Shown: positions 1 to 64,000 of the stretch, piece by piece
Layout: each line of letters begins with the position of its first letter
How positions within the stretch are numbered: position 1 is the stretch's first letter
NCBI RefSeq assembly: GCF_001713355.1
Contig: NZ_CP016448.1
Span: 434,001-498,000 of the forward strand
DNA length: 64,000 nucleotides
From: Methyloversatilis sp. RAC08
GTDB lineage: Bacteria; Pseudomonadota; Gammaproteobacteria; Burkholderiales; Rhodocyclaceae
Direction of reading: 5' to 3'
Made by a program: the position numbers and the translations under genes
The notes under the pieces: model-generated
Databases searched by the model: none
Told to the model about the DNA's origin: nothing
Seen by the model: the letters and a program-made list of their open reading frames with translations, nothing else

Positions 1-2433
1 CACCGCCTGATCCGCGCGTCCTTGCCCGGTCTGTCCATCGATTACCTGGACCTGCAGTGCGCCCACCCGGAAACCGAGACCGCGCGGTTCCGTGATCAGT
101 TCGCTTTCGACCCAGGCGCCGAAGGGTTGCGTCTTGACTACATAGTTGCGTCCTTCACCGAGCCCATCGAGATCGAAACTAGCCGTGCCTTCGCCTTCGG
201 TCGCGCGCTTGACACGCCAGACATCACCCGCAGGAGTCCGCTCAAACACATTCAGTTCGACATTCGGCATGCCCGCATCGGTTACGTGATTGATCAGTTT
301 GACCGTGAGCGCACTCGCAGCCAGCCTGAACTGATGGCTTCCCACAGCGCTGTAGGTTTGACTGGTCTTCGTCGTCCCGTCTATCGGACTTGTGGTGCGA
401 AGGACATATCTGCGACTGCCCAGCCCTTCCGGATTCAGCCGGACGCGCCCCTCCACGTCAGCGGAGAACGTACCTGCCGACCTGAGGGCGCCATCGCTCA
501 CTACCTCAAGCAGTGACACCGATCGCAGCGAAAGGCCTTTGCCACTCCTTGCGTCGATCAACTGCACCTGCAGGGTGCCGGCATTCAGCAGTTGCGCTCC
601 GGCAGCATTGATCACTGCGCTCTGAACCGTCTGAAGATAGGGCTGCGTCCTCAGAAAATACTTACGGCCTGACGCAAGGCCATCCACATCAAAGCTGGCC
701 TGACCTGATTCACTGGTCGTACGCTTCAGCCGGAGGACTGGTGCGTTGTCTGTCACTTCCCAAATCTCGACAAGCTTCCCTGCAATGCCCGCACCGGTCA
801 CCGCATCGCGAAGTTGCGCAACGATCGGTGCATTGCCCATCACGAATCGATGCGGGCCCTTGCTCCGATAGACATCGCTGATCTTCTCCACGCCATCGGT
901 GGGGCTGGTCGCTGTAAAGACATAGGGCACGGTTCCGACATTGGGTGGGTCGAGCTTGATCCAGCCCGACGCGTCGGTCTTGCCCCCCATGACCCAGGTG
1001 TGGGCGCCGTCGGGCGACCATTTCTTGAGGCCGACCTGCTGCCCCGCCCTGCCCTGCCCGGTCACGCCGTCCACCACCTGTGCCTGCAGTGTCCCGACCC
1101 GAAAGCCGAAATTTCGCGGCGCCGTGAGCAACTCGCTCTCGACCCAGAAGCCGAAGGGTTGCACCTTCAGAACATAGTTGCGACCGCCGCCTAGCCCGTC
1201 AAGATCGAAGCTGGCATTTCCCTGAGCGTCGGTCGTTTTTTTTGCGCGCCATGTATCGCCAGTGGCAGAACGCTCGTAGGCGTGCAATTCGAGCCCTGCA
1301 AGCCCCGCGTCGGTTACATGATCGATAAGGCGCACGGTAACGGCACCCTGAGCGACCATGAATCGATAGCTGCCGGGGGAACTGTAGGCTTCGCTCGTCT
1401 TGCTGACGCCGTCAACCGGGCTCACCGCGCGAATCGCATAACTGCGGCTACCGAAACCGGCAGGATCCAGCCTTACCCGTCCTTCGCCGTCGGTGCGGAA
1501 GACACCTGCACCCTGATGGCTTCCGTCCGGCAAACGCTCCTGCAGCGATACGTCCTTCCAGGCAAAGGGCAAATTGTTTCGTGCATCAACCACCTGAACC
1601 TGCAAGGCGCCTGCAACGAGCTTTTTCACCCCGGCGGACGCGATTTCCGCTTGCACCTGCTGAAGATAGGGTTGGGACTTGGCGACATAGCGCCGACCGG
1701 ACAGAAGCCCATCGAGATCAAGCCTTACATGGCCGCTGCCGTCGGTCGTGCGCCTGATGACGAATTCGGACGTCGATCGATCCCATACCTCAACTACTTT
1801 TCCTGTCAGCGCCGAACCGCTGAGCGAATCCGCCATTTCAATCACGACCGGATCATTGCCAAGCACAAACCTGTGCGGCCCTTTGGTCAAAAGGATCTCG
1901 CTGACCTTTTCATAGCCAACCGTCGGACTGGTCGCCGTTACGATGTAGCGCTCCGTACCCACACCTGGCGGATCAATCTTCACCCAGCCCTGCGCATCGC
2001 TGATTCCGCTCATGACCCACGTATGGGCGCCGTCCGCTGACCACCGCTTTAGTGCGAGGGTCTGACCGCTCCGGGGCAGGCCCGTCATCCCGTCAAACAC
2101 CTGTACCTGCAGCTTGCCCACACGCAACTCTTGCGTACCGCCAGCTGTGATCAAACTACCTTCCACCCACGGTCCGAAAGGCTGCGCTTTCAGAATGTAG
2201 TTCCTGCCTGCGCCTAACCCATCCAGCTCGAAGCTGGCCGTACCTGAGCTGTCCGTGCTGCGTTTTGCACGCCACAAGTCGCCCGTGGCGGTGCGTTCGA
2301 ATGCGTGGAGTTCATGGTTGGACATCCCAACGTCCGTCACATGGTCGACCAATCTGACCACAAGCCCGGCAGCACCCGCCAACGACGACAGGAACACCAA
2401 GGCCAGGCCAACAGAAAAGCGCAGAAGGAACAC
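1..2433 (-). CDS. Giant secreted repeat protein (N-terminal 811 residues; continues past left edge)
   Basis: The frame is open from an in-frame stop at 2512-2514 to the window edge. The likely start is GTG at 2433, giving a short signal peptide (residues FLLRFSVGLALVFLSSLAG, then A-A-G). TTG at 2460 is an alternative. The body consists of super-repeats of 341-344 residues: the HVTD-G unit recurs at 2343, 1320 and 288. Each super-repeat holds four ~85-residue beta-rich modules, marked by GRNY/QPFG-W, DG-TG/GAHTWVM, GR-Y/QPYLQ and VSL/GRVRL/SR-Y. They resemble carboxypeptidase-regulatory-like or prealbumin-like Ig folds, an inference from the alternating hydrophobic pattern and G-RxY turns. No catalytic motif is visible. 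It is the last visible gene of the exopolysaccharide locus, so a matrix or surface-adhesion role is a guess. The C-terminus, where a sorting signal could lie, is outside the window. Confidence 0.8.
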   Translation of the reverse strand, partial: MFLLRFSVGLALVFLSSLAGAAGLVVRLVDHVTDVGMSNHELHAFERTATGDLWRAKRSTDSSGTASFELDGLGAGRNYILKAQPFGPWVEGSLITAGGTQELRVGKLQVQVFDGMTGLPRSGQTLALKRWSADGAHTWVMSGISDAQGWVKIDPPGVGTERYIVTATSPTVGYEKVSEILLTKGPHRFVLGNDPVVIEMADSLSGSALTGKVVEVWDRSTSEFVIRRTTDGSGHVRLDLDGLLSGRRYVAKSQPYLQQVQAEIASAGVKKLVAGALQVQVVDARNNLPFAWKDVSLQERLPDGSHQGAGVFRTDGEGRVRLDPAGFGSRSYAIRAVSPVDGVSKTSEAYSSPGSYRFMVAQGAVTVRLIDHVTDAGLAGLELHAYERSATGDTWRAKKTTDAQGNASFDLDGLGGGRNYVLKVQPFGFWVESELLTAPRNFGFRVGTLQAQVVDGVTGQGRAGQQVGLKKWSPDGAHTWVMGGKTDASGWIKLDPPNVGTVPYVFTATSPTDGVEKISDVYRSKGPHRFVMGNAPIVAQLRDAVTGAGIAGKLVEIWEVTDNAPVLRLKRTTSESGQASFDVDGLASGRKYFLRTQPYLQTVQSAVINAAGAQLLNAGTLQVQLIDARSGKGLSLRSVSLLEVVSDGALRSAGTFSADVEGRVRLNPEGLGSRRYVLRTTSPIDGTTKTSQTYSAVGSHQFRLAASALTVKLINHVTDAGMPNVELNVFERTPAGDVWRVKRATEGEGTASFDLDGLGEGRNYVVKTQPFGAWVESELITEPRGLGFRVGALQVQVIDGQTGQGRADQAV

Positions 2434-2870
2434 TCGAAATTCACCAGCTGAAAGGGACAACCAGGCAACTTGCCGACGTGATGGCAGGCTCCGCAGAAAG
2501 GTGGCGCGCTGTTACCCAGTCACACGGCAGGTCGCGTCAGCTCATGGGGGGTACACGGGTACGCCACGACAGGATTAAGCAAAACTAACAAATGGAAACA
2601 TCTGTTAAGTCGGCAACCGCACAGACGGTACCACCCCAAGATGTCAGGAGAGTGTGACGTGCTGTGGCTTTGCGTGATTCTGCTGCGACACTACATGGCT
2701 CAGGATTCATTCCTGAATCTCGCGCAGCTTCGCTGACAAGCTACCTGGCCGAGCGCCTGATCGGGCCTAGAACGGCACGAAGGATCTCCAGCCTGAATGC
2801 GCTGCGAAAACTGACAGGCTTGGGGTGCGAGTGGGACAGCACGGCAACCGAGATACCGACGTCCGCGCTG
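2434..2870. other. Intergenic region upstream of the repeat protein
   Basis: No convincing gene is seen on either strand. A perfect 6-bp-arm inverted repeat, GATTCA-TTCC-TGAATC, lies at 2704-2719 and could be an operator or a weak hairpin. An AT-richer stretch near 2575-2610 may hold the promoter of the repeat-protein gene, but no clear -35/-10 pair is seen. Confidence 0.4.
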
Positions 2871-4418
2871 TCAGAACGCCTTCATGGGCCAGTCATCCGT
2901 TCTGAACGGAGCGACCGGTATCTGGTTGGCGCCGACCAAATTGCACTCCGGATAATCCCGCCACGCGTAGCGCACGGCGACAGGATTCATGACCTTCGAA
3001 GAGCGTACGGTGACAACATTAATGCCCGTGATCTCTGCGTCCGCTGGATGGAACACCTGGTCCTCACCCGCCAGCTCGAAACCGACGGCGCGATCGGCGT
3101 CACTCATCACGCCTGCACTGTCAGTACTCCGGATAGCGAGATGTGCAGCAGCACTATCGAACTTCACCATGACGTCACCGCTCCTGATCTCGATACCGAC
3201 GTATCGCGGGCCTTCGGCATCGATCTTCAGCTGATAAACCTTTGCAAGCGCCATACGCGCAAAGCGATCGGCAGGGATCTCCTTGCGTGCGGGATGAATG
3301 TCATCGCGGCTGCCTGCATCCACCAGAGTGACCACCCAAACCTTGCTCTTACGCGCAGCGAACGCGTGTAACCCTTCACCAAACCTTGCACGAGCGCTGT
3401 CCTTGACGCTCGATGCGGGGCGTTGATACGGTGCCAATTCTGCGACGATGAATGGAAGATCAGCTCTCTGAAAGACTTCCCTCCATGAGTCGACCAAGTC
3501 GTTCAACAGCGACGGATAGATCTCCGAGTCCTCGACATTGCCTTCGCCCTGATACCAGAGCACCCCTTTGAACGCGAAAGGTGCCAGGGGCAGGATTTTC
3601 GAGTTGAACGATGCCGAAGGATTCCAGGGTGAATCAGGCGCTCCCGCCGGAATCCTGCTGCCTCCAGCGCGCGCCGATCCGGCGGATAACCGGGCACGTG
3701 CCGACTCGTACTGCAAGACAAACCGGCGACTCAGCGGGTTGGCCCGAAGGACATCCGCCGGGATCCAGTTCTGTATGACGGTCGAAGGCGTCGCGGCCAC
3801 GACGATACCAACCGGTATGGTGAGTTCGGTCTGGATACGTTCGCCGAACAAATAGCCGATCGCAGGCATCGACTGCACGGCTTTCGGCGATACCGCAGGA
3901 CGCCAAAGCCCCGACGTATCCTTGAGCGGAACGTCGGACGATGCATTGGGCAGTTGGAAGAGCCGAATCTTGCCGTTGCTCGCAGCCCCAATCTTTTCCT
4001 GCAGGACCGTTGTCTGTGGTGCCTGCATCGTGATGACCATGTTCGACTGGCCGGACACCAGCCACACGTCCCCTACTACGAGGTTTCGCTTCCGAACCGA
4101 TGTCTTGCCCGCCGAGACGTCCAGTTCCCGCCCTTTTCCATCAGCCGGCATGGACTCGAGCGTCACATGCCAGTATCCGTCAGTTATGGACGCGGTGGCC
4201 TCCCGGGTCTGCGCCCCAAAACGGACACTTACCGTTGCACCAGGAGCAGCCCAGCCCCATACCGGAACAGGTGTGTCCCGCTGCAGTACGCCGTAATCAT
4301 TGAATATGCCGGCCAACCGGAGCTCATTGGCCCTGACGGCTCCCACGGATGGCAACAGACAACAAAATAAGACGATGCAGCATCGACGAAGCACAACCCA
4401 GGACAGGTCAATGTGCAC
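2871..4418 (-). CDS. Sialate O-acetylesterase-like SGNH hydrolase (exported)
   Basis: SGNH/GDSL esterase of the sialate-O-acetylesterase (DUF303) type. It probably removes O-acetyl groups from carbohydrate in the envelope or during export. The nucleophile block GQSNM lies near residue 125 from the chosen start, the WYQGEGN block near 288, and the Asp/His block DDIHP near 375. A Cys-rich hydrophobic N-terminus (VVLRRCCIVLFCCLLPSVGAV) looks like a signal peptide. The start is uncertain: GTG 4418 overlaps the upstream acyltransferase by 11 bp, GTG 4394 has no overlap, and ATG 4460 or 4523 would overlap more deeply. It follows an O-acyltransferase gene, suggesting that acetyl groups on the polysaccharide are both added and trimmed. 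Confidence 0.75.
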   Translation of the reverse strand: MHIDLSWVVLRRCCIVLFCCLLPSVGAVRANELRLAGIFNDYGVLQRDTPVPVWGWAAPGATVSVRFGAQTREATASITDGYWHVTLESMPADGKGRELDVSAGKTSVRKRNLVVGDVWLVSGQSNMVITMQAPQTTVLQEKIGAASNGKIRLFQLPNASSDVPLKDTSGLWRPAVSPKAVQSMPAIGYLFGERIQTELTIPVGIVVAATPSTVIQNWIPADVLRANPLSRRFVLQYESARARLSAGSARAGGSRIPAGAPDSPWNPSASFNSKILPLAPFAFKGVLWYQGEGNVEDSEIYPSLLNDLVDSWREVFQRADLPFIVAELAPYQRPASSVKDSARARFGEGLHAFAARKSKVWVVTLVDAGSRDDIHPARKEIPADRFARMALAKVYQLKIDAEGPRYVGIEIRSGDVMVKFDSAAAHLAIRSTDSAGVMSDADRAVGFELAGEDQVFHPADAEITGINVVTVRSSKVMNPVAVRYAWRDYPECNLVGANQIPVAPFRTDDWPMKAF

Positions 4419-6417
4419 GAAGTGCTTGGTGGAAGCTTTCGGCAACGATGGAATTTCCATAAGCAGTAAGGTGATCACCGTCAAAGAACAATGGCTTGCC
4501 AGCGCGAACGGGCGAACAGACATCGTCCGGGCACAGAAGAACGTATGGATCCCAGATCTCTACGCCGGTCACCTGATCCTTGACCTGCCTCATCGCCGAA
4601 AGAACAGGCGTTCGAAGTTCATCGAGTTCCTTGCGAGAAACCTCCAGCCCGCCGTCACAATCGGGATTGTCCTTGTTGAAGAAATCGGAACACCGGAACA
4701 GCGGCACTCGAAAGACAGGCTTGGGCGCTTCGAAAAACACCTTCACGCCAATTACCGAAAGCGTTTCGAGTCGGCCGATTGCCTCGGTAACCGCGGCTTG
4801 CCTATCAATCGACGCCACTGGCGAAATTTTCGCCCCCCCCCACTGGTCACCGAATCGCGGCAAACGCAGTGATGGCAAAAACAACACATCACCTGGCCGT
4901 GCCTCCTTCTGGAGTGTGGCGAACAGGCTTGCGACGAATTCCTCACAGCCTCGTCCGATCGTAGCTGAGGAGTTGCGCATATTGAATACGCTGCACCCCG
5001 GAGACGTGAACATCGAGACGCTGGATCCAGTTGTCGCCGCGTAGAAACGAAGCATCGAAGAATAAGCCCATGCGTGGGAATCACCGGCGACAAACACTCT
5101 CGGGGCATCGACGTTCTCGCAATCCACAGGGGAGAAGTCGAACCGCCTTCCCGAGCCGAAACTGTCCTTCCCGTCCTTCACCGCACAGGTTCGATCCGCG
5201 GCGGTGACCGGAAGCACCGCATCGGGATGCCAGACGGCTTCATCGCTGGTCACACTCATTGAAATGTGGGGTTTCGCAAATACCACTAGCACCGCAACGG
5301 CTGCAAATGCCGCCATCGCGCCGATGCCTGACAGTACCAATCGCCCCTTTGGCAGAGACTTCAATTTCTGCGAGTAACGAACCGGATTCTCGACATACCG
5401 CCATGAAGCCCAGGCAAGTGCGAACGAAATGACACATGCCGCTAGCTGATGTGGCCAGTCGGCAAGGCCAGTGGTCCATTTCATGAATACGATCACAGGC
5501 CAGTGCCACAGGTAAAGCGAGTACGACAGCTTTCCGACGAACACTGCCGCAGGCTTCGAAAGCAGCCGTACAACTCCGCAGTCGTCCCGGGTCGTCCCCA
5601 GCATGATCAGGAGTAGCGTCAGCAGCACAGGTATAAGCCCTGACGGCCATGGAAAGCGAGATGCATCAATCCATAGCAGGCAACCGACCATCGCAGCCAA
5701 TGCGACTGCGCCTACCGCTTCAGCGCTGGATCGGTTCATGCCCGAAAATGCCGGACGCCAGACGTCACGGGACATGAACAGCAGCACACCCAGTCCAAGT
5801 TCCCAGAAGCGCGTTGGCAGACTGTAAAACGCAATCGTTCTCGAATAACTTTCCTGAACGACATACAAGGCGAGGAGAGAGAGCCCGATAAGGCTCACCA
5901 GAAGAAATGTCACAAATCGACGTCTACCCTGCATCCACCCGAAAAATAAAATCGGAAAGATCAGATAGAACTGTTCTTCGACGCCAAGTGACCATGTATG
6001 GGTGAACGGGTTGAACTCGGTCCGCGGCGACCAGTAATCATTCGAAGTCAAGGCAAAGAATACGTTGCTCAGACCGAAAAGCGCAGCCAGGCCCGACTTC
6101 GGATTCGCATCGCTAAGCCACGCGTCGGGCACGATCAGGGCATCCACGACGAAAGTCACCAGAACAACGACCGCCAGCGCCGGAACGATTCTGAGGACAC
6201 GCCGCGCGTAGAAGGCGTTCAGAAACTCCCGGAATGAATCCACGGGCAAGCTCATCGCCGCTGATGCCACGACAAAGCCCGAGATCACGAAAAATATATC
6301 GACCCCGATGAAACCAGCCGGAACTATCGCGTCTACGTGAAATAAAAGGACAGAAAGTACAGCGACGGCTCTCAGGCCATCCACTGCCGGGAAATATGTA
6401 TTTTTTGTCAATGACAT
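4408..6417 (-). CDS. Acyltransferase-3/SGNH fusion (OafA-type polysaccharide O-acetyltransferase)
   Basis: The N-terminal half is an integral-membrane acyltransferase-3 domain: it opens FPAVDGLRAVAVLSVLLFH, has FFVISGFV after it, then about ten hydrophobic segments. The C-terminal half is a periplasmic SGNH domain with the Ser block FVAGDSHAWAYS and a closing DGDHLT block. This architecture is that of OafA/OatA-like enzymes, which move acetyl groups across the membrane onto glycans. ATG 6417 is preferred over an in-frame TTG at 6429. Its 3' end overlaps the esterase gene. It most likely decorates the product of this exopolysaccharide locus. Confidence 0.85.
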   Translation of the reverse strand: MSLTKNTYFPAVDGLRAVAVLSVLLFHVDAIVPAGFIGVDIFFVISGFVVASAAMSLPVDSFREFLNAFYARRVLRIVPALAVVVLVTFVVDALIVPDAWLSDANPKSGLAALFGLSNVFFALTSNDYWSPRTEFNPFTHTWSLGVEEQFYLIFPILFFGWMQGRRRFVTFLLVSLIGLSLLALYVVQESYSRTIAFYSLPTRFWELGLGVLLFMSRDVWRPAFSGMNRSSAEAVGAVALAAMVGCLLWIDASRFPWPSGLIPVLLTLLLIMLGTTRDDCGVVRLLSKPAAVFVGKLSYSLYLWHWPVIVFMKWTTGLADWPHQLAACVISFALAWASWRYVENPVRYSQKLKSLPKGRLVLSGIGAMAAFAAVAVLVVFAKPHISMSVTSDEAVWHPDAVLPVTAADRTCAVKDGKDSFGSGRRFDFSPVDCENVDAPRVFVAGDSHAWAYSSMLRFYAATTGSSVSMFTSPGCSVFNMRNSSATIGRGCEEFVASLFATLQKEARPGDVLFLPSLRLPRFGDQWGGAKISPVASIDRQAAVTEAIGRLETLSVIGVKVFFEAPKPVFRVPLFRCSDFFNKDNPDCDGGLEVSRKELDELRTPVLSAMRQVKDQVTGVEIWDPYVLLCPDDVCSPVRAGKPLFFDGDHLTAYGNSIVAESFHQALRAH

Positions 6418-6611
6418 GATATGGACCAACCGGCCACCAGCCCTCGTTGAATCACATGCGATGAAAACATATAAGAGAAAAATGGTGGCGGCGCGCCATA
6501 AAACCCGTGTTTGAAGCGCCTGTCATCTCATTGCGAACAATCACCCTTTGATATCCCGCGCCACCATGTATTTACGCTCGTCGAAACGCTGCGCGAGACA
6601 AAAAATAAGCC

Positions 6612-7733
6612 TCAAGCATTCTTGGCTCTGGAGAAGACTCTCAACCAGGTCGGCTCTGCTGCATACAAGTACTTTCGCCAACCAAGAGCAGGCTTCTCGA
6701 TAAAATGCCAAGACAAGGCAGCAATTAGGAGAGAACATGGCAGAACTATCGCGACATTCACCCACCAATGATGCGTCCAGGCACCGATTGCCGATACCGC
6801 TTGCTGGATCGCGAACCCGTACAAAAATATCCCATAGGAGTAGTCCGCCCCTCGGAGTAGAAAAAACTTTGCCGGGTTCATCAAGCCTAGATAAACAGTA
6901 AGGTAACCAATAATCAAAGGTGAAAAGAAATCTCCAAGCGGAACAGAAAGGAGAACCAAGGACACTATAGCCGACGCAAACGCCAAGCGTCCGTCCCAAG
7001 GAATCGATTCCTTAAATATATAGATCGCAACCCCTGCCAAAAAACTCAAAACAAGGACAGTACCAGGCACTGCTCCATTAGCAACAGAAATCTCACCTGT
7101 ATTCGCCAGCAAATATTTCACTATCGCCAGTACAGTGAGAAGCAACAGTATGCACAAAAATGCGTAGTGACGCTTTACCGCCCCAACTCCGGCAATTAAA
7201 GCCAACGCCACATAACACTGAAGTTCATAAGGAACGGTCCAAAGCTGCCCGTTGACGATATTTGGAAGCGGATTGCTTTCAAAAACACCAGGCAAGGCGT
7301 ACTGTATATGACCGACGATATTAAAGAAATACTTAAGAAAAATCTCGCTTGAAAAATATTCACCAAGGCTGTACGTTGTAAAAAAAGGCCCAATAATGAA
7401 CGCAGAAATCAATACCTCGACACTTAACGCCGGAAATATTCGAATCACTCGAAGGCCAAGGAAAACGAACAACGTTTTAGAGCGCTCCAAGCTTCCTGCT
7501 ACCAGAAAGCCACTAAGTGCGAAAAACATAGGAAGTATGAGTGCTATAAAAGCGCGCACCGGCGATTCCATTATCCCCTTTGGAACCGACGTTCCATATG
7601 CAGTTGCCAAGCTATGCCAAACAATAATTAACACAGCAAGAATTAGTCGCATGTAATCGAAACCCGTAGCTCGACCACCAGTCTCTTGAACTCTTTCCGA
7701 AATAGTTCGATTTACCGCAAAAAAATTCGCCAT
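6612..7733 (-). CDS. Acyltransferase-3 family membrane protein
   Basis: A 373-residue multi-pass protein with the family opening GFDYMRLILAVLIIVWHS and the MFFALSGFLVAGSL block. Unlike its downstream neighbour it has no SGNH domain, so it is a single-domain O-acyltransferase (NodX/ExoZ-like size). ATG 7733 is preferred to TTG 7769. The gene is visibly more AT-rich than the genes to its right, as is the flippase gene, which suggests separate acquisition of parts of the locus. The acyl group and acceptor cannot be told from the sequence. A 182-bp gap with no gene separates it from the next acyltransferase. Confidence 0.8.
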   Translation of the reverse strand: MANFFAVNRTISERVQETGGRATGFDYMRLILAVLIIVWHSLATAYGTSVPKGIMESPVRAFIALILPMFFALSGFLVAGSLERSKTLFVFLGLRVIRIFPALSVEVLISAFIIGPFFTTYSLGEYFSSEIFLKYFFNIVGHIQYALPGVFESNPLPNIVNGQLWTVPYELQCYVALALIAGVGAVKRHYAFLCILLLLTVLAIVKYLLANTGEISVANGAVPGTVLVLSFLAGVAIYIFKESIPWDGRLAFASAIVSLVLLSVPLGDFFSPLIIGYLTVYLGLMNPAKFFLLRGADYSYGIFLYGFAIQQAVSAIGAWTHHWWVNVAIVLPCSLLIAALSWHFIEKPALGWRKYLYAAEPTWLRVFSRAKNA

Positions 7734-7802
7734 TTTCGACCTTGAATTATCAAAACCATTCCGTACCAAAAATTCACGAGACCAAGCAACACCCTCGCTA
7801 AT

Positions 7803-8918
7803 TTACGAAAACCGCTGAAGCATGATCTCGTATTCGCCCAGCACCACCCCCCAAGTAAATTCTTTATTGTATCGGCAAGCGACAACAGACTTAATTTTTT
7901 CTATTGACTCTACACTTCCAATCAGACCACCAAGAATGTGATCCAAATCCTCTTCGCAGTTGAAGTAGGCGACACTTTCGCCAGCAACCCATTGATTAAA
8001 TTTGTTCCCATGCGCGACGATTGCATTTCCTGCACCCATCGCTTCTACGAGCGATGGATTCGTCCCACCAACCTGATGGCCATGTATATAGCCTTCTGAA
8101 TGAAACCGCAGTGCCTTTACGATCGGGGCATCGTAGATGGCCCCCAAGAAAACGACTTCATCTGAAGCCGCATCCATGATTGCCCTGTGGTAGGCATTTC
8201 GTTCCGGCTCATATTTGCCGAGAACTGCCAGTTTTGCGCCGCGCGGATGACGCGAGAACGCGGACACGATCTCGAGGATTGAATTTTCCGGTTCGGGACG
8301 CGCGATCACCGTCCAGTATCGGCCCGGTTCCAAGCCGAGGGCCAGCACGGGTTCCTCGGGCATTGACGACAGTCGGTCTGCACCGTAGGGAATCATGGTG
8401 ATCTTCTTCTCGCCAACGCGTGTCAGAAGATGGTCCTTGATTCCAGGGTTATCAGCTACGAGGTGATTGCCCAGCCAGCATCCGGCCCAGTCGTTAGCCC
8501 AGAACCAGAATTTGGCCACCGTTCCCCACTTTTGACGCTTCCACTCGATGCCATCCATATTGATGACGTTCGGGATGCCCTTCACTCGCAACAGAGTGCA
8601 GAACACCGCGGTGTTGTAGCCAAGCGTCAGGCAGAGCTCCTTCGATCGCGCGGCATGCACGGTGGCCTTCCAGTCGAAGATGATGGTTCCGCGCGGCCCG
8701 CCTGCGGACACCGGAATGCGCACACGCTCGATGCCTTCCCAGACATCCGTGAAGATCGGGCCTTCGCCGTCCTCCTGGCAGTAGACGATGACTCGCCAGC
8801 CCTTGCTGACCAGATGGCGCGCCAGATATTCAGCGAAGGTTTCGAACCCGCCGTGGGCGGCAGGTACACCGCGAGTGCCGAGAATGCGCAGACAAGGTTT
8901 GCCGGCAGAAGCTGTCAT
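7803..8918 (-). CDS. Glycosyltransferase with DUF1972-type N-terminus (GT4 family)
   Basis: Opens with LRILGTRGVPAAHGGFETFAEYL, the signature of the DUF1972 N-terminal domain found in rhamnosyltransferase-like GT4 enzymes. It continues with VINMDGIEWKRQKWG and a C-terminal nucleotide-sugar half containing GHQVGGTNPSLVEAMGAG, the usual GT4 E-x7-E region. It is predicted to be a cytoplasmic GT-B enzyme adding one sugar to the lipid-linked repeat unit. It overlaps the next glycosyltransferase by 4 bp (ATGA), so the two are translationally coupled. Confidence 0.85.
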   Translation of the reverse strand: MTASAGKPCLRILGTRGVPAAHGGFETFAEYLARHLVSKGWRVIVYCQEDGEGPIFTDVWEGIERVRIPVSAGGPRGTIIFDWKATVHAARSKELCLTLGYNTAVFCTLLRVKGIPNVINMDGIEWKRQKWGTVAKFWFWANDWAGCWLGNHLVADNPGIKDHLLTRVGEKKITMIPYGADRLSSMPEEPVLALGLEPGRYWTVIARPEPENSILEIVSAFSRHPRGAKLAVLGKYEPERNAYHRAIMDAASDEVVFLGAIYDAPIVKALRFHSEGYIHGHQVGGTNPSLVEAMGAGNAIVAHGNKFNQWVAGESVAYFNCEEDLDHILGGLIGSVESIEKIKSVVACRYNKEFTWGVVLGEYEIMLQRFS

Positions 8919-10108
8919 GCTTGATGTCGTCCTGCAGATTTGTTTTCGTAAAAGGTGCGCAACTGTCCGGCAACCGACGTCCAGCCGAATTTATCCTGCA
9001 TGTCCTGACGTGCGTTGTGCACGACGGTGTCGCGCAGTGCTGGCTCGGCGAAGAATCCCTCAAGCACCTGCGCGAGATGGCTTTCATCCTCCGAGCTGAA
9101 GACGAGCCCGTTCCGCCTGTCTTCGACAATGGCCGTCATTCCCGGAAGATCGCTGACCACGACAGGCGTACCAAGACTCATGGCCATCAGAAGCACACCG
9201 CTCTGATAGATCTTTCGATAGGGCAGCACCACCACGTCCGCCGCTCCGTAGAAGGCCGGAATCTCGGCATCGGGTATATAGCGGATGTTCAGCGAGATGC
9301 GCTCGGCCGCGCCGCCTTCCTCGATCAGCCGCTGGTAGAGGGAGAAATCGTCCTTCCAGACCTTCCCGGCAATCACCAGACGATAACGATGATCGGAAGA
9401 TGCGATCCGCGAAAACGCATTGATCAGAACGTCCAGCCCCTTGACCGACTTGATCTGCCCGAAAAACAGGATCACTCGATCACTTGCACCAAGATTCAGC
9501 GAACGGCGCGCGTCCTGCATGGGTACGAGTGGGGGCACCAATCCGAGATAGCTCCCATGCGGCACTACGGACACCCTCGGCGCAAGTATCGGAAAGTGAT
9601 TCAACAACTCTGTCCGGCTCACCTCGTTGTGGACAACGATGCCGGACACCATGCCGTAAGTGATCTTCTGCAGCCACATGGCCCGGGCACCGGCTTTGAA
9701 TGCCTCGACGTCATGAACGGTGACGAAAACCCCGAAACGGCCCATGCGAGCGAAGAGCACCGACAGAAACTCAAGCGCGCCCACATGAAAAAAATGAAGG
9801 TGCACAAGGTTCAGCCGCTCACGGCCGGCATCCTGAAGGGTGGCAATCAGGCCACGCACGTATCGCATCCCGCGCAGCACCGGACTGGACTTCCCCCAGA
9901 TGCCCTGGAAGGTGCGCTTCAGCGTGACAGGGCGTGCCCCCCGCACTTCGGAGATGTCGCAGGAATACCAGATGCAACGCACGCCGTTGTCGGCCAGACC
10001 TGCTGCGAAACCGCAATCGTAGTAATCCATCCCGCCATGACTGCCGACCGGTTCGATCAGCGCGACCGAAAGCGCCGTCAAGTCGGCTCTCCGTATCCCA
10101 GTTCGCAC
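8915..10108 (-). CDS. Glycosyltransferase, GT4 family
   Basis: A GT-B-fold enzyme with VILFFGQIKSVKGLDVLINAF and VVLPYRKIYQSGVLLMAMSLGTPVVVSDLPG, the conserved C-terminal half of glycosyltransferase group 1. The N-terminal half (LIEPVGSHGGMDYYD) is the acceptor side. ATG 10108 overlaps the sulfotransferase by 31 bp. TTG at 10081 would give a more usual 4-bp overlap (TTGA) and begins just before the first beta strand, so it is a good alternative start. Sugar and linkage are unknown. Confidence 0.82.
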   Translation of the reverse strand: MRTGIRRADLTALSVALIEPVGSHGGMDYYDCGFAAGLADNGVRCIWYSCDISEVRGARPVTLKRTFQGIWGKSSPVLRGMRYVRGLIATLQDAGRERLNLVHLHFFHVGALEFLSVLFARMGRFGVFVTVHDVEAFKAGARAMWLQKITYGMVSGIVVHNEVSRTELLNHFPILAPRVSVVPHGSYLGLVPPLVPMQDARRSLNLGASDRVILFFGQIKSVKGLDVLINAFSRIASSDHRYRLVIAGKVWKDDFSLYQRLIEEGGAAERISLNIRYIPDAEIPAFYGAADVVVLPYRKIYQSGVLLMAMSLGTPVVVSDLPGMTAIVEDRRNGLVFSSEDESHLAQVLEGFFAEPALRDTVVHNARQDMQDKFGWTSVAGQLRTFYENKSAGRHQA

Positions 10109-11082
10109 ATCGTCTGCTTGAACTGTGACCGGATGACTTCCGGCAGTTCGAACGGTTCGTGCATCGGTGCCGGAGAAAGCACGGTCTCGGCATACTCGAA
10201 AAACACCGAGTCGTCGGGAAGGCCACAGAAGCGCAGTACCTCGTCCAAGACCTGACGGGGCTGCTGCACCATGTCCTCATAGCGAACCATATGCACATCG
10301 TCGGGATACTCGCGCTTGCGCCTCATGCCCTCGCGCATGGTGACGATCCATTCGACGGCCGCCATGTCGGTGTGCTTGCTGAAACCCCGGATCTCATCGA
10401 TGACCGGCGCGAGCAGTTCGTCCGTTGCAATCAGTTCGTCCAGCATGAGCGCCCATTTCCGATTGTCGGCACCCCACCAGTCGTGCACCTCGCCAGACTC
10501 GGTGACCCCCAGGCGCCGGGACCACTTGTTGATCGACGCACACGTGTCCCACCCGTTGCGGACGAGAAAAACGAACCTGGCATCGGGAAAGATGCTCTTC
10601 ACGAATGGAACCCGGAACACCAGTTCGGGGTATTTGTCGACCAGACGCTTCGACATCACCGAAGCGAGATAGGCGCCGAACATCTTCCTGATATTGCTGC
10701 GGATCGGTTCGGTACAGTCGGATGCATCGAGCCGATAACGGGCCGGTTTGCGCGTGTAGCTGCCGATGACATCCTCGAAGCCCACACCGGCATGCCATAG
10801 CGCCTTGGGCTCGTTCAGAAACCCCACATCCTTGTGCATGGACATCACCACACCAAGAATCGTGGTGCCGCTGCGCCCGGTTCCAATGATGAATATGGGC
10901 GCCTTGACCTCGCGCACGGCAGGTAACGCCTTCTCGAGCGCGAAATGCATGAACACCAGCGGATTGATCCAGCGGCCCTTGGTCGTCAGCGGACGCCCCT
11001 CGAACAGTCCGTAGCTGACGAGGCGTGACACAGCCTTGGTCGGCCGGAACTTCAAATACTGCTTGTCGATCTGCGCAACCAT
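10078..11082 (-). CDS. Sulfotransferase family protein
   Basis: Contains the PAPS 5'-phosphosulfate-binding loop IFIIGTGRSGTTILG near residue 44, and the second PAPS-contact region FVFLVRNGWDTCASINKW near residue 150. It is 334 residues long, typical for bacterial carbohydrate sulfotransferases, and has no membrane segment. Placed between glycosyltransferases, it most likely sulfates the exopolysaccharide or its lipid-linked precursor. No PAPS-synthesis genes are in the window. Confidence 0.82.
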   Translation of the reverse strand: MVAQIDKQYLKFRPTKAVSRLVSYGLFEGRPLTTKGRWINPLVFMHFALEKALPAVREVKAPIFIIGTGRSGTTILGVVMSMHKDVGFLNEPKALWHAGVGFEDVIGSYTRKPARYRLDASDCTEPIRSNIRKMFGAYLASVMSKRLVDKYPELVFRVPFVKSIFPDARFVFLVRNGWDTCASINKWSRRLGVTESGEVHDWWGADNRKWALMLDELIATDELLAPVIDEIRGFSKHTDMAAVEWIVTMREGMRRKREYPDDVHMVRYEDMVQQPRQVLDEVLRFCGLPDDSVFFEYAETVLSPAPMHEPFELPEVIRSQFKQTMCELGYGEPT

Positions 11083-11089
11083 GGTGACC

Positions 11090-12028
11090 TCAAAAACGGT
11101 AAAGAAGACCTTCCATCGAACCCTTCAGGGCGGCCCGCACAGCGTCCAGGCGGCCGGCCATCAGGAATCGGAACAATTTCAACATCCACCACGCACTGCC
11201 TGCGAAGGCATAGATGGCAAACCCGCGCACGCCGCCATGACGGCGCACCGTGAGCCAGCGATTTCGGCTCAGCAGCCGAACGTAGAAGGGCAGCTTCGGA
11301 TTGCGCGGATTGAGGATGCCGCGCACCTTGCGAGTTTCTTCCTGCTCGTCACCGAGAATGCTGCCTTGGCCAACATGGCGTACGACCGCCGACGGTATCA
11401 AGCGAATGCGCTTGCCGGCCTGCAGCACCGCGAGCGAGAATTCGACATCCTCCTCGTACATGAAATAGGCCGGATGGAAGCCGCCGACTTCGAGGTACAC
11501 CGCTCGCGTCACCATGAATGCGCATCCCGATGCGAAACCGACGTCGCGAGCGTGCATGCTGACGGATTCATCGAGCTCGCCGAAATGGTCGATCGAAACC
11601 GAACCCTTCCACCATTTCATTTCGCCGCCGCCATACCAGATGCGAGGGCGCGTCTCGTCGGTGGTGATCCGTGGTGCAACAACACCGACACACGGATCCT
11701 CGAATCCCTTCAGCATTTCGGCGACAGCACGTGGATCAACCCGGGTATCCGGGTTGAGAAAGAACACCACATCTACGCCGCGTTCATCGATCAGCCAGCG
11801 TGCCCCGGCATTGCAGCCCTCGCCGAAACCTACGTTCTCCCGCAGTTGCAGCAGGTGGACTTCCGGATACGTCGAACAGATGATCGCAACATCATCCTTC
11901 GGCGAACAGTTGTCGACGACGACGATCGCATCAAACATGCTGCGATCAAGCGATCGCAGGCTTTCAATGACGAACCGGCTGGAGTTGTAATTGACGTAAG
12001 CAAGACCGACTCGCACATACCACCTCAA
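11090..12028 (-). CDS. Glycosyltransferase, GT2 family (rhamnosyltransferase-like)
   Basis: A GT-A enzyme with VNYNSSRFVIESLRSL at the N-terminus, VVVDNCSPKDD, the acceptor-side NVGFGEGCNAG and the metal-binding FFLNPDTRV (DxD-equivalent). The MYEEDVEFSL block follows near residue 190. This order is that of WbbL/RfbF-like rhamnosyltransferases. The listed start is TTG 12028. GTG 12016 lies just after GAGGTGG and is possible. A C-terminal hydrophobic stretch near residue 275 may attach it to the membrane. Confidence 0.83.
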   Translation of the reverse strand: MRWYVRVGLAYVNYNSSRFVIESLRSLDRSMFDAIVVVDNCSPKDDVAIICSTYPEVHLLQLRENVGFGEGCNAGARWLIDERGVDVVFFLNPDTRVDPRAVAEMLKGFEDPCVGVVAPRITTDETRPRIWYGGGEMKWWKGSVSIDHFGELDESVSMHARDVGFASGCAFMVTRAVYLEVGGFHPAYFMYEEDVEFSLAVLQAGKRIRLIPSAVVRHVGQGSILGDEQEETRKVRGILNPRNPKLPFYVRLLSRNRWLTVRRHGGVRGFAIYAFAGSAWWMLKLFRFLMAGRLDAVRAALKGSMEGLLYRF

Positions 12029-12037
12029 TGCCTGAAC

Positions 12038-13189
12038 TCAATTTCTAAGACCGCAAAGACGCCCTTTGGCCGCGTACTGAGCATTGAATGCCGAGATACG
12101 GTCCAGCATCCAGGCCGTATCGCCTCCGGGACGCACATCGAACGTGGCCGACTGATAGTCGAATCGATAGACCCACAGCGCGGCAAGATTCACGCCGCTC
12201 TCATCGAGAGCATGTATCAGCTTTTCGAATGCATCCCGCTGCGCAGGCACTTCACGTGAAGCCCCGAATTCACCAGCAAAAACGAGTTGGCCAGAATGCT
12301 TCGCGGCGGAAACGATCGCATCGAACAGTTGACCGAAAGATGCCTTCCCGAAGTACTGATGCTCGTGATGAGGATAGACATGAAACGATAGCAGTCCGAA
12401 GTCGTCGGGATTGTGCCGCCCGAGCATCGTGCGGAATTCGCCTTCGCTATCCACCTTCCAGGATCGACTCTTAGCGTTGTTGAATGCGTACTTGCGCGGC
12501 AAGCCTGCACCGGTGGACAGCAGTGTGCGAGTGTCGTACTTCCGCACCGTCTCAACGAAAATCCGATAAGCGACGGACAGATCCTCGTTGGTAATCTCGT
12601 CGCCAGCCGTTCTGAATTCGGGCGTGCCCTTATGAGGAAGCGTTTTCGGGCGCAGCTTTGCAGCGTTGGGCAGATCCACGTACAGATTCATTTCATTTCC
12701 GAATTCGTACGCCCACAAGACTGGTGAGTCCTTGTAGCGCTGCACGAAATCGGAAATGTACTGCCGCGCAAAAGCGGTCGTGCGGCTGCTCGGGTCGCCC
12801 CACTTCGCCACGGGTTCCCCGACCAGATCGGGCACTGTCGAATAATTCCAGAACAGGCTGGGAATCAGACCGACACCGTTATTCTCCGCCGCTCGGAAAA
12901 CGCGGTCCATTAACCTGAAGTAGCCGTCACGATCTTCCGAGTAGAGCTTTAGCTCATCAGGCCAGAAACCGGTAGCCATGAAGCGTGCGAAAGGCACTCT
13001 TGCAGCAGCCAATTCTACAAAGCCATCCTCCGTGCGCGTACTGGTCGAATTAGCAAGCAACGATGAAAAAACATCAAAGTAATTGACACCAAAGGCACGG
13101 CAATCTGGCGGTAGGCTGGCGGCGTGCAGGGGCTGTGAGGCTAGCCCTGCCATCAGCCACGCAAGCCCGCGGAGATATCTCAAGAACAT
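12038..13189 (-). CDS. Exported glycoside hydrolase, clan GH-A (cellulase/mannanase-like)
   Basis: A signal peptide (LRGLAWLMAGLASQPLHA, then A-S) precedes a TIM-barrel hydrolase. The acid/base glutamate is in YEFGNEMN (Glu about 166) and the nucleophile in FAGEFGAS (Glu about 307), the strand-4 and strand-7 positions of clan GH-A (GH5-like). ATG 13189 is preferred to TTG 13198. Hydrolases in polysaccharide loci commonly trim or release the polymer; this one probably acts on the product made here. The gene begins 9 bp after the stop of the polymerase gene. Confidence 0.78.
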   Translation of the reverse strand: MFLRYLRGLAWLMAGLASQPLHAASLPPDCRAFGVNYFDVFSSLLANSTSTRTEDGFVELAAARVPFARFMATGFWPDELKLYSEDRDGYFRLMDRVFRAAENNGVGLIPSLFWNYSTVPDLVGEPVAKWGDPSSRTTAFARQYISDFVQRYKDSPVLWAYEFGNEMNLYVDLPNAAKLRPKTLPHKGTPEFRTAGDEITNEDLSVAYRIFVETVRKYDTRTLLSTGAGLPRKYAFNNAKSRSWKVDSEGEFRTMLGRHNPDDFGLLSFHVYPHHEHQYFGKASFGQLFDAIVSAAKHSGQLVFAGEFGASREVPAQRDAFEKLIHALDESGVNLAALWVYRFDYQSATFDVRPGGDTAWMLDRISAFNAQYAAKGRLCGLRN

Positions 13190-13198
13190 GGTCAGCAA

Positions 13199-14680
13199 CT
13201 AAGCGCTCTCACGCGCGTCGTTTTCATCGACTTGCTTCAGCGCGAGCGAGACCCCGATCAGAAGAAAATAAAACGGCAGATTATGTGGGGTGGACAGAAT
13301 CGAACACATCAGCATCACGCCCACGATTGCGCACGCTATCGAGCGACCGACAGCTCTGTTGAATGCGCTTCTCGACGTAAGCCCAACCTTTGCGGCCACA
13401 AGGGCACCGGAAATACCAAAAAGAAGGAACGCGCTTATAGCGAGAAACCCGGATTCAACCATTACTGAAACATAATAGCTGTCGAGAGTTCTCACACCGC
13501 CAGTTCCAACGAAACCCATTAACTCAATGGCTAGACCTGGCCCGTGGCCGACGGCCGGAGACTCCGACGTGACCTCGAAGCCCTTCAGGTACATTTCAAC
13601 GCGTGCGTTAGAACTGTTGTACTCGGCTCGATCACGGCCAATCACATAGTCGGTCGATTGCAAGGCGATCAGTACTGCGGATGTAAGTACAAGTGGCACG
13701 GCGAATAAAGCCAGCCAGGACATTCGCGACGTGGTCTTGGCAATGATCTGACCAAACAACGCAAGCGCCAGCCATAACATACCCACAATCACAGCGCCGA
13801 TTACTGCGGAGCGCGAACCAGAGCGGACGACGGCCACGCCAATCACGGCCAGCGCAAGCAAAATAAGAAAGCTTCTGAATTTTCTTTCGGGATTCAAAAA
13901 CAAAGCCACGAATGGCGTAGCGAAGAGCAGAAACTGTGCGTATAGCAAAGGATGGCCGAAGGTGCCCTGTACTCGATACGAACCGCCACGTATCTTTTCC
14001 TGGACGATTTGCTCAAGATATTCTGAAGAAAGCGAAAAGAAGCCTGGCAGATAGGCTGCAAAGATATTTTTACCAAGTGCAGCTTCCATCACACCCAGCG
14101 CCCCCAAGGCAATCGCGGTGCCGGCAAACGCCATCATCAAGTAGCGTAGCCGCTCAGCGGTTGAAAACACGATGGCACCAATCGCAATCAGCGGGAAATA
14201 GGTCAGCAGTTCGTTCAGCAGAACGTAGGCCGAGTTGACGAAGTAGCGCGAGAACACCGCGCTCAGCAAACGCAATGCCACATAGGCAAAGAAGATTCCG
14301 AAAACAAATCGGTGCCGGCGCACCACGGCTGCAAAATCTGCCCAGAGCGTCTTGCTGTTGACCAACAGGAAAATCCACATGACAAGCAACAGGCCAAAGA
14401 GCACACGGCCAGGCAGGATGTCGGGGACCCCTGGCAACCTGAAGCTCACATAGCGCGGCCACAGCAAAGTGAAGACCAACCACCCGATCGTGAGCAAAAA
14501 CAATCGGTTGTAGTTCACGCCTTCCTGGCGGGGGATCGCGAAGACGCTAAGTGCGAGGACAGGCAACAGCAGAATGAAAGGTGGTATTGGTCCCGTCAGC
14601 ACGAGGGCCAGTGCGAGAAAGGCCCCGAAGAAGACTGCGAACAGCACGAAAGATCCCTGCTTCAGGCTGTAACCGAACAC
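13199..14680 (-). CDS. O-antigen ligase/polymerase family membrane protein (Wzy-like)
   Basis: A 493-residue protein of about twelve hydrophobic segments. A large periplasmic loop lies between them (near residue 330, ..YVIGRDRAEYNSSNARVEMYLKGFE..), with the SGSRSAVIGAV block before it. This is the layout of the Wzy_C/O-antigen-ligase family. In a locus that also has a Wzx flippase it is most likely the polymerase joining repeat units at the outer face of the inner membrane. The start is GTG. Ligase rather than polymerase activity cannot be excluded. Confidence 0.8.
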   Translation of the reverse strand: MFGYSLKQGSFVLFAVFFGAFLALALVLTGPIPPFILLLPVLALSVFAIPRQEGVNYNRLFLLTIGWLVFTLLWPRYVSFRLPGVPDILPGRVLFGLLLVMWIFLLVNSKTLWADFAAVVRRHRFVFGIFFAYVALRLLSAVFSRYFVNSAYVLLNELLTYFPLIAIGAIVFSTAERLRYLMMAFAGTAIALGALGVMEAALGKNIFAAYLPGFFSLSSEYLEQIVQEKIRGGSYRVQGTFGHPLLYAQFLLFATPFVALFLNPERKFRSFLILLALAVIGVAVVRSGSRSAVIGAVIVGMLWLALALFGQIIAKTTSRMSWLALFAVPLVLTSAVLIALQSTDYVIGRDRAEYNSSNARVEMYLKGFEVTSESPAVGHGPGLAIELMGFVGTGGVRTLDSYYVSVMVESGFLAISAFLLFGISGALVAAKVGLTSRSAFNRAVGRSIACAIVGVMLMCSILSTPHNLPFYFLLIGVSLALKQVDENDARESA

Positions 14681-14735
14681 TACTGATCCCCTTGCGACAT
14701 GGGTGTCGCCTTGAAATGGATTGCAGGCACTGCAA

Positions 14736-15938
14736 TCAAAGCCTGTTGCCGGCGATGCGTTTCACCGATCCGAGGAACACTTTCAGGTTCTCGACCGGTC
14801 CCGCTGAGACAGCCAGGCGCCACAGATGCATGCCCTTGTATCGCGGCGTCCGCCGCTGCATGACTTTCAATGCAAGAAGGCGGGCGAGCAGACTTCGCTT
14901 ACGTTTCACCTGATAGGGCTGTATCGGGGTGATCTGCGACGGTTCAAAGGTCTCGACCACCAGATGGCCGCTTGCTGCCGCATTGCCCAGCAGGCCTTCG
15001 CCTTTGAGCGTGCGGGCGATGACAAGGCTGCGACCATCCCGCTCGGCAAAATCAGGATAACCGTCCTTGCCGTACCACGCATCCGCACCGACCAGATCGG
15101 CGAACTCGCCCGTTCCGTCTGCGCATATCTTGCAGCGCGGCTGAAGGTGACGATTCAGGATTTTTCCCCAGGCGGTGTTGTAGTCCATCTGCGCTTCAGC
15201 GCCATCTTTCGTCCGGGCAGCCGTCGTTCCTGGCCAACCTCGGCCTCGATAGCGGAATTCGACCACCTGTGCGGGATCGAGTGAAAACTTCTTGATGATT
15301 TCTATCGTTCCATGTGCGCTCGGCGTGCCGGCGCACATGAATGAAAGCAAATAAGGAATCCGCGCGTTCAGTTCAGGGCGTGCATCAAGCATCTTGCGCA
15401 CAGCCGCAACATCACAGGGTTTGCCGATGAACGCAAAACGACCGGGCTCTGCAAGGGCACGAGGGATCGCGGCAGCCGGAGCAGCGGGGCTGTATCTTGA
15501 ACCGGCGCCGCCCAGCAAGGATTCACGATTGCGACTGAATACCACCTCGTTCTCGAGAGCGTGCGTAGTCGAGCCGCGCACATGCACCACGAAATCGATC
15601 TGCCCCGTTTCAAGCAGATAAAGCGCGGTCCCGGTCACAACCCCACCCGAGGACCCGACATAACGAACATCTTCAGCGGAAGCATGGCCTACCCAGCATG
15701 ACTTAACCGGACCCCACGCCGGAAGGTAGTCCTGGCTGGGCTGATGTTCCAGCGATATGCCCGGGCATAGGCTACCCACCACAAGGCGCTCCGCGTCGGA
15801 GAGGTCCGAGGACACAACGGGGCGAAAGAAACCGGTGCGGTCAATTTCCATCCTGATCTTGTCGGGCGCTGCAACAACGCACCCTCCGCAACCCGAGCAG
15901 AGGCCGGCGCGCGCGATGTCTTCAGGATGATCAAGCAT
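14736..15938 (-). CDS. FrhB-like Fe-S protein (coenzyme F420 hydrogenase/dehydrogenase beta-subunit family)
   Basis: A cysteine cluster at the N-terminus (Cys14, Cys17, Cys20 in GLCSGCGGC) and later KCKIC-type cysteines bind iron-sulfur clusters. GSSGGVVTGTALYLL and GKPCDVAAVRKML are family blocks. Such proteins accompany polysaccharide pyruvyl transferases in many exopolysaccharide loci. Their reaction there is unsettled and they probably have redox or flavin chemistry. ATG 15938 overlaps the end of the pyruvyl-transferase gene by 8 bp; a longer reading frame upstream would run deep into that gene and is rejected. Confidence 0.82.
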   Translation of the reverse strand: MLDHPEDIARAGLCSGCGGCVVAAPDKIRMEIDRTGFFRPVVSSDLSDAERLVVGSLCPGISLEHQPSQDYLPAWGPVKSCWVGHASAEDVRYVGSSGGVVTGTALYLLETGQIDFVVHVRGSTTHALENEVVFSRNRESLLGGAGSRYSPAAPAAAIPRALAEPGRFAFIGKPCDVAAVRKMLDARPELNARIPYLLSFMCAGTPSAHGTIEIIKKFSLDPAQVVEFRYRGRGWPGTTAARTKDGAEAQMDYNTAWGKILNRHLQPRCKICADGTGEFADLVGADAWYGKDGYPDFAERDGRSLVIARTLKGEGLLGNAAASGHLVVETFEPSQITPIQPYQVKRKRSLLARLLALKVMQRRTPRYKGMHLWRLAVSAGPVENLKVFLGSVKRIAGNRL

Positions 15939-17100
15939 TGGCAGCCTCTTCGAACACTTCAGCAAGCAATGCCACGTAACCATCCAGCCGCTGCTGGGCT
16001 TTGACGTTTCCTTCCGCAACCTTTGTCGCGATTTCCGCCCGCTCATGGAACGACCGCGTGATCAGCCCATAAACATGCTCGGCGTCATCGCTGAAGCAAT
16101 CCGCCACGTACGGATAGTCCAGTGTCGAGAATAAACCTCTGAACTTGCGGCTGTATGCCATCGGCACGACCGCTACCCCAGAAGAAAATGCAGCGATGCA
16201 GGCGTGCATACGCGCGCCCACGAAGTAATCCAGGCCAGAAATGAACGATTTGGCGGAAGACGGGTTTTCAAACTTATCGACCACTCTCACCGACGGAAAC
16301 TTGCCAGCGATTTCACGCGCAGCATGAAGGTCATCTTCCTCGACTCGATTGTCGGGAACAACATGTGAAACCAGATACAAGTCAACATCAGGCTGAGCAA
16401 TGAAGAACTCGACAAGTCGTTCAATCATGGCGCGATAGTCGAAGGTCAAACCGAACTGGTTTTTCCCGCTGTAGCCGCCAGCCCATAGAAGACCAGAAAC
16501 ATTCAAGCCTACGGATACGCGCCCGGCAGACTTCTCAAGCATTTTGAAAGGCAAGGCAAAAGCGACGTCTATTGCCTCATGAAAACGGGCCTTCAAAGAT
16601 CTGCTGCGGAAATACTCGGTCGACAGCACGTCACGGGAGCAGACGACGCGCGAACGATTCATTACGAAATCAGCACACCACGCGGCGATTTTGCCCTTGA
16701 ATGGCCCAAGTGTCTGAGGGCTCATTACGAGAGGCTTCTTCAAAACCAGAGCGTATAGCTTGGAGCCGATCAAGTAAGTAAGCCGCTTCGCTCCGTAAAT
16801 ATCCGAAAAACTGTCCCCTTCCCCAATATCGAGTACGAGGTCGCAAGAGCGGAATGCGTCGACGAGTTTTCTGTCTCGCAATGAGAATCGCTTGAAATTA
16901 ATCTGACATGAACCGACGATGGGCTTCGAGTAAGCGATCTGATCGCGACCCCATCCAATCAGAAGAAACTCCAATTCGACGCCAGCAGTGGTTGCAGCGC
17001 GCTCCGCAAGCGTGATCTGCGAAAACGTCAATGCGCCAACACCCAGGTTTGCAGAGTCTGCACTGTGCCACAGCAGGCCAACACGGATTTTCTTTTTCAA
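15931..17100 (-). CDS. Polysaccharide pyruvyl transferase family protein
   Basis: Matches the CsaB/WcaK/PssM family: N-terminal LLWHSADSANLGVGAL, then LVLDIGEGDSFSDIYG, PLVMSPQTLGPF, and a C-terminal GARMHACIAAFSSGVAVVPMAYSRKF. These enzymes transfer pyruvate from phosphoenolpyruvate to sugars as ketals. It overlaps the flippase gene by 4 bp (TTGA, TTG start) and the FrhB-like gene by 8 bp, so the three are probably made together. A pyruvate ketal on the exopolysaccharide is the likely outcome. Confidence 0.85.
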   Translation of the reverse strand: MKKKIRVGLLWHSADSANLGVGALTFSQITLAERAATTAGVELEFLLIGWGRDQIAYSKPIVGSCQINFKRFSLRDRKLVDAFRSCDLVLDIGEGDSFSDIYGAKRLTYLIGSKLYALVLKKPLVMSPQTLGPFKGKIAAWCADFVMNRSRVVCSRDVLSTEYFRSRSLKARFHEAIDVAFALPFKMLEKSAGRVSVGLNVSGLLWAGGYSGKNQFGLTFDYRAMIERLVEFFIAQPDVDLYLVSHVVPDNRVEEDDLHAAREIAGKFPSVRVVDKFENPSSAKSFISGLDYFVGARMHACIAAFSSGVAVVPMAYSRKFRGLFSTLDYPYVADCFSDDAEHVYGLITRSFHERAEIATKVAEGNVKAQQRLDGYVALLAEVFEEAANA

Positions 17101-18347
17101 TTTGCACTACCGCCATTATCTGCAGCCAAAAAACCGCGCCTGAATCCCAACCAGAGAGATCGATAAAGTACCGCCAAGGTTATTGCACAAAAAACCAACG
17201 CGCCCAACACAAACTCAATTTGCAGAGAGAAAATCCATATGCAGACAATCATGAGTAGAAATATCAAGAATGCGACAACCTGTGACACTACACGTTTTGC
17301 CTGCAATCCGACGGCTGTCACCAATACCCCATACCCGGCGGCGAGATATCGAAAAATGATCACCAGACCGAAAAACCAGAGGTAGTCGGAGAGGGAAGCA
17401 AACGCCGGCCCAAACGCTAAAGGTGCAATCTGGCCAGAAAAAACGATGATCGGGATCGCGAAAAACACACCCATCCCGAACAAAAGACGAGTCGTGATGA
17501 TCGAAGTTCTCGTCAGCTTCGGATTTTGAGCCCGCGACTCTCGTGCCAATCGCGGAATCATCACATTCCCTATGACAGGTGCAAGAGCACACGCGCCTTG
17601 AACAATTTTCTGGCCTGCAGCGTAAATACCTACGATGTGGTCTCCGTAAAGAATTCGCACGGCAATGATGTCAACGTGGTTCCAGCCGACGACCAGTGCA
17701 GTATCGAAACCATAGGGGAACGCCCTTTTGCCTACCGCCCAGGAGGAGCGTATCGACGAAAACCCGAGCACAATGCCAGATACCACTTTCCGACAGAGAA
17801 GGGCTGACATTGCAAGTTGAAGAAATCGTACCCCCGCAATCAACCATGCCACCATCGCGGGGTTATCGCCACGATAGGCAGCCAGTCCGACAACACAAAA
17901 AAGCATGATATTCGCTGCGGTAATCAATCCCGTTTCGAGTTCATAGCGCCCAAGTGCTCGAAGTGGTGAAATAAAAAACTCCGAAAACGACACCGCAAAA
18001 GCTGCCAGAAACAACGGCACGACCAGTGAGACACTCGGCGAGTCTCGAAAAATAAAAACAACAAGCAATGCAATCAGCGAACAGAATCCAAGTAGAACCA
18101 GTTTTGTCGAAAAAACCTCAGAAACCAATCCAGCCGCCCGCTCTGAGTGCGCGCCTATCTCTCTTAGGAGGTAGCCCTGAAAGCCAAAATCGACCAGCAG
18201 AGCAACCATTGTCGCGACACTGAAGAAAAAACTGAATAGTCCGAACTCCTCAGGCCCCCAAAGCCTCGCAAGCAGTACGAACAGGAAAAGACTGGTAAGC
18301 AGACGACTCGCCACCGAGACGCCTGTGAAAATGAAATTTTTCTTCAC
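17097..18347 (-). CDS. Oligosaccharide flippase (Wzx/MOP superfamily)
   Basis: A 416-residue protein with twelve predicted hydrophobic segments. Its N-terminus TGVSVASRLLTSLFLFVLLARLWGPEEFGLFSF is typical of polysaccharide transporters that flip undecaprenyl-linked repeat units. The start is GTG. The gene is clearly AT-richer than its surroundings and uses rarer codons, a sign of transfer. Together with the Wzy-like protein it indicates a Wzx/Wzy pathway, but no Wza/Wzc export proteins are in view. Confidence 0.87.
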   Translation of the reverse strand: MKKNFIFTGVSVASRLLTSLFLFVLLARLWGPEEFGLFSFFFSVATMVALLVDFGFQGYLLREIGAHSERAAGLVSEVFSTKLVLLGFCSLIALLVVFIFRDSPSVSLVVPLFLAAFAVSFSEFFISPLRALGRYELETGLITAANIMLFCVVGLAAYRGDNPAMVAWLIAGVRFLQLAMSALLCRKVVSGIVLGFSSIRSSWAVGKRAFPYGFDTALVVGWNHVDIIAVRILYGDHIVGIYAAGQKIVQGACALAPVIGNVMIPRLARESRAQNPKLTRTSIITTRLLFGMGVFFAIPIIVFSGQIAPLAFGPAFASLSDYLWFFGLVIIFRYLAAGYGVLVTAVGLQAKRVVSQVVAFLIFLLMIVCIWIFSLQIEFVLGALVFCAITLAVLYRSLWLGFRRGFLAADNGGSAN

Positions 18348-18373
18348 CGATCAGATTTTCAAAGTAAATCTGA

Positions 18374-19063
18374 TCATAAACCGTTCTTGTTGCCAAAAAG
18401 ACGAGTCTGATTTTCTTCGTCTACAGCTGATTGCAGTGACGTGAGAAATTCCTGCTGAACTTCAAATTGTTTATCCGAATCAGGTCCGATGGTCGATACT
18501 CTGAACAAAAGACCATACGGGATCAGTCCGCGAACACCATAATCGATTGCCGCCATCTTCTGTTCGAACCAGCCTCGTACGACCTGATCGCCAACAACGA
18601 TCCAGTAGATTATCGGCTCGACTCGACTACCAGCGACCGCTACGAGTTTCATCACTGGAATACTTTTCTCATTCAACAGTAATTCGCTTTTCTCCGCCTT
18701 CTTGATTTGAAATCCCTGAGCTGGGTAACACACTTCCGGGCGATGGATCTGCGTCGCTTTTGATTGATCAGCACCAAATGCAAGCGACAGCATCACATAC
18801 TGCCCTTTTTGATTAACATAGGTTCTCGTGAGAATTTCGTCATAGAGACTATTGAGGATCTCCTCTGTTTGAGGATTCACCAAACCTCCGGACGCACGTT
18901 CGTTGAGTTTCCAATCTCCAAACTGCTTAGGAACAATATCTTCAAGTTTTTCGAGGCGGACTGTCGTTGCTGCGCGAAGATCAGGTTTAAGAACGTACGC
19001 AAGAGCGGCGGCGGAACTCATCAGGGCAGTTGCGACTACCGCCATAATCAGATTTTTTCTCAT
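18374..19063 (-). CDS. epsI: EpsI family protein, exosortase-associated (B-type)
   Basis: One N-terminal membrane anchor (NLIMAVVATALMSSAAALAYVL) is followed by a periplasmic domain. The EpsI hallmark IHRPEVCYPAQGF lies near residue 110 and GQYVMLSLAFG precedes it. In PEP-CTERM organisms EpsI is encoded beside, or fused to, an exosortase in exopolysaccharide loci. Here no exosortase is adjacent. ATG 19063 is chosen; an in-frame TTG at 19087 is possible. It is the first gene of the long minus-strand locus. Confidence 0.85.
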   Translation of the reverse strand: MRKNLIMAVVATALMSSAAALAYVLKPDLRAATTVRLEKLEDIVPKQFGDWKLNERASGGLVNPQTEEILNSLYDEILTRTYVNQKGQYVMLSLAFGADQSKATQIHRPEVCYPAQGFQIKKAEKSELLLNEKSIPVMKLVAVAGSRVEPIIYWIVVGDQVVRGWFEQKMAAIDYGVRGLIPYGLLFRVSTIGPDSDKQFEVQQEFLTSLQSAVDEENQTRLFGNKNGL

Positions 19064-19755
19064 GAAATTCGAATATCTTGCATGCAAATTGATTGGAGTT
19101 TATTCACAGATGTGCGCCGCCAGTCGGCGGAAATTGTCGGCTGGTGATGCTGTGAATCGCTGTGTCTCCCAAGAGCGTGTCCAGAGTCGCCTTGGGGCTG
19201 CAAATCATGTGGAACCCTTGCGCCAGAAGCAACGACGTACGAAGCGCCAGAACGCCACGGGAGGGCCGCCTCTAAGGGCACCGCGACAGCATCGATCGGC
19301 AAGGCAGATTTCTTGAATACGGCGGGTGCCAGCGCAGGGGTACGCGATTTTTTCATCAGTGACGCGGGAACCGTTGCAATGTGAGAAACCGGGCTACGAA
19401 GTATGCCCCTTGACCTTCAAGGTCTGAAGGCGACCATCTCACGATGTGTGACAGTCCCGAAAGTAGCCGGATGCATGTTGCAGTGCAACCTTCCGCAGAG
19501 TACTACGTCACGGTTGCGGTCAAGTGACGGCGCGGTGTCGGCGGACGCTGACATGACGAGGGTTCGTCGCCGCCCGCTTTACCGACGACGGGGGCGATTT
19601 CTCTTGATGAGGGTAAAACCATCGCAAAACGGGTCGTTTGCATGGTGGTAAGGGCTTGACTGCCGTGGAGGCTCCTACGAAAACCGACGCGGCGTAACGT
19701 TTGTGCGGTGCCACTGCTTTGTTACGAGCACGCGCGTTGCGTAACTTGCGGTTGC
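19064..19755. other. Long noncoding region upstream of the exopolysaccharide locus
   Basis: No reading frame here looks like a gene. Short palindromes occur: TTGCATGCAA at 19078-19087, right at the epsI start, and TTGCAGTGCAA near 19475-19486. The region probably carries the promoter and leader of the exopolysaccharide operon. No -24/-12 or convincing -35/-10 pair could be fixed by eye, and no riboswitch was recognised. Confidence 0.4.
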
Positions 19756-20358
19756 TCAGTTTTGACGGGCTGATCTACCCGCATAGATCAGCAAGCACAG
19801 GCCGCCGATCATCATCCAGCCAGATCCGGGCTCGGGCACCGGTGCGGCGAGGGCGTACTCAAGCGCACTGAACCGATAGATGTCTTCTGTGGCCCGCACG
19901 GAGAAAGACGTAATGAGTTCGTCACCGAAAAGCTCGGAAACGACGATCCACGGCGTGGGTTCAACGCCTGCAGCAGTGCCGAGAAAAGTGCCGTTGACGC
20001 CAAAAGCATTGATCGTCGCGGTGTTGTATTTGACGCCACTGAGGTTGCCAATCGAACCGTTGAACAGCTTCACGTAGTTCGCTGGGCCGGCAAACGAGAA
20101 AATGACTGTTTCACCGGGGTCTATCGCGTGGTCGATCTGCCCAACGATACCGATCCCGTTGAGCTGAAGAAAATTGAGCTTGTCAGAGCCGGTGATGGTG
20201 AGCGCACCTTGCTGCCATACGTCGGCCTGAAATGAACCTTGATCGGTGAAGTCGACATGAACAGTGTTCGCAGATACCGACCCGGACACTGAGCAGAACA
20301 GCCCGATCCAAAGGACAGCACTCGTCATGTAACCCTTGAAAACTTTCGCGACACGCAT
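19756..20358 (-). CDS. PEP-CTERM sorting-domain protein
   Basis: A signal peptide (AVLWIGLFCSVSGSVSA) precedes a ~150-residue beta-rich domain with no recognised catalytic motif. It ends in the tripartite PEP-CTERM signal: APVPEPGSGWMM, a hydrophobic run GGLCLLIYAG, and a basic tail RSARQN. Exosortase is expected to cleave it at the PEP motif. A GGAGG ribosome-binding site lies 6 nt before the ATG. It sits just upstream of the EpsI gene, on the same strand but 690 bp away, so it is probably a separate transcript. Confidence 0.88.
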   Translation of the reverse strand: MRVAKVFKGYMTSAVLWIGLFCSVSGSVSANTVHVDFTDQGSFQADVWQQGALTITGSDKLNFLQLNGIGIVGQIDHAIDPGETVIFSFAGPANYVKLFNGSIGNLSGVKYNTATINAFGVNGTFLGTAAGVEPTPWIVVSELFGDELITSFSVRATEDIYRFSALEYALAAPVPEPGSGWMMIGGLCLLIYAGRSARQN

Positions 20359-20815
20359 GGCAACCTCCGGCAGCAGATGTTTCGGAGAAGAAGATCACAC
20401 GGTGAATCGACAAGGTCCGTGCGGGTGGAAAAATGCTGCTGTTGCTTGCGCTGTCGCCAAGATTTCGCGTCGGCGCCCGCCCCGAAGACTGAACGACGAA
20501 CCCAGAGTCCAACCTGAATAGCCGGCAGGGAATCGCAGTGCATTGGCATGAAGCAACTGTAAACACACGCCAGCGACGTCATGATTACGCGAACCGAGAG
20601 AAACGCGTACAAAAAGATTGATGCCATTGATCCGGCTGACAAAGGGAATCGATCACTGTTGCCGCGTGAGGTGATCGAAGAAGTCACGCACGTGCACTTT
20701 GGGAGCAGCGCCCCCCGCCGCGATCGTGCAGCGACCGTCGTTGTGCGGAGCGCGTATCGCGACGGGGCCGTCGCTCCCACAATCCCACAGACCACAGCCC
20801 GCAAGTCCGTTCCAT
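20359..20815. other. Intergenic region with a REP-like element
   Basis: No gene is seen. At about 20702-20795 lies a REP/BIME-type unit like those between 23.6 and 31.6 kb (CCGCGATCGTGCAGCGACC ... GCGACGGGGCCGTCGCTCCCAC). It is immediately downstream of the hydrolase-monooxygenase gene, a usual place for REP elements. Confidence 0.55.
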
Positions 20816-23197
20816 TTACGCCAGCGTGTAATCCGCCAGATCGGGTTTCTTCACGGCTTTCACGTATTCGCGGGTGAAGCCGGGGAAGATGGCGATTACG
20901 CGGCCGTTTTCCATGCGGTACCAGCTGCGGCACTGGCTCCAGACCGAGGTGCCAAGGCGCTGCTGCAGGTCGCGGTTCCAGGCGTCGGCGACTTCGGGGC
21001 GCACGTCGATCCAGCGCCGGCCGCCGGTGCGCACGGCCTGCATGCAGGCGATGGCGTGCTGCACTTCGGGTTCTATATAGAGCAGCGTCGAGGTGTGGCC
21101 GGTGGCGGTGTTGGGGCCGAGCATCAGGAACATATTGGGAAAACCCGCCACGGTGATGCCCTGGTAGGCGGCCGGGCCGTCGGCCCAGGCGTCGGCCAGC
21201 GTGCGCCCGCCGCAACCGGTGACGCGCAGCGACGACAGCAGCTGCACCGCGTCGAAGCCGGTGGCGCACACCAGGGTGTCGATCTCGCGCTCACGGCCGT
21301 CAGCCGTGACCACGCCGGTCGCCGTGATGCGGGTGATGGCGTCGGTCACCAGTTCGACATTGGGTCGGCACAGCGCGGGGTAGAAATCGTTGGAATAGAT
21401 GATGCGCTTGCAGCCCAGCGGGTACGGCGGCGTGAGCCGCTCGCGCAGTGCGGCGTCGGGCACCTGCCTGTCGCGGTGGCGGGCGGCGGTCATCAGCATG
21501 GACTTGCGTGCCAGCGTGCCTTCATCGAAGCCGCGTCGGCCCAGTTCGAGCGCCTGCACCCAGGCAGCCCGCACCGCGGCGGCGTACGGCGGCAGGTGGG
21601 CAAGCACGCGGTCGAACACGGTGTAGCGACGGTCGAGCCGCGGCATGACCCAGTTGGCGGTGCGCTGGAACACGTGCAGTTGCCCTGCTTCGGCGGCGAC
21701 CGGCGGCACCAGTTGCGACGCGGTGGAGCCGGTACCAATGACGGCGACGCGCTTGCCGGCCATGGCATAGCCGTGGTCCCAGCGGGCGGAATGGAGGGTC
21801 TTGCCGCGGAAATCGGCCAGCCCGGGGATGTCGGGCCAGCGCAGCTGGCTCAGCGGGCCGGTGCTGCACACGAAAAAGCGCGCGCTCAGCGCGTCGCCGC
21901 GCTCGGTGGCGAATTGCCAGCGGCCGCTGGATTCGTCGAACGTGGCTTCGGTGAGCCGCGTACCGAGCCGCATGTGGCCGATCAGGCCGTGCTTTTCGGC
22001 CACCTGCTGCATGTAGGCCTGGATTTCCGGCGCCGAGGCGAAGCGGCGCGACCAGCCGGGGTTGGGCGCGAACGAGAACGAATAGGCCGGTGCGGGCACG
22101 TCGACATGGGCGCCCGGGTAGGTGTTGTCCCACCAGGTGCCGCCGAGCCCCGGCTGCTTTTCGAGGATGACGAAATCGTGGATGCCGGCGCGCTTGAGCT
22201 GCACCGCCATGCACAGGCCGGACATGCCGGCGCCGAGGATGACCACCTCGTGCCGCGTGGTGATGGGCGGCGTGGCGTGCGCGAGCGATGCGTGCGTGAA
22301 ACGGGCGATGCGGGCGATGGCCGCGTCGGCGCTGGGCAGCGCGCCGCCATGCATCTGGAACACATGCCAGCGCCGCTCGGTGATGTCGCACTCGACTTCG
22401 ACGCCCGCGGCCTCGAGCGCGTCGTGCAGCGCCACCGCCTGGTCGTGCAGCAGCTCGTCGGTGCCGGCCTGGATCAGCGTCGGCGGCAGGCTGCGCAGAT
22501 CGGTGTGCAGCGGCGAGGCGAGCGGCGATTCGGGCGGCGCGTCGCCCAGGTAGTGCGCGGCGCAGGCTGAGGCCCAGTCGGTACTGAGCATGGCTTCGCC
22601 GGCGGGAATCGTGTCGGGCATGCCGGCGGGTGTCATGTCCACCCAGGGCGACAGCAGCACGAGGGCGGCAGGGCGCGGCGCATCGGCGTCGCGCAGCGCG
22701 AGGGCCGCCGCCAGTGCCAGACCGCCACCCGCCGAATCGCCGGCGATGACGACCGGGCCCTGCTCGTTCAGCGCGCGGAAAGCTGCCACGGCGTCGTCGA
22801 TGGCGGCCGGAAAGCGGTGTTCGGGAGCGAGCCGGTATTCCAGCGAAAACACCGACAGGCCGCTGGCCAGCGCGATGCGCGATGTCAGCGCCCGATGGCC
22901 ATGTGCCGAGCCCACGCAGTAGGCGCCGCCGTGCAGATACAGGATGACGCCCGGTCGCACCGGCGGCGTGTCGTGCCGGCGCAGCCATTCGCCCGGCACC
23001 CCGCCGACCGTGGCCGGCTCGATCGACACCCCGGCCGGCACCAGCGTGGTTCTGGCGAGCCGCGCCAGCCAGCGCCGCTGCGCATCAATCGACCAACGCG
23101 GCGAAAACGCCGGCTTCAACACCAGCTTCAGCGAGCCGCGAATGAGAAAGGCCGAAAGCGCCTCGATGAAGCCCCGGGGTGAGTACGTCTTCCTCAT
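20816..23197 (-). CDS. Alpha/beta-hydrolase::Baeyer-Villiger monooxygenase fusion
   Basis: A two-domain 793-residue protein. Residues ~1-305 are an HSL-type alpha/beta hydrolase: oxyanion HGG at 89-91, nucleophile elbow GDSAGG with Ser155, then Asp247 and His278. Residues ~315-793 are a flavin monooxygenase: FAD-binding GAGMSG at 322-327, GGTWWDNTYPGAHVD near 352-366, NADPH-binding GTGSTA at 487-492, and the Baeyer-Villiger fingerprint FxGxxxHxxxWD at 462-473. Such oxygenases turn ketones into esters or lactones, and the hydrolase could then open them, so one polypeptide may perform oxidation plus hydrolysis. That coupling is an inference. The gene stands alone, flanked by REP DNA. Substrate is unknown. 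Confidence 0.88.
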   Translation of the reverse strand: MRKTYSPRGFIEALSAFLIRGSLKLVLKPAFSPRWSIDAQRRWLARLARTTLVPAGVSIEPATVGGVPGEWLRRHDTPPVRPGVILYLHGGAYCVGSAHGHRALTSRIALASGLSVFSLEYRLAPEHRFPAAIDDAVAAFRALNEQGPVVIAGDSAGGGLALAAALALRDADAPRPAALVLLSPWVDMTPAGMPDTIPAGEAMLSTDWASACAAHYLGDAPPESPLASPLHTDLRSLPPTLIQAGTDELLHDQAVALHDALEAAGVEVECDITERRWHVFQMHGGALPSADAAIARIARFTHASLAHATPPITTRHEVVILGAGMSGLCMAVQLKRAGIHDFVILEKQPGLGGTWWDNTYPGAHVDVPAPAYSFSFAPNPGWSRRFASAPEIQAYMQQVAEKHGLIGHMRLGTRLTEATFDESSGRWQFATERGDALSARFFVCSTGPLSQLRWPDIPGLADFRGKTLHSARWDHGYAMAGKRVAVIGTGSTASQLVPPVAAEAGQLHVFQRTANWVMPRLDRRYTVFDRVLAHLPPYAAAVRAAWVQALELGRRGFDEGTLARKSMLMTAARHRDRQVPDAALRERLTPPYPLGCKRIIYSNDFYPALCRPNVELVTDAITRITATGVVTADGREREIDTLVCATGFDAVQLLSSLRVTGCGGRTLADAWADGPAAYQGITVAGFPNMFLMLGPNTATGHTSTLLYIEPEVQHAIACMQAVRTGGRRWIDVRPEVADAWNRDLQQRLGTSVWSQCRSWYRMENGRVIAIFPGFTREYVKAVKKPDLADYTLA

Positions 23198-23449
23198 GCA
23201 ACACGCTCCGCCTCAGTTCGGTTGGTTCCGTGCAATCACCGCACCGCGCACCCTACCTCACCCGGGCCGAACGGCGAACCTGCAGTGCACCAGCCCCCCC
23301 TCGGCATGGTGCTGCGGACCGGCGCAGGCAGCGAGCTCAGCCGTGTTTCGGCGGAGCGACGCTTTCGTGTAGGGCGGCTTCTTTTGGCAGGACTTCACGG
23401 CGCTGCGGGGATTTGAGGAAGGGCAAGGCTTCTGTGGGGGTGGTGAGGC

Positions 23450-23653
23450 GCTCTGTAGGAGCAGCGAGGCTTTCTGTGGGAGCAGCGAGGCTTTCTGTGG
23501 GAGCAGCGAGGCTTTCTGTGGGAGCGGCGAGGCTTTCTGTGGGAGCAGCGAGGCTTTCTGTGGGAGCAGCGAGGCTTTCTGTGGGAGCAGCGAGGCTTTC
23601 TGTGGGAGCAGCGAGGCTTTCTGTGGGAGCAGCGAGGCTTTCTGTGGGAGCGG
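23450..23653. repeat. Tandem 21-bp repeat array (about ten copies)
   Basis: The unit AGCGAGGCTTTCTGTGGGAGC (one base longer than 20 when the joining A is counted) repeats head to tail with almost no variation; a G replaces A once near 23536 and the first copies are degenerate. The unit contains TGTGGGAGC, the edge of the REP element that follows directly, so it seems to have grown by slippage from a REP border. Because 21 is a multiple of three, all frames stay open across it, which produces false reading frames on both strands. Confidence 0.9.
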
Positions 23654-23727
23654 CGGCCTCGCCGCGATACGCACGTTGATCATCGATCATCGCTGCACTG
23701 ATCGCGGCGAGGCCGCCGCTCCCACAG
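23642..23727. repeat. Inverted REP pair (BIME-like)
   Basis: Two perfect 27-bp arms, 23642-23668 and 23701-23727, are inverted around a 32-bp centre. Each arm begins CTGTGGGAGCGGCGG and itself contains the small palindrome GCGGC-CTC-GCCGC. The transcript could form a very stable hairpin. It lies beyond the 3' end of both flanking genes' reading frames. Confidence 0.85.
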
Positions 23728-23890
23728 TGGCTGCTCCCACAGTGGCTGCTCCCTCAGTGGCTGCATCCCACAGTGGCTGGATCCCTCAGGAGCTGCATCC
23801 CACACAGGATCTGGATCCCACAGCGGCAAGCTCACAGGGGCTGCCCCAAAGTGACTGGCTCACACAGTGGCCGCTCCCACCGGGCTCACA
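23728..23890. repeat. Degenerate TGGCTGCTCCCACAG repeats
   Basis: Seven or eight imperfect copies of a 15-18-bp unit (TGGCTGCTCCCACAG and variants with CTCAG, GCATCC, GGATCC) continue the REP border downstream of the inverted pair. No gene is present before the DksA/TraR stop codon at 23927. Confidence 0.7.
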
Positions 23891-23926
23891 CCAGGCGGTG
23901 CGGCATTCCGAGCGGCAGAGAGTGCT

Positions 23927-24316
23927 TTAAAGCTTGTGCGAAGGCTTGCGGACACACTCGCATCGCGCTTCGCAGACGACGCAATAGGGCGTTTGCGCGG
24001 CGATTTCGAGTCGCTCGACCGGGATGTCGTTGCAGCACTCGCGGCAGATGCCGTACGTGCCTGCGGCGATCCTCACCAGCGCGGCGTTGATCGAACTGAG
24101 GCACGCAACGTCCTCTTCCACGCGCTGCAGATCGATCGCGCGATCGGACGCGCGCTGCGCAGCGTCGTCGCCATCTTGCAGCAGCACCTCGGGCGCAGGC
24201 TCGGATCGGGTCATCCCCGCGAGATACGCTCTGCGTCGGGCAGCCAGTTCCGCCTGTTGCCGACGCAGGACGCTTTCGAAATGCTTCTGCTGTGTTGCAG
24301 TCATGAAGATATGCAT
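23927..24316 (-). CDS. DksA/TraR family C4 zinc-finger protein (paralogue 1)
   Basis: A 129-residue protein with an N-terminal coiled-coil region (EQ-rich, RRQQAELAARR), an acidic ..LQDGDDAAQRASDRAIDL.. tip region and a C4 zinc finger, CRECC (near 93) ... YCVVCE. The family acts in the secondary channel of RNA polymerase or in related stress control. The start ATG 24316 follows GGAGG by six bases. A close paralogue lies at 26540-26929. The upstream promoter carries an FNR-type box. Confidence 0.85.
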   Translation of the reverse strand: MHIFMTATQQKHFESVLRRQQAELAARRRAYLAGMTRSEPAPEVLLQDGDDAAQRASDRAIDLQRVEEDVACLSSINAALVRIAAGTYGICRECCNDIPVERLEIAAQTPYCVVCEARCECVRKPSHKL

Positions 24317-24415
24317 GAAGGCCTCCGTTGCAATGCTGTGGTGGCCCGCTGTGTAGTTTCAAATCCTGATCGGACGTTTCCGCGCGGGGCGAAAGCTGTT
24401 GCCTTCGATGTACCA

Positions 24416-24456
24416 AGCATGGGCGCAGCGCGCCAATACGGCTTGCGCTGCATCAA
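24416..24456 (-). promoter_or_regulatory. FNR/CRP-family box and -10 element for DksA paralogue 1
   Basis: On the minus strand TTGAT-GCAG-CGCAA (24443-24456) resembles an FNR-type site (consensus TTGAT-N4-ATCAA) with one degenerate half. Twenty-one bases downstream is CATGCT (24416-24421) in the -10 position, the geometry of a class II activator promoter. The same box, spacing and -10 occur upstream of the gene at 27002-27631. Confidence 0.55.
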
Positions 24457-24658
24457 GGCTGCTGAAATGAGGAGAGAAGGTTCACCGAGGCGCGACCTGC
24501 ATCAATCAGAAGGATGACCACGCACCCTTCGGCATCGATCGATGCCTCAACCCGGCCGTCTGGCCGACGCGACGCACCTTGAAATCAGTGAAGGTCTGGT
24601 GGGAGCGGCGAGGTTCCTGTGGGAGCAGTGCTGTTTGTTGTGGGAGCAGTGCTGTTTG

Positions 24659-24799
24659 TTGTGGGAGCGGCGGCCTCGCCGCGATACGCACTTCGCACGG
24701 CGATGGCCGCTGCACTGATCGCGACGGGGCCGTCGCTCCCACAAGTCCCTGCGCTTGAGGCTACGCCGCGGTATCCGGAGCGGCACTGCCCCCTGTGGG
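24659..24799. repeat. REP array unit interrupted by IS110 copy 1
   Basis: A 132-bp-type unit (GTGGGAGCGGCGGCCTCGCC ... GGGGCCGTCGCTCCCAC ... CTGTGGGAG) that is continuous in sequence with the units at 26002-26520 if the IS is removed. Two shorter GTGGGAGCAGTGCTGTTTGTT copies precede it at 24619-24665. Confidence 0.8.
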
Positions 24800-24804
24800 A
24801 GATT

Positions 24805-25770
24805 CTATGTCTGAGCACAAGTGTTTTTGTGCTCCCTGGGTTGGTATTGCGAGCCGGTTTTCATGAGAGAGAACGCAACGCGAGCGATCTTTCTCGCGAG
24901 TGCGACGAGGGCCTGAGTGCAGGAGAATCCGCGAGCGATGCAGGCCTGATAGAAGGGTTTCCAGGTGGCTGAGCGGCTGGCTGCCATGGCGGCGTTGTGC
25001 AGGAGTCGGCGCACCTCCGGGTCGCCCTTTTTGCTCAGGGTGCCGCGGGCGTTCTGGTTTCCCGATTGGCGCACGCACACATCGAGCCCGAGATAGGCGA
25101 TGAAGGCGTCTGCGCTTTTGAAGGCGCCCCGATGGAAGGTCGCGCACAAGGCGGCGGCGCTCAGCGGACCGACGCCTTCGATACCCTGGCAGCGGCGGTG
25201 ATCGTCGATCCAGTCGCTGGCTTTGAGCTTTTCCACGATCTGGGCCTGAATCTGCTGGGCGAGCCGGTCGGCCTTGGCCAGCAAGGCGCGCACCTCGCGC
25301 TTGAAGCCGGGCAGATCGAACAGGCTCTGGCGCAAGATGACGGCGGTCCGGACCAGGGTGGCGCGACGACGCAGCAGTTGCTGCACGCGTTGCGTGGCCT
25401 CGGGCGGCAGCGTGTAGGGGCGCAGGTGCGAGCCCTCTTTGGCGACGTAGCGGGCGATGAGCCGGGCGTCGATCGGGTCGGTCTTGGCCCGCACGCTGGT
25501 GGCGCCGCGGTAGCGCGAGAGGCGGTAGCCGTCGATCAGGTAGAGCGGGTGCCCGGCCTTGATCACGGCGTCGCGCAGCGCGAGGTGGTAGGTGCCGGTG
25601 GCCTCGCAGCCGATGTGCAGCGGGCCGCTGGGCAAGGTGCGCAGCCAGGCCCGGATGGCTAGAGGGGTGTTGTCGATGCGCTGCACCGGGCCGTGCTCGC
25701 CCAGTGCGATATCGAGGCTGGCTTTGGATACGTCGATGCCGATGTGAATCGGCGAAGGCTGACTTGTCAT
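24805..25770 (-). CDS. IS110-family transposase (DEDD/serine recombinase), copy 1
   Basis: A 321-residue protein with the start chosen at MTSQPSPIHIG, 9 nt after a CGGGAGCG ribosome-binding site; the frame is open for 53 codons upstream but that region is the noncoding RNA leader. RuvC-like DEDD residues are Asp13 (GIDVSK), Glu56 (CEATGT), Asp98 and Asp101 (KTDPIDA). The C-terminal IS116/IS110/IS902 domain has GIEGVGPLSAAAL and the probable catalytic Ser246 in RGTLSKKGD. The stop codon lies 3 nt from the element's right end, as in the IS110 (not IS1111) subgroup. Confidence 0.93.
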   Translation of the reverse strand: MTSQPSPIHIGIDVSKASLDIALGEHGPVQRIDNTPLAIRAWLRTLPSGPLHIGCEATGTYHLALRDAVIKAGHPLYLIDGYRLSRYRGATSVRAKTDPIDARLIARYVAKEGSHLRPYTLPPEATQRVQQLLRRRATLVRTAVILRQSLFDLPGFKREVRALLAKADRLAQQIQAQIVEKLKASDWIDDHRRCQGIEGVGPLSAAALCATFHRGAFKSADAFIAYLGLDVCVRQSGNQNARGTLSKKGDPEVRRLLHNAAMAASRSATWKPFYQACIARGFSCTQALVALARKIARVAFSLMKTGSQYQPREHKNTCAQT

Positions 25771-25810
25771 GAACAGGCGCTCCCGACTAAGGTTTAGGGA
25801 CTTGTCGGGA

Positions 25811-25985
25811 CTCACCAGGCAATCGCTTGCAGGATATGGTCGATCAGGGCCGGCGAGGGCCGCGTCGATGGATTCCTCATGGGTGCTCGATGGTGAGGGG
25901 CGGGACGATATCTCCCACGGTCTGTGCAAAAGCCAGAAGCGGCGTTAGTCCCTCCACCCCGACAAGTTCTCACTACAACTTGCCG
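25811..25985 (-). ncRNA. Candidate bridge/seek RNA of IS110 copy 1
   Basis: Same sequence as 31637-31811, described there. On the plus strand the complements of the two target-guide stretches are AGCGGCG (25938-25944) and CTCCCAC (25912-25918). Confidence 0.7.
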
Positions 25986-26001
25986 AGACAGAACATACAA
26001 G

Positions 26002-26520
26002 CGGCGGCTTCGCCGCGATAGGCACGCTGAACTGTGATGGTCATGGCACTGATCGCGACGGGGCCGTCGCTCCCACAAGTCCCTGCGCTTGAGGCCTCGC
26101 CGTGGTATCCGGAGCGGCACCACCCCCTGTGGGAGCGGCGGCTTCGCCGCGATAGGCACGCTGAACTGTGATGGTCATGGCACTGATCGCGACGGGGCCG
26201 TCGCTCCCACAAGTCCCTGCGCTTGAGGCCTCGCCGCGGTATCCGGAGCGGCGCCACCCCTGTGGGAGCGGCGGCCTCGCCGCGATAGGCACTTTGCACG
26301 GCGATGGTCATGGCACTGATCGCGACGGGGCCGTCGCTCCCACAAGTCCCTGCGCTTGAGGCCTCGCCGTGGTATCTGCAGCGGCGCCAATCCCTGTGGG
26401 AGCGGCGGCCTCGCCGCGAAACGCACGTTGAACCGTGATGGTCATGGCACTGATCGCGACGGGGCCGTCGCTCCCACAGTCCCTGCGCTTGAGACTTCGA
26501 CGCGGTCTCCGCGGGCGCGG
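26002..26520. repeat. 132-bp tandem REP/BIME array
   Basis: Nearly four units begin at GCGGCGGCTTCGCCGCG (26002, about 26133, 26264 and 26397). Each contains one REP (GGAGCGGCGGCCTCGCCGCG), the spacer GTGATGGTCATGGCACTG, and an inverted variant REP (CGCGACGGGGCCGTCGCTCCC). The first unit abuts the IS. The whole array lies between the two DksA/TraR genes, downstream of the second. Confidence 0.88.
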
Positions 26521-26539
26521 CCCCTGCGCACGGGCGGCT

Positions 26540-26929
26540 TCAGAGGCTTGCTGCGGGTTTGTGGCCGCGTTCGCGTTGCGCTTCGCAGGCGACGCAGTAC
26601 CTGGCCTGGGGCGCGACTTCCAGCCGTTTGGCCGGGATGTCTGCGCCGCACTCGCGGCAGATGCCGTAGTTGCCTTCGGCGATCCGCTGCAGCGCGGCGT
26701 CGATGTCGGCGAGGCGCACGACGTCTTCTTCGACACGCTGCAGATCGATCTCGCGGTCGGACGCGCGCTGCGGCGCGTCGTCACCGTCCTGCAGCAGCAC
26801 TTCGCGGGCGTGCTCGGCACGCGTGAGGCCACCGAGATACGCCTTGCGCCGCGCGCTCAGTTCTTCGTGTTCCTGACGCAGGATGAGTTCGAGGCGCTGA
26901 CGTTGTTCCGAGGTCAGGGGCAGATTCAT
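26540..26929 (-). CDS. DksA/TraR family C4 zinc-finger protein (paralogue 2)
   Basis: A 129-residue protein with the same plan as paralogue 1 (23927-24316): a coiled-coil N-terminus, an ..LQDGDDAPQRASDREIDLQRVEEDV.. core shared almost word for word, and the zinc finger CRECGADIP ... YCVACE. It has the usual CxxC, whereas paralogue 1 has CRECC. It follows the gene at 27002 by 72 bp on the same strand, so it is probably cotranscribed from the FNR-like promoter at 27.7 kb. Confidence 0.85.
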   Translation of the reverse strand: MNLPLTSEQRQRLELILRQEHEELSARRKAYLGGLTRAEHAREVLLQDGDDAPQRASDREIDLQRVEEDVVRLADIDAALQRIAEGNYGICRECGADIPAKRLEVAPQARYCVACEAQRERGHKPAASL

Positions 26930-27001
26930 GACGATTTCCTCCGTGGGCCATTGGCAGCCCTTTGTGTGGTGTCGGATCCGGGCCCGGATGACAAAACCGC
27001 T

Positions 27002-27631
27002 TCAGCCGCCCAGCGGGCGAGCGATCAGCGACCGTTCGGGCGCGAAGGCAAAGCGGTCGAACAGTGAATACACCGGCGTGTTGCCGTCGCGCGAGCACGA
27101 GAAAATGACCTTCGCGATGTTGGCGGTGGTGGACGAGTAAAGCACGATCTGCCAGCTACCCCACGCCGCATCGCTGTGAGCCACCGGGTACTCGGCGCGT
27201 CCGAGCAGCTTTCCGGCGGCGTCATAGGCTTCGAGGAAGGGCTGCGCGGTCGCCGCGGTCATGCCTTCCGGCGCTTCCATCGGCTTGGCGTCGATCGAAA
27301 CCCAGCGCTGCGGTTTCGCGAAGACGGCTTCGATGCCGCCCTGACGTGCGTCGAACATGCAGAGCTGCGGCGGCGCGACCACGGAAATGCCGTTCGGTGC
27401 CGATTCCATGCCCCAGGCCGAACGCGCGTATGCGTGCCAGCGCTTGGCCGGTTGGGTCGTGATCGACGCGAAGGTCACGCCCTTGGCTGCGTACTGGGTG
27501 TCGATCACAGTGCCCTCGGGCACATCGTCGAACAGGATCACGGTCGCCTTGGCAAACTCCAGCGGCGGGCGCACAACCGGTCCGGTGGGGCGATGAAGTC
27601 CCGGATTGATGAGATCGCTGATCTTCGGCAT
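27002..27631 (-). CDS. Hypothetical protein, 209 residues
   Basis: I do not recognise the family. There is no signal peptide or membrane segment. The N-terminus is Pro-rich (LHRPTGPVVRPPLEFAK). The middle has beta-rich stretches such as TVILFDDVPEGTVIDTQYAAKGVTF and a C-terminal half (FLEAYDAAGKLLGRAEYP ... FDRFAFAPE) that recalls jelly-roll domains of exported bacterial proteins; this is an impression, not an assignment. The probable promoter is an FNR-type one and the gene is likely in an operon with a DksA/TraR protein, suggesting stress- or oxygen-linked expression. Confidence 0.7.
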   Translation of the reverse strand: MPKISDLINPGLHRPTGPVVRPPLEFAKATVILFDDVPEGTVIDTQYAAKGVTFASITTQPAKRWHAYARSAWGMESAPNGISVVAPPQLCMFDARQGGIEAVFAKPQRWVSIDAKPMEAPEGMTAATAQPFLEAYDAAGKLLGRAEYPVAHSDAAWGSWQIVLYSSTTANIAKVIFSCSRDGNTPVYSLFDRFAFAPERSLIARPLGG

Positions 27632-27676
27632 GACACATCTCCATGTGACGCAAAGGCGGGTGCCTTCGACACTTCA

Positions 27677-27717
27677 AGCATGGATGCCGCGTGGGAATCT
27701 GCCTTGCGTTTGATCAA
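27677..27717 (-). promoter_or_regulatory. FNR/CRP-family box and -10 element for the hypothetical/DksA operon
   Basis: On the minus strand TTGAT-CAAA-CGCAA (27704-27717) lies 21 nt before CATGCT (27677-27682). Box halves, spacing and -10 are the same as at 24416-24456, and the flanking ~60 bp are also related between the two sites. Confidence 0.55.
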
Positions 27718-27945
27718 TGTGGCGGCGTTCATCGACCGCACATGTCCGCAAAAGACATTTGCATAGTTAGAATCACCAATGGACCAAATATAGTGGCGCT
27801 TGCGGCGCTGAGCGCGGCAGCCGGTGCGGATGATCTGGCGCGACCGTCACGGAGGCATGGACGATGGACAAGCACGACCCCGCGCCGGTTGCGCACAGCG
27901 CGGCATGATGAGCGGCCCGTCCAATCCCGGATAGCCAGCGCAGCC

Positions 27946-28018
27946 CGCACAAAGGAGAAAAGCAAGTCTGACGACGGGCTTTTCTTTCCGACTGCCTTTG
28001 CGTTATTGCCGCGCCCGG
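27946..28018. repeat. Left copy of a 73-bp direct repeat (tRNA-Arg 3' end and terminator)
   Basis: Aligned without gaps to 28789-28861, 66 of 73 bases match. The right copy covers the rho-independent terminator and the last bases of tRNA-Arg including CCA. This left copy has the same layout but a damaged hairpin stem and no tRNA. The toxin-antitoxin genes lie between the two copies. Confidence 0.85.
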
Positions 28019-28053
28019 CTCTTCACCCCCCGGTTTTCCGGAACATTCCGCGC

Positions 28054-28081
28054 TTGCTTGTTATATTGGAAAACGTATAAA
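28054..28081 (+). promoter_or_regulatory. Possible promoter of the toxin-antitoxin module
   Basis: TTGCTT (28054-28059) and TATAAA (28076-28081) are separated by 16 bp. TATATT at 28062-28067 is an alternative -10. The region is AT-rich in an otherwise GC-rich stretch. The -10 sits only 6 nt before the toxin ATG, so the true arrangement is uncertain. Confidence 0.3.
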
Positions 28082-28087
28082 TTGACG

Positions 28088-28415
28088 ATGAAGTCGATTC
28101 TTTGGATGGGCGACAGCCTGAAGGCCATGTCTGCATTCCCGCCTGATGCGAAGCGCGAAGCCGGGTATCAGTTGTGGGCCGTTCAGCAAGGCGGCGACCC
28201 AAGCGACTGGAAGCCCATGTCGGGAATCGGCGCAGGCGTGCGGGAGATTCGCATCCGCACCGAAAGCGCCTATCGCGTGGTGTACGTGGCGAAGTTCGAA
28301 GAAGCCGTCTATGTTGCACGCCTTCATCAAGAAGACACAGCGCACGTCGAAGGCCGATATCGATCTGGCGGCGCGCCGTTACCGAGATCTGCTGGCAACG
28401 ATTGAAACGAAATGA
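28088..28415 (+). pseudogene. HigB/Gp49-like toxin gene, frameshifted
   Basis: Residues from MKSILWMGDSLKAMSAFP through VYVAKFEEAVYV match RelE/HigB-superfamily toxins of the phage Gp49-like type. At about 28305-28318 the frame changes: the frame that starts at 28088 goes on to a non-family tail and stops at 28405. The +1 frame instead continues with the family C-terminus (HAFIKKTQRTSKAD.., RRYRDLLATIETK) and stops at 28415, overlapping the antitoxin ATG by 4 bp. One extra base or two missing bases explain this. It is an inactivated toxin, a sequencing error, or possibly a frameshift site. It would be an mRNA interferase if intact. Confidence 0.75.
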
Positions 28416-28726
28416 GCACACCTGACACGACCATCGAAAGGGGCAGCGGTAACGTCTTTGCCGACTTGGGCTTCGATCCGGAAGAGGCACAACACCTGGC
28501 ACTGCGATCAGAACTGATGCATGCGATCCGTAAGTATGTCGCGGACAGCGACCAGACGCAGCAGCGGGCTGCCCGCCTGATGGGGGTGACGCAGCCGCGG
28601 CTGAACATGCTGCTGAAGGGAAAGATCAACGAATTCAGCCTGGATGCGCTGGTAAGCATGCTCGCAAAGGCCGGAATGCGCGTTGAGATGAAAGTGAAAA
28701 AGGCGCCGGCTCGCAAGGCAGCCTGA
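28412..28726 (+). CDS. XRE-family antitoxin (HigA-like)
   Basis: A 104-residue protein with a helix-turn-helix (QTQQRAARLMGVTQPRLNML, near residues 48-68) in the pattern of the small HigA-2/COG5606 antitoxins encoded after Gp49-like toxins. It presumably binds and neutralises the toxin and represses the module's promoter. The C-terminal tail KVKKAPARKA is basic. The 4-bp overlap with the toxin's +1 frame supports coupling in the ancestral operon. Confidence 0.85.
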   Translation: MSTPDTTIERGSGNVFADLGFDPEEAQHLALRSELMHAIRKYVADSDQTQQRAARLMGVTQPRLNMLLKGKINEFSLDALVSMLAKAGMRVEMKVKKAPARKAA

Positions 28727-28788
28727 GGATCATCGACATTCAAACCAGGGTGCTGCCCCCGCCCCGCAGCCCATCACCCATCCCCGAC

Positions 28789-28861
28789 CGCACAAAAGAA
28801 AAAAGCCAGTCTGACGACTGGCTTTTCTTTCCGACTGTCTTTGCGTTGTTGGCGCGCCCGG
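28789..28861. repeat. Right copy of the 73-bp direct repeat
   Basis: Matches 27946-28018 at 66 of 73 positions. It includes the intact terminator hairpin of the tRNA genes and ends within the acceptor stem of tRNA-Arg. Confidence 0.85.
28795..28826 (-). terminator. Rho-independent terminator of the tRNA-Arg transcript
   Basis: A perfect 11-bp stem, AAAAGCCAGTC / GACTGGCTTTT (28801-28811 and 28816-28826), with a 4-nt loop, followed on the minus strand by a T-rich tail. It lies 24 nt beyond the tRNA CCA end. Confidence 0.85.
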
Positions 28862-28926
28862 AGCGATTCGAACGCCCGACCCCTTGGTTCGTAGCCAAGT
28901 ACTCTATCCAGCTGAGCTACGGGCGC
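28850..28926 (-). tRNA. tRNA-Arg (anticodon ACG), CCA encoded
   Basis: A 77-nt cloverleaf on the minus strand: acceptor GCGCCCG / CGGGCGC, D-loop AGCTCAGCTGGATAGAGT, anticodon stem CTTGG / CCAAG around loop CTACGAA, and T-arm GTTCGAATC. Discriminator G and a genomic CCA follow. Confidence 0.95.
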
Positions 28927-28980
28927 GCTGCAAAGAGGCAAGATATTAGCACAAATATACTGCCGTTCAAGCTCTGAAAC

Positions 28981-29074
28981 TGGCGGAGGAGGAGGGATTC
29001 GAACCCTCGATACAGGTTTTGGCCCGTATGCTCCCTTAGCAGGGGAGTGCCTTCGACCACTCGGCCACCCCTCC
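28981..29074 (-). tRNA. tRNA-Ser (anticodon GCT), CCA encoded
   Basis: A 94-nt class II tRNA: acceptor GGAGGGG, anticodon loop CTGCTAA between CTCCC and GGGAG, a long variable arm (ACGGGCC / paired region), T-arm GGTTCGAATCC, and terminal GCCA. It is 54 bp upstream of tRNA-Arg on the same strand and probably cotranscribed with it. Confidence 0.95.
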
Positions 29075-29149
29075 GGTCCTTCCAAAAGCGCGCGAATCAT
29101 ACCGCCTGACCCTGCCCGGGTCAAACGCGCATCGCGCCTGCCGAGCGGA

Positions 29150-30388
29150 TCAAGCCGCCGGCTGGTCGAGTTCGAACGCGCGGTGCAGCACGCGCACGGC
29201 GAGTTCGAGGTACTTCTCGTCGAGTACCACCGACACCTTGATTTCGGATGTCGAAATCATCTGGATGTTGATGCCCTCTTCGGCCAGCGTGCGGAACATC
29301 TTGCTGGCGACGCCCGGGTGCGAACGCATGCCGACGCCGACCGCCGACACCTTGCAGATCTTGTTGTCGCCCTTGATCTCGCGCGCGCCGATGTGCTGGC
29401 GCACGCCTTCGACGATTTCCATCGCCTTGGCGAACTCGCCGCGGTTGACCGTGAACGAGAAGTCGGTCGAGCCGTCGTGGCCGACGTTCTGGATGATCAT
29501 GTCGACGTCGATGTTGGCGTCGGCGATCGGGCCGAGGATCTGGTAGGCGATGCCCGGGCGGTCAGGCACGCCCAGTACGGTGATCTTGGCTTCGTCGCGG
29601 TTGAACGCGATGCCGGAAATGATGGGTTGTTCCATATTGGCTTCTTCCTCGACAGTAATCAGCGTGCCCGGACCTTCGTGGCCCTCGTCCTCGAAACTGG
29701 ACAGCACGCGCAGCTTGACCTTGTACTTGCCTGCGAACTCGACCGAGCGGATCTGCAGCACCTTGGAGCCGAGGCTGGCCATTTCGAGCATTTCCTCGAA
29801 GGTGATGCGGTCGAGCCGGCGCGCTTCGGGGACGATGCGCGGGTCGGTGGTGTACACCCCGTCGACATCGGTGAAGATCTGGCACTCGTCTGCTTTCAGT
29901 GCCGCGGCCAGCGCGACGCCGGTGGTGTCGGAGCCGCCGCGGCCGAGCGTGGTGATGTTGCCGTCGGCATCCACCCCCTGGAAACCCGCCACCACGACCA
30001 CATTGCCGTCGTCGAGATCGCGCCGGATGTTGCGTTCGTCGATGGACAGGATGCGCGCCTTGGTGAACGCGCTGTCAGTCAGGATGCGCACCTGACCGCC
30101 GGTGTAGCTGCGCGCCTTCAGCCCGAGATCCTTCAGCGCCATCGACAGCAGGCCGATGGTGACCTGCTCGCCGGTCGACGCGAGCACGTCGAGTTCGCGC
30201 GGATCGGGTGCCGGCGACACCTCTTTCGCGAGACCGAGCAGGCGGTTGGTTTCGCCGCTCATCGCCGACACCACGACGATCACCTGATCGCCGCGGGCAA
30301 CGTAGCGCGCGACGCGGCGCGCCACGCTCTTGATGCGGTCGGGCTTGCCGACCGACGTACCGCCGTATTTCTGGACTATGAGGGCCAT
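29150..30388 (-). CDS. lysC: Aspartate kinase
   Basis: Catalyses ATP-dependent phosphorylation of aspartate, the first step to lysine, methionine and threonine. The N-terminal kinase motif is KYGGTSVG at residues 7-14, with [20 protein letters not shown] in the kinase core and two C-terminal ACT domains ([17 protein letters not shown] and [19 protein letters not shown]) that bind feedback inhibitors. It is 412 residues, the usual length. ATG 30388 is chosen because the family begins [10 protein letters not shown]; the 52 extra codons upstream are not family sequence. The tRNA-Ser gene follows downstream on the same strand. Confidence 0.96.
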
Positions 30389-30707
30389 CTGTACTTCCGC
30401 AGCGTTATACGAAAACCGGCGATTGTAACCGATCCGCCCGGCAGCACGCCGCGCCGCGCTCGCAACCGATGACCGGCTGGCATGTTCGCGGACCGCTCGG
30501 CGCACCGGCTTTTCGCGCAGCAATCGAGTTGCAAAAATATGCAAATCTGTTTGATACAGGACGATGCGATCATTTATACTGAATTTCTCTTATGCCTTTA
30601 GTGATAGGAGAAACGCAGCATATTTATGCGATTCGGCAAGTTGCCCGGACCGGACTTTCAAGGCAGGCACGGCTGGGTCGTCATTCATTTCTTCAAGGAC
30701 AACGAGC
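30389..30707. other. Divergent intergenic region between lysC and the XRE regulator
   Basis: It holds the promoter at 30551-30580 and a ~120-nt leader for the regulator gene, and presumably the lysC promoter. No gene is seen. A plus-strand frame open through the leader has no ribosome-binding site or family features. Confidence 0.45.
30551..30580 (+). promoter_or_regulatory. Sigma-70-type promoter of the XRE regulator
   Basis: TTGATA (30551-30556) and TATACT (30575-30580) are 18 bp apart. The surrounding DNA is AT-rich. It implies a leader of about 120 nt before the ATG at 30708. Confidence 0.5.
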
Positions 30708-31001
30708 ATGAAATCCACTGACACCATCGATGCACGAGAGATTCGCAAGAAGCTGGGCATGAACCAGTCGCAGTTCTGGTCGCGTCTCGGCGTGACGCAG
30801 AGCGGCGGATCCCGCTACGAAAGCGGCCGCAACATGCCCAAGCCTGTTCAGGCTCTGCTGCGCCTGGTTCATGTCGAACAGATCGACATCAGCAAGATCC
30901 GTCGCGAAGACATGGATGTCGTCGAGTACCTGCGCGCGACCGATCCGGAAACCTTCAAGCGTCTGAAGAAGGAAGCCAAGGCCTATCGCAAGGCCGGCTG
31001 A
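30708..31001 (+). CDS. XRE-like helix-turn-helix regulator, 97 residues
   Basis: The start ATG follows AAGGA with correct spacing; the longer frame upstream is leader. An N-terminal helix-turn-helix (EIRKKLGMNQSQFWSRLGVT, residues ~9-28, then QSGGSRYESGRN) is of the kind in small XRE/HipB-like regulators. The C-terminal part is charged and ends in KRLKKEAKAYRKAG. It is a single-gene transcript with its own promoter and a strong terminator. Its target is unknown; its size would also fit an orphan antitoxin. Confidence 0.82.
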   Translation: MKSTDTIDAREIRKKLGMNQSQFWSRLGVTQSGGSRYESGRNMPKPVQALLRLVHVEQIDISKIRREDMDVVEYLRATDPETFKRLKKEAKAYRKAG

Positions 31002-31020
31002 TTCTCAAGCAGCTGAAGAC

Positions 31021-31051
31021 AAGAAAAGGAAGGCTCTGCCTTCCTTTTCTT
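31021..31051 (+). terminator. Rho-independent terminator of the XRE regulator
   Basis: A perfect 14-bp stem AAGAAAAGGAAGGC / GCCTTCCTTTTCTT with a TCT loop. The T-rich descending arm ends the structure. It lies 20 bp after the stop codon. Confidence 0.85.
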
Positions 31052-31077
31052 CGTTCACGGTGAGGCTTCAAGCGCAG

Positions 31078-31620
31078 GGACTGTGGGAGCGACGGCCTCG
31101 TCGCGATCAGTGCCATGACCATCGCTGTGCAAAGTGCGCATCGCGGCGAGGCCTCAAGCGAAGGCGATGTATCTGTGGGAGCGACGGCCTCGTCGCGATC
31201 AGTGCCATGATCATCGCTGTGCAAAGTGCGCATCGCGGCGAGGCCGCCGATCCCACAGGCTGCCGATCCCACAGCGGCCGCCTGTGCATCAGGAGTGGCG
31301 CGCCTCCGAAGATCACGGCGAGACTTCAAGCGAAGGCGATGTATCTGTGGGAGCGACGACCTCGTCGCGATCGGTGCCATGACCATCGCTGTGCAAAGTG
31401 CGCATCGCGGCAAGGCCTCAAGCGAAGGCGATGTATCTGTGGGAGCGACGGCCCCGTCGCGATCAGTGCCATGACCAGCGCTGTGCAAAGTGCGCATCGC
31501 GGCGAGGCCTCAAGCGAAGGTGATGTATCTGTGGGAGCGACGGCCTCGTCGCGATCAGTGCCATGACCAGCGCTGTGCGACGTGCGCATCGCGGCGAGGC
31601 CGCCGCTCCCACAGGCGCCG
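31078..31620. repeat. 92-bp tandem REP/BIME array
   Basis: Units start with TGTGGGAGCGACGGCCTCGT at 31082, 31174, 31346, 31438 and 31530. The spacing is 92 bp, except one place where an ~80-bp degenerate stretch (31255-31320) is inserted. Each unit pairs a REP (GAGCGACGGCC) with an inverted one (GCATCGCGGCGAGGCC), joined by CATCGCTGTGCAAAGTGC. The last unit ends in GGCCGCCGCTCCCACAGGCGCCG, directly at the IS110 junction. Confidence 0.88.
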
Positions 31621-31636
31621 CTTGTATGTTCTGTCT

Positions 31637-31811
31637 CGGCAAGTTGTAGTGAGAACTTGTCGGGGTGGAGGGACTAACGCCGCTTCTGGCTTTTGCACAG
31701 ACCGTGGGAGATATCGTCCCGCCCCTCACCATCGAGCACCCATGAGGAATCCATCGACGCGGCCCTCGCCGGCCCTGATCGACCATATCCTGCAAGCGAT
31801 TGCCTGGTGAG
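31637..31811 (+). ncRNA. Candidate bridge/seek RNA of IS110 copy 2
   Basis: Three foldable parts lie in order between the element's left end and the transposase. The 5' stem-loop is CGGCAAGTT / AACTTGTCG (31637-31645, 31654-31662). The first loop is closed by GGGAC / GTCCC (31670-31674, 31716-31720). The second is closed by CTCACC / GGTGAG (31725-31730, 31806-31811), extended by ATCG / CGAT. The first loop contains CGCCGCT (31678-31684), identical to the left target half, and GTGGGAG (31704-31710), the complement of the right half CTCCCAC. Both include the CT core. This is the expected target-binding loop. The second loop has weaker matches to the element's own ends: GAATC near 31746-31752, and TGCAAG at 31791-31796 pairing with CTTGTA through one wobble. 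Confidence 0.75.
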
Positions 31812-31851
31812 TCCCGACAAGTCCCTAAACCTTAGTCGGGAGCGCCTGTTC

Positions 31852-32817
31852 ATGACAAGTCAGCCTTCGCCGATTCACATCGGCATCGACGTATCCAAAG
31901 CCAGCCTCGATATCGCACTGGGCGAGCACGGCCCGGTGCAGCGCATCGACAACACCCCTCTAGCCATCCGGGCCTGGCTGCGCACCTTGCCCAGCGGCCC
32001 GCTGCACATCGGCTGCGAGGCCACCGGCACCTACCACCTCGCGCTGCGCGACGCCGTGATCAAGGCCGGGCACCCGCTCTACCTGATCGACGGCTACCGC
32101 CTCTCGCGCTACCGCGGCGCCACCAGCGTGCGGGCCAAGACCGACCCGATCGACGCCCGGCTCATCGCCCGCTACGTCGCCAAAGAGGGCTCGCACCTGC
32201 GCCCCTACACGCTGCCGCCCGAGGCCACGCAACGCGTGCAGCAACTGCTGCGTCGTCGCGCCACCCTGGTCCGGACCGCCGTCATCTTGCGCCAGAGCCT
32301 GTTCGATCTGCCCGGCTTCAAGCGCGAGGTGCGCGCCTTGCTGGCCAAGGCCGACCGGCTCGCCCAGCAGATTCAGGCCCAGATCGTGGAAAAGCTCAAA
32401 GCCAGCGACTGGATCGACGATCACCGCCGCTGCCAGGGTATCGAAGGCGTCGGTCCGCTGAGCGCCGCCGCCTTGTGCGCGACCTTCCATCGGGGCGCCT
32501 TCAAAAGCGCAGACGCCTTCATCGCCTATCTCGGGCTCGATGTGTGCGTGCGCCAATCGGGAAACCAGAACGCCCGCGGCACCCTGAGCAAAAAGGGCGA
32601 CCCGGAGGTGCGCCGACTCCTGCACAACGCCGCCATGGCAGCCAGCCGCTCAGCCACCTGGAAACCCTTCTATCAGGCCTGCATCGCTCGCGGATTCTCC
32701 TGCACTCAGGCCCTCGTCGCACTCGCGAGAAAGATCGCTCGCGTTGCGTTCTCTCTCATGAAAACCGGCTCGCAATACCAACCCAGGGAGCACAAAAACA
32801 CTTGTGCTCAGACATAG
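31852..32817 (+). CDS. IS110-family transposase, copy 2
   Basis: Same 321-residue protein as copy 1, with DEDD residues Asp13, Glu56, Asp98, Asp101 and Ser246. The start ATG 31852 follows GGGAGCG. Three identical copies within 38 kb imply recent transposition. It ends 70 bp from the stop codon of the convergent gspD gene. Confidence 0.93.
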   Translation: MTSQPSPIHIGIDVSKASLDIALGEHGPVQRIDNTPLAIRAWLRTLPSGPLHIGCEATGTYHLALRDAVIKAGHPLYLIDGYRLSRYRGATSVRAKTDPIDARLIARYVAKEGSHLRPYTLPPEATQRVQQLLRRRATLVRTAVILRQSLFDLPGFKREVRALLAKADRLAQQIQAQIVEKLKASDWIDDHRRCQGIEGVGPLSAAALCATFHRGAFKSADAFIAYLGLDVCVRQSGNQNARGTLSKKGDPEVRRLLHNAAMAASRSATWKPFYQACIARGFSCTQALVALARKIARVAFSLMKTGSQYQPREHKNTCAQT

Positions 32818-32886
32818 AATCTCCCACAGGTCGCCTATCCCACAGGCCGCCGCTCCCTCAGGGCGCGGCGATCCCTGCTGCGACCA

Positions 32887-35205
32887 TCATGGCTTGATCG
32901 TGATATCGGCCGGTGACGGCGGCGACACGGGCAGCGGGTTGCCGTCGCCACCGAGCAGGGTGACGCTGCCGACCTGCACGCTGGTGCTGCCGATCGGTGC
33001 CGTCGGGCTGACCCGGAAGCGCACCTCGCTGCGCGCCTCCTGACCGTCACCGCCGGCGATGCTGACCGATGTGCGGCCCGGCGCGGTGACATTGCCCTGC
33101 GCGGTCAGCACGTTCGGGTCATACACCAGTTCGACCGTCGCCGGCTGGGCGCCGGCCGGTACCGTCATCGACACGGTCACGCCCGCTTCGCCGCCGATGG
33201 CCGCCTCGCCGGTCGATTGCATGCGCAGCTCGACCTGTCCGGGGGCGTCTGCCGGTTCTTCGCCCGGACCTGGTTCGGGCGGTTCCGGCACCAGCGGACG
33301 TGCGACCGGCGCGGCCACAGCGGCACCGCCGCCGCCACCCGAACTCGACAGCCTTACACCCTGATCCTTGCCGGTCTTGCGCACCGACAGCGACGGCGCA
33401 CCGACGGCGGCCTCGGTGCCGGCGGCCAGCGCCGGCATGATGTGCGCCGGGCGGTTCAGGTTGCGCACGATGCGCGGCGTGATCAGCAGAACGATTTCGG
33501 TCTTGTTGGTGCTGTTGCGCTCGCTCGAAAACAGTTTGCCGATGATGGGCAGATCGCCCAGCCCGGGCAGGCGCGACGCGCTTGAACGTTCTTCATCGGA
33601 AATCAGGCCGGCGAGAATCTGCGTTTCGCCGTCCTTCAGACGCAGTGCGGTCGCGGTCGACCGGGTGCCGATCTGGTAGGCGAGCGAGCTCTGCGGGCCC
33701 TGCACTTCGCGCACCACGCTCGACACTTCGAGCGTCATCTTGATGTCAACATCATCTTCGAGGTGGATCAGCGGCTCGACGTCGAGCTTCAGACCGACAT
33801 CGAGATAGGTGACCGACGCCGACACGCCGACGTTGGCGGTCGAGGTGGTGGTGAACACCGGCAGCTTTTCGCCGATGTGCACCTTGGCCTTTTCCTTGTT
33901 CTTCACGCGGATGCGCGGATTGGCCAGCAGGTTGGCCGAGCCGTCCTGCTTGCGCAGGTTCAGGATCAGACCCGGGTTGGAAATGTAGCCGGTGAGGTCG
34001 CTGATGTCGCTCAGCGGCACGACGCCGGGTGCGATTTCCTGGCCCGGCAGCTGCACGACGTTGCTGGTCACGCCGGCGGCGGTCGACTGCTGGATCACCT
34101 GCTGCTGCGAACGCAGCGCGCCGAAGCCGATCTGGTCCGGGAAATCCAGCCCCAGTTCCTTCAGCTTGTTGCTGCTGACTTCGAGCACCTCGACTTCCAG
34201 CATCACTTCGGGTTCGGCCACATCGACCGATTCCACCAGCTGTTCGGCCAAGCGGACCGCGTCTGCGGTGTCCTTCATCACGATGAGGTTGATGCGCTCA
34301 TCTATATAGATGTCCTTGGTCTTCACCACCGTCTTGATCAGGTTCTGCACCTGCTTGGCCTCGGCATTGACGAGGAAGAAGGTGCGCGTGACCATTTCCT
34401 TGTACTCGCGCTGCTTGGCCGCGGTGTTCGGGTAGATCAGCACGGTGTTGTCCGACAGCACGCTGCGCTCGAGCTGGTTGGTGATCAGGATGAGCCGCAA
34501 CACCTCGGCCACGGTCGTGTTGCGCACGAACAGCGTCACCTTCAGATCGGGCCGCACGTCCTTGTCGAACACGAAGTTGATGCCGGTCGAGCGGGCGATC
34601 GCCTCGAACACATTGCGCAGCGAGGTGTCGCGGAACTCGAGCGTGACCGGCTTCTGGAACAGGCCGCCCAGTTCCGCCGGCGCGGTCTGCTTCGGACGGG
34701 CCTGTTCGACCTCGCGCAGCATTTCGCGCGCGGCGGTGTGCGTGTTGTCCTGTTCGAGCACGTTGCGCAGACGCGCTTCGGCGCCGCCCATGTCCTTGCG
34801 TTCGAGCAGCGTGCGCGCTTCGCGCACCATCGCGTCGTGACGCACGCCGCGCGTCATCTGGTCGCGGATGAACTGGGCGCGCTGGTTGCGCGGGTCGAGC
34901 GTCTGCGCCTTGTCGAGTGCCGCGGTGGCTTCGTCGCGCCGGCCGGCCAGACGGGCGTTTTCCGCCTGTGCCAGCAATTTTGACACGGCGACTTCGCGCT
35001 GGCGGAAGAAGGTGGCGCGGAATTCGGGGTTGTCCGGCGCTTCCTTGGTCGCCTGTTCGAACAGGCTGAGCGCACGTTCCTGTTCGCCGCTGATGAGCGC
35101 CTTCTTGCCGTCTTCGAACGCCTGATTGGTGGCGCACCCGGCCAGGGTGACGGCGAGGAACGCAAAAGTTAGCGCGCGCAGGCGGGCTGGCTGGAATGCA
35201 GTCAT
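32887..35205 (-). CDS. gspD: Type II secretion secretin GspD with C-terminal cohesin-like domain (lipoprotein)
   Basis: Outer-membrane secretin of 772 residues. It has a lipoprotein signal (FLAVTLAGC, Cys at ~24), TPR-like repeats (~28-165), a secretin N-domain (VTLEFRDTSLRNVFEAIARS, LKVTLFVRNTTVAEVLRLIL) and N1-type repeats. The secretin channel domain runs from ~335 to 595 (LANPRIRVKNKEKAKVHIGEKLPVF is its core and ends IVLLITPRIVRN). A low-complexity Gly/Pro linker follows, then ~115 C-terminal residues (VTVSMTVPAGAQPATVELVY...) with the look of a cohesin domain. Canonical GspD lacks both the TPR N-terminus and the cohesin end. It is last in the operon. Confidence 0.87.
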   Translation of the reverse strand: MTAFQPARLRALTFAFLAVTLAGCATNQAFEDGKKALISGEQERALSLFEQATKEAPDNPEFRATFFRQREVAVSKLLAQAENARLAGRRDEATAALDKAQTLDPRNQRAQFIRDQMTRGVRHDAMVREARTLLERKDMGGAEARLRNVLEQDNTHTAAREMLREVEQARPKQTAPAELGGLFQKPVTLEFRDTSLRNVFEAIARSTGINFVFDKDVRPDLKVTLFVRNTTVAEVLRLILITNQLERSVLSDNTVLIYPNTAAKQREYKEMVTRTFFLVNAEAKQVQNLIKTVVKTKDIYIDERINLIVMKDTADAVRLAEQLVESVDVAEPEVMLEVEVLEVSSNKLKELGLDFPDQIGFGALRSQQQVIQQSTAAGVTSNVVQLPGQEIAPGVVPLSDISDLTGYISNPGLILNLRKQDGSANLLANPRIRVKNKEKAKVHIGEKLPVFTTTSTANVGVSASVTYLDVGLKLDVEPLIHLEDDVDIKMTLEVSSVVREVQGPQSSLAYQIGTRSTATALRLKDGETQILAGLISDEERSSASRLPGLGDLPIIGKLFSSERNSTNKTEIVLLITPRIVRNLNRPAHIMPALAAGTEAAVGAPSLSVRKTGKDQGVRLSSSGGGGGAAVAAPVARPLVPEPPEPGPGEEPADAPGQVELRMQSTGEAAIGGEAGVTVSMTVPAGAQPATVELVYDPNVLTAQGNVTAPGRTSVSIAGGDGQEARSEVRFRVSPTAPIGSTSVQVGSVTLLGGDGNPLPVSPPSPADITIKP

Positions 35206-35717
35206 GGGGCGCTTCCGATGGTCAGGGTCTGCCGCTGCTTGAGCGGTTCGAACATGAAGGTGATGGCCGTAGCCGTCACCGATTCAACGCGGTACTGGTT
35301 GTTCAGCAGGTCGCCGGCGCGCGCCGGCAGGATGCGTTCGCCCTGGGCGAGGAACACGGTGATGCCGCCCTCCTCCATCAGCTTGCCCTGATAGCGGAAC
35401 GGCAGCGGCGGCGCAACCGGCGCCGGCGGCGGTCCCTTGCGCGCCGCGATCGCAGCCAGTGCAGCCGGCGACGGCGCGGGCGGCAGGAAGCTGTGCGTGG
35501 CGAACAGGTCGCGCCCGACTTCGGCCGCGGCGCGTTCCGGTGCAGCGGCGATCAGCACGCCGGGCGCCTCGCCCGCTGCCGCCACGGCGCGCGCGGCACT
35601 GGACGGGCGACGGGTGTCGGCCGCAGACGGCTCGGCATCGCTTTCGTCGCCCAGGCCGGCGACGTACCACACGGCCGCCAGCGTGGCGGCCAGAGCCGCA
35701 ATCAGGCCGCGGTTCAT
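35202..35717 (-). CDS. GspC/PilP-like type II secretion component
   Basis: A 171-residue protein with one N-terminal membrane segment (LIAALAATLAAVWYVAGL), an Ala/Pro-rich linker and a small C-terminal beta domain (FRYQGKLMEEGGITVFLAQGERIL, ..LNNQYRVESVTATAITF) resembling the homology region of GspC/PilP. It would link the inner-membrane platform to the secretin gene product that follows. It overlaps gspD by 4 bp and the upstream gene by 4 bp. Confidence 0.65.
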   Translation of the reverse strand: MNRGLIAALAATLAAVWYVAGLGDESDAEPSAADTRRPSSAARAVAAAGEAPGVLIAAAPERAAAEVGRDLFATHSFLPPAPSPAALAAIAARKGPPPAPVAPPLPFRYQGKLMEEGGITVFLAQGERILPARAGDLLNNQYRVESVTATAITFMFEPLKQRQTLTIGSAP

Positions 35718-36250
35718 GGCGCGTCCTTCATCAGGATGGACACGCGCACGCTGGCATCGACAGTGCCGCGCGCGATGTCTTCACGGCGCAGCACGACTTC
35801 TTCCACCAGCACGGCCGGCGATACCTGCTGGATTTCGGCCAGCCAGGTGCGCAGCGCGGGGTAGCTGCCGCGCAGCGGAAAGAGATATTCCTGCCGCGCA
35901 TAGCCGGCGCCGACCGGCTGCGACTCGCGGCTTTCGACGCGCGCCAGCACGAGCTTGTTGCGCCCGGCCGCCTTCGACAGCGCTTCGAGAATCGACGGCA
36001 TGCGCGCGCGCGGCACCAGCGAGGCGTCGAAGCGGTCGAGCTGTTCGCGTGGCGATTCGACCGTGCGCCCCAGCGACAGCCGTTCGGCCAGCGCGCTGCG
36101 TTCGCCTTCGAGCACGCCCAGTTCGGTTTCGAGCGGCGCCGTGGCACCCAGATGGATGGCCAGCGCAAACGCGAGCAGCGCCACGCCGAGCGCACCAGCC
36201 CAGCCGGCACGCGACGCGGCATACAGCAGACGGGCGCGCAGCATGTTCAT
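35714..36250 (-). CDS. PilO/GspM-like inner-membrane protein
   Basis: About 178 residues with one N-terminal membrane helix (AGALGVALLAFALAIHL), a coiled-coil stretch (LETELGVLEGERSALAERL) and a ferredoxin-like C-terminal half (YLFPLRGSYPALRTWLAEIQQ). That is the PilO/GspM plan. The start may be ATG 36262, 36250 or 36244; the middle one overlaps the preceding stop by 4 bp. It probably pairs with the PilN-like protein. Confidence 0.72.
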   Translation of the reverse strand: MNMLRARLLYAASRAGWAGALGVALLAFALAIHLGATAPLETELGVLEGERSALAERLSLGRTVESPREQLDRFDASLVPRARMPSILEALSKAAGRNKLVLARVESRESQPVGAGYARQEYLFPLRGSYPALRTWLAEIQQVSPAVLVEEVVLRREDIARGTVDASVRVSILMKDAP

Positions 36251-36813
36251 GCACCCCTCCACTGCAGACGCAGCGAAAACGCGACCACCTGCAGGCCGTC
36301 GCGCTCCTTCAGTTCGAACACCTCGATGCGCGGCGCACCGACCGCCTGCGCATCGGCGAAGGATTCGGCATAGGCGAACAGCGCATTGAGGTCGCGCGCC
36401 TCGCCGGTCACGCGCAGCACGCCGCGTGCCGCGTCAGGCTCGACCGACAGCAGCGCCACATCCTCCTTGCCGCGCGCTTCGAGCTCGGCGAACAGCGGCT
36501 GCCATTCGCGCGCGCGCTGCAGCGACAGCTTGCGTGCGACGTCGATGCGCGCGCGCAGCGCCGGATCGTCCTGTTCGCGGCGCGCCAGCACGCGCGCCTG
36601 TTCGGCCTTGCGCGCCTCGCGCCGGTTGTCGTCGCGCAGAGCGGCGACTTCATCTTCGGTGGTCTGCCAGCGGTCGAACGACGCAAAGGCGGCAACGGCG
36701 CCGACGGCCAGCAGCAGCCAGCCCATCCAGCCGGGTGCCTGGCGGCGCGCTACGAAATCGAGCTCGGGTGTCGCGGGTCGTGCGCCCGGCCGGGCCATCG
36801 ATGGCAGCTTCAT
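36247..36813 (-). CDS. PilN/GspL-C-like inner-membrane protein
   Basis: 188 residues: a short cytoplasmic N-terminus (ARPATPELDFVARR), one membrane helix (GWMGWLLLAVGAVAAFASF), a charged coiled coil and a C-terminal ferredoxin-like domain (GVLRVTGEARDLNALFAYAES). The layout matches PilN. It overlaps both neighbours by 4 bp in a tightly coupled operon. Confidence 0.72.
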   Translation of the reverse strand: MKLPSMARPGARPATPELDFVARRQAPGWMGWLLLAVGAVAAFASFDRWQTTEDEVAALRDDNRREARKAEQARVLARREQDDPALRARIDVARKLSLQRAREWQPLFAELEARGKEDVALLSVEPDAARGVLRVTGEARDLNALFAYAESFADAQAVGAPRIEVFELKERDGLQVVAFSLRLQWRGA

Positions 36814-37520
36814 GCGACCACCCCGCCGGCGACGCAGCGCCAGCCGCGCGGCAGGTTCATCGACGGCGCGCCCTGGACGAACAGCTGGCCGCCATCGAGC
36901 GCACCGTCGAACAGGCTCAGGCGACGTTCGAGCAGCGCCGGCAGCGCGGCCGGATCATCGAGCGCTTCGCCGCGCATGTGCAGCCAGCGCCCGCCCGACC
37001 ACAGGCCCATGCACAGCCAGCCGTGCTGAAGCTGCGCAAAACCGCCCAGTGCGGCGCTGCCGCCGAAGGCCGCATAGGCGCGCAACCAAGCCGGCTGCAC
37101 GCTGGCGAGCCGTACGCCGATGGCCGCCGCCCAGGCCACCAGTGCCTGCACCAGTGCGGTGTCCATGCCGCAGGCCAGCACGCGCTCGGCGGGCCGGGCG
37201 TCCCAGGCAAAGGTCCAGCCCTGAGCGGCGGTACCGAACACTTCCATCATGCGGGCGCGCACCAGCGCCTGCACCTCATCGCGTCCGGCCACGCCGGGCG
37301 GCAGCTCGATCACCTGCCAGCGCGTCCAGGCGTTGTCGATCGACACCTCGACCGCGGCGCGGCGCGGCGTGGCGGCCGCCGGAATGCGGGCCAGCGCAGC
37401 GGCCAGCGTGTCGTGCGCCAGCGGCTGCACGTCGGCATGCAGACGCTCGCCCGCGCGCGCCAGCGACAGGCCATGCGGCCCGACTTCGAGCAGCAGTGAC
37501 CTAGACGACAAAAGTGACAC
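36810..37520 (-). CDS. PilM/GspL-N-like cytoplasmic protein
   Basis: 236 residues with no membrane segment. The N-terminal LLLEVGPHGLSLAR and ..VEVSIDNAWTRWQVIELPPG.. fit an actin-like PilM/GspL cytoplasmic domain, though shorter than PilM (about 350), so part of the ATPase fold may be missing. It overlaps gspE by 20 bp. Placement before PilN- and PilO-like genes supports the role. The ATP-binding residues are not evident. Confidence 0.6.
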   Translation of the reverse strand: MSLLSSRSLLLEVGPHGLSLARAGERLHADVQPLAHDTLAAALARIPAAATPRRAAVEVSIDNAWTRWQVIELPPGVAGRDEVQALVRARMMEVFGTAAQGWTFAWDARPAERVLACGMDTALVQALVAWAAAIGVRLASVQPAWLRAYAAFGGSAALGGFAQLQHGWLCMGLWSGGRWLHMRGEALDDPAALPALLERRLSLFDGALDGGQLFVQGAPSMNLPRGWRCVAGGVVA

Positions 37521-39177
37521 GGTTCAATTCCGTCAGACTGGTTTCACCACTGGCCACCAGCACCAGACCCGCTTCGCGCAGCGTGCGCGTGCCGCGCGCC
37601 CGCGCGGCCTCTTTCAATTGCCGCATCGGCGCGCGCGTCACGATCAGTTCGCGCAGTTCGTCGTCGAGCACCAGCAACTCCGCAATGGCGCGCCGGCCCT
37701 TGTAGCCGGTGCCGCGGCAATGGCCGCAGCCGGTGCCGGCGCGATAGTCGTAGCCGACCGCGTCGGCCAGACCGGATTCGGCGAGCAGCGCGGCATCGGG
37801 CTGCTGGGCGACCGAACAGTGGCGGCAGTTCAGGCGCAGCAGGCGCTGCGCGACGATGCCATTGAGCGCCGACACCAGGTTGTACGGATCGACGCCCATG
37901 TGCAGGAAGCGGCCGATCACGTCGAACACATTGTTGGCGTGCACCGTGGTCAGCACCAGGTGACCGGTCAGCGCGGCCTGCACCGCGATCTCGGCGGTTT
38001 CGCCGTCGCGGATTTCGCCCACCATGATCTTGTCCGGGTCGTGCCGCAGCACCGAGCGCAGGCCACGCGCGAAGGTGAGGCCCTTCTTTTCGTTGACCGG
38101 AATCTGCAGCACGCCGGGCAGCTGGTACTCGACCGGATCTTCGATCGTGATGATCTTGTCGAGACCGTGGTTGATTTCGCCGATGGTCGCGTACAGCGAG
38201 GTCGTCTTGCCGGAGCCGGTCGGGCCGGTCACCAGCAGCATGCCGTAGGGTTCGGCCGCCAGCTTGCGCATGGCGGCGCGCGCGATGTCGTCGAAGCCCA
38301 GGCTTTCCAGCGACAGCGCCTGCAGTTCCTGCGTCAGGTGGTCCTTGTCGAGCACGCGCAGCACCGCGTCTTCGCCATGCACGCTGGGCATGATAGATAC
38401 ACGCAGGTCGATGTCGCGACCGGCATAGGCCACCTTGAAGCGTCCGTCCTGCGGCACGCGCCGCTCGGCGATGTCGAGTTCGGCCAGCACCTTGATGCGC
38501 GACACCACCTGCTCGGCGGTGTCGGCGCCGGCGATCTGGCCGATCCGCACCATCACGCCGTCGATGCGGTACTTCACCTGCATGCCGGCCGGCACCGATT
38601 CGAGGTGGATGTCGGAGGCCGCCTGCTTGAGCGCGTCGTACAGCGTGGAATTGACCACCCGCACGACCGGGCTGGCGTCGTCGGCGATGCGCGCCAGCGA
38701 CAGAATTTCGGCCGAACTGGCGCTGACCCGGTCGCTGTCGTCGAGCAGGCCGGTGGACGCGCGCTGGCTGTCTTCGTAGCGCGCCAGCGCGGCGGTGATG
38801 TCGTCGCGCGTGGCGACCCGCAACTCGAAACTGGCGGGCAGTGTGGCGGCCAGCCAGTCCTGCAGCGCGCCGTCGTAGGGGTCGGCCACCACGGCGATCA
38901 GGTGGCCGGATGCGTCGACGGCCACCAGCACGGCGCGCGCCAGTGCCTCGGAAAAGCGGATGCGTTCGAGCGATGGCGTGAGCGCGTTGAGCGCGGCGCT
39001 GTTCATCGCCGGCAGGCCGAGCTGGGCCGCCACGCGGGCGCACATGGCGTCCGGCGTATCGCCCGACAGGTCGATCAGCGCCTGCATGATCGAGCCGCGT
39101 CCGGCGCGCAGCCGGGCACGGGCGATCAGGTCGGCGGGCACGCCCTGCGGCGCACCGGCAGGCAGGGGGGCGTTCAT
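37501..39177 (-). CDS. gspE: Type II secretion ATPase GspE
   Basis: 558 residues. An N-terminal MshEN-type domain (~25-130) precedes the hexameric ATPase domain with Walker A GPTGSGKT (318-325), Asp-box and Walker B regions (DKIITIEDPVEYQL, DKIMVGEIRDGETA) and a tetracysteine zinc motif (CRHC ... CGHC) near 470-505. It powers pseudopilus assembly. ATG 39177 overlaps the gspF stop (ATGA); the frame extends 192 codons upstream into gspF but that is antisense-like filler. Confidence 0.93.
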   Translation of the reverse strand: MNAPLPAGAPQGVPADLIARARLRAGRGSIMQALIDLSGDTPDAMCARVAAQLGLPAMNSAALNALTPSLERIRFSEALARAVLVAVDASGHLIAVVADPYDGALQDWLAATLPASFELRVATRDDITAALARYEDSQRASTGLLDDSDRVSASSAEILSLARIADDASPVVRVVNSTLYDALKQAASDIHLESVPAGMQVKYRIDGVMVRIGQIAGADTAEQVVSRIKVLAELDIAERRVPQDGRFKVAYAGRDIDLRVSIMPSVHGEDAVLRVLDKDHLTQELQALSLESLGFDDIARAAMRKLAAEPYGMLLVTGPTGSGKTTSLYATIGEINHGLDKIITIEDPVEYQLPGVLQIPVNEKKGLTFARGLRSVLRHDPDKIMVGEIRDGETAEIAVQAALTGHLVLTTVHANNVFDVIGRFLHMGVDPYNLVSALNGIVAQRLLRLNCRHCSVAQQPDAALLAESGLADAVGYDYRAGTGCGHCRGTGYKGRRAIAELLVLDDELRELIVTRAPMRQLKEAARARGTRTLREAGLVLVASGETSLTELNRVTFVV

Positions 39178-40352
39178 TGCAGGCTTTCCGCGAGCTGGAA
39201 GATGGGCATGTACATCAGCACCACGACGCCGCCGATCGCCAGACCGATGCCCAGCATCAGCAGCGGACCGAACAGACGGGTGGCGCGGTCGAGCCAGCGC
39301 GTCATTTCCTCGTCGTGGAAGGCAGCGATGCGTTCCATCATGTCGCCCAGATTGCCGGCCCGTTCGCCGACGCGCAGCATGCGTGACGCCACGGCGGTGC
39401 TCAGGCCGACCTCGGTGAAGGCGTCGGACGCCGAACGGCCTTCGCGGATCGACAGCAGCGCGCGCGACAGGCTCTGCTGCATCGGCAGCGGCAGCAGCTC
39501 GCGCACCAGTTCGAGCGACTGCACGACCGGAATGCCGCCGCGCAGCAGCATGCCGACGGTGCGGAAGAAGCGCGCCAGCCGGAAAATCCGCATGCGGTCG
39601 CCGATGCCGGGCAGGCGTTCGAGCTGCGCCATGAAGCCCTGCCGGAATGCCGGCTGGCGCAGCGTCCAGCCGAGGCCGACGACGATGGCGACCACCGCGA
39701 TGCCGAGCGCGCCGGAATTCGCCTTCACGAAATGACCCCAGGCGAGCAGCCACTGAGACGCCAGCGGCAGTTCGGTCGAAATGTCTTCATACACCTTGGA
39801 AAACTGCGGCACGACGAAAGCCAGCAGGAACATCACCACCAGCAGACCGACCACCAGCAGGATGACCGGGTAGGTCGCCGCTGCGACCAGCTTGCCGCGC
39901 ACGCTTTCCAGCTGTTCGCTGTAGGCGACGTAGCGTTCAAGTGCCTGATCGAGGTCGCTGGTGCGTTCCGAGGCGCGGATCATCGCCACCAGCAGGTCGG
40001 GAAACACCGAGGTCTGCGCCGCCATCGCCATCGACAGCGTCTTGCCCTGGCGCAGCGCGTCGATCAGTGCCGTGAGCACGGTGCGCGACAGCGTGCGCCC
40101 TTCCTTGTCGGCCATCACTTCCAGCCCTTCGACCAGCGACAGGCCGGCGCGCAGCAGCGCCAGCAGTTCCTGGCAGAACAGCAGCACCGGAAAACGCTGG
40201 CGCGTGAAGCTGAGCGTGCGCGCACGCGCAGCCGACAGAACGGTCAGGCCGTCGGCCTGAACCTGGGCGCGGGCGGACATTTCGTCCGACGCCTCGATCT
40301 GAAGCTGGGTGATGCGATTGGTGACGTCGAGGGCCCGGATGCGGAAAAGCAT
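39174..40352 (-). CDS. gspF: Type II secretion inner-membrane platform protein GspF
   Basis: 392 residues with two T2SSF domains (LLFCQELLALLRAGLSLVEGLE near 55 and FRLARFFRTVGMLLRGGIPVVQSLE near 260). Three membrane segments include VILLVVGLLVVMFLLAFVV and a C-terminal LLMLGIGLAIGGVVVLMYMPI. GspF anchors the pseudopilus platform and contacts GspE. One base separates it from the gspG stop. Confidence 0.93.
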   Translation of the reverse strand: MLFRIRALDVTNRITQLQIEASDEMSARAQVQADGLTVLSAARARTLSFTRQRFPVLLFCQELLALLRAGLSLVEGLEVMADKEGRTLSRTVLTALIDALRQGKTLSMAMAAQTSVFPDLLVAMIRASERTSDLDQALERYVAYSEQLESVRGKLVAAATYPVILLVVGLLVVMFLLAFVVPQFSKVYEDISTELPLASQWLLAWGHFVKANSGALGIAVVAIVVGLGWTLRQPAFRQGFMAQLERLPGIGDRMRIFRLARFFRTVGMLLRGGIPVVQSLELVRELLPLPMQQSLSRALLSIREGRSASDAFTEVGLSTAVASRMLRVGERAGNLGDMMERIAAFHDEEMTRWLDRATRLFGPLLMLGIGLAIGGVVVLMYMPIFQLAESLQ

Positions 40353-40353
40353 G

Positions 40354-40827
40354 TCACCAGTTCGTGATGTCGGCGGCTTCGTCGCTGCCGCCTGGTTGAC
40401 CGTCCTTGCCCAGCGAGCTGAGATCGTATTCGCCGTGTTCGCCCGGCGCGCGATAGATGTAGGGGCGGTCCCACGGATCCGGCGGCACCGCCTTCTTCAG
40501 ATAGGGGCCGCCCCATTTGGGCGCGGTGGCCGGGCGTTCGACCAGCGCCTTCAGGCCCTCTTCCGTCGTCGGGTAGCGGCCGTTATCCAGTCTGTACTGG
40601 TCGAGCGACTTTTCCAGCGCGTCCATCTGGGCGCGCGCCGCCTTCACCTCGGATTTGCCGATCTGGCTGAAGTAGCGCGGACCGACGTAACCGGCCAGCA
40701 GACCGATGATGACCATGACGACCAGCAGTTCGAGCAGCGTGAAGCCGCGCTGCACAACGGCGCCTCGCGTGGCTGCTGGAAGGTGGCCGGGAACGGTTCT
40801 GTCCGGGAATTCGTTACGTGTCATCAT
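40354..40827 (-). CDS. gspG: Major pseudopilin GspG
   Basis: 157 residues. The prepilin peptidase site is QRG-FTLLELLVVMVIIGLLAG, followed by the T2SSG C-terminal domain (YRLDNGRYPTTEEGLKAL, WGGPYLKK, DPWDRPYIYRAPGEHGEYDL, SLGKDGQPGG) with the calcium-binding end typical of GspG. The leader before the cleavage site is unusually long (27 residues), so translation might begin at a later codon. It is the first gene of the operon and the only pseudopilin gene in view; gspH-K are absent here. Confidence 0.93.
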   Translation of the reverse strand: MMTRNEFPDRTVPGHLPAATRGAVVQRGFTLLELLVVMVIIGLLAGYVGPRYFSQIGKSEVKAARAQMDALEKSLDQYRLDNGRYPTTEEGLKALVERPATAPKWGGPYLKKAVPPDPWDRPYIYRAPGEHGEYDLSSLGKDGQPGGSDEAADITNW

Positions 40828-40935
40828 TGACTCAGTCTAGCTGTGCCGGCCATGCGGCAGCAAGCGTTTGCGGGCAGTGCAACATGAGCGAAACCTTGCG
40901 GCAGCAAGATTGCAATACTCGACACTTTACCGGGC

Positions 40936-41544
40936 ATGTGTTTCCTTCAGATGAATCGACCCACCAAACTGATGCTGTCGCTGTGCTGCCTGCTGTGTGC
41001 CGCGCCGGCACAGGCGGACATTTACGCGCGCGAGGATGGTGAGGGCACGCTGCATCTGACCGACGCGCCGGTCGGCGACGGCTATGAACTGCTGCTGGAA
41101 TCGCATGCGGCGGGCGCCCCGGCAAGCGCTGTCCGGGCCGTCACCCGGCCGGCTGCTGCTGCAGCGCACCAACAACGCATTGCGCGCGTGGCGGGCCGCA
41201 CCGGCGTCGAAGCCGGTCTGCTCAATGCGGTGATTGCGGTCGAATCGGCCTACAACCCGAAGGCGCTGTCGCCCAAGGGTGCAGCCGGGTTGATGCAGCT
41301 GATGCCGGACACGGCGCGCCGCTACGGCGTGACCGACCGCTTCGATCCGGACCAGAACCTGCTCGGCGGCGCACTCTACCTGCGCGACCTGATGGCGCGC
41401 TTCGACAACCAGCTCGAACTGGCACTGGCTGCCTACAACGCCGGCGAAGGTGCAGTCGAGCGGCACGGGCGCCGGATACCGCCGTTCGCGGAAACCCTGC
41501 GCTACGTGCCGAAGGTACTCGACCACTACCGGTCGCTGCGCTGA
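40936..41544 (+). CDS. Lytic transglycosylase, SLT family (exported)
   Basis: A signal peptide (LMLSLCCLLCAAPAQA) precedes an N-terminal DUF4124-like stretch (DIYAREDGEGTLHLTD) and an SLT domain from ~80. The catalytic Glu is in AVIAVESAYNPKALSPKGAAGLMQLMP, and GGALYLRDL and AAYNAGEGAV are conserved blocks. It cleaves peptidoglycan glycan strands with anhydro-muramyl formation. It is divergent from the type II secretion operon and could open the wall for the secretin. Confidence 0.88.
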   Translation: MCFLQMNRPTKLMLSLCCLLCAAPAQADIYAREDGEGTLHLTDAPVGDGYELLLESHAAGAPASAVRAVTRPAAAAAHQQRIARVAGRTGVEAGLLNAVIAVESAYNPKALSPKGAAGLMQLMPDTARRYGVTDRFDPDQNLLGGALYLRDLMARFDNQLELALAAYNAGEGAVERHGRRIPPFAETLRYVPKVLDHYRSLR

Positions 41545-41625
41545 CGCGGACCGCCCTGCGGACGGCGCGTCAGGACGTCAGGCGACCGGCCCGACTGCCG
41601 TGCGACCTGTCTCTACGACTCGTCG

Positions 41626-43140
41626 CTAAGACTTCGCATCCATCTCGCGCAGCGCCGTCTTCAGCACCTTGCCGTAGTTGTTCTTCGGCAGTTCATCGAC
41701 GAAGCGATAGTGCTTGGGCCGCTTGAAGCGCGCGATTTCGGTCAGGCAGTGCGCATCCAGTTCGGCCGCGGTCATCGGCTGGCGCGTGACGACGAAGGCA
41801 ATCACCACTTCGCCCCATTCCGGGTCGGGACGGCCGATCACCGCCACTTCGGCGACCGATTCGTGGGTCAGCAGCGCCTCTTCGACTTCGCGCGGATAGA
41901 TGTTGCTGCCGCCGCTGATGATCAGGTCCTTGCTGCGGTCGAGTAGCGTCAGGAAGCCGTCTTCGTCGAGCCGGCCGACGTCGCCGGTGTACAGCCAGCC
42001 GTCGACGATGGATGCGGCCGTCGCTTCCGGGTTGTCCCAGTAGCCATTCATCACCGCTTCGCCGCGTACCCGGATTTCGCCGGTTTCGCCGGTCGGCACG
42101 TCCTTGCCCTGCGCATCGACCACCGCCACTTCGACCATGGACTGCGCGAAGCCGACCGACGCCAGACGCTCGCGGTAGCGCGGCTGCGTCGGGTCGTTGA
42201 TCAGCGCGCGCGGCATCACGGTGATCATCATCGGACACTCGCCCTGGCCGTAGATCTGCGCGAAATGCGGGCCGATCAGTTCCAGCGCCTCTTCGAGGTC
42301 GGCCAGATACATCGGGCCGCCGCCGTAGCAGATGGTGGCCAGCCCGGTCGGACGCTGGCCGGTCTTCTTCACCACGTCGATCAGGCGGCGCACCATGGTC
42401 GGCGCGGCGAAGAAGGACGCTTCGGTCCAGTGTGCGGCGAGGTCGAAGCATTCCTGGGCGTCGAAGCCGCCGGATTCGGGCACCACGTTGATGCCGGCCT
42501 GCATGACGTACGGCAGGTGGAACAGGCCGCCGCCGTGCGACATCGGCGCCGGATGCAGCGCCACGTCGCCCGGTGCCAGCGCCTGCACGCTGGACAGATA
42601 GCCCATGCAGGTCCAGCGCAGCTGGCGCAGCGACAGGTTCACGCCCTTGGGCCGGCCGGTCGTGCCGCTGGTGTAGAACAGCCACACCGGATCAGTGTCG
42701 CCGCGCGGCTCGATGGCCGACGGCGCGATCGACGCATCGCGTAGGAATGCGAATGACGACAGCACCGGCACCGCATTGCCGCCGTCGCGCAGCACGGCTT
42801 CGAGCTCGTCGCGCGCCTCGGCGCCGCAGAACACGATCTTCGACCCGCTGTGGCTGCAGATGAAGGCGGCTTCCTTGGCGTGCAGCTTGGCATTGATCGG
42901 CACCACCGCGACGCCGGCCCACCAGGCGCCCCACATCAGCGGCAGGTAGTCGGGCGTGTTGTACATGAACAGCGCCACCCGGTCGCCCGGTGCCAGCCCC
43001 TGCGCGCGCATCCAGGTTGCGAAGCGCGCCGCGCTTTCGGCGAATCCGCGGTAATTCCACAGCACCTCGCGACCGAGGGCGATGGCCGGGCGATCGGGGT
43101 ATTGCTGCGCGGTACGCTGCAGCCACAGGGCGATGTTCAT
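41626..43140 (-). CDS. Acyl-CoA synthetase (AMP-binding family)
   Basis: 504 residues. The AMP-binding P-loop is FYTSGTTGRPKGV near 160, with QIYGQGECPMMI, YTGDVGRLDEDGFLTLLDRSKDLI and a C-terminal KNNYGKVLKTALR with the catalytic lysine. It activates an unidentified carboxylic acid to its CoA thioester. It follows the thiolase gene by 53 bp on the same strand, so both likely act on one beta-oxidation-type or aromatic/side-chain pathway. Confidence 0.88.
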   Translation of the reverse strand: MNIALWLQRTAQQYPDRPAIALGREVLWNYRGFAESAARFATWMRAQGLAPGDRVALFMYNTPDYLPLMWGAWWAGVAVVPINAKLHAKEAAFICSHSGSKIVFCGAEARDELEAVLRDGGNAVPVLSSFAFLRDASIAPSAIEPRGDTDPVWLFYTSGTTGRPKGVNLSLRQLRWTCMGYLSSVQALAPGDVALHPAPMSHGGGLFHLPYVMQAGINVVPESGGFDAQECFDLAAHWTEASFFAAPTMVRRLIDVVKKTGQRPTGLATICYGGGPMYLADLEEALELIGPHFAQIYGQGECPMMITVMPRALINDPTQPRYRERLASVGFAQSMVEVAVVDAQGKDVPTGETGEIRVRGEAVMNGYWDNPEATAASIVDGWLYTGDVGRLDEDGFLTLLDRSKDLIISGGSNIYPREVEEALLTHESVAEVAVIGRPDPEWGEVVIAFVVTRQPMTAAELDAHCLTEIARFKRPKHYRFVDELPKNNYGKVLKTALREMDAKS

Positions 43141-43193
43141 TGTTTTCTGTCTCCGTTGATCTTGATCTTTTATGGGTGGCCCGACCGGACCGC

Positions 43194-44357
43194 TTACTGC
43201 ACGCGTTCGAGAATGGAACCGTAGTTGGCCACGCTGGCGCCACCCATGTTCAGGATGCCGGCGAAGCGCGCGTCGGGCAACACGTCGGCGCGGAAGCGGC
43301 CGAGCAGCATCCAGGCGCTGATGACATGCATCGATACGCCGGTGGCGCCGATCGGGTGACCCTTGGTCTTGAGGCCGCCGGACAGATTGACCGGCAGCTT
43401 GCCGCCGGCATGCACCCAGCCCTCTTCCAGCGCGCGGTGGCCGCCGCCGGGAGGCGTCAGGCCGATGGCTTCGTACATCATCAGTTCGGCGATGGTGAAG
43501 CAGTCGTGCACCTCGACGCTGTCGAGGTCATCCAGCGTGAGTTTTGCCGAATCGAGCAGACGCTGCCAGGCGACGCGCGCGCCGGCCAGTTCGCTCATGT
43601 CGCGCTGCGACGTCGGCATGATGTCGTTGGCCTGCGCCGTGGCGCGCAGCCGCACGAAAGGCCGGTTGCCATCATGCGCGTCGCTGTCGCACAGCACGAT
43701 GGCGGCGGCGCCATCGGAAATCGGCGAACAGTCGGTGCGCAGCAGGCGGCCGACGACGCGTGGATTCTTTTCCGATTCGGTCGCGCAGAATTCGATGCTG
43801 AGCGGATTGCGGTACTGCGCCAGCGGGTTGTGCGCCGCGTTGTCGTGGTTCTTCGACGCGATGCGCGCCATCGCGTCGCGCGGGTCGCCGAAGCGCTCGG
43901 CGTAGCGGTCGGCGATGACGCCGAACATGCCGGCAAAACCGGCTGGCGTTTCGGCTTCGTCCTTGAAGTAGGACGCGCGCAGCAGCGCGTTGCCGACGTC
44001 GCGGGTGGACAGCTGCGACATCACCTCGACACCGATCACCAGCACGCGCCGGGCGGTGCCGGCGCGGATGGCGAGCGCGCCCTGATGCACTGCGGCGCTG
44101 CCGCTGGCGCAGGCGTTCTCGACCCGCACCGCAGGCGTCATGCGCAGACCGGGCAGCAGGTTGGCCGACAGTCCGGCCACGAAGCCCTGCTTCACCATGC
44201 CGACGCCGAAGTGGCCGACCACCACGGCGTCGATGTCGGTCGGTTCGAGGCCGGCATCGGCAATCGCCTCGGCGGCGACTTCCGCCATCAGGGTTTCGAC
44301 ATCTGCGTCGGGGCGCCGGGCGAAGGGCGTGTGGGCGAAACCGGTCAGATCGATCAT
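43194..44357 (-). CDS. Thiolase family protein (acetyl-CoA acetyltransferase/SCP-x-like)
   Basis: 387 residues with the nucleophilic Cys83 in VENACASGSAAVHQG, VEVHDCFTIAELMMYEA and the C-terminal GLKTKGHPIGATG. The NEAH-type motif is replaced by VEVHDCF, as in SCP-x-like thiolases rather than FadA/PhaA. It probably cleaves or forms a 3-ketoacyl-CoA. ATG 44357 (MIDLTGFAHTPF) is chosen over 44381. Read in an operon with the acyl-CoA synthetase and opposite a PAS-LuxR regulator. Confidence 0.86.
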   Translation of the reverse strand: MIDLTGFAHTPFARRPDADVETLMAEVAAEAIADAGLEPTDIDAVVVGHFGVGMVKQGFVAGLSANLLPGLRMTPAVRVENACASGSAAVHQGALAIRAGTARRVLVIGVEVMSQLSTRDVGNALLRASYFKDEAETPAGFAGMFGVIADRYAERFGDPRDAMARIASKNHDNAAHNPLAQYRNPLSIEFCATESEKNPRVVGRLLRTDCSPISDGAAAIVLCDSDAHDGNRPFVRLRATAQANDIMPTSQRDMSELAGARVAWQRLLDSAKLTLDDLDSVEVHDCFTIAELMMYEAIGLTPPGGGHRALEEGWVHAGGKLPVNLSGGLKTKGHPIGATGVSMHVISAWMLLGRFRADVLPDARFAGILNMGGASVANYGSILERVQ

Positions 44358-44390
44358 GGACTGTCTCCCGCGGCCGCGCACGGCGGCCTG

Positions 44391-44414
44391 CTGTGGCGAA
44401 ATTCTGTGGCGAAA
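44391..44414. promoter_or_regulatory. Direct repeat CTGTGGCGAAA x2 in a divergent promoter region
   Basis: Two perfect 11-bp copies (44391-44401 and 44404-44414) at a 13-bp period lie between the thiolase and PAS-LuxR genes. They may be an operator for the regulator. A GTATACATT sequence at 44446-44454 could be its -10 region. Confidence 0.4.
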
Positions 44415-44507
44415 GCCGGCCCCATTGGGCGGCCGGCGGATCGGGTATACATTAGGCGCGCCCGAACACCTCCGCCAGTCGCAGAACTACGCCCTGCCGA
44501 GCCAGAT

Positions 44508-45071
44508 ATGTCTTCCTTGATGCCCGATTCCACCGCCGCCGACCAGGCGGCCGACCTCTGTCCGCTGGGGCTGGTGCTGACCTCGCAGCGCCGCATCGAG
44601 TGGTGCAACGACCGCTTCGCTGCCAGTTTCGGCTATCCGCGCTCGGCGCTGATCGGCCAGAGCATGGCCGTGCTGTATCCGACGACCACCGAGTTCGAAC
44701 GCGTCGGCGAGCGCGGCTGGCAGGCGCTGTTCGAATCGGGAACGTACGAGGACGAGCGGCTGATGCGGCTGCGCGACGGCGGGCTGCGCTGGTTCCGCGT
44801 GCTCGGCAATGCGCTCGACCGCAGCGACCCGTACCGGCGCGCCAGCTGGCTGTTCGAACCGCTGCGCGTCAGCGGCACCGTGGATACGCTGAGCCTGCGC
44901 CAGCGCGAAGTGCTGTCGGCGATGACACGCGGTCTGACATCGAAGGAATGCGCGCGCGAACTGGGCATCAGTCCGCGCACCGTGGAAAAGATCCGCGCCC
45001 AGCTGATGCAGCGCTACGACGTGCATAACGCCGCCGCGCTGATGAGCCGCATCAGCGGCATGCCGGGCTGA
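44508..45071 (+). CDS. PAS-LuxR transcriptional regulator
   Basis: 187 residues. An N-terminal PAS fold (LVLTSQRRIEWCNDRFAASFGYPRSALIGQ) could sense a small ligand. The C-terminal LuxR/FixJ helix-turn-helix (LSLRQREVLSAMTRGLTSKE, then CARELGISPRTVEKIRAQLM) binds DNA. ATG 44508 is chosen; ATG 44520 is possible. It is divergent from the thiolase/acyl-CoA synthetase pair and probably regulates it. The much longer plus-strand open frame reaching back to 42990 is only a GC-rich shadow. Confidence 0.85.
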   Translation: MSSLMPDSTAADQAADLCPLGLVLTSQRRIEWCNDRFAASFGYPRSALIGQSMAVLYPTTTEFERVGERGWQALFESGTYEDERLMRLRDGGLRWFRVLGNALDRSDPYRRASWLFEPLRVSGTVDTLSLRQREVLSAMTRGLTSKECARELGISPRTVEKIRAQLMQRYDVHNAAALMSRISGMPG

Positions 45072-45096
45072 CGCGTACGCGTCAGCCGGCGGTTGT

Positions 45097-46986
45097 TCAG
45101 CCGAGCGACTGGCGGATCTGGTCGAGCGTGGTCGGGTCGTCCAGCGTGGTCAGGTCACCCGGATCGCGCCCCTCGGCGATGGCCTGGATCGAGCGGCGCA
45201 GCATCTTGCCCGAGCGCGTCTTCGGCAGGCCATTGACGAACAGCACCCGGCCCGGGCGCGCGATGGCGCCGAGCAGGTTGTCGACCGTCTGCATCACTTC
45301 CTTTTCCATCGAGGCGCGACCTTCCGGCGTCGCGACCCGGCTGGCGTCCTTGACCACGGCGAACGCCATCGGCAACTGGCCTTTCAGGTTGTCCGCCACG
45401 CCGACCACGGCCACTTCGGCCACGCCGGCATGCGCCTGGATGGCTTCCTCGATTTCGCGCGTACCCAGACGGTGGCCGGCGACGTTGATCACGTCGTCGG
45501 TGCGGCCGAGGATCTTGTGATAGCCGGCGTCGTCGCGGATGCCCCAGTCGAACGACGAATACACCAGCGGCGACTTGAACAGCGAGAAGTAGGTGCGCAC
45601 GAAGCGCTCGTCATCGCCCCAGATCGTCGACAGGCAGCCCGGCGGCAGCGGCGGCACGATGCCGACGATGCCCTTCTCGTTCGGCCCGCACTCGGTACCG
45701 TCCTCGCGGAAGATGCGCAGGTCGTAGCCATACACAGGATGGCCGGGCGAACCGAGCTGGATCGGCGTCTGCTCGACACCCGGCAGTTCGCACAGGATGG
45801 GCCAGCCGGTTTCGGTCTGCCAGTAGTTGTCGATGACCGGCTTGTCGAGCGCGCTCATCAGCCACTCGTGGGTCGGCTCGTCCAGCGGCTCGCCGGCCAG
45901 GAAGATGTGGCGCAGCGATGAAATGTCGTGCTTCTTCAGGTAGGCCGGATCCTGCTTCTTCAGCACGCGGGCGGCGGTCGGTGCCGAGAACATCACCGAC
46001 ACCTTGTACTTTTCGACCAGGCTCCACCAGATGCCCGGGTCGGGACGCAGCGGCGTGCCTTCGTACATCAGCGTCGCCATGCCGGCGATCAGCGGGCCGT
46101 AGATGATGTAGGAATGACCGACCACCCAGCCGATGTCCGATGTCGTGAACATCGTTTCGCCGGGGTGGCCGCAGTAGATGTGCTGCATCGACGCCGCCAG
46201 CGCGACCGCGTAGCCGCCGGTATCGCGCTGCACGCCCTTGGGCTTGCCGGTGGTGCCGGAGGTGTACAGGATGTATGACGGCTCGCTCGATTCGAGCCAC
46301 ACGCACGGCACGCTCGCATTCATGTGGTGGGTGCGCAGCGTCGCGTAATCGACGTCGCGTCCGACCACCACGGGACATTCCTTGTCCAGCCCGCGGTTCA
46401 CCATCAGCACGCGCGCCGGCGGGAATTCGGCCAGCGAACAGGCTTCGTCGAGCAGGTGCTTGTAGGGCACGACCTTGCCGCCGCGCATGCCGGCTTCGGC
46501 CGACACGATGACTTTCGGCTTGGCGTCATCGATGCGGGTGGCCAGCGAACCGGATGCGAAGCCGCCGAACACCACCGAGTGGATGGCGCCGATGCGTGCG
46601 CAGGCGAGCATGGCGAAGGCCGCTTCGGCAATCATCGGCATGTAGATCAGCACGCGGTCGCCGCGCTCGACGCCGAGCGACAGCAGCATCGCCGCCATGC
46701 GCTCGACTTCGCGCTTCAGTTCGGCGAACGAATAGGTCTTTTCGATGCCGGTTTCGGTCGATACGAAAATCAGTGCCGCCGCATCCGGTCGCGTCGCGGC
46801 ATGCCGGTCGACCGCGTTGTGACAGAGATTGGTGGTGCCACCGACGAACCACTTGGCGAAGGGTGGCCGGGAAAAGTCGCAGGTTTGCTGCGGGGCCTCC
46901 TGCCAGTCGATCAGGCGGGCCTGTTCGGCCCAGAACGTATCGCGTTGGGAAATCGAACGCGCGTGAAAATCGGTGCTTGCTGACAT
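45097..46986 (-). CDS. prpE: Propionyl-CoA synthetase
   Basis: 629 residues, the PrpE length. An ACAS N-terminal domain (FWAEQARLIDW), the P-loop ILYTSGTTGKPKGVQRDTGG, DIGWVVGHSYIIYGPL, NYWQTETGWPI, the SFDWGIRDDAGYHKILGRTDD hinge and the C-terminal RSGKMLRRSIQ with the regulatory/catalytic lysine are all present. It converts propionate, ATP and CoA to propionyl-CoA. ATG 46986 has a perfect AGAGGAGG ribosome-binding site; the 40 codons upstream are not coding. No methylcitrate genes adjoin it. Acetyl-CoA synthetase is the closest alternative, but the VGGTTNLCHNAVDRH block favours PrpE. Confidence 0.88.
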   Translation of the reverse strand: MSASTDFHARSISQRDTFWAEQARLIDWQEAPQQTCDFSRPPFAKWFVGGTTNLCHNAVDRHAATRPDAAALIFVSTETGIEKTYSFAELKREVERMAAMLLSLGVERGDRVLIYMPMIAEAAFAMLACARIGAIHSVVFGGFASGSLATRIDDAKPKVIVSAEAGMRGGKVVPYKHLLDEACSLAEFPPARVLMVNRGLDKECPVVVGRDVDYATLRTHHMNASVPCVWLESSEPSYILYTSGTTGKPKGVQRDTGGYAVALAASMQHIYCGHPGETMFTTSDIGWVVGHSYIIYGPLIAGMATLMYEGTPLRPDPGIWWSLVEKYKVSVMFSAPTAARVLKKQDPAYLKKHDISSLRHIFLAGEPLDEPTHEWLMSALDKPVIDNYWQTETGWPILCELPGVEQTPIQLGSPGHPVYGYDLRIFREDGTECGPNEKGIVGIVPPLPPGCLSTIWGDDERFVRTYFSLFKSPLVYSSFDWGIRDDAGYHKILGRTDDVINVAGHRLGTREIEEAIQAHAGVAEVAVVGVADNLKGQLPMAFAVVKDASRVATPEGRASMEKEVMQTVDNLLGAIARPGRVLFVNGLPKTRSGKMLRRSIQAIAEGRDPGDLTTLDDPTTLDQIRQSLG

Positions 46987-47020
46987 GCTTCCTCCTCTGA
47001 CCTGCGCCGTCTTGCGGATA

Positions 47021-48199
47021 TTATTTTTTATCAACGATCGAAGTATCAGCTTCGCTTGCGTACCCGCGCAAGCAGCCGAGCGGAATGTCGCAATCGTATT
47101 TGACACTAATCAATTCGAGCAGCGGCAACAGCCGGTAGATCAGCGCAGGCAGCTGGGCATCGATCTCGTCGGACGCCCCGGACTTGATCAGCAGCAGCGC
47201 GCGCTCGATGCTCACGATGCCGGCTGTCCACGCGAATTTCTGCGGCTCGCCGCCGCTGCTGCGCACGGCGTTGCCGCCCTCGCGCTGCGCCATGTCGGCA
47301 CGCGCCACCGCCAGCCCGAGCATCTGCGACACCGAGTCGGCGTTGTCGGACAGGCTGTTCGCCACGCCGATGTTAAGGCTGATGCGCAGCGTCTGGCCGC
47401 GGTACTGCATGGCGGTCGCGGCAATCACGGTACGCATGCGATTGGCGAACTGTTCGGCACTGGCCAGACTGATGTCCGGCGTGATGATGGCGAACTGGCC
47501 TTCGCCGATCTGCGAAAAGGTGTCTTCCCGCCGTACCTTGGTCGCCAGCACCTTGGCCAGCTTGCGCATGATGAGGTCGGTTACATGGCGGCCGAAGCTG
47601 CGCACGATGTCGCCGAAATTGTCGATGCCGACGATCAGCACGCTGACCTCGCCGCGCTGGCGAACCGCTGCGGACAGCAGCTGGGCGCCGTGGATTTCCA
47701 TGTACTGCGGGCTCGCCATGCCGGAATCGGGGTCTATCGGCGACGCGGCGGCCAGTGCTTCGCGGCTGTCGGCGAGCTGGCGTCGCGTGCTGTTGAGGCG
47801 ACTTGCCGATTCGATGCGCGCAATAAGCTCGACCGTGCCGATGCCCTTGGTGATGAAGTCGGTCGCACCCAGCTCGCGCGCCCGCTCGCGGGCGGCGTCG
47901 TCTTCGTCGCCGGAAATCATGATCACCGGAATGTCGGCGATGCGCTGGACGCGCGACGAGCGCACGCGTTCGAGCAGGCCGTAGCCATCGAGCTTGGGCA
48001 TCGTCAGGTCGGACAGCACGACCTGGATCGAATCGTCCACCAGCAGCGTCTGCCAGCCGGCTTCGCCATCGGCTTCTTCGCGGAAATCGAAGCGGTCGCG
48101 GATGCGCTTGATGATGGACGCACGCACCATGCGTGAGTCATCGATGACCAGCACCTTCACCGGCGGCATCACGTCAGCATTCGTATTGCGGTCACTCAT
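47021..48199 (-). CDS. Response regulator with degenerate GGDEF domain
   Basis: 393 residues. The receiver domain has Asp20/21, phospho-acceptor Asp64 in VLSDLTMPKLDG and Lys in FITKGIG. The GGDEF domain follows (~165-325), but the signature is IGEGQFAI, lacking GG(D/E)EF, so diguanylate cyclase activity is unlikely. The C-terminal ~65 residues are helical with no known domain. ATG 48199 is chosen (MSDRNTNADV). It is divergent from the NlpC/P60 gene. Confidence 0.85.
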   Translation of the reverse strand: MSDRNTNADVMPPVKVLVIDDSRMVRASIIKRIRDRFDFREEADGEAGWQTLLVDDSIQVVLSDLTMPKLDGYGLLERVRSSRVQRIADIPVIMISGDEDDAARERARELGATDFITKGIGTVELIARIESASRLNSTRRQLADSREALAAASPIDPDSGMASPQYMEIHGAQLLSAAVRQRGEVSVLIVGIDNFGDIVRSFGRHVTDLIMRKLAKVLATKVRREDTFSQIGEGQFAIITPDISLASAEQFANRMRTVIAATAMQYRGQTLRISLNIGVANSLSDNADSVSQMLGLAVARADMAQREGGNAVRSSGGEPQKFAWTAGIVSIERALLLIKSGASDEIDAQLPALIYRLLPLLELISVKYDCDIPLGCLRGYASEADTSIVDKK

Positions 48200-48288
48200 G
48201 GGCCCAGAAACCGGCTTGCAAGGGGGTCGAACGCGTGATTGTAGGGGAAGCCGGCGCCGCGGCGGCGAGGTTTTGCGTCGTACCGGAA

Positions 48289-48335
48289 TCTGCCGGCATC
48301 CGGTCGCGGACACTGCGCGACCGGATGCCGGCAGA
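48289..48335. promoter_or_regulatory. Perfect 20-bp inverted repeat between divergent genes
   Basis: Arms 48289-48308 and 48316-48335 are perfectly complementary (TCTGCCGGCATCCGGTCGCG and its reverse complement) around GACACTG. It lies 47 bp before the NlpC/P60 ATG and 90 bp before the receiver-GGDEF ATG. It is not followed by a T-run, so it is not a normal terminator, and it does not belong to the GTGGGAG REP family. Confidence 0.75.
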
Positions 48336-48381
48336 CCCGAAAACTTGGCAGGGTGAGCATGCATGCGTATATTCGCGACCC

Positions 48382-48951
48382 ATGCGTCGAATACCCCTGA
48401 ACCGGATATGCCTTTGTGCCGCACTGGCTCTGGCTGCCGCACTTCCCCTCGCCGCACGTGCCGAACCGGTAGAACAGGCGCCGACAGGCTTTTCGCTGGA
48501 TGACCTGTCCGGCGATCGGGTGGCGGAACATGCCGCCGCTGCCGCAGGTGCGGTCACCGATCTGCTCGACAGCGGTTTCGCGCTGCTCGGCATCCGCTAC
48601 CGCTTCGGCGGCAACAACCCGCAAACCGGTTTCGATTGCAGCGGCTTCGTGCGTCATGTGTTTTCCGACGCACTGGGCGTGCTGCTGCCGCGAACGGCCG
48701 TTGAAATGGCGCGCGTCGGTGCCCGCGTCGGGCGCGAAGACCTGCAGCCGGGCGATCTGGTGTTCTTCAACACGCTGAGCCGCACCTTTTCCCACGTCGG
48801 CATCTACATGGGTGACGACAAGTTCCTGCATGCCAATTCGCGCGGCGGCGGCGTGCGCATCGACGACATGACCGGCCGCTACTGGGCGCGCCGATTCAAT
48901 GGCGCCCGGCGCATCGACGTCGACAGTCAGGGCGCGACCGCACTCCGCTGA
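48382..48951 (+). CDS. NlpC/P60 peptidoglycan endopeptidase (exported)
   Basis: 189 residues. A signal peptide (ICLCAALALAAALPLAARA) precedes an NlpC/P60 domain with the catalytic Cys in GFDCSGFVRHVF, His in TFSHVGIYMG and the third polar residue region FLHANSRGGG. It probably cleaves gamma-D-Glu-diaminopimelate bonds in cell-wall peptides (Spr/YafL type). ATG 48382 is chosen. It ends 25 bp inside the convergent DUF2325 gene. Confidence 0.9.
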   Translation: MRRIPLNRICLCAALALAAALPLAARAEPVEQAPTGFSLDDLSGDRVAEHAAAAAGAVTDLLDSGFALLGIRYRFGGNNPQTGFDCSGFVRHVFSDALGVLLPRTAVEMARVGARVGREDLQPGDLVFFNTLSRTFSHVGIYMGDDKFLHANSRGGGVRIDDMTGRYWARRFNGARRIDVDSQGATALR

Positions 48952-49262
48952 GCCTTCGGGCACTGCGCGCAGCGCACGGCCCCGCACCCTTCCAGCGCCT
49001 GCTTCAGCGCGCACACCGACCGCCGGCATGCCACGACAGGCACCCCCTGCTCGCGCGCCGCTTCGCGGAAGGCCTTCATCACGTTGTGACCGAGAAAGTC
49101 GGTGAACAGAATGACCAGTTCGGTGCCGCCCGGCAGGCGCGGCGCCGAGCGCTGGTGTTTCGGCTCTCGCCCGGTGATGTGATGACCGATCTTCAATCCG
49201 AATTCAGCCAGTACGTCCGGAATGTTTCCGAGCCGGTCGGCGCCCACGAGTACGGCATCCAT
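48927..49262 (-). CDS. DUF2325 domain protein
   Basis: 111 residues opening MDAVLVGADRLGNIPDVLAEFG, then VILFTDFLGHNVMKAFREAAREQG and CRRSVCALKQALEGC, all DUF2325 features. The C-terminus is Cys-rich (CGAVRCAQC). ATG 49262 is chosen over an upstream in-frame codon because the family starts at this Met. The function of DUF2325 is not established. Its divergent neighbour encodes a ferric-iron-binding protein and a Fur-type box lies 14 bp upstream, so iron control is likely. Confidence 0.82.
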   Translation of the reverse strand: MDAVLVGADRLGNIPDVLAEFGLKIGHHITGREPKHQRSAPRLPGGTELVILFTDFLGHNVMKAFREAAREQGVPVVACRRSVCALKQALEGCGAVRCAQCPKAQRSAVAP

Positions 49263-49275
49263 GCGCACATCCTTT

Positions 49276-49292
49276 ATGAGAACAATTCTCAT
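49276..49292. promoter_or_regulatory. Fur-box-like palindrome
   Basis: ATGAGAA-CAA-TTCTCAT is a perfect 7-bp-arm inverted repeat; in the 7-1-7 Fur reading TGAGAAC-A-ATTCTCA has six of seven matching positions. It lies between the DUF2325 gene and the ferric-binding-protein gene, fitting iron repression of one or both. Confidence 0.7.
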
Positions 49293-49301
49293 TCAAGATA
49301 G

Positions 49302-49330
49302 TGCAATTGCGAACACTTTGCAATTGCGAA
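49302..49330. promoter_or_regulatory. Direct repeat TGCAATTGCGAA x2
   Basis: Two perfect 12-bp copies (49302-49313 and 49319-49330) at a 17-bp period, each containing the palindrome GCAATTGC. They lie next to the Fur-like box in the leader of the ferric-binding-protein gene. They may be binding sites for a second regulator. Confidence 0.45.
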
Positions 49331-49420
49331 TCACTTCTGTTAAGTTTTCGCCGCCATCGGACGGGACGGATTCCCCGACGCCCTCCGTGTGTGCATGACC
49401 CGTATTCACTGGAGCTTTAG

Positions 49421-50449
49421 ATGACTTCCCGTCTGATCCGGCTGGCCGCTGCACTGGGCATCAGCCTGCTGATTGCACCCGCCGGCGCGCAGGAAAAGGT
49501 GCTCAACCTTTACTCCGCCCGCCACTACCAGACCGACGAGGCGCTGTACGCGAACTTCACGCGCCAGACCGGCATCAAGATCAACCGCATCGAAGGCAAG
49601 GAAGAAGAATTGCTGGAGCGCATCCGCAACGAGGGTGCCAACAGCCCGGCCGATGTGTTCATCACGGTCGATGCATCGCGTCTCGCCCAGGCCGACGGCT
49701 TCGGCCTGTTCGCACCGGTGAAGTCGGCCGTGCTCGAAAGCCGCATTCCGGCGCATCTGCGCGACCCGGAGTCGAACTGGTTCGCCTTTTCGACGCGGGC
49801 GCGCGTCATCGTCTACAACAAGATGAAGTTGAAGGCGGCCGACGTGGCCAATTACGAAGATCTGGCCAAGCCGGCACTCAAGGGCAAGGTGTGTTCGCGG
49901 TCGGGTGCGCACCCGTACAACATTTCGCTCGGCGCCGCGCTTATCCAGCACATCGGCGAGGCGAAGACCGAAGAATGGGCGCGCGGCGTCGTGGCCAATT
50001 TCGCCCGCTCGCCCAAGGGCGGCGACACCGACCAGATCAAGGCGGTGGCGGCCGGCGAATGCGATGTGGCGGTGTCCAACACCTATTACCTCGTGCGGCT
50101 GCTGCGCTCGACCAAGCGCGAAGACCAGGCGCTGATGGAAAAGGTCGGCGTGGTGTGGCCGAACCAGTCGTCGTTCGGCACGCACATCAACGTGTCCGGC
50201 GGCGGCATGCTCAAGACCGCACCGAACAAGGACGCCGCGGTGAAATTCCTCGAATATCTGGCCTCGGACGAAGCGCAGGCCTACTTCGCCGACGGCAACA
50301 ACGAATGGCCGGTGGTGCCGTCGGTGCAGGTGTCGAACGCCGAACTGAAGTCGCTCGGCAGCTTCAAGGCCGACACGCTGAACGTCGGCGAACTGGCGAA
50401 GACGACCGCCCAGGCACAGAAGGTGTTCGACCGCGCCGGCTATCGCTGA
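49421..50449 (+). CDS. Ferric iron ABC-transporter substrate-binding protein (FbpA/FutA-like)
   Basis: 342 residues. A signal peptide (LAAALGISLLIAPAGAQ) is followed by VLNLYSARHYQTDEALYANF, the classic N-terminus of periplasmic Fe(III)-binding proteins. VSNTYYLVRLL holds the paired iron-ligand tyrosines, and PNQSSFGTHINVSGGGML is conserved. It captures ferric iron for an FbpBC-type permease, but neither permease nor ATPase gene is adjacent. A terminator follows at once, so it is transcribed alone, probably under Fur control. Confidence 0.9.
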   Translation: MTSRLIRLAAALGISLLIAPAGAQEKVLNLYSARHYQTDEALYANFTRQTGIKINRIEGKEEELLERIRNEGANSPADVFITVDASRLAQADGFGLFAPVKSAVLESRIPAHLRDPESNWFAFSTRARVIVYNKMKLKAADVANYEDLAKPALKGKVCSRSGAHPYNISLGAALIQHIGEAKTEEWARGVVANFARSPKGGDTDQIKAVAAGECDVAVSNTYYLVRLLRSTKREDQALMEKVGVVWPNQSSFGTHINVSGGGMLKTAPNKDAAVKFLEYLASDEAQAYFADGNNEWPVVPSVQVSNAELKSLGSFKADTLNVGELAKTTAQAQKVFDRAGYR

Positions 50450-50472
50450 GCGGCGCGCGTTCGACTAGAGAG

Positions 50473-50496
50473 GCCCCGCCCGTGGCGGGGCTTTTT
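50473..50496 (+). terminator. Rho-independent terminator of the ferric-binding-protein gene
   Basis: An 8-bp GC stem GCCCCGCC / GGCGGGGC with a CGT loop, followed by TTTTT (50492-50496), 24 bp after the stop codon. Confidence 0.92.
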
Positions 50497-50552
50497 CGTA
50501 TGCGCGGCGCGCACATCGATAGAATCGGGGCGCTCACCCTCCCCTGCCTCCC

Positions 50553-50891
50553 ATGCTCGCCTCGCTCACGCTCCTGCTCGTGTTCCAGCTGATCGGCGAA
50601 ACCGTCGTGCAGTGGCTGCGCCTGCCGGTGCCCGGACCGGTGCTCGGCATGCTGCTGCTGTTTGCCGCGCTGGTGATTCGCGGCGGCGTGCCGACCGAAC
50701 TGCGCGACACGGCCAACGGCCTGCTGCAGCACCTGTCGCTGCTGTTCGTGCCTGCCGGCGCCGGGGTCATGACGCATCTGGGTCTGCTGGCCACCGCCTG
50801 GCTGCCGATCACCGTCGCCATCCTGCTCAGTACGGCCGTCACGCTGCTGGTCACCGCCTTCGTCATGCGCGCCACCGCCCGCCAGCGATGA
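50553..50891 (+). CDS. CidA/LrgA family membrane protein
   Basis: 112 residues with four hydrophobic segments and the LrgA signature LRLPVPGPVLGMLLLF, then HLSLLFVPAGAGVM. These holin-like proteins work with LrgB-type partners in export of overflow metabolites or control of murein hydrolase activity. It overlaps the LrgB gene by 4 bp (ATGA). Confidence 0.9.
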   Translation: MLASLTLLLVFQLIGETVVQWLRLPVPGPVLGMLLLFAALVIRGGVPTELRDTANGLLQHLSLLFVPAGAGVMTHLGLLATAWLPITVAILLSTAVTLLVTAFVMRATARQR

Positions 50892-51607
50892 ACCCCGAGC
50901 TGCGCGAACTGTGGGTCTATCTATCGACCTCGCCGCTGCTCGGGCTGACGCTCACCCTGCTCGCCTACCAGCTGGCGTACGCGATCTACGTGAAGCTGGG
51001 CTCGCATCCGCTGGCCAATCCGGTCGCGATTGCAGTGGCGCTCATCGTGGCCATCCTGAGCTTCACCGGCACGCCCTATGCGGTCTATTTCGAGGGCGCG
51101 CAGTTCGTGCATTTCCTGCTCGGTCCGGCCACCGTGGCGCTGGCGGTGCCGCTTTACGCGCAGTGGCCACGGCTGAAGAAGCTGTTCGGCGCATCGATGC
51201 TGGCGCTGGTCACCGGATCGGTGGTGTCGGTCGTGTCGGTGTGGCTGATCGCCGAAGCACTCGGGGCCAGCGATCAGGTGCTGCGTTCGCTGGCGCCGAA
51301 GTCGGTCACCTCGCCGATCGGCATGGGCATTGCGGAAAAGATCGGCGGGCTGCCATCGCTGACGGCGGTGCTGATCATGCTGACCGGCATCGTCGGCGCG
51401 GTCATCGGCCCGGCGCTGCTGAGGGCGACCGGCACGCAGGACGACGCGATCCGCGGCTTTGCGATCGGCATGAGCGCGCACGGCATCGGCACGGCGCGCG
51501 CCTTCCAGATCAGCGAAACCGCAGGCGCTTTCTCGGCGCTCGCAATGGGATTGAACGGTGTCGTCACATCGATTGTGGTGCCCGTGCTCGTGCATGCGCT
51601 AGCCTGA
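50888..51607 (+). CDS. LrgB/CidB family membrane protein
   Basis: 239 residues with about seven hydrophobic segments and the family blocks FLLGPATVALAVPLY, KSVTSPIGMGIAEKIGG and GMSAHGIGTARAFQISE. It is the partner of the upstream CidA/LrgA protein. ATG 50888 is used; the frame runs back antisense-free into the upstream gene but begins with the family N-terminus here. Confidence 0.92.
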   Translation: MNPELRELWVYLSTSPLLGLTLTLLAYQLAYAIYVKLGSHPLANPVAIAVALIVAILSFTGTPYAVYFEGAQFVHFLLGPATVALAVPLYAQWPRLKKLFGASMLALVTGSVVSVVSVWLIAEALGASDQVLRSLAPKSVTSPIGMGIAEKIGGLPSLTAVLIMLTGIVGAVIGPALLRATGTQDDAIRGFAIGMSAHGIGTARAFQISETAGAFSALAMGLNGVVTSIVVPVLVHALA

Positions 51608-51715
51608 CGCAGGTCTGCCTGACCGCCCTCGACTTGCGCCATACTTATGGCCCCGCGGACGGGCGACATCCGTCCGCTCCCGGCGTTGATCCGGCCACCT
51701 TCAGCAAAGCAGCAG

Positions 51716-52405
51716 ATGACCTCGCAATCCAGTGAAAAGAAATACCGCGCCATCGGCCAGTTGCCGCAGGGCGACGCGGCCGGCCAGAACGCGGTCGATG
51801 CGCCCGCTGGCGCCGGGCCAGCCGCCATGTCCGGCGCCATTTGCCGCCTGCCGACGCGCTTTGCCGACTTCGCGCTGCATGGCTACGCCGACCCGGCCAC
51901 CGGGCTGGAACATGTCGCGCTGACGCTGGGCGACTTTTCCGACGGCGCACCGGTGCTGCTGCGACTGCACTCCGAGTGCCTGACCGGCGACACGCTGTTC
52001 AGCCTGCGCTGCGACTGCGGCCCGCAGCTCGAAGCGTCGCTGCGCGCCATCGCCGCCGAAGGGCGCGGCGCGCTCGTGTATCTGCGCCAGGAAGGCCGCG
52101 GCATCGGCCTGATCAACAAGATTCGCGCCTACGCACTGCAGGACACCGGCGCCGACACCGTGGACGCCAACCGCATGCTGGGTTTCGCCGACGACGCGCG
52201 CGACTATCGTTTCGCGGCGCACATCGTGCAGAGTCTGGGCATCCGCCAGGCCCGCCTGCTGACCAACAACCCGCTGAAGGTGCGCGCGCTCGAAGCGCAG
52301 CAGGTCGAAGTGGTCGAGCGCATTCCGCTGCACGCGGGCGCCAATCCGCTGAATCACCGCTATCTGTCGACCAAGGCCCATCGCATGGGTCACCTGCAGG
52401 ATTGA
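51716..52405 (+). CDS. ribA: GTP cyclohydrolase II
   Basis: 229 residues. It opens the imidazole ring of GTP to start riboflavin synthesis. The zinc-binding cluster and substrate loop are [20 protein letters not shown] (three Cys), followed by [15 protein letters not shown] and TNNPLKV. ATG 51716 is chosen; a further 23 upstream codons are unlikely. The N-terminus has a ~45-residue Gln/Ala/Gly-rich segment before the catalytic domain, longer than E. coli RibA. Confidence 0.93.
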
Positions 52406-52424
52406 AGGATACCGACCCGCCCTC

Positions 52425-53048
52425 ATGAGCCATGACGATGCACAGGATTTCTGGTCCGCCAAGTACAGTGCGGCCGGTGAGGCTTATCTGTTCGGCACCG
52501 CGCCGAACCGCTTCCTGCAATCGCAGTCCGCATTGCTGGTACCCGGACAGCGCGCACTGAGCATCGCCGACGGCGAAGGCCGCAACGCGGTCTGGCTGGC
52601 GGAACGCGGACTGGACGTGACCGCGACCGAACTTTCGCCGGTCGCGCTCGACAAGGCGGCGACGCTCGCCGCGGCGCGCGGCGTCAGTGTCGACTTCGCG
52701 CTGGCCGACGCGTTGAGCTGGACCTACCCGGACGAGGCCTTCGATCTGGTGGTCGGCATCTTCATCCAGTTCGCTGCGCCGGACGAGCGCCGTGCGCTGT
52801 TCGACAGCATGAAGCGCACGCTCAGGCCGGGCGGGCACATCGTGCTGCAGGGCTACACGCCGAAGCAGCTCGACTACGGCACGGGCGGCCCGTCTGCGGT
52901 CGAGAACCTGTATACCGCCGCGCTGCTGCGCGAGGCCTTCGGCGATTTCGAACTGGAGTGCCTGCAGGAATATGAATCGGTGCTGGACGAAGGCCTCGCG
53001 CATCGCGGGCATTCGGCACTGATCGGGATGGTGGCGAAGAAAGTGTGA
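52425..53048 (+). CDS. Class I SAM-dependent methyltransferase
   Basis: 207 residues. The N-terminus WSAKYSAAGEAYLFGTAPNRFL resembles the TehB/thiopurine-type family. The SAM-binding motif is ALSIADGEGRNAVWLA, followed by VTATELSPVALDKA and FDLVVGIFIQF. The substrate is unknown. It starts 20 bp after ribA and may share its transcript. A GC-rich inverted repeat, GGCCGG-CCTGA-CCGGCC, follows at about 53057-53073 without a clear T-run. Confidence 0.82.
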   Translation: MSHDDAQDFWSAKYSAAGEAYLFGTAPNRFLQSQSALLVPGQRALSIADGEGRNAVWLAERGLDVTATELSPVALDKAATLAAARGVSVDFALADALSWTYPDEAFDLVVGIFIQFAAPDERRALFDSMKRTLRPGGHIVLQGYTPKQLDYGTGGPSAVENLYTAALLREAFGDFELECLQEYESVLDEGLAHRGHSALIGMVAKKV

Positions 53049-53075
53049 CCGTTCGGCCGGCCTGACCGGCCGGCT

Positions 53076-53159
53076 GGTGCCCAGGAAGGGACTCGAACCC
53101 CCACGCCTTGCGGCGCCAGAACCTAAATCTGGTGCGTCTACCAATTTCGCCACCTGGGC
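53076..53159 (-). tRNA. tRNA-Leu (anticodon TAG), CCA encoded
   Basis: An 84-nt class II tRNA on the minus strand: acceptor GCCCAGG / CCTGGGC, D-loop GCGAAATTGGTAGACGC, anticodon stem CCAGA / TCTGG around TTTAGGT, a variable arm CGCCGCAAGGCG, T-arm GGTTCGAGTCC and terminal ACCA. Confidence 0.95.
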
Positions 53160-53219
53160 AGGCGGCACGGATTCTATCAGGCAGGGGCGGCGGCACGTGC
53201 CCGGTATACTCCGGCTCCC

Positions 53220-54053
53220 ATGTCGGTCGAACACTACGAAAACTTTCCGGTCGCGTCGAAGCTGATGCCGCCCGCGCTGCGCGAGCCGGTCGCCGCAATC
53301 TACTGGTTCGCCCGCCATGCCGACGATCTGGCGGATGAAGGCGATGCCGCGCCCGAGGCGCGGCTGGCTGCGCTCGAACTGTGCCGCGAACAGTTGCGCA
53401 TCATCGAGCGAGGTGGCGAACCGGACGACCCCATCCACCGCCGCCTTGCGCGCGCGGTGCGCCAGTGGTCGCTGCCGCTGCCGCTGTTCCACGACCTGCT
53501 CGACGCCTTCGCACAGGACGTGGTGCAGACACGCTACGCCAGCAATGCCGAACTGCTCGACTACTGCCGCCGCTCGGCCAACCCGATCGGCCGCCTGCTG
53601 CTGTGCCTGTACAAGGTGGACGACGCCGCCAGCCTGGCGCAGTCGGATGCCATCTGCAGCGCGCTGCAACTGATCAACCACTGGCAGGACGTGGCCATCG
53701 ACTGGCGCAAGAACCCGGACGGCATTCCGCCGGGCCGCGTCTACATTCCGCAGGATGCGCTGGCGCGCTTCGATGTGACCGAAACGCATCTGGCGCTGTC
53801 GACCTGCGACACCGCCTTCCGCGCACTGATGAAACACCTGGTCGATGACGCCCGCGCATTGATGCATTCGGGCATGCCGCTGGCCCGCACGCTGCCGGGT
53901 CGCACCGGCTGGGAACTGCGCCTGGTCGTGCAGGGCGGGCTGCGCATTTTGCAGCGCATCGAGCAGGTCGACTACGATGTATTCCGCCACCGCCCGAAAC
54001 TGGGCCGTGCCGACTGGCCCGTGATCGGGTGGAAAGCCCTGACTTACCCATGA
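53220..54053 (+). CDS. hpnC: Squalene synthase HpnC (hydroxysqualene synthase)
   Basis: 277 residues. The first Asp-rich motif is RHADDLADEGD and the second NHWQDVAIDWRK, with SKLMPPALREPVAAIYWFAR at the start. HpnC converts presqualene diphosphate to hydroxysqualene in the bacterial three-step squalene route. It overlaps hpnD by 4 bp (ATGA), and the order hpnC-D-E is the standard one. Confidence 0.94.
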   Translation: MSVEHYENFPVASKLMPPALREPVAAIYWFARHADDLADEGDAAPEARLAALELCREQLRIIERGGEPDDPIHRRLARAVRQWSLPLPLFHDLLDAFAQDVVQTRYASNAELLDYCRRSANPIGRLLLCLYKVDDAASLAQSDAICSALQLINHWQDVAIDWRKNPDGIPPGRVYIPQDALARFDVTETHLALSTCDTAFRALMKHLVDDARALMHSGMPLARTLPGRTGWELRLVVQGGLRILQRIEQVDYDVFRHRPKLGRADWPVIGWKALTYP

Positions 54054-54883
54054 CTCCCGACGAATACTGTCAGGACCGTGCCGCAAAGAGCGGCTCGTCC
54101 TTCTACTACAGCTTCCTGTTCCTGCCGCCGCCGCGCCGCCGCGCGATCACCGCGCTATACGCCTTCTGCCGCGAGATCGACGACGTGGTCGACGAAACCA
54201 CCGACATCAGCCTCGCGCGCACCCAGCTCGCCTGGTGGCGCACCCAGGTCGCCGCCTGTTTCGACGGCACGCCGGAACATCCGGTCTGCCTCGCGCTGAT
54301 CCCGGCCATCCGCGAATTCAGTCTGCCGCGCGAGCAGCTGCTCGAAATCATCGACGGCATGGAAATGGATCTCGACCAGTCGCGCTATCTCGACTTCAAG
54401 GGACTGCAGCTCTACTGCTACCGGGTCGCGTCGGTGGTGGGGCTGCTGGCGGCGCAGATCTTCGGCAGCACGCAGCGCGAAACGCAGAAGTACGCACACG
54501 ATCTGGGCATCGCCTTCCAGCTCACCAACATCATCCGCGACGTCGGCGAAGACGCGCGGCGCGGCCGCATCTACCTGCCGGTCGATGAGCTGCAGCGCTT
54601 CAACGTGCGCGCCGCCGACATCCTGAACGCGCGCTACAGCGACGAATTCCGTCAGCTGATGGAATTCCAGATCGAGCGCGCCCGGCACTACTACGAACAG
54701 GCGATGGCCGCACTGCCGGCGGTTGACCGTGCATCGCAGCGCCCCGGTCTGGTGATGGCGGCGATCTATCGCACATTGCTCGACGAGATCGAGCGCGACG
54801 GCTGCCGCGTACTGGACCGGCGCATCGCGCTGACGCCGGTGCGCAAGCTCTGGCTGGCCTGGAAGACGTGGCTGCGCAGTTGA
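54050..54883 (+). CDS. hpnD: Presqualene diphosphate synthase HpnD
   Basis: 277 residues. FYYSFLFLPPPRRRAITALYAFCREIDDVVDE holds the first DxxxD motif and LTNIIRDVGEDARRGRIYLP the second. It condenses two farnesyl diphosphates into presqualene diphosphate. ATG 54050 is chosen, giving a 4-bp overlap with hpnC. Confidence 0.95.
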   Translation: MTPDEYCQDRAAKSGSSFYYSFLFLPPPRRRAITALYAFCREIDDVVDETTDISLARTQLAWWRTQVAACFDGTPEHPVCLALIPAIREFSLPREQLLEIIDGMEMDLDQSRYLDFKGLQLYCYRVASVVGLLAAQIFGSTQRETQKYAHDLGIAFQLTNIIRDVGEDARRGRIYLPVDELQRFNVRAADILNARYSDEFRQLMEFQIERARHYYEQAMAALPAVDRASQRPGLVMAAIYRTLLDEIERDGCRVLDRRIALTPVRKLWLAWKTWLRS

Positions 54884-56148
54884 ACACCGACCGGCCATCG
54901 GTCGCCATCGTCGGCGCCGGCTGGGCCGGGCTGGCCTGCGCGGTCGAGTGCGTGGCGCGCGGTGTGCGCCCGGTGGTGTTCGAGGCGGCGCCGCAGATCG
55001 GCGGCCGCGCGCGCGCGGTCGAGCTCGACGGTCTGGCGCTGGACAACGGCCAGCACATCCTGATCGGCGGCTATGTCGACACGCTGGCGATGATGCGCAC
55101 CGTCGGCGCCGACCCGGACCGGCTGTTCGACCGCCTGCCGCTGTCGCTGCGCTTCACCGACGGCTTCGAACTGCGCGCCCGCTCCGGCTCGCCGTGGGCG
55201 CAGGCGATGGCCTTCATGACCTGCCCGGGTCTGACCTGGGGCGACCGGCTGGCGGCCATGCGACTGATGGCGGCAATCCGCCGCGCACCTCGCGACGACG
55301 AAACCGTGACGCAGATGTTTGCGCGTACCCGCCAGACCGACACCAATGTGCGCTACCTGTGGGCGCCGCTGTGCATCGCCGCGCTGAATACCGGGCTCGA
55401 CGACGCGAGTGCCCGCGTGTTCGCCCAGGTGCTGCGCGACACGCTGCTCGGGCGCGCCGGCGCGTCCGACGTCCTGCTGCCGCGCACCGATCTGGGCCAG
55501 CTGTTTCCCGCACCGGCCGCCGCCTGGCTGACGCGGCAGGGCGGCCAGGTGCGCGCAGGCGAGCGGGTGCGCAGCATTTCGCCGCATGCGGACGGTTTTG
55601 CGCTCGATGTCGCCAGCGGCCCGGAAGTGTTTGCACAGGTCGTCATCGCCACCAGCCCGCACCACGTGCCCGCGCTGATCGGCGCCCTGCCGGGCACCGA
55701 GCGCATCGCGGCCGAGATCGCCTTGCTCGGGTACGAACAGGTCACCACCGTGTTCGCCGATTTCGGCGAAGGCGCGCGCCTGCCGCAGTCGATGATGGGG
55801 TTCGCCGACGGCGTGCCGCACTGGATATTCGACCGCGGCGCGCTCGGCGGGCCGCCCGGACTGATGGCCTGCGTGGTGTCGGCCGCCGACGCGGCACGCG
55901 ACGACACCGAGCGCGCCGTCATCGATGCAGTGCGGCGCGCCTTTCCGTCGCTGCCCGAACCGCGCCGCGTGCGCACGCTGACCGACCGGCGCGCGACCTT
56001 CCGCTGCACGCCGGGTCGTGCGGCGATCGCGCAGCCGGCCGACCCGCGACTGGCGCTGGCCGGCGACTACCTGCTGCCGCTTTATCCGGCAACGCTGGAA
56101 TCGGCGGTGCGCAGCGGCATCGCCGCCGCGCGGCGCGTGGCCGGCTGA
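54868..56148 (+). CDS. hpnE: Hydroxysqualene dehydroxylase HpnE
   Basis: 426 residues. The FAD-binding GxGxxG is in VAIVGAGWAGLACAVE, followed by the Glu-containing VVFEAAPQIGGRAR and GQHILIGGY. A C-terminal FAD block is LALAGDYLLPLYPATLESAVRSG. It reduces hydroxysqualene to squalene, completing the pathway. GTG 54868 overlaps hpnD by 16 bp; TTG 54880 is a possible alternative. Squalene-hopene cyclase is not in the window. Confidence 0.93.
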   Translation: MAAQLNTDRPSVAIVGAGWAGLACAVECVARGVRPVVFEAAPQIGGRARAVELDGLALDNGQHILIGGYVDTLAMMRTVGADPDRLFDRLPLSLRFTDGFELRARSGSPWAQAMAFMTCPGLTWGDRLAAMRLMAAIRRAPRDDETVTQMFARTRQTDTNVRYLWAPLCIAALNTGLDDASARVFAQVLRDTLLGRAGASDVLLPRTDLGQLFPAPAAAWLTRQGGQVRAGERVRSISPHADGFALDVASGPEVFAQVVIATSPHHVPALIGALPGTERIAAEIALLGYEQVTTVFADFGEGARLPQSMMGFADGVPHWIFDRGALGGPPGLMACVVSAADAARDDTERAVIDAVRRAFPSLPEPRRVRTLTDRRATFRCTPGRAAIAQPADPRLALAGDYLLPLYPATLESAVRSGIAAARRVAG

Positions 56149-56162
56149 AGCGGGGCGTGCCG

Positions 56163-57080
56163 ATGCGCGACGGCGTCATCGCCCTGCTGATGGCGCTGAC
56201 GATGGCCGGCCCGGCGAGCGGGCAGCCCGCGAACCCCGCTTCATTCAGCTTTGCCGCCTGGGGCGATGTGCCCTACAGCCGGGTCGAGCGCGACAAGGCG
56301 CGCGACATGCTGGCCGAACAGGCCGCACTGCCACTGGCCTTTTCGATCCACATCGGCGACATCAAGAGCGGCGGCAGCGTGTGCGACGACGCCACGTTCG
56401 CCGACCGGCAGGCATTGCTCGACGGCTCGACCCACCCGCTGATCCTGCTTCCCGGCGACAACGAATGGACCGACTGCGCACGCGAATCGGCCGGCCGCTA
56501 TGCGCCGCACGAGCGGCTGGACGCGCTGCGGGCGCGCTTCTTCGCGACCGGTGAATCGCTCGGCCAGCGCCGTCTCGCGCTGACGCGGCAGGACTGCTGC
56601 GCGGAAAACGTGCGCTGGTCGCATCAGGGCGTGCTGTTCGCCACGCTGAATGTGTCCGGCAGCGCGCTGCCACCGGGCCCGCGCAGTGCGCAGCTGGACG
56701 ATGCAACGCTGCACTGGCTGGACGACACCTTCGCACAGGCGCAGACGGACGGCGCGCAGGCGCTGGTGATCGCCTTCCATGCCAACCCGGCGTTTGCCGA
56801 TCACGCGAAGGGCACGCCGCGCCCGCGTTACCGCTCGCTGCTCGACCGCCTGGCCCTTGGCGCTGCCCGCTACGCGCGCCCGGTACTGCTGATCCACGGT
56901 GACACGCACCGTTACCGGGTCGATCAGCCGCTGCATGATCCGCGCAGCGGCGCCGTGCTCGACAACGTGACGCGGCTGGAAACCCACGGTTCGCCCTGGC
57001 TGGGCTGGACGCTGGTGAAGGTCGATCCGGCCGCGACGCCGCCGTTCAGCTTCGAGCCGCGTCCGCAGTGGCTGGACTGA
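56163..57080 (+). CDS. Exported calcineurin-like phosphoesterase
   Basis: 305 residues. A signal peptide (VIALLMALTMAGPASG) is followed by metal-binding motifs AWGDVPYS, HIGDIKSG, LLPGDNEWTDC, a His in AFHANPAF and HGDTHRYRV. This is the GDx/GDNE/H plan of metallophosphoesterases, with AWGDVPY in place of the usual GDxH. The substrate is unknown. It starts 15 bp after hpnE and is likely cotranscribed. A 13-bp triple repeat covers its stop codon. Confidence 0.78.
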   Translation: MRDGVIALLMALTMAGPASGQPANPASFSFAAWGDVPYSRVERDKARDMLAEQAALPLAFSIHIGDIKSGGSVCDDATFADRQALLDGSTHPLILLPGDNEWTDCARESAGRYAPHERLDALRARFFATGESLGQRRLALTRQDCCAENVRWSHQGVLFATLNVSGSALPPGPRSAQLDDATLHWLDDTFAQAQTDGAQALVIAFHANPAFADHAKGTPRPRYRSLLDRLALGAARYARPVLLIHGDTHRYRVDQPLHDPRSGAVLDNVTRLETHGSPWLGWTLVKVDPAATPPFSFEPRPQWLD

Positions 57081-57105
57081 GTGGCTGGACTCAGTGGCTG
57101 GATTG
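57067..57105. repeat. 13-bp tandem triplication at the stop codon
   Basis: AGTGGCTGGACTG, AGTGGCTGGACTC and AGTGGCTGGATTG follow head to tail at 57067-57105. The first copy encodes the last residues and stop of the phosphoesterase, so two extra copies follow the stop. It looks like recent slippage. Confidence 0.85.
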
Positions 57106-57121
57106 ACCCGGCCGGACGCGC

Positions 57122-57601
57122 TCACTTCATGATCAGCGGGTCGATCATGATGTCGCGCGTGAAAAAGGTGTTCTGCTCGCCGGCGCAGCTCATGAAGCCG
57201 AGCGCCTCGCCGAAGCGCAGGAACTGGCCTTCGCGTTTCAGGTAGGCGTTCTGCGCCTGATAGGCCTCGGTTTCGGTCTTCAGCGTGGTCGGGCAGTCGG
57301 CGAATATGGCGTCGCCACGCGCCTTGTGCTGCAGCACATGCACCAGTTCGTGCAGCAGGAAGGAATTGTCAGCGGCGTTCTCCAGATCGAGCGTGTCGCG
57401 CACGTAGATCACGTAACGCTCTGTTTCGAAGGTGGCCACGATATTGGTGCAGCCGTTGCCGGTCTCGGGACAGACGGCATCCGCCAGCGCCTGTTCGCTC
57501 ATGATCTGGATCGGTGGCAGGTCGGCGAGCGGAATTTCCGGATAGCCCGACAGTTTGGCCGCCAGCGTCAGCAGAAAGGACAGCAGTTCCTGGCTCACCA
57601 T
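57122..57601 (-). CDS. HELVH-motif protein, probable zinc-metallopeptidase-like
   Basis: 159 residues. It contains FLLHELVHVLQHKARGD, an HExxH zinc-binding motif, with a later ETEAYQAQNAYLK that could supply the third ligand Glu. Hydrophobic residues at the N-terminus (ELLSFLLTLAAKLSGYP) are too short for a certain signal peptide. I do not recognise the family further; the context gives no substrate. It is convergent with the phosphoesterase gene. Confidence 0.72.
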   Translation of the reverse strand: MVSQELLSFLLTLAAKLSGYPEIPLADLPPIQIMSEQALADAVCPETGNGCTNIVATFETERYVIYVRDTLDLENAADNSFLLHELVHVLQHKARGDAIFADCPTTLKTETEAYQAQNAYLKREGQFLRFGEALGFMSCAGEQNTFFTRDIMIDPLIMK

Positions 57602-57745
57602 GAGTACGCGCTCCGGTCGGTCGTTGGTCGGGTCGTCACGCGCCCGCAGCGAAAGACAGCGGCTCGCACCGGTTCGTTCGCCGGCTACACTTGCCGCCCT
57701 TCACTTGCCTCCATTCACGTGCACTTACTCGCCCTGCCCTGCCCG

Positions 57746-58186
57746 ATGCGCATCGTGCTCGACACCAATGCCGTGCTCGACCTGCTGCTGTGGCACAACG
57801 CCGAACTCGACTGCGTCGCGCAGGCGCTGGCGGCCGGCCGTGCGCAGCTGGTGTGCGACGACGCCTGCCTGCGCGAACTGCGCACCGTGCTGCGCTACCC
57901 GAAGTTCGGGCTGGACGAGGTACAGGCGGCGGCGCTCTACGAAGCCTATTTCCTGAAGCTCGAACTGTCGCCGCTGCCGGAAAGCCCCGACACCCTCCAA
58001 CCGCGCTGCCGCGACCGCGAAGACCAGAAGTTCTTCGACCTCGCAGTGCGCGCCGGCGCCGACCTGCTGGTGACGCGCGACCGCGCGCTGCTGCGGCTCG
58101 GCCGACATCGTCTGCGCCCGCCGACCTTGCGCGTCCTCGCCCCGCCCGCCATCCAGACCTTGTTCGCCGCAGCAGGCGGTGAGTAA
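57746..58186 (+). CDS. PIN-domain protein (putative toxin, COG1569-like)
   Basis: 146 residues. A PIN nuclease fold with acidic residues in VLDTNAVLDLLLW, CLRELRTVLRYPKF, DREDQKFFDLAVRAGADLLVTRDRAL. It resembles the stand-alone PIN proteins annotated as toxin components, but there is no antitoxin gene next to it. ATG 57746 is chosen; the long open frame upstream is shadow. Confidence 0.83.
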   Translation: MRIVLDTNAVLDLLLWHNAELDCVAQALAAGRAQLVCDDACLRELRTVLRYPKFGLDEVQAAALYEAYFLKLELSPLPESPDTLQPRCRDREDQKFFDLAVRAGADLLVTRDRALLRLGRHRLRPPTLRVLAPPAIQTLFAAAGGE

Positions 58187-58357
58187 TTCCCGGCTTCGGT
58201 CCCGGGTCGCAGATTCAAGCTTTTCGTGAGGTTTTGTAAGTCGGCCCTGCCTATACTCCGGCCGCTTCGACAGACGTGCGCAGACACGTCGCCCAACCCA
58301 CTTCGCAACGCGCAGCCCCGCGCGCCTTGCCTGCAGACACCCAGAGAGAGGCCCCGC

Positions 58358-60565
58358 ATGACCCCCGCGCTCCGTCACACCCCGCTTGCGCTCGCCCTTG
58401 CGCTGATTGGCCAGTGCGCCAGTGCCGAAGAACTGAAGATTGCCCCGACCGTGGTCATCACCGGTACCCGGGTCGAGCAGAATTCCTTCGATCTGCCGAT
58501 GGCCATCGATTCGATCGACAAGGCCACGATCCAGGAACAGCGCGGCACGGTGAACCTGTCGGAAGTGATCAACCGCGTACCCGGCGTGGCTTCGGCCGGC
58601 AAGGAAAACTACACGCAGGAACAGTCGCTGACCATCCGCGGCTTCGGCGCGCGTTCGGCGTTCGGCGTGCGGGGCGTCAAGCTCATCGCCGATGGCATCC
58701 CGGCCAGCACGCCGGACGGCCAGGGCGGCACCGGCCTGTTCGATCTGGCATCGGCCAGTCGCATCGAAGTGCTGCGCGGCCCGTTCTCGGCGCTGTATGG
58801 CAACCATTCGGGCGGCGTCGTCCAGATCTTCACCGAAGACGGCCCGGACCGCTTCACGATCACCCCCAGCTTCCAGTTCGGCAGCTACGGCACGCAGCGC
58901 TCGGGCGTTAAGTTCGGCGACACCGTCGGCAACTTCAACTACACGGCCAGCGTGTCGGACTTCCGTACCGACGGCTACCGCGACTACAGCCGCTCGGACA
59001 AGCAGCAGGCCAATTTCAAGGCGCGCTGGATGCTCGGCGACAAGGCTTCGCTGACCTTCGTCGGCAACTACATGCATCAGCAGGGTCAGGATCCGCTCGG
59101 TCTCACCTTCACCCAGTTGAACAGCGATCGCCGGCAGCAGGGCACCTCCAATCGCAACCTCGCCGGCAACCCTGGAACCGCCGAGTTCTTCGGCACACGT
59201 CGCACGCTCGAAAATTCGCAGGGCGGCGTGGTGTTCGACACCGCCCTGTCCGACCGCGACAGCCTGCGCGCCATGTTCTATCTGGGCAACCGCAACAATG
59301 AACAGTACCTCGCGCTGAACGCCGGCACGCAGGACAACGTCACCGCGTCCGGTGGCGTATCGGTGTTCGATCGCGACTACTGGGGCACCAGCCTGCGCTG
59401 GACGCGCAAGCTCGAAACCGTCACGTTCAGCGTCGGCGCCGAATACGAGCGCGCCGACGAAGCGCGCAAGGGCTACCGCAACGGCACGACCTCCAGCGGC
59501 GCGCAGGCGCTGGCTGCGGTCTTCGGCTTCCGGGGCGACCTCAAGCGCGACGAGCGCAATGTGGCGGAACAGACGGGCACTTTCGTCCAGGGCGAGTGGG
59601 CGGTCACGAAGGACGTGTCGCTGTCAGGTGGCCTGCGCTACACGAAGATGGATTTCAAGTCGAAGGACAACTTCATCTGCAACGGCGGCTGCTCTGGCAC
59701 GACGAACGTCGCAGGTGTGAATCCGGACGACAGCGGTTCGGCCTCGTTCAGCGACTGGACGTCGGCCCTCGGCGCCATCTGGAAAGTGACCGAAACCAGC
59801 AACTTCTATGCGAACGCGGGGCGCAGCTTCGAAGCACCGACACTGATCGAACTCGCCTACCGCCCGGATGGCGGAGCGGGCCTGAATTTCAATCTGAAGC
59901 CGTCGGTCAGCGACCACTACGAAATCGGCTTCAAGACTTTCCTGAACAATTCGACCCGGCTCGACATCGCGGCCTTCTACATCGATTCGTCCGATGAGGT
60001 GGTCATCCGCAGCAACGAGAACGGGCGGGCGGTGTACCAGAATGCCGGCGACACGTCGCGCCGCGGTCTCGAACTCGCAATCGACTCCAGACTGACGCGC
60101 GACATCGGCGCCTACGCGTCGCTGACGCTGATCAAGGCCGAATTCGAAGATGCCTTTGCCACCTGCCTGACCACCCCCTGCGCGGTCAATCAGGCGACCA
60201 CCGTCGATTCGGGCAACAAGATCGCCGGCGTAGCCAACAAGTCGTTCTTCGGCGAAGTCACCTACAAGCACGATCCGTGGGGTTTCAGCGGCGGCGTGGA
60301 GTACCGCGCCAGCGGCCGCATGTTCGGCGACGACACCAATCTGGTGCGGGTCGGTGGCTATGGTGTGGCATCGATTCGAGGCGGCTTCACGCAGAACGTG
60401 GGCGGCTGGAAGCTGAACGAATTCGCTCGGATCGACAACCTGTTCGACAAGGAATATGTCGGTTCGGTGTACATCAACGCCGGCAATGCGCTGACCGGTC
60501 GCTACTACGCGCCGGCGTCGGAACGCACCTGGCTGATCGGCGTGTCAGCCAGCTACGCGCTGTAA
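58358..60565 (+). CDS. TonB-dependent receptor
   Basis: 735 residues. A signal peptide (LALALALIGQCASA) is followed by a plug domain (VVITGTRVEQNSFDLPMAID, INRVPGV, LTIRGFGARSAFGVRG, RIEVLRGPFSALYGNHSGG). A 22-strand-type barrel ends in GRYYAPASERTWLIGVSASYAL with a terminal aromatic-type residue. It probably imports a ferric siderophore or similar nutrient; the ligand cannot be deduced. The insertion CNGGCSGTT near 450 holds two cysteines, likely a loop disulfide. It overlaps the convergent TatD gene by 13 bp. Confidence 0.9.
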   Translation: MTPALRHTPLALALALIGQCASAEELKIAPTVVITGTRVEQNSFDLPMAIDSIDKATIQEQRGTVNLSEVINRVPGVASAGKENYTQEQSLTIRGFGARSAFGVRGVKLIADGIPASTPDGQGGTGLFDLASASRIEVLRGPFSALYGNHSGGVVQIFTEDGPDRFTITPSFQFGSYGTQRSGVKFGDTVGNFNYTASVSDFRTDGYRDYSRSDKQQANFKARWMLGDKASLTFVGNYMHQQGQDPLGLTFTQLNSDRRQQGTSNRNLAGNPGTAEFFGTRRTLENSQGGVVFDTALSDRDSLRAMFYLGNRNNEQYLALNAGTQDNVTASGGVSVFDRDYWGTSLRWTRKLETVTFSVGAEYERADEARKGYRNGTTSSGAQALAAVFGFRGDLKRDERNVAEQTGTFVQGEWAVTKDVSLSGGLRYTKMDFKSKDNFICNGGCSGTTNVAGVNPDDSGSASFSDWTSALGAIWKVTETSNFYANAGRSFEAPTLIELAYRPDGGAGLNFNLKPSVSDHYEIGFKTFLNNSTRLDIAAFYIDSSDEVVIRSNENGRAVYQNAGDTSRRGLELAIDSRLTRDIGAYASLTLIKAEFEDAFATCLTTPCAVNQATTVDSGNKIAGVANKSFFGEVTYKHDPWGFSGGVEYRASGRMFGDDTNLVRVGGYGVASIRGGFTQNVGGWKLNEFARIDNLFDKEYVGSVYINAGNALTGRYYAPASERTWLIGVSASYAL

Positions 60566-61344
60566 GCCTTCGCGGCGAGCCGGGGCAGCACGCGCAGCGC
60601 GTTCGCCCCGGTGGCCTGCACCAGCGTCTCTTCGCTGACACCACGGATGCCGGCAATCACCTGCGCGATGCGCGGGAGGTTGGCCGGCTCGTTACGTTCA
60701 CCGGCGGCAAATTCGGGCGGAATGTCGGGCGAGTCGGTTTCGAGCACCAGCGTGTCGAGCGGCAGTTCGGTTACCAGCCGGCGCAGGTTCAGTGCACGTG
60801 CCCAGGTCACAGCGCCGCCGAAGCCCAGTGCGAAACCCAGCTTGATGAATTCGTCCGCCTGCTGGCGACTGCCGTTGAAGGCATGCGCGATGCCGCCGGG
60901 ACCGGTGCGGCCGAACACCGCGCGCAGATGCTTCAGGATGCGGTCCTGACTGCGCCGCACGTGCAGCAGCACCGGCAGGCCGAAATCGCGCGCCAGCCTT
61001 AGCTGGCGAACGAAATAGTCTTCCTGCAGAACCGGATCGATATCGGTGACGAAGAAGTCGAGGCCGATTTCGCCGACTGCGATCACCTCCGGATCATCGA
61101 GTTCAAACGCCAGCGCGTCGATGTCGGGCAGCTGTGCAGCGGGGACATAAAGCGGATGGATGCCCAGCGCAAAGCGCAGGTCGGACTGGCCGGCGCACAC
61201 CGCCCTGACGCGACCGAAACCGGCACGATCGACCGCCGGCAGCACGATGGCGCCGACGCCGGCCGCGCGGGCGCGTTCGATGACGCCCGCGCGGTCAGCG
61301 TCGAATTCGAATGCGTCAAGATGGCAGTGCGTATCGATCAGCAT
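60553..61344 (-). CDS. TatD family metal-dependent hydrolase/DNase
   Basis: 263 residues. Metal ligands are in IDTHCHLD (HxH), AVGEIGLDFF, LLHVRRS, IAHAFNGS and LETDSPDI, the TatD order. It acts as a metal-dependent deoxyribonuclease or hydrolase in the cytoplasm. ATG 61344 is preferred to 61356. In other bacteria such genes serve DNA repair and quality control. Confidence 0.92.
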   Translation of the reverse strand: MLIDTHCHLDAFEFDADRAGVIERARAAGVGAIVLPAVDRAGFGRVRAVCAGQSDLRFALGIHPLYVPAAQLPDIDALAFELDDPEVIAVGEIGLDFFVTDIDPVLQEDYFVRQLRLARDFGLPVLLHVRRSQDRILKHLRAVFGRTGPGGIAHAFNGSRQQADEFIKLGFALGFGGAVTWARALNLRRLVTELPLDTLVLETDSPDIPPEFAAGERNEPANLPRIAQVIAGIRGVSEETLVQATGANALRVLPRLAAKAYSA

Positions 61345-61407
61345 GGGCACAAGCATAGCGGCCTGCGCCCCCGATGTACCGCCGGCTGACCGCCGGCGGT
61401 GCGGCGA

Positions 61408-61635
61408 TCAGCGCTTCTTCTTGCCCATTTCGTTGCCGATGGCGCCACCGGCAATCGCGCCGCCGACGGTACCGATCGTGCTGCCGCCGGTCAGCACCGA
61501 TCCGGCGACACCGCCGGCAGCCGCGCCGATCAGCGCATTGCTTTCGCTCTTGCTCATGCCGGCACAGCCGGTCATCAGCACCGCCATCGCAGACACGATG
61601 GCCAGGGTTTTCAGGGAAGGGGTCGGGGTCGTCAT
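61408..61635 (-). CDS. Glycine-zipper outer-membrane lipoprotein (OsmB/SlyB-like)
   Basis: 75 residues. The lipobox is AVLMTGC, and the mature part has a glycine-zipper (GAAAGGVAGSVLTGG, GTVGGAIAGGAIGNEMG) ending in KKKR. These small lipoproteins lie in the envelope. It is a monocistronic gene. Confidence 0.88.
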   Translation of the reverse strand: MTTPTPSLKTLAIVSAMAVLMTGCAGMSKSESNALIGAAAGGVAGSVLTGGSTIGTVGGAIAGGAIGNEMGKKKR

Positions 61636-62068
61636 CGCAAGTCTCCAGGTTCGTGTATGTCCGCCCCGTCATGCCGATGCGGCACAGGGCTTCGAAACGA
61701 GTCTAGAAAAGCGGCAGGGACCCGGGTGTCGGCGGGCAGCGCAGCCACGTGTCAGCGCCGTCCGACACGCAGGGAGGCATCGGACACAACGAGGCCTCGA
61801 TTCCTTCGTGGGAGGAGCGGCGTGTGGGAGTGAAGTACCCCTCCCTGTGAGAGTGAAGTACCCCTTTGGGAGTGAAGTACCCCTGTGGGAGTGAAGTACC
61901 CCTGTGGGAGTGAAGTACCCCTGTGGGAGCGGCGGCCTCGCCGCGATCGTGCCGCGACCATCGCCGTGCAAAGTGCGTATCGCGGCGAGGGCGGCGCGGG
62001 GGTTTCGGCGAGCACTGCTCGCCGCCCGCAGAGCCGGCTGGCCATGCAGGGCCAGCAGTGGATCGCCG
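61636..62068. other. Intergenic region between the lipoprotein gene and IS110 copy 3
   Basis: Contains the 19-bp array, one REP pair (61925-62000) and a GGCGAGCA-CT-TGCTCGCC-like hairpin near 62007-62025, then the IS junction GATCGCCG-CT. No gene is seen. Confidence 0.5.
61829..61925. repeat. Tandem 19-bp repeat GTGGGAGTGAAGTACCCCT (five copies)
   Basis: Five copies, two imperfect, run head to tail and pass straight into a REP unit (GTGGGAGCGGCGGCCTCGCC, 61925-61945, and its inverted partner to ~62000). As with the 21-bp array at 23.5 kb, the repeat carries the REP border GTGGGAG and appears to have expanded from it. Confidence 0.85.
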
Positions 62069-62084
62069 CTTGTATGTTCTGTCT

Positions 62085-62259
62085 CGGCAAGTTGTAGTGA
62101 GAACTTGTCGGGGTGGAGGGACTAACGCCGCTTCTGGCTTTTGCACAGACCGTGGGAGATATCGTCCCGCCCCTCACCATCGAGCACCCATGAGGAATCC
62201 ATCGACGCGGCCCTCGCCGGCCCTGATCGACCATATCCTGCAAGCGATTGCCTGGTGAG
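62085..62259 (+). ncRNA. Candidate bridge/seek RNA of IS110 copy 3
   Basis: Same sequence as 31637-31811. The target-guide stretches are CGCCGCT (62126-62132) and GTGGGAG (62152-62158). Confidence 0.7.
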
Positions 62260-62299
62260 TCCCGACAAGTCCCTAAACCTTAGTCGGGAGCGCCTGTTC

Positions 62300-63265
62300 A
62301 TGACAAGTCAGCCTTCGCCGATTCACATCGGCATCGACGTATCCAAAGCCAGCCTCGATATCGCACTGGGCGAGCACGGCCCGGTGCAGCGCATCGACAA
62401 CACCCCTCTAGCCATCCGGGCCTGGCTGCGCACCTTGCCCAGCGGCCCGCTGCACATCGGCTGCGAGGCCACCGGCACCTACCACCTCGCGCTGCGCGAC
62501 GCCGTGATCAAGGCCGGGCACCCGCTCTACCTGATCGACGGCTACCGCCTCTCGCGCTACCGCGGCGCCACCAGCGTGCGGGCCAAGACCGACCCGATCG
62601 ACGCCCGGCTCATCGCCCGCTACGTCGCCAAAGAGGGCTCGCACCTGCGCCCCTACACGCTGCCGCCCGAGGCCACGCAACGCGTGCAGCAACTGCTGCG
62701 TCGTCGCGCCACCCTGGTCCGGACCGCCGTCATCTTGCGCCAGAGCCTGTTCGATCTGCCCGGCTTCAAGCGCGAGGTGCGCGCCTTGCTGGCCAAGGCC
62801 GACCGGCTCGCCCAGCAGATTCAGGCCCAGATCGTGGAAAAGCTCAAAGCCAGCGACTGGATCGACGATCACCGCCGCTGCCAGGGTATCGAAGGCGTCG
62901 GTCCGCTGAGCGCCGCCGCCTTGTGCGCGACCTTCCATCGGGGCGCCTTCAAAAGCGCAGACGCCTTCATCGCCTATCTCGGGCTCGATGTGTGCGTGCG
63001 CCAATCGGGAAACCAGAACGCCCGCGGCACCCTGAGCAAAAAGGGCGACCCGGAGGTGCGCCGACTCCTGCACAACGCCGCCATGGCAGCCAGCCGCTCA
63101 GCCACCTGGAAACCCTTCTATCAGGCCTGCATCGCTCGCGGATTCTCCTGCACTCAGGCCCTCGTCGCACTCGCGAGAAAGATCGCTCGCGTTGCGTTCT
63201 CTCTCATGAAAACCGGCTCGCAATACCAACCCAGGGAGCACAAAAACACTTGTGCTCAGACATAG
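62300..63265 (+). CDS. IS110-family transposase, copy 3
   Basis: Identical 321-residue DEDD/serine transposase to copies 1 and 2, with the same start, ribosome-binding site and stop 3 nt before the element end. Confidence 0.93.
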   Translation: MTSQPSPIHIGIDVSKASLDIALGEHGPVQRIDNTPLAIRAWLRTLPSGPLHIGCEATGTYHLALRDAVIKAGHPLYLIDGYRLSRYRGATSVRAKTDPIDARLIARYVAKEGSHLRPYTLPPEATQRVQQLLRRRATLVRTAVILRQSLFDLPGFKREVRALLAKADRLAQQIQAQIVEKLKASDWIDDHRRCQGIEGVGPLSAAALCATFHRGAFKSADAFIAYLGLDVCVRQSGNQNARGTLSKKGDPEVRRLLHNAAMAASRSATWKPFYQACIARGFSCTQALVALARKIARVAFSLMKTGSQYQPREHKNTCAQT

Positions 63266-63305
63266 AATCTCCCACAGCCGCCCACAGGGGCGGCGCCGAT
63301 CGCGC

Positions 63306-64000
63306 TCAGTTCGGCTTGCGGAAACTGAAGTGACCGCCGGCGTCCAGATCGACGACGATCACATCCTTCGGGCCGAAGCTGCCCTCCAGAATGCGCTTCG
63401 ACAGCGGGTTCTCGATGTGCTCCTGGATCGCGCGCTTGAGCGGCCGTGCGCCGAACACCGGATCGAAGCCGGCCTTGCCCAGCTCGGCCAGTGCGGCATC
63501 CGACACCTGCAGCCCCATGTCGAGCTTGGCCAGGCGCTTTTCCAGATAGCCGAGCTGGATCTTCGCGATGCTCTGGATGTTGCTTTCATCCAGCGCGTGG
63601 AACACCACCACTTCATCGATCCGGTTGATGAATTCCGGGCGGAAGAATGTTTTCACCTCGCCCATCACCGCCAGCTTCACCACCGCGTAATCCGAGCCCG
63701 ACATCTGCTGGATCATCTGGCTGCCGAGGTTGGAGGTCATCACGATGACCGTGTTCTTGAAATCCACGGTGCGGCCCTGGCCGTCGGTCATGCGACCGTC
63801 GTCGAGCACCTGAAGCAGCACGTTGAACACGTCCGGATGCGCCTTTTCGACCTCGTCGAACAGGATGACGCTGTAAGGCTTGCGCCGCACCGCCTCGGTC
63901 AGGTAGCCGCCTTCGTCATAGCCGACATAGCCCGGCGGCGCGCCGATCAGGCGGCTCACCGAATGCTTCTCCATGAATTCGCTCATGTCGATGCGGATCA
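63306..64000 (-). CDS. clpB: ATP-dependent chaperone ClpB, C-terminal part
   Basis: 231 C-terminal residues of a AAA+ Hsp100 disaggregase; the gene enters from the right edge. It contains [20 protein letters not shown], the pore loop GYVGYDEGG, Walker [15 protein letters not shown], sensor-1 [13 protein letters not shown], the [11 protein letters not shown] arginine-finger region and sensor-2 [10 protein letters not shown]. These belong to the second nucleotide-binding domain of ClpB. ClpB works with DnaK to rescue aggregated proteins. The last residues FSFRKPN are near the usual C-terminal length. Confidence 0.94.

What the first reader, a model, noticed from the sequence alone, without database searches (positions are those of the whole stretch)
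31621..31811. IS110 5' leader encodes both halves of its REP target: a readable bridge RNA
Seen in the sequence: in the 228 nt between the element's left end and the transposase ATG, CGCCGCT (31678-31684) equals the left target half and GTGGGAG (31704-31710) is the complement of the right half CTCCCAC. Both include the CT core and sit in one loop closed by GGGAC/GTCCC. A 5' stem-loop and a second loop (CTCACC/GGTGAG) flank it. This matches the target-binding and donor-binding loops of the bridge/seek RNAs known for IS110-family elements such as IS621. Assignment of the donor guides is weaker: GAATC, and TGCAAG with one wobble.
Basis: partly seen in the sequence, partly recalled or inferred. 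Interest (0 to 1): 0.9.

Follow-up and report, generated by a model that had tools for sequence, protein, structure and literature searches.

The report
REP-targeting IS110 element with bridge RNA
A small jumping gene in a Methyloversatilis-like bacterium carries, just before its recombinase gene, a guide RNA that spells out both halves of the repeated DNA site it inserts into; this is a well-supported new example of the recently discovered bridge-RNA elements rather than a new kind of system.

Summary
The element (31621-32822) is an IS110-family insertion sequence. Its 5' leader holds CGCCGCT, equal to the left target half, and GTGGGAG, complementary to the right half, in one loop. Over 38 guide families from 111 elements, own left guide/target matches beat all 200,000 re-pairings; the right guide does so in 18 families. 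The two-loop fold is supported by compensatory changes. A promoter is split across the ends and rebuilt only in the circle. An unoccupied copy of the insertion site lies in the same genome. This is a bridge RNA of the kind published in 2024: a new member of a known kind. Beyond the finding, a segment directly after the RNA's predicted 3' end is complementary to the 3' arm of its 5' stem-loop, and might also pair over the recombinase ribosome-binding site. That could couple guide-RNA folding to recombinase translation; the first pairing is moderately supported, the second has mixed support, the switch is a hypothesis. No transcript or activity was measured.

The parts
31621..32822 (+). IS110-group element, from the CT core at the left junction to the CT core at the right junction (1200 bp plus one extra CT)
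   Evidence: ends shared by 10 of 10 copies in the genome; joined flanks identical over 40 nt to unoccupied sites in L014 and L015
31616..31622 (+). left target half CGCCGCT including the CT core
32821..32827 (+). right target half CTCCCAC including the CT core
31625..31630 (+). -10-like TATGTT of the split promoter (left end)
   Evidence: TATGTT, TATGGT or TATGCT in 70 of 70 distinct junctions, partly by construction, since TATG was part of the end motif used
32802..32807 (+). -35-like TTGTGC of the split promoter (right end); 17 bp from the -10 in the circular form
   Evidence: TTG at this spacing in 39 of 70 distinct junctions (next best spacing 13 of 70); at this place in 0 of 111 integrated copies
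31637..31662 (+). 5' stem-loop: A arm 31637-31645, B arm 31654-31662
   Evidence: partner permutation 0 of 200,000 in 18 families and in 10 groups
31667..31724 (+). target-binding loop
31678..31684 (+). left target guide CGCCGCT
31704..31710 (+). right target guide GTGGGAG
31725..31811 (+). donor-binding loop, closed by CTCACC/GGTGAG in this element
31747..31751 (+). probable left donor guide GAATC
31791..31796 (+). probable right donor guide TGCAAG (one G-T wobble with CTTGTA)
   Evidence: CAAGC conserved in all 19 aligned leaders
31813..31822 (+). segment C (CCCGACAAGT), complementary to ACTTGTCGGG at 31655-31664; lies just after the predicted bridge RNA 3' end
31835..31842 (+). segment D (GTCGGGAG) with the Shine-Dalgarno; can pair with segment C
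   Evidence: for; one search does not support by column counts
31852..32817 (+). recombinase (transposase), 321 aa, PF01548 and PF02371
24801..26001 (-). second copy of the element (left end at 26001; right end inferred from the ATAG at 24808)
62069..63270 (+). third copy of the element (left end at 62069; right end inferred from the ATAG at 63262)

Best explanation
The element is an IS110-group insertion sequence that finds its REP target by RNA. On excision the joined right and left ends form a promoter that transcribes the leader. The leader folds into a 5' stem-loop, a target-binding loop and a donor-binding loop. [quoted passage not shown] the donor loop pairs in the same way with the element's own joined ends. 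The DEDD/serine recombinase then exchanges strands at the shared CT. Shown here by sequence: ends, copies, empty site, guide-target covariation, fold covariation, split promoter. Inferred from the IS621 work: transcription, recombinase binding, strand exchange.
For: Guides follow targets: left guide 0 of 200,000 re-pairings in 38 families, right guide 0 of 200,000 in 18 families; at least 5 of 6 bases left of the core matched in 37 of 44 and 59 of 67 elements against 9.1 and 5.5 with shuffled target letters. Fold: 7 of 14 pairs with changes on both sides, 31 such cells against 10.0 in shuffles. IS110 domains and sequence match to the solved IS621 and ISCro4 recombinases. Split promoter. Empty site.
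Against: No RNA or activity data. Seven of 44 and 8 of 67 elements do not reach 5 of 6 left-guide matches. The right-guide margin is narrow, because 10 of the 18 families share CTCCCAC (own sum 119, best permutation 114). Permutations do not control for relatedness of elements. Single-sequence folding is unremarkable, and further pair types do not exceed shuffles (15 against 14.7). 31 of 70 junctions lack TTG at the -35 place.
Confidence: 0.95

Rival explanations
1. The two 7-mers are chance, or REP letters captured in the leader, and the recombinase protein itself recognises the REP.
For: In 4 of 20,000 shuffled leaders both 7-mers occur in the right arrangement; the target is an abundant repeat (228 exact CCGCTCCCACAG against 2 for the control pattern).
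Against: The letters in this loop change with the insertion site across 38 families, including close relatives (L043/L044, L065/L067).
Confidence: 0.02
2. The leader is mainly a structured regulator of recombinase translation, and its resemblance to a bridge RNA is secondary.
For: An RBS-burying 5'-UTR structure with reporter evidence is published for the IS110-family element ISPpu9 (PMC8450116, abstract and passages); here segments over the Shine-Dalgarno can pair with C.
Against: It does not explain why loop letters follow insertion sites. It may be true in addition to the bridge RNA.
Confidence: 0.03
3. For the extra pairing only: B:C is a processing stem (RNase III type) or a closing stem of a longer mature RNA, not a translation switch.
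For: B:C encloses both loops; it is kept in Pseudomonas-type leaders where the 5' stem-loop has little room; predicted Shine-Dalgarno pairing hardly changes between the two states in the window element (0.93 and 0.89).
Against: The mapped IS621 RNA is about 177 nt and keeps its 5' stem-loop (PMC11208160, section 5), so in that element B is not cut off; no processing data here.
Confidence: 0.4

Closest known systems
IS621 bridge RNA and recombinase (IS110 group; PMC11208160: passages and section 5; PMC11208158: passages)
   Same: DEDD plus serine recombinase, leader RNA with 5' stem-loop, target loop and donor loop, CT core, left guide equal to the left target and right guide complementary to the right target, promoter rebuilt in the circle, REP target
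   Different: Recombinase only distantly related (75.6 bits); right guide 7 nt; in many relatives the left guide does not match the core; in Pseudomonas-type relatives there is little room for a 5' stem-loop
seekRNA of IS1111 and IS110 elements (PMC11187229: passages)
   Same: Non-coding leader upstream of the recombinase in IS110 types, target letters on both strands, natural reprogramming reported
   Different: A different IS110 branch (ISEc21) was tested there; donor guides are not part of what I saw of that paper
ISPpu9 of Pseudomonas putida (PMC8450116: abstract, outline and passages)
   Same: IS110-family element in REPs with a long 5'-UTR and a structure proposed to bury the RBS
   Different: Its promoter lies inside the element (82 nt of it upstream of the start site) and it has an antisense RNA, Asr9; neither was looked for here
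REP-targeting insertion sequences in general (PMC1525189: search listing and abstract only)
   Same: Insertion at a fixed place within REPs
   Different: Predates guide RNAs

Membership tests
IS110 family | N-terminal DEDD domain PF01548 and C-terminal PF02371 | tested here: met
   71.3 and 70.8 bits, above cut-offs of 29 and 21.3
IS110 family | catalytic D, E, D, D and a conserved serine (SG) | tested here: met
   D13, E56, D98, D101, S236, G237 invariant in 14 relatives and aligned with the ISCro4 protein; which residues are catalytic is recalled, except that the serine and SG motif are named
IS110 group | long left and short right non-coding end, RNA in the left end | tested here: met
   about 230 nt before the start codon; the stop codon TAG lies within the right-end ATAG
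IS110 group | insertion at a CT core without a longer target duplication | tested here: met
   joined flanks with a single CT equal unoccupied sites
bridge RNA | left and right target guides that covary with the target | tested here: met
bridge RNA | donor guides matching the joined ends | tested here: inconclusive
   GAAT/GGAT agree with the ends in 19 of 19 aligned leaders, but the ends hardly vary; one match by co-change (L066) and one counterexample (L046)
bridge RNA | 5' stem-loop, target loop and donor loop conserved | tested here: met
   little room for the 5' stem-loop in Pseudomonas-type leaders
bridge RNA | core included in all four guide pairings | tested here: inconclusive
   both target guides of the window element include it, but its left donor guide reads GAATCC against GAATCT, and the letters opposite the core in the left target guide are CT in only 25 of 96 well-matched elements
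bridge RNA | transcribed from the circle junction promoter and bound by the recombinase | not testable with these tools
   split promoter letters only
IS1111 group | RNA in the right end and long subterminal inverted repeats | tested here: not met
   no room at the right end: the right junction follows the stop codon directly; leader RNA is at the left end

The most novel reading that the evidence does not exclude
In this clade the bridge RNA's 5' stem-loop is one half of an RNA switch. Arm B pairs either with A (guide-RNA form) or with a segment C placed just after the guide RNA in the recombinase mRNA; C otherwise pairs with the Shine-Dalgarno segment D. Folding or processing of the guide RNA would thereby set recombinase translation. 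This would give a role to the 5' stem-loop, which PMC11208158 (passages) describes as structurally conserved but without specific protein contacts.
Probability: 0.25. Interest if true: 0.6.

Novelty: new member of a known kind. Interest (0 to 1): 0.4.

Why it matters
It shows that a bridge RNA and both target guides can be read by eye from one genome and then confirmed by comparison. It adds a clade (Methyloversatilis, other relatives of the same class, and the genus of Pseudomonas entomophila) in which guides follow the REP variants of their hosts, also between closely related elements. Such families are a natural source of guide/target pairs and of tolerated mismatches, including left guides that do not match the core. 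The extra B:C pairing, if functional, would link guide-RNA maturation to recombinase dose.

Tried and rejected
Rfam: no family matches the leader, at gathering scores over the window (three tRNAs only) or at E up to 1 over 31600-31860. Plasmids with the window recombinase (E limit 1e-30) and plasmids and phages with the L041 recombinase (1e-60 and 1e-40): no match. E. coli genomes with the L041 element as DNA: no match, so IS621 itself could not be read as an outside control. Viral contigs gave one relative, L181, not analysed.

Idea that the recombinase makes the short tandem repeats seen at right junctions: not claimed, because copies 14-16 bp apart are also common among unoccupied sites in the part of the list shown.

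Orthologous empty site: 12 other genomes of the genus hold the neighbouring gene. Only L184 aligned across the joined flanks, with gaps at the junction; in L183, L185 and L186 the intergenic repeats are different ones. The unoccupied sites inside the same genome served instead.

Idea that the B:C state frees the Shine-Dalgarno: the predicted pairing of that segment falls little in the window element (0.93 to 0.89), more in G182a (0.92 to 0.63), G182b (0.94 to 0.75) and P. entomophila (0.74 to 0.53), and rises in some (G253 0.90 to 0.98, G060 0.84 to 0.98, G570 0.65 to 0.80). C:D is significant by partner permutation (4 and 2 of 200,000) but not by column counts on the alignment (1 pair with changes on both sides against 1.8 shuffled).

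Rows left out of counts. First set (44 kept): repeat fetches of the same copies (L016-L026, L035, L011), broken, partial or end-less elements (L010, L057, L069-L072, L103, L030-L034), and loci without an element (L012-L015, L073-L102). L104-L110 were not used. Pseudomonas-genus set: 70 loci taken (30 given, 40 fetched, out of more matches than were listed); three without a readable left end were dropped (L121, L138, L151). The right target of the P. entomophila family was taken from contigs of another strain (L030-L034), because its own right ends are not on the contigs. In one search the donor-guide pattern itself demanded G[AG]AT, so its tally is partly circular; 16 of 111 leaders gave no reading there.

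Full report
What was checked. The window lies in a 3.94-Mb single-contig genome. The closest named relative of the recombinase, 94% identical, is in Methyloversatilis sp. XJ19-49. All letters and coordinates in the finding are correct. The element runs from the CT at 31621 to the CT at 32822. Its recombinase (31852-32817 with stop, 321 aa) has the two IS110 domains and matches the solved ISCro4 and IS621 proteins at 82 and 75.6 bits. Nine near full-length copies and one broken copy lie in the genome; six have identical recombinases, which points to recent movement. Ten of ten copies sit between CGCCGCT and CTCCCACAG. Joining the flanks of the window copy, with one CT, gives 40 nt found unoccupied at L014 and L015 in the same genome. 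The 12-mer CCGCTCCCACAG occurs 228 times in the genome against 2 for the control pattern, so the target is an abundant repeat of REP type.

Do the guides follow the target? Element ends were set by conserved end motifs, without using the guides. This gave 44 elements in the first set and 67 of 70 loci in the second. Left guides follow left targets: own pairing beats all 200,000 re-pairings in 18 families, in 20 families of the second set and in all 38 together. Right guides do so in the 18 families, with a narrow margin because ten share CTCCCAC. Telling cases: CGTTAGCGGCT with CGTTAGCGGCT (L040); GGTCCGGGCT at an ATCCGGGCT site against GGGCCGGGCT at a GGCCGGGCT site in two relatives (L043, L044); TTCCCTGGC against TTCCTTGGC at CCCTGGCT and CCTTGGCT sites (L065, L067); right guides GTAGGAG, GAGCCGAG and CTCAG at CTCCTAC, CTCGGCTC and CTGAG sites. 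Within one genome, AGCTCGG stands at AAGCTCGCT (L038, L051) beside AGTCCGG at AAGGCCGCT (L047, an imperfect match). In the second set AAGGCTCG goes with AGCAGGCTCG in 9 of 12 elements. Seven of 44 and 8 of 67 elements do not reach 5 of 6 matches. The permutations do not control for relatedness.

Fold and promoter. RNAalifold on 19 leaders finds stems of the target loop and donor loop, 14 pairs. Against controls, 7 pairs have changes on both sides (4.7 expected, 6 of 500 shuffles reach it), 31 cells against 10.0 (0 of 500), and sliding the partners leaves 0-3 such pairs; further pair types do not exceed shuffles. The window leader folded alone is not unusually stable. In the circular form TTGTGC and TATGTT stand 17 bp apart; TTG is at that spacing in 39 of 70 distinct junctions and at the same place in 0 of 111 integrated copies. 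This agrees with the rebuilt promoter described for IS621 (PMC11208160, section 5).

Differences from the published model. In the window element both target guides include CT. In the clade the left guide often does not: the letters opposite the core are CT in 25 of 96 well-matched elements, AT in 39, CA in 19, GA in 7 and others in 6, by ungapped placement. In the leaders printed the right guide ends in AG and so includes the core. It is 7 nt or longer in many, which PMC11208160 also reports for some orthologues (passage). Two right targets that deviate from their guide (L161 CTCCTAC, L114 CTCTCAC; guide GTGGGAG) do so by changes that leave G-T wobbles. Natural reprogramming as such is already reported (PMC11187229, passage).

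A further pairing. The segment right after the donor loop (C, 31813-31822) is complementary to the 3' arm of the 5' stem-loop (B), so that B:C would enclose both loops; C can also pair with the Shine-Dalgarno segment D. Permuting partners among 18 families gives A:B 0, B:C 3 and C:D 4 of 200,000; among 10 more distant groups 0, 86 and 2. The controls A:C, B:D and A:D are not significant (lowest 15,461 of 200,000). Against shuffled sequence B:C reaches p of 0.05 in 10 of 18 families and 19 of 40 distinct leaders of the second set, many of which are close relatives. In the second set the target loop starts about 20 nt earlier, leaving little room for a 5' stem-loop, yet ACUUGAAGGG/CCCUUCAAGU is kept in 14 leaders and longer forms in others. 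Column counts support B:C moderately (11 cells with changes on both sides against 5.4; slides of -3 and +3 reach 9) and do not support C:D. The two constrained states lie within 5 kcal/mol in 15 of 18 families, but predicted exposure of the ribosome site does not change consistently. I hold the pairing B:C as likely real and the switch as a hypothesis. RBS burial in an IS110-family leader is itself published for ISPpu9 (PMC8450116). Two searches of the held library for related wording listed 3 and 2 papers, none on this by title or abstract; that is a limited library.

Verdict. A confirmed bridge RNA of an IS110-group element: a known kind. Whether the element has a name in ISfinder could not be looked up. 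Confidence 0.95 that this is a bridge RNA guiding insertion into REPs; interest 0.4.

Noticed in passing
L012 around 1500-1530 (G000:C1:3582587-3582620, read on the minus strand): A remnant GCCGCCGCT-TGTATGTT-CT-CCCACAGG: the first bases of the left end joined to the right flank at a CT that is not the true left core. It looks like an off-register excision at the CT 10 bp inside the left end.
   Followed up: partly
window 31081-31601 and 32822-32866; right junctions of L007, L009, L010, L027: A 92-bp tandem REP array (5.8 copies) on the left and short 7- to 16-bp tandem repeats of the right target at several right junctions; similar spacing also occurs at unoccupied sites.
   Followed up: partly
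L052 (G253:C4:3167932): A copy inserted in the leader of another copy of the same family, at its CCCCTCGGCT, inside segment C of that copy.
   Followed up: no
right ends of L060, L065, L066, L040 against L001, L036, L059: The recombinase stop codon lies in the ATAG of the right end in some elements and in the -35-like TTGA of others, so coding and junction signals overlap.
   Followed up: no
L183, L185, L186 intergenic stretches: Different species of the genus carry different REP families at the same intergenic place beside the same gene, which fits guides changing with the host.
   Followed up: no
G000:C1:2302646-2303729 (L010, L011): A broken copy that lacks an internal part of the recombinase (query 741-875 missing). 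Described only.
   Followed up: no
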